Positions 1-10,558 of a stretch of DNA of 10,558 bases are shown here, piece by piece. This DNA comes from Chloroflexota bacterium (lineage in GTDB: Bacteria > Chloroflexota > Anaerolineae > Anaerolineales > Villigracilaceae): assembly GCA_021796155.1 (NCBI GenBank), contig JAJYOO010000052.1:1-10558 (forward strand), read 5' to 3'. Position 1 is the first letter of the stretch. Each line of letters starts with the position of its first letter. Position numbers and translations under genes: made by a program. Under the pieces are notes generated by a model, which saw only the letters and a list, made by a program, of their open reading frames with translations, had not been told where the DNA came from and did not search any database.

Positions 1-213
1 GGCGTGGCGCTGGCGCAGGCTTTGCGCGAAGCAGGTTTCGCGGTAACGGAAATTCCGGCGCGCGGCAAGGATGGCATGGTGCATCTTTTGAGTGTCAGCG
101 TTTTGCGAAAAGATGTGGCTCATGCCGAGGAAATTGTCCATCAAACAGATGAGCACGCGTTCATGACCTCGGAAGATGTCCGACCGATCCGGCGCGGATA
201 TTGGCGCGCGTAA
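1..213 (+). CDS. UPF0316 / DUF2179-domain protein, C-terminal part
   Basis: This is the 3' end of a gene that enters from the left edge; the frame is open from base 1 and stops at 211-213. The visible 70 residues resemble the C-terminal DUF2179 domain of UPF0316 (DUF5698) proteins: a GFAVTEIPARGKDG segment, a hydrophobic strand, then DEHAFMTSEDVRP and a closing RRGYWR. In full-length family members this soluble domain follows three or so membrane helices, and the function is unknown. The missing N-terminal part would hold those helices. The match is to remembered family sequences, so the family name is fairly secure but no biochemical role can be given. The GTG at base 4 is internal and should not be taken as the start. 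Confidence 0.82.
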   Translation, partial: GVALAQALREAGFAVTEIPARGKDGMVHLLSVSVLRKDVAHAEEIVHQTDEHAFMTSEDVRPIRRGYWRA

Positions 214-230
214 TTTTATAGATCGTTGTC

Positions 231-300
231 AGGTTGGAAAGTTAAACGAAGAAGGTTGAGAACGCATCAAGCGGCTCTCAACCTTCAAACTTTTAAACCT
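231..300. terminator. Stem-loop between convergent genes, possible bidirectional terminator
   Basis: A perfect 11-bp inverted repeat (GAAGGTTGAGA at 251-261, TCTCAACCTTC at 276-286, 14-nt loop) is extended by imperfect outer arms (AGGTTGGAAAGT at 231-242 against ACTTTTAAACCT at 289-300). It lies between the stop of the UPF0316 gene and the stop of the converging aminopeptidase gene, where a two-way terminator would be expected. There is no clean U-run on either side, so termination is inferred from position. The arms resemble the AACCTTCAAA/TTGGAAAG repeats inside two downstream genes, so this could simply be a repeat copy. Confidence 0.4.
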
Positions 301-310
301 TGAACTTTGA

Positions 311-392
311 CAATACCTTCGCCATTTGCGGGACAATTTGGCAAATTGTCCCTACGTTCGCCGCTCCCGATACCGCATTGGCGAAGATATTG
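311..392. repeat. Nested palindromic repeat (REP/MITE-like)
   Basis: The outer arms are CAATACCTTCGCCATTTGCG.. (311-331) and CCGCATTGGCGAAGATATTG (373-392), which pair over about 20 bases with a few differences. Inside sits a perfect 10-bp stem with a 3-nt loop: GGGACAATTT at 330-339, GGC loop, AAATTGTCCC at 343-352. The element ends 6 bases before the stop codon of the minus-strand aminopeptidase. It carries no gene. It could act as an RNA-stabilising or terminating structure for that gene, but no U-tract follows. Confidence 0.65.
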
Positions 393-398
393 TTTGAA

Positions 399-1523
399 CT
401 AACTCTTGAAAACGAATTGCCCGTTCTTGTAGAAAAGCTGGCCGTCGGCTGTGATCTCTGCGTCTTTTCGCATGTCGCAGATCATGTCCCAGTGAATGGC
501 GCTGTGATTCTTTGACCCGGTTTCAGGGTAGCCCGCGCCGAGCGCCATGTGGAAGGAGCCGCCAATCTTTTCATCGAAGAGAATATTACCAGTGAAGCGA
601 TTGATATCGAAGTTGGTGCCGATGGCGAACTCACCAAGATAACGCGAGCCTGCGTCGGTTTCGAGCATCTTGAGCAAATAGGATTCGTTCTTCTCCGCTT
701 TCGCCTGGCTGACGCGTCCATTGCTGAAGGTCAGCTCCGCGCCTTCGACGGCCACGCCGCCATAGATCGCGGGATATGTGAACTTCACCCAACCGTTGAC
801 AGATTCCTCCACCGGGCCGGTATAGATTTCGCCGTCCGGCATGTTGAACACGCCGATGGAATTCATAAATTTGCGGCCCTTGATGGAAAGAGTCAAATCC
901 ACGTTGGGGCCGCGCAGAACGACCTGGCTTTTTGTCGAAAGAAAATCAATCGCCTTTTGCTGCGAAGCCGCCGTGCTGTTCCAATACGCAATCGGATCGG
1001 CCTCCTGCGCGTGTACCGCGCCGAAGACGAAATCCTCATATTCTTTCAGACTCATGCCCGCGTCCTGGGCATAACCGTCGGTGGGGTAGAGCGTGGTGAC
1101 CCACTTGAATTTGCCCTCCGCACCGCGCCGCATTTGGGACTCGGTGATGGAACCGAGCGCTTTGCCGCGCCGCTGGGCCTTCGCCGAGTCAATGTTTGTC
1201 GTCCCGCGTGTATTCGTCGCGGAATGGACGCGGATGCGTCCCTCGAACTGGTCGTAGGCCAGTTTATAGAAAGTCGGCACGAAATCGAGCTGCGTATCTT
1301 TGGCGTAGGTGAGATACATCTCGTCCTGGCTGAACGGCATCATGCCCGGCAGGGCAATCATCGGATGCGGTATCCCGCCCTTTTCCAAAATCTGGATGTA
1401 GAGTTCACGGATAAGCGGCTCGGCGGCGGTCGTTGCCTCGATCAAGATGCGGTCGCCGGGAGCGACGCGGGTGGAATGTTCCACCAGGATTTTTGCGAAT
1501 TTCTGAACGCGTAGATCGGACAC
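399..1523 (-). CDS. M29-family metallo-aminopeptidase (AmpS/AmpT/PepS type)
   Basis: This 374-residue cytoplasmic protein has the usual length and layout of peptidase family M29, two-metal exopeptidases that remove N-terminal amino acids. The N-terminal domain begins with the typical KFAKILVEHSTRVAPGDRILIE segment. The C-terminal half contains NMPDGEIYTGP (E232), LGEFAIGTN (E298), SFHMALG (H325), GYPE (Y332) and AIHWDMI (H344, D346). These fit the glutamate, histidine and aspartate metal ligands and the tyrosine known in the family; the exact assignment is by motif comparison. The start is GTG at 1523, supported by GGGAG six bases upstream on the minus strand and by the promoter just before it. 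There is no signal peptide. The gene is monocistronic here and likely housekeeping, unrelated to the polysaccharide genes. No frameshift or missing core motif is visible. Confidence 0.93.
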   Translation of the reverse strand: MSDLRVQKFAKILVEHSTRVAPGDRILIEATTAAEPLIRELYIQILEKGGIPHPMIALPGMMPFSQDEMYLTYAKDTQLDFVPTFYKLAYDQFEGRIRVHSATNTRGTTNIDSAKAQRRGKALGSITESQMRRGAEGKFKWVTTLYPTDGYAQDAGMSLKEYEDFVFGAVHAQEADPIAYWNSTAASQQKAIDFLSTKSQVVLRGPNVDLTLSIKGRKFMNSIGVFNMPDGEIYTGPVEESVNGWVKFTYPAIYGGVAVEGAELTFSNGRVSQAKAEKNESYLLKMLETDAGSRYLGEFAIGTNFDINRFTGNILFDEKIGGSFHMALGAGYPETGSKNHSAIHWDMICDMRKDAEITADGQLFYKNGQFVFKS

Positions 1524-1556
1524 TGGAGTCTCCCAAAATGGAATAAAACCTTGCGG

Positions 1557-1565
1557 ATTATATCA
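1557..1565 (-). promoter_or_regulatory. Extended -10 promoter for the aminopeptidase gene
   Basis: Reading the minus strand, TGATATAAT (1565 down to 1557) is a perfect extended -10 (TGnTATAAT). No good -35 hexamer is seen 17 bases upstream, which is usual for extended -10 promoters. Transcription would begin around 1550, giving a leader of about 25 bases with a Shine-Dalgarno before the GTG at 1523. Confidence 0.6.
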
Positions 1566-1600
1566 CTGGTAAGTAGGGTATACTCTTTTGCGGGCAGATA

Positions 1601-1628
1601 AATAGAGAGAAGAGAATAGAGATCAGTT
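1601..1628. repeat. Purine-rich heptamer tract upstream of the four-helix-bundle gene
   Basis: AATAGAG occurs at 1601-1607 and again at 1615-1621, with AGAAGAG between them, so the unit length is 7 bases; ATCAGTT follows at 1622-1628. The tract ends just before the Shine-Dalgarno (GGAG, 1629-1632) of the four-helix-bundle gene. A pyrimidine-rich counterpart lies at the other end of that gene. Confidence 0.6.
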
Positions 1629-1637
1629 GGAGTTCCG

Positions 1638-2111
1638 ATGAGTATAGATGGGCTAAAAAGATTGAACGTATGGGTTCGAGCGAAGGATTTTGCTCTGCAA
1701 ATTTATGAGAAAATCCTGCCTTCATTGCCTCCTGAAGAAAAGTGGAATTTGGCCTCCCAACGTAGGCGCTCTTCTCTCAGCATCTCAGCTAATATTGCGG
1801 AAGGGTATGGACGATTTTATTTTCAAGATAATGTTCGGTTTTGTTATCTGGCTCGCGGCTCGTTCGAAGAAACTTTGAGCCATTTGGTTTTTGCGTTTGA
1901 AGCGAAATTCATTCCCGACGCTATTTATAAGCAATTTGAATCGGAAGGCGAAGAAATAGATAAAATGCTCAATGGCTATATTACATATCTCAAGAAAAGC
2001 AAACAAGGCGCTAATGAACCTGGATCCAATTATTCTGTTCACGACGATCCATTGCCTTACATTGTCGAGTCTTTAGAAGATTCCACTGACCTCGAAAACA
2101 CTGCTCTCTAA
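1638..2111 (+). CDS. Four-helix-bundle protein (23S rRNA IVP / S23 family)
   Basis: The 157-residue product matches the four-helix-bundle family (PF05635/TIGR02436), first found in intervening sequences of spirochaete 23S rRNA genes and later as stand-alone genes in many environmental bacteria. The diagnostic stretch is SLSISANIAEGYGR (about residues 46-59), preceded by a first helix (VWVRAKDFALQIYEKI) and followed by FCYLARGSFEETLSHLVFA, where the conserved acidic SxxE-type pattern sits. Residues after about 124 form an acidic tail without clear structure. The ATG at 1638 has GGAG five bases upstream. Function is unknown; the fold forms oligomers in related proteins, including the Avd accessory protein of diversity-generating retroelements, but no reverse transcriptase is nearby. 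Heptamer-repeat tracts border it on both sides, and the right one overlaps its stop codon. Confidence 0.9.
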   Translation: MSIDGLKRLNVWVRAKDFALQIYEKILPSLPPEEKWNLASQRRRSSLSISANIAEGYGRFYFQDNVRFCYLARGSFEETLSHLVFAFEAKFIPDAIYKQFESEGEEIDKMLNGYITYLKKSKQGANEPGSNYSVHDDPLPYIVESLEDSTDLENTAL

Positions 2112-2131
2112 TTATCCTCTCTACTCTCTGA
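2104..2131. repeat. Pyrimidine-rich heptamer tract at the 3' end of the four-helix-bundle gene
   Basis: TCTCTAC at 2118-2124 is followed directly by TCTCTGA at 2125-2131, and CTCTCTA also occurs at 2104-2110, inside the gene. The complement is AGAGAGTAGAGA, close to the purine tract at 1601-1621, so the two tracts are roughly inverted around the gene. The tract occupies the whole 23-base gap before the next ATG and leaves no Shine-Dalgarno there. Confidence 0.55.
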
Positions 2132-2134
2132 CAC

Positions 2135-4306
2135 ATGAAACAGCTTCTTCAAAACATGAAAAATGGCAAAACAGTCGTCGAGGATGTTCCGATCCCAACG
2201 CCGCGGACGGGGATGGCGCTCGTCAAAACGGCGGCCAGCCTCGTGTCCGCGGGAACCGAGCGGATGGTCGTCGAGTTCGCGGAAAAAAGTTTGGTTGGCA
2301 AAGCGCGCTCACGCCCCGATCTCGTAAAGCAGGTCCTCGATAAAGCGCGCCGCGAAGGAATTGCGCCAACGGTTCAAGCCGCGTTCAATCGCCTCGACCA
2401 GCCGATGGCGCTCGGTTATTCCTCGGCGGGGACGATCGCGACGCTCGGCGCGAATATGTCCGGCTTCAAGGTTGGGCAGCGTGTGGCGTGCGCGGGCGGC
2501 GGCTATGCGGTTCACGCGGAATATGCGGTTGTGCCGCGCAATCTTTTGACGCCGCTTCCAAAAAATGTTGACTTTGAATCTGCAGCCTTCGCCACGCTCG
2601 GCGCGATTGCCATGCACGGATTTCGACTCGCCGAGCCGCAAGTGGGCGAGCGCGTTGCTATCGTTGGTTTGGGTTTATTGGGATTGTTGGCGATTCAGAT
2701 CGCGTCCGCGGCGGGATGCAGCGTTCTGGGCATTGACATTGACCCGAAGCGCGTTGCCCTCGCTTCGTCACTTGGACGCTTCGACAGCGCTCAGCGCGGG
2801 CTTGAAGCAGTCCGCCGCTCAAAGGCCGTTGACTCGTCTGCGGCTTTCACCGCCAACCGCGGCTTCGACGTTGTTCTCATCTGCGCTGATACTTCATCCA
2901 ACGATCCGGTTGAACTCGCAGCAGTCATCGCGCGTGACCGTGCGCGCATCGTCGCCACCGGCGCAGTTGGACTCAACATTCCGCGCAAGATTTATTACGA
3001 AAAAGAATTGTCCTTCATCAACTCGCGTTCGTATGGACCCGGTCGTTACGACTCAAGTTATGAAGAAAGCGGCAACGATTATCCCCTCGGCTACGTGCGC
3101 TGGACGGAAGGCCGCAACATCGAATCCGTTGTTGAACTGATGTCGGATGGCAAGCTGAAAGTCGAGCCGCTCATCACGCATCGCTTTCCGATAGATCAAG
3201 CCGCGACTGCGTATGAAATAATTACTGGAAAGAAGAAAGAACCGTTTCTTGGCGTCTTGCTGGCTTATTCTGAATCAGTTGGAAAGCTGGAAAGTTCAAA
3301 GGTTGTCAGGTTCAACGTGCCAACGTTCAAACCTGCAACCTGCAAACTCGGTGTCCTCGGTGCTGGACTTTACGCCAATGCGACTTTATTGCCAGCCATC
3401 AAAGACATCGAAGATATTGAATTGGTTGGTATCGCCTCTTCCGGCGGACTCCACGCGCAGCATTCCGCAAAGAAATTTGGCTTTGCGTATGCTACTTCAT
3501 CCGACGACGAAATCATCAATGATCCGAACATCAACACCGCTGCCATTCTAACTCGTCACGACACGCACGCGGATTTGGTTATCAAAGCCTTGAAGGCAGG
3601 AAAGCACGTTTTCGTTGAAAAACCGCTGGCGATCAACAGTGATCAGTTATCAGCGATCAGTAAGCAGTTAGTGAAAAATGAAAACTGTTTGCTAACGGTT
3701 GGTTTTAATCGCAGGTTTGCTCCGCTTGCTCAACTACTTTCTACTTTTTACCAGGATCGCAAAGAACCACTTTACGCGCATTACCGTGTCAACGCTGGTT
3801 ACATTCCCTTGAATCACTGGACTCAAAACCCCGAGCAGGGCGGCGGACGAATCATCGGCGAAGCCTGTCACTTCATTGATTTCATTACATTTCTCGTCGG
3901 TGCGCCGCCTGTCAGCGTGACGGCTCATGCGTTGCCTGATAACGGCAAATATCGCGAAGACAATGTCTCGATGACCTTCACATTCCCCGACGGCTCGATG
4001 GGCGTTGTGGACTATCTCGCCAACGGCGACAAGTCTTTCCCAAAGGAGCGCGTCGAAGTTTTTTGCGGCGGCAAGATCGCGGTGCTGGATGATTTCCGTG
4101 CGTTGGAATTGATAGAAGATGGAAAGAAGAAAGAAATAAGAGGCGCGCAGGATAAAGGCTGGAAGAATGAAATGCTCGCCTTTGCCAAAGCCATCCGCGA
4201 AGGCAGCCAGCCGCCAATTCCTTATGAGCAACTGATCGGCGTGACAAAGGCGACGTTCGCGGCGGTGGAGTCGCTGCGAAGCAGGAATGCAATTGATATT
4301 CAATAA
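2135..4306 (+). CDS. Bi-domain oxidoreductase: MDR dehydrogenase fused to Gfo/Idh/MocA
   Basis: A 723-residue cytoplasmic fusion. Residues 1-375 are a medium-chain (zinc-type alcohol) dehydrogenase module with a GroES-like start (LVSAGTER at 37-43), GYSSAGT at 94-100 and a nucleotide-binding VGLGLLG at 177-183. Residues 405-723 are a Gfo/Idh/MocA sugar oxidoreductase: Rossmann GAGLYA at 409-414, VEKP at 494-497 with the family lysine K496, FNRR at 524-527 and GEACHFID at 575-582. Such fusions are known in exopolysaccharide and O-antigen loci, where they probably oxidise or reduce a nucleotide sugar with NAD(P). The substrate cannot be read here. The inter-domain linker (about 379-404) is encoded by a palindromic repeat and residues 501-512 by a heptamer tract. 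The ATG has no Shine-Dalgarno. The next gene starts six bases after the stop. Confidence 0.9.
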   Translation: MKQLLQNMKNGKTVVEDVPIPTPRTGMALVKTAASLVSAGTERMVVEFAEKSLVGKARSRPDLVKQVLDKARREGIAPTVQAAFNRLDQPMALGYSSAGTIATLGANMSGFKVGQRVACAGGGYAVHAEYAVVPRNLLTPLPKNVDFESAAFATLGAIAMHGFRLAEPQVGERVAIVGLGLLGLLAIQIASAAGCSVLGIDIDPKRVALASSLGRFDSAQRGLEAVRRSKAVDSSAAFTANRGFDVVLICADTSSNDPVELAAVIARDRARIVATGAVGLNIPRKIYYEKELSFINSRSYGPGRYDSSYEESGNDYPLGYVRWTEGRNIESVVELMSDGKLKVEPLITHRFPIDQAATAYEIITGKKKEPFLGVLLAYSESVGKLESSKVVRFNVPTFKPATCKLGVLGAGLYANATLLPAIKDIEDIELVGIASSGGLHAQHSAKKFGFAYATSSDDEIINDPNINTAAILTRHDTHADLVIKALKAGKHVFVEKPLAINSDQLSAISKQLVKNENCLLTVGFNRRFAPLAQLLSTFYQDRKEPLYAHYRVNAGYIPLNHWTQNPEQGGGRIIGEACHFIDFITFLVGAPPVSVTAHALPDNGKYREDNVSMTFTFPDGSMGVVDYLANGDKSFPKERVEVFCGGKIAVLDDFRALELIEDGKKKEIRGAQDKGWKNEMLAFAKAIREGSQPPIPYEQLIGVTKATFAAVESLRSRNAIDIQ
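3269..3346. repeat. Imperfect palindromic repeat encoding the inter-domain linker
   Basis: The stretch is made of TTGGAAAG/AAGGTTG-type words on the left and CAAACCTGCAACC-type words on the right. The centre folds back: GGTTGTCAGGTTCAACGT at 3301-3318 against 3322-3340, whose complement reads GTTGCAGGTTTGAACGTT. It is read in frame as residues 379-404, exactly between the two enzyme domains. Bases 3320-3340 recur in inverted orientation at 6400-6420 with one mismatch. Confidence 0.7.
3637..3671. repeat. CAGTNAT heptamer tract, in frame within the oxidoreductase gene
   Basis: CAG occurs at 3637, 3644, 3651, 3658 and 3665, that is five units of exactly 7 bases with consensus CAGTTAT/CAGTGAT. 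The tract is read as residues 501-512 of the oxidoreductase, directly after the VEKP active-site segment. The pattern resembles short tandemly repeated heptamers described from cyanobacteria. Confidence 0.8.
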
Positions 4307-4312
4307 TCCTTT

Positions 4313-4765
4313 ATGGAATACATCAAAGGGCTACGAAAATATGTCGGCCATAAACCGCTCTTGATGGTTGGAGCGACTGTCCTCATCTTAGATTCCAAAA
4401 ACCGATTGCTGATGTTGAAGCGCTCCGACAATAGCGCTTGGGGCGTCCCTGGCGGCGCGATGGAATTAGGTGAGACTTTTGAAGAAACCGCCAAGCGAGA
4501 AACCCTCGAAGAAACAGGACTTGAAGTTGGCGCGATGGCTTTGTTCGGAATGTTTTCTGGACCAGAACTTTATTATCGTTATCCCAATGGCGATGAAGTC
4601 TATAATGTCTCTGTCGTTTATCTGACTCATGACATGCGCGGCGAAATAAAATTGAAAGATGGGGAACACAGGAAGTTTCGATATTTTGAACTTTCGAGTT
4701 TGCCAGAACAAATTAGTCCGCCTCTCAAACCGATTCTTAGAAAGTTGGTTGAGACATTTAAATAA
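4313..4765 (+). CDS. Nudix hydrolase
   Basis: A 150-residue, single-domain protein. The full Nudix box is present at residues 48-70: G48, then E54, R62-E63, E66-E67 and G69, matching Gx5Ex7REUxEExGU. The glutamates bind the metal used to cleave a nucleoside diphosphate linked to another group. The segment before it (LLMVGATVLILDSKNRLLMLKR) and the WGVPGG lead-in are typical. Length is normal. It sits between the oxidoreductase (6 bases) and the lyase (12 bases), so is probably cotranscribed; cleavage of a nucleotide sugar is possible but only a guess from context, and a housekeeping or nucleotide-cleaning role is as likely. No Shine-Dalgarno precedes the ATG, so translation may depend on ribosomes finishing the upstream gene. 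Confidence 0.93.
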   Translation: MEYIKGLRKYVGHKPLLMVGATVLILDSKNRLLMLKRSDNSAWGVPGGAMELGETFEETAKRETLEETGLEVGAMALFGMFSGPELYYRYPNGDEVYNVSVVYLTHDMRGEIKLKDGEHRKFRYFELSSLPEQISPPLKPILRKLVETFK

Positions 4766-4777
4766 CAGGAATTATCT

Positions 4778-6742
4778 GTGCCTCGTCTCTCGCGTTTCAA
4801 CATTGCTCTTAAATTTCTTTTCCAGCTTGGCATTGAACCACTGGCGTTGAACGCGTTATACAAATTTGGATTGTGGACGGGATATTATCGAAGGACGATA
4901 CACGATAATCGAAATTCGAATATCGAATCATCGAATATCGCTTTGCTATTCTCTTTACCTGATCGTAATCACCTCTTCCAAACCTTCGGCGACGATGGTA
5001 AAGCCGCGCTCATTAAAGAAGCGGATGAGATCATCAATGGAAAGTTCCGCATGTTCGGCGGCGAATCTGTTCCGCTTCAATTGACGTTCGATCAGCCTCT
5101 TCGTCATTGGACGGAATACGAAACAAATCACTCGCTTCTTTCTTCTTTCCTCTTTCCTCATAACGATATTAAGTTTGCATGGGAACCTGCTCGCTTCGGT
5201 TGGGCTTTCACGTTGGGTCGCGCCTATCACATCACTCAAGATGAAAAATACGCCGGGGCCTTCTGGAAATATTTTGAAACATTCAACGAATCGAATCCTC
5301 CATACCTTGGCCCACATTGGATGAACGGCCAGGAAGTCGCGATTCGGATGATGGCGTTAGTTTGGTGCGCGCATATCTTTGCCAACACGCAGCACGCAAC
5401 ACGCAACACGCAGCTCATAACTTCCATCGCCCATCACGCATCCCGCATTCCACCGACCCTCATCTATGCGCGTTCGCAAAACAATAATCATCTCGTCATC
5501 GAAGCCGCCGCGCTTTATACCGCGGGAATCCTTTTCAACGAATCGAAATGGCGCGCGCTCGGATGGCGCTGGCTCAACTGGTCGTTCCAAAATCAGATCA
5601 GCGGCTACGGCGAATACATCCAGCATTCGACCAACTATCATCGTGTGATGCTGCAGGTTGCGTTGTGGGTGAACGCGATTCGGAGCGCGGACCGGAGCGC
5701 GGACTTCAGTCCGCAATGGCCGCACGCGACAACGCAGGCACTGACGCGTGCCGCGCATTGGCTGTTCTCGATGATTGATCCCGCTTCGGGCCGGACGCCG
5801 AACCTGGGTGCGAACGATGGGGCTTTGATCCTGCCCTTGAGTTCGACTCCGCTCAACGATTTCCGTCCGACGGTTCAAGCCGCGGCCCGCGCTTTTTTGC
5901 GTACAGGGCTGCCCGCCGGCACTTGGGATGAATTGTCTTTGTGGCTTGGTTTGCCTGCATCCGAACGGACTTCTGATTCCGACGCGTATTTGACTGATCA
6001 TGTGCGCGGAAAAAATTCGTGGGCGTATCTGCGCGCATCGCAATTCAAATCGCGTTTATCGCACATGGATCAGTTGCATTTTGATTTGTGGTGGCGCGGA
6101 CTCAACGTCGCGCAGGACGCGGGGACGTATCTCTATAATGCCGAGCCGCCCTGGGACAATCCGCTGGTGACGACGCGCGTGCATAATACTGTGACGGTTG
6201 ACGGCCGCGACCAGATGACGCGTGCCGGAAAATTCCTGACGCTGGATTGGGTCAATGCTTATTCAAAGTCAGAAATTTCGACAGATGAAAATGTTGTCGG
6301 CCAAATCAAAGCCTATCACAACGGTTATCGCGGCGTCCGCCATGAACGGACAGTCACGGTTTATCGTGATGAAAGATGGGTCATTGAAGATGGTTTGAAG
6401 GTTACAGGTTTGAACGTTGGAAAGTTGAGGAAGTTTCGGCTTCATTGGCTTCTATTAGATGGGGAATGGAAAATAGGGAATGGAGAATGGGGAGTGGGGA
6501 TTCACGTAAAGTCTTCTTTTGGCTGGATTACCCTGAGAGTCGGTCTTGAACCTTCCAACCTGCAACTTGTAACTTCTCTCGTCCGTGCTGGCGAATTGAT
6601 TTACGGTCAGCGAGATGTTTTGCCTTTTGAAGGCTGGGCCTCGCCGGCTTACGGAGTGAAAGTCCCTGCGTTATCATTGGCGGTCGAAGTGACTCCTTCG
6701 AAATCCGTCACGTTCACAAGTGAATTTATCTTTCCGAAGTAA
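4778..6742 (+). CDS. Heparinase II/III-family polysaccharide lyase
   Basis: A 654-residue protein of the heparinase II/III (alginate lyase) family, which cleaves uronic-acid polysaccharides by beta-elimination. The alpha-toroid part (about 105-375) holds NGQEVAIR (183-190), SQNNNHLVIEAAAL (233-246, with the family Asn and His), GEYIQHSTNYHR (278-289, candidate catalytic tyrosine) and LGANDGA (343-349). The beta-sandwich part (about 410-640) holds SHMDQLHFDLWWRG (428-441), DAGTYLY (447-453) and RVHNTVTVDGRDQ (467-479), whose histidines suit metal or substrate binding. No clear signal peptide is seen, so the place of action is open. Start: GTG with AGGA seven bases upstream. Its place between an oxidoreductase and a glycosyltransferase suggests trimming or modifying the polymer made by the locus. 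The gene is riddled with in-frame repeats (residues 37-55, 203-213, 302-312, 540-553, 561-574, 590-599), all away from the catalytic motifs. Confidence 0.88.
   Translation: MPRLSRFNIALKFLFQLGIEPLALNALYKFGLWTGYYRRTIHDNRNSNIESSNIALLFSLPDRNHLFQTFGDDGKAALIKEADEIINGKFRMFGGESVPLQLTFDQPLRHWTEYETNHSLLSSFLFPHNDIKFAWEPARFGWAFTLGRAYHITQDEKYAGAFWKYFETFNESNPPYLGPHWMNGQEVAIRMMALVWCAHIFANTQHATRNTQLITSIAHHASRIPPTLIYARSQNNNHLVIEAAALYTAGILFNESKWRALGWRWLNWSFQNQISGYGEYIQHSTNYHRVMLQVALWVNAIRSADRSADFSPQWPHATTQALTRAAHWLFSMIDPASGRTPNLGANDGALILPLSSTPLNDFRPTVQAAARAFLRTGLPAGTWDELSLWLGLPASERTSDSDAYLTDHVRGKNSWAYLRASQFKSRLSHMDQLHFDLWWRGLNVAQDAGTYLYNAEPPWDNPLVTTRVHNTVTVDGRDQMTRAGKFLTLDWVNAYSKSEISTDENVVGQIKAYHNGYRGVRHERTVTVYRDERWVIEDGLKVTGLNVGKLRKFRLHWLLLDGEWKIGNGEWGVGIHVKSSFGWITLRVGLEPSNLQLVTSLVRAGELIYGQRDVLPFEGWASPAYGVKVPALSLAVEVTPSKSVTFTSEFIFPK
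4886..4941. repeat. NNNCGAN heptamer tract in the lyase gene
   Basis: CGA recurs at 4889, 4896, 4903, 4910, 4917 and 4924, six times at exactly 7 bases, then at 4932 after a one-base slip, with CGC at 4939. The best unit is TATCGAA/ATTCGAA. It is read as residues 37-55, rich in Arg, Asn, Ser and Ile, between the N-terminal helices and the rest of the lyase. Confidence 0.8.
5384..5446. repeat. AACACGC heptamer tracts in the lyase gene
   Basis: CACGC occurs at 5386, 5393, 5400 and 5407, giving four AACACGC-type units of 7 bases from 5384 to 5411. A second short pair follows, ATCACGC at 5433 and ATCCCGC at 5440. They are read in frame as residues 203-212 (NTQHATRNTQ) and 219-223. Confidence 0.8.
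5681..5714. repeat. 12-bp tandem repeat plus palindrome in the lyase gene
   Basis: CGGAGCGCGGAC is present twice back to back (5681-5692 and 5693-5704). The second copy runs into the palindrome GCGGACT-TC-AGTCCGC (5699-5714). Read in frame as RSADRSADFSP (about residues 302-312). The GGAGCGCGGACTTCAGTCCGC word is a dispersed repeat I recall from other bacterial genomes. Confidence 0.75.
6397..6435. repeat. GGTT/GGAAAG repeat in the lyase gene, second copy of the linker repeat
   Basis: Bases 6400-6420 equal the reverse complement of 3320-3340 at 20 of 21 positions. The word GTT recurs at 6401, 6408, 6416, 6424 and 6433, roughly every 7-9 bases. It is read as residues 540-553 (KVTGLNVGKLRK). 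Confidence 0.7.
6458..6499. repeat. AATGGGG heptamer tract in the lyase gene
   Basis: Six uninterrupted 7-base units start at 6458, 6465, 6472, 6479, 6486 and 6493; the consensus is AATGGGG/AATGGAG. It is read in frame as residues 561-574, giving DGEWKIGNGEWGVG. This is the cleanest heptamer array in the window. Confidence 0.88.
6546..6573. repeat. NNNNAAC heptamer tract in the lyase gene
   Basis: Units TTCCAAC (6553), CTGCAAC (6560) and TTGTAAC (6567) follow TTGAACC (6546); AAC recurs at 6557, 6564 and 6571 exactly 7 bases apart. It is read as residues 590-599. The words match the right half of the repeat at 3320-3346. Confidence 0.65.
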
Positions 6743-6749
6743 TATTCGA

Positions 6750-6916
6750 ATGTCATTGCGAGTGGCGCTTTAACGTCATGCGGCAATCTCAAATAACATT
6801 CAAATGATCGTTCAAGGAGATTGCCACACTGAAAGAGCGCAGTGCTTCGTCGTGGCGCCAAGTCGAAGATCCCGCACACGCGGGGGCGTTACTCCTCATA
6901 GTATTCGCAATGACAT
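6750..6916. repeat. GTCATTGCGA-type inverted repeat element between the lyase and GT4 genes
   Basis: Perfect 12-bp terminal arms (ATGTCATTGCGA at 6750-6761, TCGCAATGACAT at 6905-6916) enclose a second perfect 9-bp pair (GGCAATCTC at 6782-6790, GAGATTGCC at 6817-6825). GTCATTGCGAG...GCAATCTC is a widespread non-coding repeat in bacterial genomes. It fills almost the whole 185-base spacer; no gene is seen in it. It ends 11 bases before the GT4 start and leaves no Shine-Dalgarno there. Confidence 0.82.
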
Positions 6917-6927
6917 AATACAAAATT

Positions 6928-8154
6928 ATGCACATCCTCATCATTCATCAAGCCTTTGCATCGCTCGACGAACCCGGCGGGACGCGTCATCATGAGTTCG
7001 CGCGCCTGCTTGCGGCTCGTGGACATCAAGTGACGGTGATCGCAAGCCCGGTGAGCTATATAACAGGGAGCCCCTCACCCCTGCACCCCTCTCCCAATGT
7101 TGGGAGAGGGGACGGGAGTGAGGGCATAACCATCCTTCGCGCTTCGGTCTATGAAGCTCATCACAAATCTTTCTTTCATCGCATCATCGCGTTTTTCTCT
7201 TTCATGCTTTCATCATTCTTTATTGGATTGAAGGTAAAAAATGTTGACCTCGTTTGGGGCACGTCGCCGCCGATCTTTCAAGGTGTGACGGCCTGGCTGT
7301 TGGCGCGGCTCAAAGGGGCGAAGTTTTTATTCGAAGTGCGCGACTTGTGGCCGCAGTTCGCAGTCGCAGTAGGTGTGCTGAAGAATCCTGTCATCATTCG
7401 CATGTCCGAATGGCTGGAGCGATTCCTGTACCGCCGCGCGGACCGGTTGATGGTCAACAGCCCGGGGTTCATCGCGCACGTAGCCCGTCGAGGGGCGAGC
7501 CGAGTCGAATTGATTCCGAATGGTGCAGACCCGTCCATGTTCGATCCGTCGAACAAAGGCGTGGACTTTCGTCAAGCACATCATCTCGAAGATAAATTCG
7601 TCGCACTCTACGCGGGCGCGCACGGGGTGTCGAACGATTTGGATGTCGTGCTTGATGCGGCGAAGCTGCTGATGGACGAAAAGAAAATCCAAATCGTTTT
7701 GCTCGGCAGCGGAAAAGAAAAACCTGCGCTGCAAAAGCGAACCGAAGAGATGAAACTTACGAATGTAACCTTCATTCCGCCTGTGCCAAAATCAGAAATG
7801 TCGAACGCGCTTGCCGCCTCGGACGCGTGCATCGCAATTTTGAAGCCGCTCGAAGAATACAAAACAACGTATCCGAACAAGGTTTTCGATTACATGGCAG
7901 CTGGACGCGCGGTGGTGCTGGCGATTGACGGCGTGATCCGCGAAGTGATCGAAACCGCGGGGTGTGGATTGTTTGTTGAGCCGGGAAATCCATCCGCAAT
8001 GGCAGACGCGATTCGCAAGCTGGCGAATGATCCGCGGAAAAGGCGCGCGATGGGATTGAACGGCCGAAAATATCTGGAGGAAAATTTCAGCCGCGTCGCG
8101 ATCGGCGAGAAACTGGTTGAATTATTGGAGGAAATGGTCAAGAAGAAAAAATGA
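6928..8154 (+). CDS. GT4-family glycosyltransferase, WbuB-like
   Basis: A 408-residue GT-B fold glycosyltransferase of family GT4, closest by motif to the WbuB-like group that adds amino sugars in O-antigen or capsule synthesis. The N-terminal domain has DEPGGTRHHEFARLLAARGHQVTVI (residues 14-38), a hydrophobic stretch at 85-102 that may touch the membrane, and FEVRDLWP (135-142), typical of this group. The C-terminal domain has the donor-binding LYAGAHGVSNDLDVVLDAA (227-245), YPNKVFDYMAAGRAVV (315-330) and the late FVEPG (349-353) with a candidate catalytic-motif glutamate E351. It acts at the inner face of the membrane on a lipid-linked sugar, by family knowledge; donor and acceptor are unknown. 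Residues 47-66 come from an in-frame palindromic repeat in a variable loop. No Shine-Dalgarno precedes the ATG; an extra promoter inside the repeat spacer is possible. Confidence 0.92.
   Translation: MHILIIHQAFASLDEPGGTRHHEFARLLAARGHQVTVIASPVSYITGSPSPLHPSPNVGRGDGSEGITILRASVYEAHHKSFFHRIIAFFSFMLSSFFIGLKVKNVDLVWGTSPPIFQGVTAWLLARLKGAKFLFEVRDLWPQFAVAVGVLKNPVIIRMSEWLERFLYRRADRLMVNSPGFIAHVARRGASRVELIPNGADPSMFDPSNKGVDFRQAHHLEDKFVALYAGAHGVSNDLDVVLDAAKLLMDEKKIQIVLLGSGKEKPALQKRTEEMKLTNVTFIPPVPKSEMSNALAASDACIAILKPLEEYKTTYPNKVFDYMAAGRAVVLAIDGVIREVIETAGCGLFVEPGNPSAMADAIRKLANDPRKRRAMGLNGRKYLEENFSRVAIGEKLVELLEEMVKKKK
7072..7124. repeat. CCCTCACCCC...GGGGTGAGGG palindromic repeat inside the GT4 gene
   Basis: A perfect 12-bp stem (CCCCTCTCCCAA at 7086-7097, TTGGGAGAGGGG at 7100-7111, 2-base loop) is enclosed by outer arms CCCTCAC (7072-7078) and GTGAGGG (7118-7124). 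This is a very common dispersed repeat of bacterial genomes. Here it is read in frame, giving the Pro/Ser/Gly-rich residues 49-65, in the loop after the second strand of the N-terminal Rossmann fold. Confidence 0.9.
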
Positions 8155-8164
8155 TGCGCGTAAA

Positions 8165-8194
8165 CTGACTACAAAGCCTTTGGCGGTGTATACT
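8165..8194 (+). promoter_or_regulatory. Candidate sigma-70-type promoter for the nucleotidyltransferase gene
   Basis: CTGACT (8165-8170) and TATACT (8189-8194) are separated by 18 bases. Transcription would begin near 8201, giving a leader of about 90 bases to the ATG at 8290. It lies in the short gap after the GT4 stop and suggests the gene is transcribed apart from the polysaccharide run. Confidence 0.45.
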
Positions 8195-8289
8195 TAGTAA
8201 AGGCTATGACGATCCACAGCGTATCTCAAATTGGCGGCGTATTACGCAACGCGGTCGCGTTGAATTTTAAGAATCCTCCTGAGGTCATA

Positions 8290-8859
8290 ATGAATGCAGA
8301 TTCCCTTTTGGCTCAGGTTGAGCAACTATTCAATTTGCTCGACTCCCGCAAAGTGGATTACGTTCTCGTCGGCGGTGTCGCATTGCTGACGTATGTTAAG
8401 GGTCGCAATACGCAGGATATTGACCTCATCATGGCTTTGTCTTCGTTGACGAAATTGCCTGAAATCAAAATTTTGAGTCAGGATATGTATTTCGCCCGCG
8501 GACAATTCGGTGAACTGCAAATCGATATTCTGCTTACCAAGAATCCTTTATTCGATAAAGTAGCGAAGAAATACAGCACAGAAAAGCAGTTCATGGATCG
8601 CAAGATTACCTGTGCCACGGTGGAAGGATTGCTGCTGTTGAAATTATTTGCCCTGCCTTCGCTGTATCGCCAGGGAAGTTTCGAACGCGTGGGAATTTAC
8701 GAGAACGATATAGCCACGTTGTTGAACGCCTATCAACCCAAACGCGAACCGCTCATGGCGGAATTGAAAAAACACTTGAATGAGATGGATATGAGCGAGT
8801 TGCAAAACATTTTGACCGATATCGAAGCGCGCATCCAACGGTTTAGCAAGAAGAAATGA
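8290..8859 (+). CDS. Nucleotidyltransferase-fold protein, AbiEii/MNT-like
   Basis: With this start the product has 189 residues. It has the minimal polymerase-beta-type nucleotidyltransferase signature: VGG (27-29), then TQDIDLIM with D43 and D45, and a third acidic residue D79 in LQIDIL. The rest is helical, with LLLLKLFALPSLYRQG (115-129) and a C-terminal ERVGIYENDI...RFSKKK. Family members include toxin or abortive-infection nucleotidyltransferases and aminoglycoside-type enzymes, but no antitoxin partner gene is adjacent, so I give no specific role. I chose ATG 8290 because GAGG lies five bases upstream and the family-like sequence begins there; an in-frame ATG at 8206 would add 28 unrelated residues and would leave almost no leader behind the predicted promoter. 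Confidence 0.72.
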   Translation: MNADSLLAQVEQLFNLLDSRKVDYVLVGGVALLTYVKGRNTQDIDLIMALSSLTKLPEIKILSQDMYFARGQFGELQIDILLTKNPLFDKVAKKYSTEKQFMDRKITCATVEGLLLLKLFALPSLYRQGSFERVGIYENDIATLLNAYQPKREPLMAELKKHLNEMDMSELQNILTDIEARIQRFSKKK

Positions 8860-8878
8860 CCATGTCTCCTCTTCCGTC

Positions 8879-8961
8879 GCCCTGAGCGGAGTGGCGCTTT
8901 TTGCCACGAAGTCGAAGGGCAAGAGAAGGTTAGGCTTACTGAGCAAGGTCGAAGTGGTGAG
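8879..8961. repeat. CCCTGAGCG...GTCGAAGGG repeat pair after the nucleotidyltransferase gene
   Basis: GCCCTGAGCG (8879-8888) and GTCGAAGGGC (8911-8920) form the ends of a common dispersed repeat; between them is a small hairpin, GTGGC-7 nt-GCCAC (8891-8907). A related word, ACTGAGCAAGGTCGAAGTG, follows at 8938-8956. No gene is seen in this part. The 12-mer GAGTGGCGCTTT inside it (8889-8900) also occurs at 6760-6771. Confidence 0.7.
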
Positions 8962-9040
8962 GGCTTGCACGCGCCGCAGTTGGAATGATTCGTCGAACGC
9001 CAATGTGTATATCGGGCTGCGGTACACGAAGAATCCATAA
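8942..9040 (+). pseudogene. Possible 3' remnant of a gene (SUMF/FGE-like tail)
   Basis: An open frame ending at the TAA 9038-9040 reads RACTRRSWNDSSNANVYIGL followed by RYTKNP. The Arg-rich, Asn-rich stretch closing in GLR resembles the end of formylglycine-generating-enzyme (SUMF) or C-lectin-type domains, which end in GFR. Only about 30 residues remain; upstream the frame runs into the dispersed repeat at 8879-8961. The resemblance is weak and rests on pattern only. Confidence 0.28.
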
Positions 9041-9066
9041 GGCAAAATTACATTGAGGAGAATGGG

Positions 9067-9309
9067 ATGGACAAATATTTGCTTCCAGAAGATGATGGCT
9101 TATCAATCAGGGTCTTTCACAAGTGGACGAGACAAAAGCTTGACTATCTTGAAAGATACATTATTAACATGTTTGAGACATCTATGCGGCAAAAGAAATG
9201 GTGCGCCAGGTGTTATGTTGACTTGTTCGTTGGGAAAGGGGCCCTGGTCATCAAGATTGGATTAATCAGGAATGGCACTTTCTTTGCCTTGGCGATTAAT
9301 CTGCCATAA
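9067..9309 (+). pseudogene. TcmP-like (three-Cys-motif partner) 5' fragment
   Basis: An 80-residue frame with a strong Shine-Dalgarno (GAGGAG, 9055-9060, six bases before ATG). It resembles the N-terminus of TcmP proteins: DDGL (9-12), a Trp/Lys helix start (KWTRQKLDYLERY), SMRQKKW, then YVDLFVGKG (50-58), where the family has a VDLFAGxG SAM-binding-like motif, and a GTFFALAIN segment matching the family's GSPLLAL. TcmP proteins are usually 250 residues or more with a methyltransferase-like fold, so about two thirds are missing. In the motif the usual Ala and Pro/Ala are replaced by Val and Lys, which suggests decay. Its last 48 bases overlap the tail of the convergent flippase-like gene. Possibly still translated, but probably not functional. 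Confidence 0.6.
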
Positions 9310-10299
9310 ACCAATCAGTCCCCAGAATGTGATTATCAAATAGTTTAGTATTTGGCTAATGAGAATATATGCCAGTGCATCTGAGCGCGAAAAACCAAAT
9401 GGAACCAGCACGGTAACAGCCACGAATTGATATACGCCAATATAACCCGGTGTGGACGGAATGGCACTTGACAGTCCTAGAGCAGCAAGTAGAATCAGCG
9501 CCTGACCTATATTCAGATTTTGTCCAATAATGCGCACGCCAATAACGTTAGTAATTGCATCTACAAACCAGATGACAATGGTTAGCATGGCGAAAGAAAT
9601 CGCCCGTTTGGGATTTTGCAGTGACCGCATTCCAATCATGAAACGAGAAATCTGTTCACCGAGCGCTGTTTTGAACTTTTCGGGCAATGGAAAGACATGC
9701 AAGACTTTGAAGAACAGTTTTTGCTGATAAGGCATAATAAGAATGAAAATGAGCCCGATTATTCCAGCACCTGTCATGACCCGGACCGCATTTTGAAATT
9801 GGGAGGGAAGCGAACTTTGGTCAAGAATCGCAATTGAACCAATGATAACCAAAGCAACTACATCCAACGCACGTTCGGTCAGGGCAGTGGCTAATACGAA
9901 GCTGGTGCCCAATCCCTTTTCCCGTCCAAGGAAGGCCGAACGCAGGATTTCGCCAGCTCTGGCCGGTAAGTAGGCATTCCCCATATAGCCAACCATATTG
10001 GCCCAGAAAACAGAAATCACCGGGACCTTTTTCTCGGAATGGATAAAGACACTCCACCGCGTGGCTCTAATAAAATAATTCAAACTTGCAATTGGAACGA
10101 CGATTAACAGAAACTCATAGCGCCCGTTTCTGATTGTGTTCCAAAATGATCCCCAATCGAGACCGCGCAACGTCAAATATAGCAGAACGATTGCAAGTAC
10201 AGTGGCAAATAGAAATACCCAAGAGGCGCGTCTACTTTTCGCAGAATTGTTCTTAGGCGCGGCATCGCTTGATTCGATAGGTGGAGTGTGGGTTGACAA
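9262..10299 (-). CDS. Flippase-like integral membrane protein (LPG_synthase_TM / UPF0104 family)
   Basis: A 345-residue polytopic membrane protein of the lysylphosphatidylglycerol synthase TM-region family (PF03706). After a polar N-terminus of about 25 residues come hydrophobic segments near 28-46, 63-78, 95-110, 135-160, 172-190, 232-255, 262-280, 288-300 and 310-335. Family-type motifs are RATRWSVFIH (78-87), the Arg/Gly loop YLPARAGEILRSAFLGRE (110-127), TERALDV (141-147) and SSAIPSTPGYIGVYQ (278-292). Members lack the catalytic domain of MprF and are thought to move lipids or lipid-linked sugars; next to a GT2 gene this suggests handling of a lipid-linked sugar. The start is TTG, two bases after the upstream stop, with no good Shine-Dalgarno, implying translational coupling. 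The last dozen residues (INRQGKESAIPD) are antisense to the TcmP-like fragment. Confidence 0.9.
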   Translation of the reverse strand: MSTHTPPIESSDAAPKNNSAKSRRASWVFLFATVLAIVLLYLTLRGLDWGSFWNTIRNGRYEFLLIVVPIASLNYFIRATRWSVFIHSEKKVPVISVFWANMVGYMGNAYLPARAGEILRSAFLGREKGLGTSFVLATALTERALDVVALVIIGSIAILDQSSLPSQFQNAVRVMTGAGIIGLIFILIMPYQQKLFFKVLHVFPLPEKFKTALGEQISRFMIGMRSLQNPKRAISFAMLTIVIWFVDAITNVIGVRIIGQNLNIGQALILLAALGLSSAIPSTPGYIGVYQFVAVTVLVPFGFSRSDALAYILISQILNYLIITFWGLIGLWQINRQGKESAIPD

Positions 10300-10301
10300 G
10301 G

Positions 10302-10558
10302 TTAAAAATTAATACGCTCCTTTTCGATCACCAGCGGACGGTGGATGACCTGGGTGTAGATTGCGCCAACATATTCACCTATGATTCCAAGGAAGATCAA
10401 TTGTACAGATCCTAGAAAGAACAGACCGATGACCACCGGAGCCAGACCGACTGAAAAACTTGCCCAAAAGATCAGTTTATAAATAAGATATGCCAACCCA
10501 ACCAAAAAGCTGATCCCTGCTGTCATAAAGCCGAGCATGGCGGCAAGTTTTTCAGTCG
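10302..10558 (-). CDS. GT2-family glycosyltransferase, C-terminal membrane part
   Basis: The visible 85 residues are the C-terminus of a gene that continues past the right edge of the window. They contain two hydrophobic segments (LGFMTAGISFLVGLAYLIYK and VVIGLFFLGSVQLIFLGIIG) followed by EYVGAIYTQVIHRPLVIEKE. This double-helix tail with a GEYVGxIYxxxxxRP ending is characteristic of DPM1/GtrB/ArnC-like GT2 enzymes, which transfer a sugar from a nucleotide to undecaprenyl phosphate at the inner membrane. The catalytic domain lies outside. It is the first visible gene of a minus-strand pair with the flippase-like protein, which starts two bases after its stop; together they fit making and then moving a lipid-linked sugar. 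The ATG at 10538 is internal, not the start. Confidence 0.9.
   Translation of the reverse strand, partial: TEKLAAMLGFMTAGISFLVGLAYLIYKLIFWASFSVGLAPVVIGLFFLGSVQLIFLGIIGEYVGAIYTQVIHRPLVIEKERINF

Follow-up and report, generated by a model that had tools for sequence, protein, structure and literature searches.

A heparinase II/III-type lyase gene and its orthologs in other genomes carry tracts of DNA with a period of 7 nt, which lie in the same few loops of the protein but are composed of different words, and these tracts are a DNA-level feature. They are best explained, at a probability of roughly 45%, by recurrent and mostly length-neutral replication errors, i.e. misalignment by 7 nt and template switches to an inverted arm, the products of which are tolerated in loops. 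Under this explanation a recurring mutational process acting on the DNA of Anaerolineales would render stretches 7-nt periodic, mostly at constant length: the nascent strand would misalign by 7 nt, or change template to a nearby inverted arm, copy some bases and return, leaving a patch that is heptameric or that reads as the reverse complement of a second one. Which outcomes survive would then depend on protein function, with tracts persisting in loops, linkers and synonymous positions, while the words would turn over between species with no function being required of them. This reading rests on the formation of the tracts in place, the codon-level signal, the equal likeness of the units within arrays and the inverted co-variation between sites; the events themselves would be replicative template switches.

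The window, i.e. the whole stretch of 10,558 nucleotides that was analysed, corresponds to G000:C41:109376-119933, where G000 is a genome of 4.08 Mb in 63 contigs. Of its 10558 positions 13 differ from contig C41; the first ten differences, in order, all fall outside the lyase gene, and the remainder lie near the end of the window. The lyase was assigned to the heparinase II/III type by an N-terminal match to PF16889 (70.6 bits, cut-off 22) and a C-terminal match to PF07940 (86.2 bits, cut-off 24). Among the best 120 of 3608 homologs those that are named belong to Anaerolineales or Chloroflexi, not to cyanobacteria, and the other 119 are 579-692 aa long. The ortholog set used below comprises 28 genes taken from 30 loci. 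Each tract was scored by its matches at lag 7, and its best 21-nt window was compared with 2000 dinucleotide shuffles; the features of the window are as follows, with window scores given out of 21:

225-310, no strand: intergenic foldback with GGTTGAA/TTCAACC arms (14/21; DNA fold z -4.18 for 222-312)
3276-3352, plus strand: foldback with AACCTGC/GGTTGNN words, coding for the interdomain linker of the neighbouring two-domain dehydrogenase fusion (15/21 at lag 7, with lag 8 highest overall; DNA fold z -4.09; linker residues common to many homologs)
3630-3672, plus strand: ATCAGTT-type tract within domain 2 of the dehydrogenase fusion (16/21), the word being the reverse complement of TAACTGA
4778-6742, plus strand: heparinase II/III-type lyase gene of 654 aa, host of the tracts below
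4889-4931, plus strand: TCGAATA-type tract of loop A, a foldback (15/21 at lag 7; DNA fold z -3.39 for 4884-4945)
5127-5167, plus strand: TTCTTTC-type tract of loop B (18/21); other genomes carry other words here
5378-5459, plus strand: two adjoining tracts of site C, AACACGC and then ATCACGC-type (19/21 and 17/21)
5681-5714, plus strand: 12-bp duplication with an inverted-repeat end, a true insertion and not a heptamer (TRF period 12, unit present twice; best lag 12)
6397-6440, plus strand: weak 7/8-periodic tract of site F, GGTTTGAA-type, inverted partner of 6546-6584 (best lag 8; inverted match 12)
6458-6507, plus strand: AATGGGG-type tract of site G, of the same length as in relatives (17/21)
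6545-6584, plus strand: AACCTGC-type tract of site H (15/21); other genomes have other words at this loop

The original prediction had listed six tracts within the lyase gene, in frame and without a stop. The latter point is borne out, as 4778-6742 is an open frame, and period 7 holds for four of the six. One is 5384-5446, with 40/56 matches at lag 7 and a best window that 0 of 2000 shuffles reach, which resolves into two adjacent arrays, the second of them (5418-5459) overlying the conserved HASRIPP codons. At 6546-6573 there are 14/21 matches (0 of 2000 shuffles), at 6458-6499 25/35 (2 of 2000), with lag 14 slightly above lag 7 (0.79 vs 0.71), and at 4886-4941 29/49, with the best window equalled in 14 of 2000. 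The remaining two are the 12-bp duplication at 5681-5714 and the stretch 6397-6435, where lag 8 is best (0.55) and lag 7 gives only 13/32 matches. The heptamer tract at 5127-5167 had been overlooked. Outside the lyase gene, G004 has an ACCGCCA-type array at about the place where the ATCAGTT tract sits in G000.

The period extends well beyond this gene. Defining a locus by 21-nt windows with at least 16 matches, we found 24 lag-7 loci in C41 (266,621 bp), whereas five shuffles keeping local dinucleotides averaged 0.4. At lags 6, 8, 9, 12, 14 and 15 the contig has 4, 3, 2, 6, 16 and 7 loci, respectively; 13 of 42 arrays on this contig lie outside crude ORFs. In the G000 contigs other than C41 (358 kb) there are 13 lag-7 loci (shuffles 2.0), so that tandem 7-nt units are over-represented in both parts of the genome, as in the known heptanucleotide repeats. 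Loci at lags 7, 6 and 8 number 37, 9 and 10 in 624 kb of G000 (22 at lag 14), 49, 1 and 7 in 415 kb of G056, and 23, 6 and 1 in 378 kb of G005. Seven is not the sole favoured period, since lag 12 is fairly high in G000, with 17 loci in the 624 kb, the most after lag 7 if multiples of 7 are set aside, and 11 vs 13 outside C41. The signal is also uneven: among 26 pieces of 20 kb drawn from 24 further genomes, 9 have no lag-7 locus. The lyase gene is a hot spot, with 6 tracts in 1.965 kb where the G000 sample has 0.109 per kb, and in four of five contigs the richest 5-kb bin lies at or beside it, the exception being G005, in which another bin is richer.

That the periodicity resides in the DNA is indicated by shuffling of the 28 lyase orthologs. 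With a threshold of at least 15/21 at lag 7 they hold 57 tracts, as against 4.1 after synonymous-codon shuffling within each gene (maximum 6 in 20 runs) and 0.5 after shuffling of codon order, these lyase figures leaning high because the tracts were picked for their high score and some are common by descent among related genomes. Lags 6 and 8 give 4 and 6 tracts. With the amino acids held fixed, 51 of the 57 tracts reach p<0.01, the tracts having been preselected as high-scoring. The shared period with unrelated consensus sequences, from which a process making heptamers had been surmised, is thus real and genome-wide and survives codon-preserving shuffles, and for these reasons such a process is supported as the right frame. 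The part of the original prediction that set this process against the spread of one element stands less firmly: words may have spread as well, as they recur above the level of permuted words (see below).

The tracts cluster at about eight homologous places in the 28 orthologs, near residues 45-55, 122-128, 207-222, 303-315, 394-403, 548, 569-573 and 592-596 of L001, and the words at a given place differ between genomes. Near 592-596, for instance, there is AACCTGC in G000, AACTTTC in L023, AATTCCC in L021, CTCTCTA-like words in L011, L013 and L014, a TTACGAA-like word in L015 and a CAGTNGT-like word in L022. Columns under at least four tracts have a conservation of 0.41, compared to 0.68 for columns under none. 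The claim that the tracts lie away from the catalytic motifs, assessed here as conservation, is in keeping with these values, but the tract at 5418-5459 does overlie conserved residues. At site C the arrays run across the conserved H-A-x-R-I-P stretch, with the changes falling at its free residues and at synonymous positions.

The length of these loops bears on the principal alternative, namely that heptamer arrays, or hairpins having heptamer arms, enter as short mobile or repair-born pieces which only loops tolerate, with later deletions restoring the length. To compare lengths, we took genomes with at least 14/21 as having a tract and those with at most 11/21 as lacking one, excluding intermediate genomes. 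In both groups the median is 20 aa at A, 14 aa at B, 23 aa at C and 19 aa at G. Likewise, among the best 120 of 3608 homologs 14 aa is the length of loop B in 84 and 19 aa that of loop G in 109, while loop C is 23 aa long in 88 and has the G000 form of 21 aa in 16. The tracts are hence not the roughly 80 added residues that had been proposed, given the equal loop lengths at four of the eight sites and a total of 654 aa that is within the range of these homologs; nor does the alignment bear out the view of the tracts as insertions, in that the median at A, B, C and G does not differ between genomes with and without tracts and the site-C arrays lie over conserved residues. Compared to the close relatives shown, the clearly extra residues number some 8 at 5681 and some 3 at 6397, those at 6397 being present in L002 too.

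Insertion nevertheless has evidence in its favor. Tracts go with greater length in loops D and E (17 vs 8 and 63 vs 42 aa), with two and three genomes, respectively, in the tract group, and loop D of G000 has 16 aa where genomes lacking a tract have a median of 8; at F and H there is a smaller difference in the same direction (16.5 vs 13, from two tract genomes, and 18 vs 15). Other short repeats occupy the same loops (in L002 at site C, and 5681-5714 at site D), and words recur across loci. Two B loops have 21 aa, which is 7 aa or three units above the usual length, suggesting that in-frame change of unit number occurs too. Against this stand the equal medians at A, B, C and G and the site-C arrays, which cover conserved residues at the standard length of 23 aa, so that insertion followed by deletion would have had to rebuild those residues. 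Insertion of whole tracts as the general mode is rejected on loop lengths at A, B, C and G and is retained for D and E; as an account of the tracts at large we consider it rather unlikely.

The likeness of units within arrays provides a view of their history. In arrays chosen for lag 7 the match at lag 14 is 0.682, equal to the lag-7 match (0.686) of arrays chosen for lag 14, and similarity falls only at 21 and 28 (0.62 and 0.55). Differences between units are transitions in 0.465 of cases, as against 0.332 expected from composition. The equal likeness of the units and the excess of transitions fit arrays that were probably homogeneous at birth and decayed later. Growth in which each unit is copied with errors from its neighbor finds no support, as units are equally alike at 7 and 14. 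Positions that differ between homologous tracts match their own lag-7 neighbor at 0.51-0.56. The excess at lag 7 among positions differing between L001 and L002 (0.311, with other lags at 0.233 to 0.298) is no proof of the process, as the tract regions alone can produce it.

The original prediction missed that the arrays tend to be inverted arms. An inverted partner with a score of at least 11 within 300 bp was found for 48 of 158 arrays, as against 18 with a direct partner and 7 for permuted words. Among 230 arrays there are 42 unique inverted pairs within 120 bp, and in 30 of these the left arm has more G than C and in 10 less, with two ties, four of the 10 being a CCCCTC-type element; this polarity is suggestive. 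Within the lyase gene, sites G and H, about 55 bp apart, have reverse-complementary words that change together between genomes, forming inverted arms in L008, L011, L013, L014 and L015 with each having its own word. Over 28 genomes, with kinship uncorrected, the G-H reverse-complement score is 8.64 within a genome and 6.66 across genomes, compared to 6.18 and 5.92 in the direct sense. By the same measure, again with kinship uncorrected over the 28 genomes, B-G gives 8.00 vs 6.65 (direct 5.50 vs 5.55), A-H 8.00 vs 6.34, with the direct score raised too (7.39 vs 6.47), and B-H a likeness in the direct sense (7.71 vs 6.21). Imperfect inverted arms that become alike, as in quasipalindrome template switching, are thus seen both in the 48 of 158 arrays and in the co-variation of G and H.

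It might be argued that such arms are kept for their structure, as DNA or RNA hairpins serving as terminators between genes or as regulatory folds within them, and both the co-variation of G and H across genomes and the better folding of several window stretches as DNA than their shuffles (z -3.4 to -4.6) would be in keeping with this. However, the 201-nt lyase region that includes 6397-6440 and 6546-6584 folds no better than shuffles (z 0.27), and neither does 5380-5450 (z 1.64). Furthermore, words and sites come and go among relatives, and 13 arm pairs, picked by eye from 67, show 10 G-T vs 22 A-C mismatches; with this lack of a wobble excess, nothing suggests that the arms are preserved for pairing as RNA. 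A functional structure is hence improbable, and its specific version as an mRNA hairpin under selection is rejected on the missing wobble excess together with the z of 0.27 for the 201-nt region.

The words themselves show a limited degree of sharing. The 68 arrays of G000 include 13 pairs with an identical consensus word, whereas permuted words give 4.2, with a maximum of 9 over 60 permutations, and comparison of G000 with genomes outside its genus gives 32 identical pairs vs 6.7 (at most 15). At a distance of at most 2 there is no clear excess of pairs within G000 (476 vs 442.6; 113 vs 120.6 for the stronger arrays). In sampled arrays the fraction of words at a distance of at most 1 is 0.051 within genomes and 0.0395 between them, a level reached in 1 of 100 label shuffles; within G000 it is 0.047, below the 0.069 for G000 against G004, the latter possibly including orthologous arrays. 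Lyase tracts are closer to the other arrays of their own genome in 14 of 21 cases (means 10.9 vs 9.7, p 0.019, four genomes). AACCTTC repeated three times is present in 40 of 61 genomes, with 192 overlapping hits in G043 as against 5 in G056, which is of the same genus; backwards-read controls to this count are frequent in G039, G045, G052 and G056 and, in a further count, in G007, G019 and G041. An exact 24-mer of this word spans many phyla in at least 120 GTDB stretches, with Moorena, Roseiflexus, Verrucomicrobia, Bacteroidetes and Tepidiforma among the matches listed. A genome-specific dialect is therefore weak in sampled arrays and strong only in the whole-genome count of a single word.

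Such a count, along with the G-rich left arms, might point to a trans-acting templated writer, e.g. a telomerase-like reverse transcriptase, which adds a tandem genome-specific word at breaks that are then joined. DRT10 antiviral reverse transcriptases offer a parallel, in that they make tandem short repeats from a noncoding RNA with the word varying between systems; unlike the unit of the lyase tracts, that of the DRT10 system described in detail is 9 nt (PMC12632851). No RVT_1 match was detected at E<=0.001 in G000, nor was RVT_1 detected in G056 or in G034, despite the 137 hits of one word in the latter, although divergent reverse transcriptases could escape the profile. It was found in 33 of 61 genomes, including the tract-rich G043, G041 and G019, so that its presence appears neither to track the tracts nor to be required for them. 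The negative results in G000, G034 and G056 disfavor a reverse-transcriptase source and, with the weakness of the dialects in sampled arrays, we regard a templated writer as hardly probable. Finally, chance or peptide-level periodicity due to codon bias or repeated residues is practically negligible as an explanation: the small excess of synonymous over codon-order shuffles implies that the amino-acid sequence contributes a little, but this is dwarfed by the observed tracts, and part of the C41 arrays lie outside crude ORFs.

Several observations also tell against replication errors. Slippage should also yield periods of 6 and 8, but in G000 lag 8 is weakly raised (10 loci) and lag 6 hardly so. 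Copying that is purely local would not predict the recurrence of words at different loci and in different genomes. Co-ordination extends up to 1.6 kb (A-H), which is far for a foldback, and is accompanied by a raised direct likeness. The tracts at D and E are real insertions, and inverted matches over the 28 lyase genes are only moderately above one synonymous shuffle (67 vs 43). No tract-forming event was observed, the nearest pair of orthologs being 81% identical. On the other side, template switching in yeast homogenises inverted arms in coding DNA (PMC8604942). For the step of 7 nt, a relation to how much DNA the polymerase contacts has been proposed earlier (as cited in PMC4679880 and PMC4692102). 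On the most far-reaching reading, which we think doubtful, Chloroflexota would possess an order-wide, length-preserving "heptamer writer", polymerase-based and with a fixed step of 7 nt. Drawing on a vocabulary specific to each genome, it would overwrite relaxed DNA, the synonymous positions in conserved genes included, and would put the reverse complement at partner sites, such that protein loops would evolve by word replacement and not by independent point mutations.

An excess of heptamers in bacteria has been noted in print, in the accounts cited here with no tested mechanism (PMC4679880, PMC4692102). One gene from 28 species offers a natural experiment in this regard: its tracts share loops but not words, several sites keep a constant length and the arrays have inverted partners, which together separate insertion from overwriting and yield testable signatures, namely patches among new mutations that match lag 7 or an inverted arm. 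Should overwriting be true, it would be a source of clustered, templated substitutions in a large and mostly uncultured lineage, and would bias loop evolution, codon use and substitution models. In the open-access literature searched we found neither heptamers swapped at homologous loops nor heptamers in Chloroflexota, and likewise no description of loop-specific word turnover, in-place formation or inverted co-variation.

What is already in print are bacterial heptanucleotide repeats of several kinds per genome, including the TAACTGA, GGGNATC and GGGGA(C/T)T families (PMC4679880, PMC4692102). Quasipalindrome template switching, as described in PMC8604942 and PMC7202029, resembles the process proposed here in that inverted arms are made alike, also in coding DNA and with no need for a change in length, but by itself it gives neither a 7-nt period nor recurring words. 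TAACTGA direct repeats are reported from Beggiatoaceae, Cyanobacteria and Bacteroidetes, mostly just upstream of start codons and with one dominant word (PMC4679880). The tract at 3630-3672 has the same word on the opposite strand, but lies inside an ORF (2135-4306), and the word is here one among many. Xanthomonas and Nostoc have GGGNATC and GGGGA(C/T)T repeats, which are matched by the G-rich heptamer AATGGGG at 6458-6507 and by a length and sequence that vary among relatives; unlike the AATGGGG tract they are reported as mainly intergenic and under-represented on coding strands, and three heptanucleotides are mentioned for Calothrix in the same account (PMC4692102). More generally, the long simple sequence repeats of heptanucleotides in prokaryotes (Mrazek et al. 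2007, as reported in PMC4679880 and PMC4692102), of which polymerase slippage is the proposed cause, are like the present ones in the over-representation of a 7-nt unit with several words per genome. Compared to the repeats as they are described there, the tracts of Anaerolineales are distinct in often being situated in coding loops, and in being degenerate, length-neutral and partly arranged as pairs of inverted arms.

Besides the heptamer tracts of the heparinase II/III-type lyase gene, the window holds the following features:

1638-2111, gene for a 23S rRNA intervening-sequence family protein (PF05635)
6751-6920, interspersed element starting TGTCATTGCGAG, with short inverted copies of its ends on C41 and L070
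7062-7125, hairpin with CCCCTCACCCC / GGGGTGAGGGG arms, in frame within the glycosyltransferase ORF at 6928-8154 (DNA fold z -4.62, relative to shuffles)
8879-8922, short repeat of the CCCTGAGCNNNTCGAAGGG type

The PF05635 gene is flanked on one side by an M29 peptidase gene and on the other by the two-domain dehydrogenase fusion. The interspersed element occupies the gap between the lyase and glycosyltransferase genes, and its ends recur as short inverted copies at 77323-77368 of C41, the contig carrying the window in its genome (G000), and at 18674-18713 of locus L070. Hairpins resembling that of the glycosyltransferase ORF are found at other places in G000 and in a second sampled genome, G056, with a strand polarity opposite to that of the heptamer foldbacks. 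The G056 sample (L092-L110, L081 and L091) also contains several long, near-identical hairpins dissimilar to these foldbacks, comprising a CCCGAAAAAAGGGTGTGCG type and a family ending in CCACTGCAAAAACT.

Period 8 is a minor signal beside period 7 in G000 and the family samples, with ten lag-8 loci in the 624-kb G000 sample and ten in the family sample; lag 8 is likewise the best lag in the dehydrogenase linker (window 3276-3352). On G000 contig C10 (L060 5866-5926), AAAACGC and AAGAGGC heptamers alternate, making a 14-mer of two words.

The CCCTGAGCNNNTCGAAGGG-type repeat also appears to be present in homologues P0125, P0127, P0131, P0163 and P0165, and in the lyase orthologue L002 it forms an in-frame insertion at site C, the same site at which G000 has a heptamer tract. 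Some homologues have peptides resembling this repeat (PALSLSKG, RGPEHVEG and ALSEAEGS) in their dehydrogenase linker.
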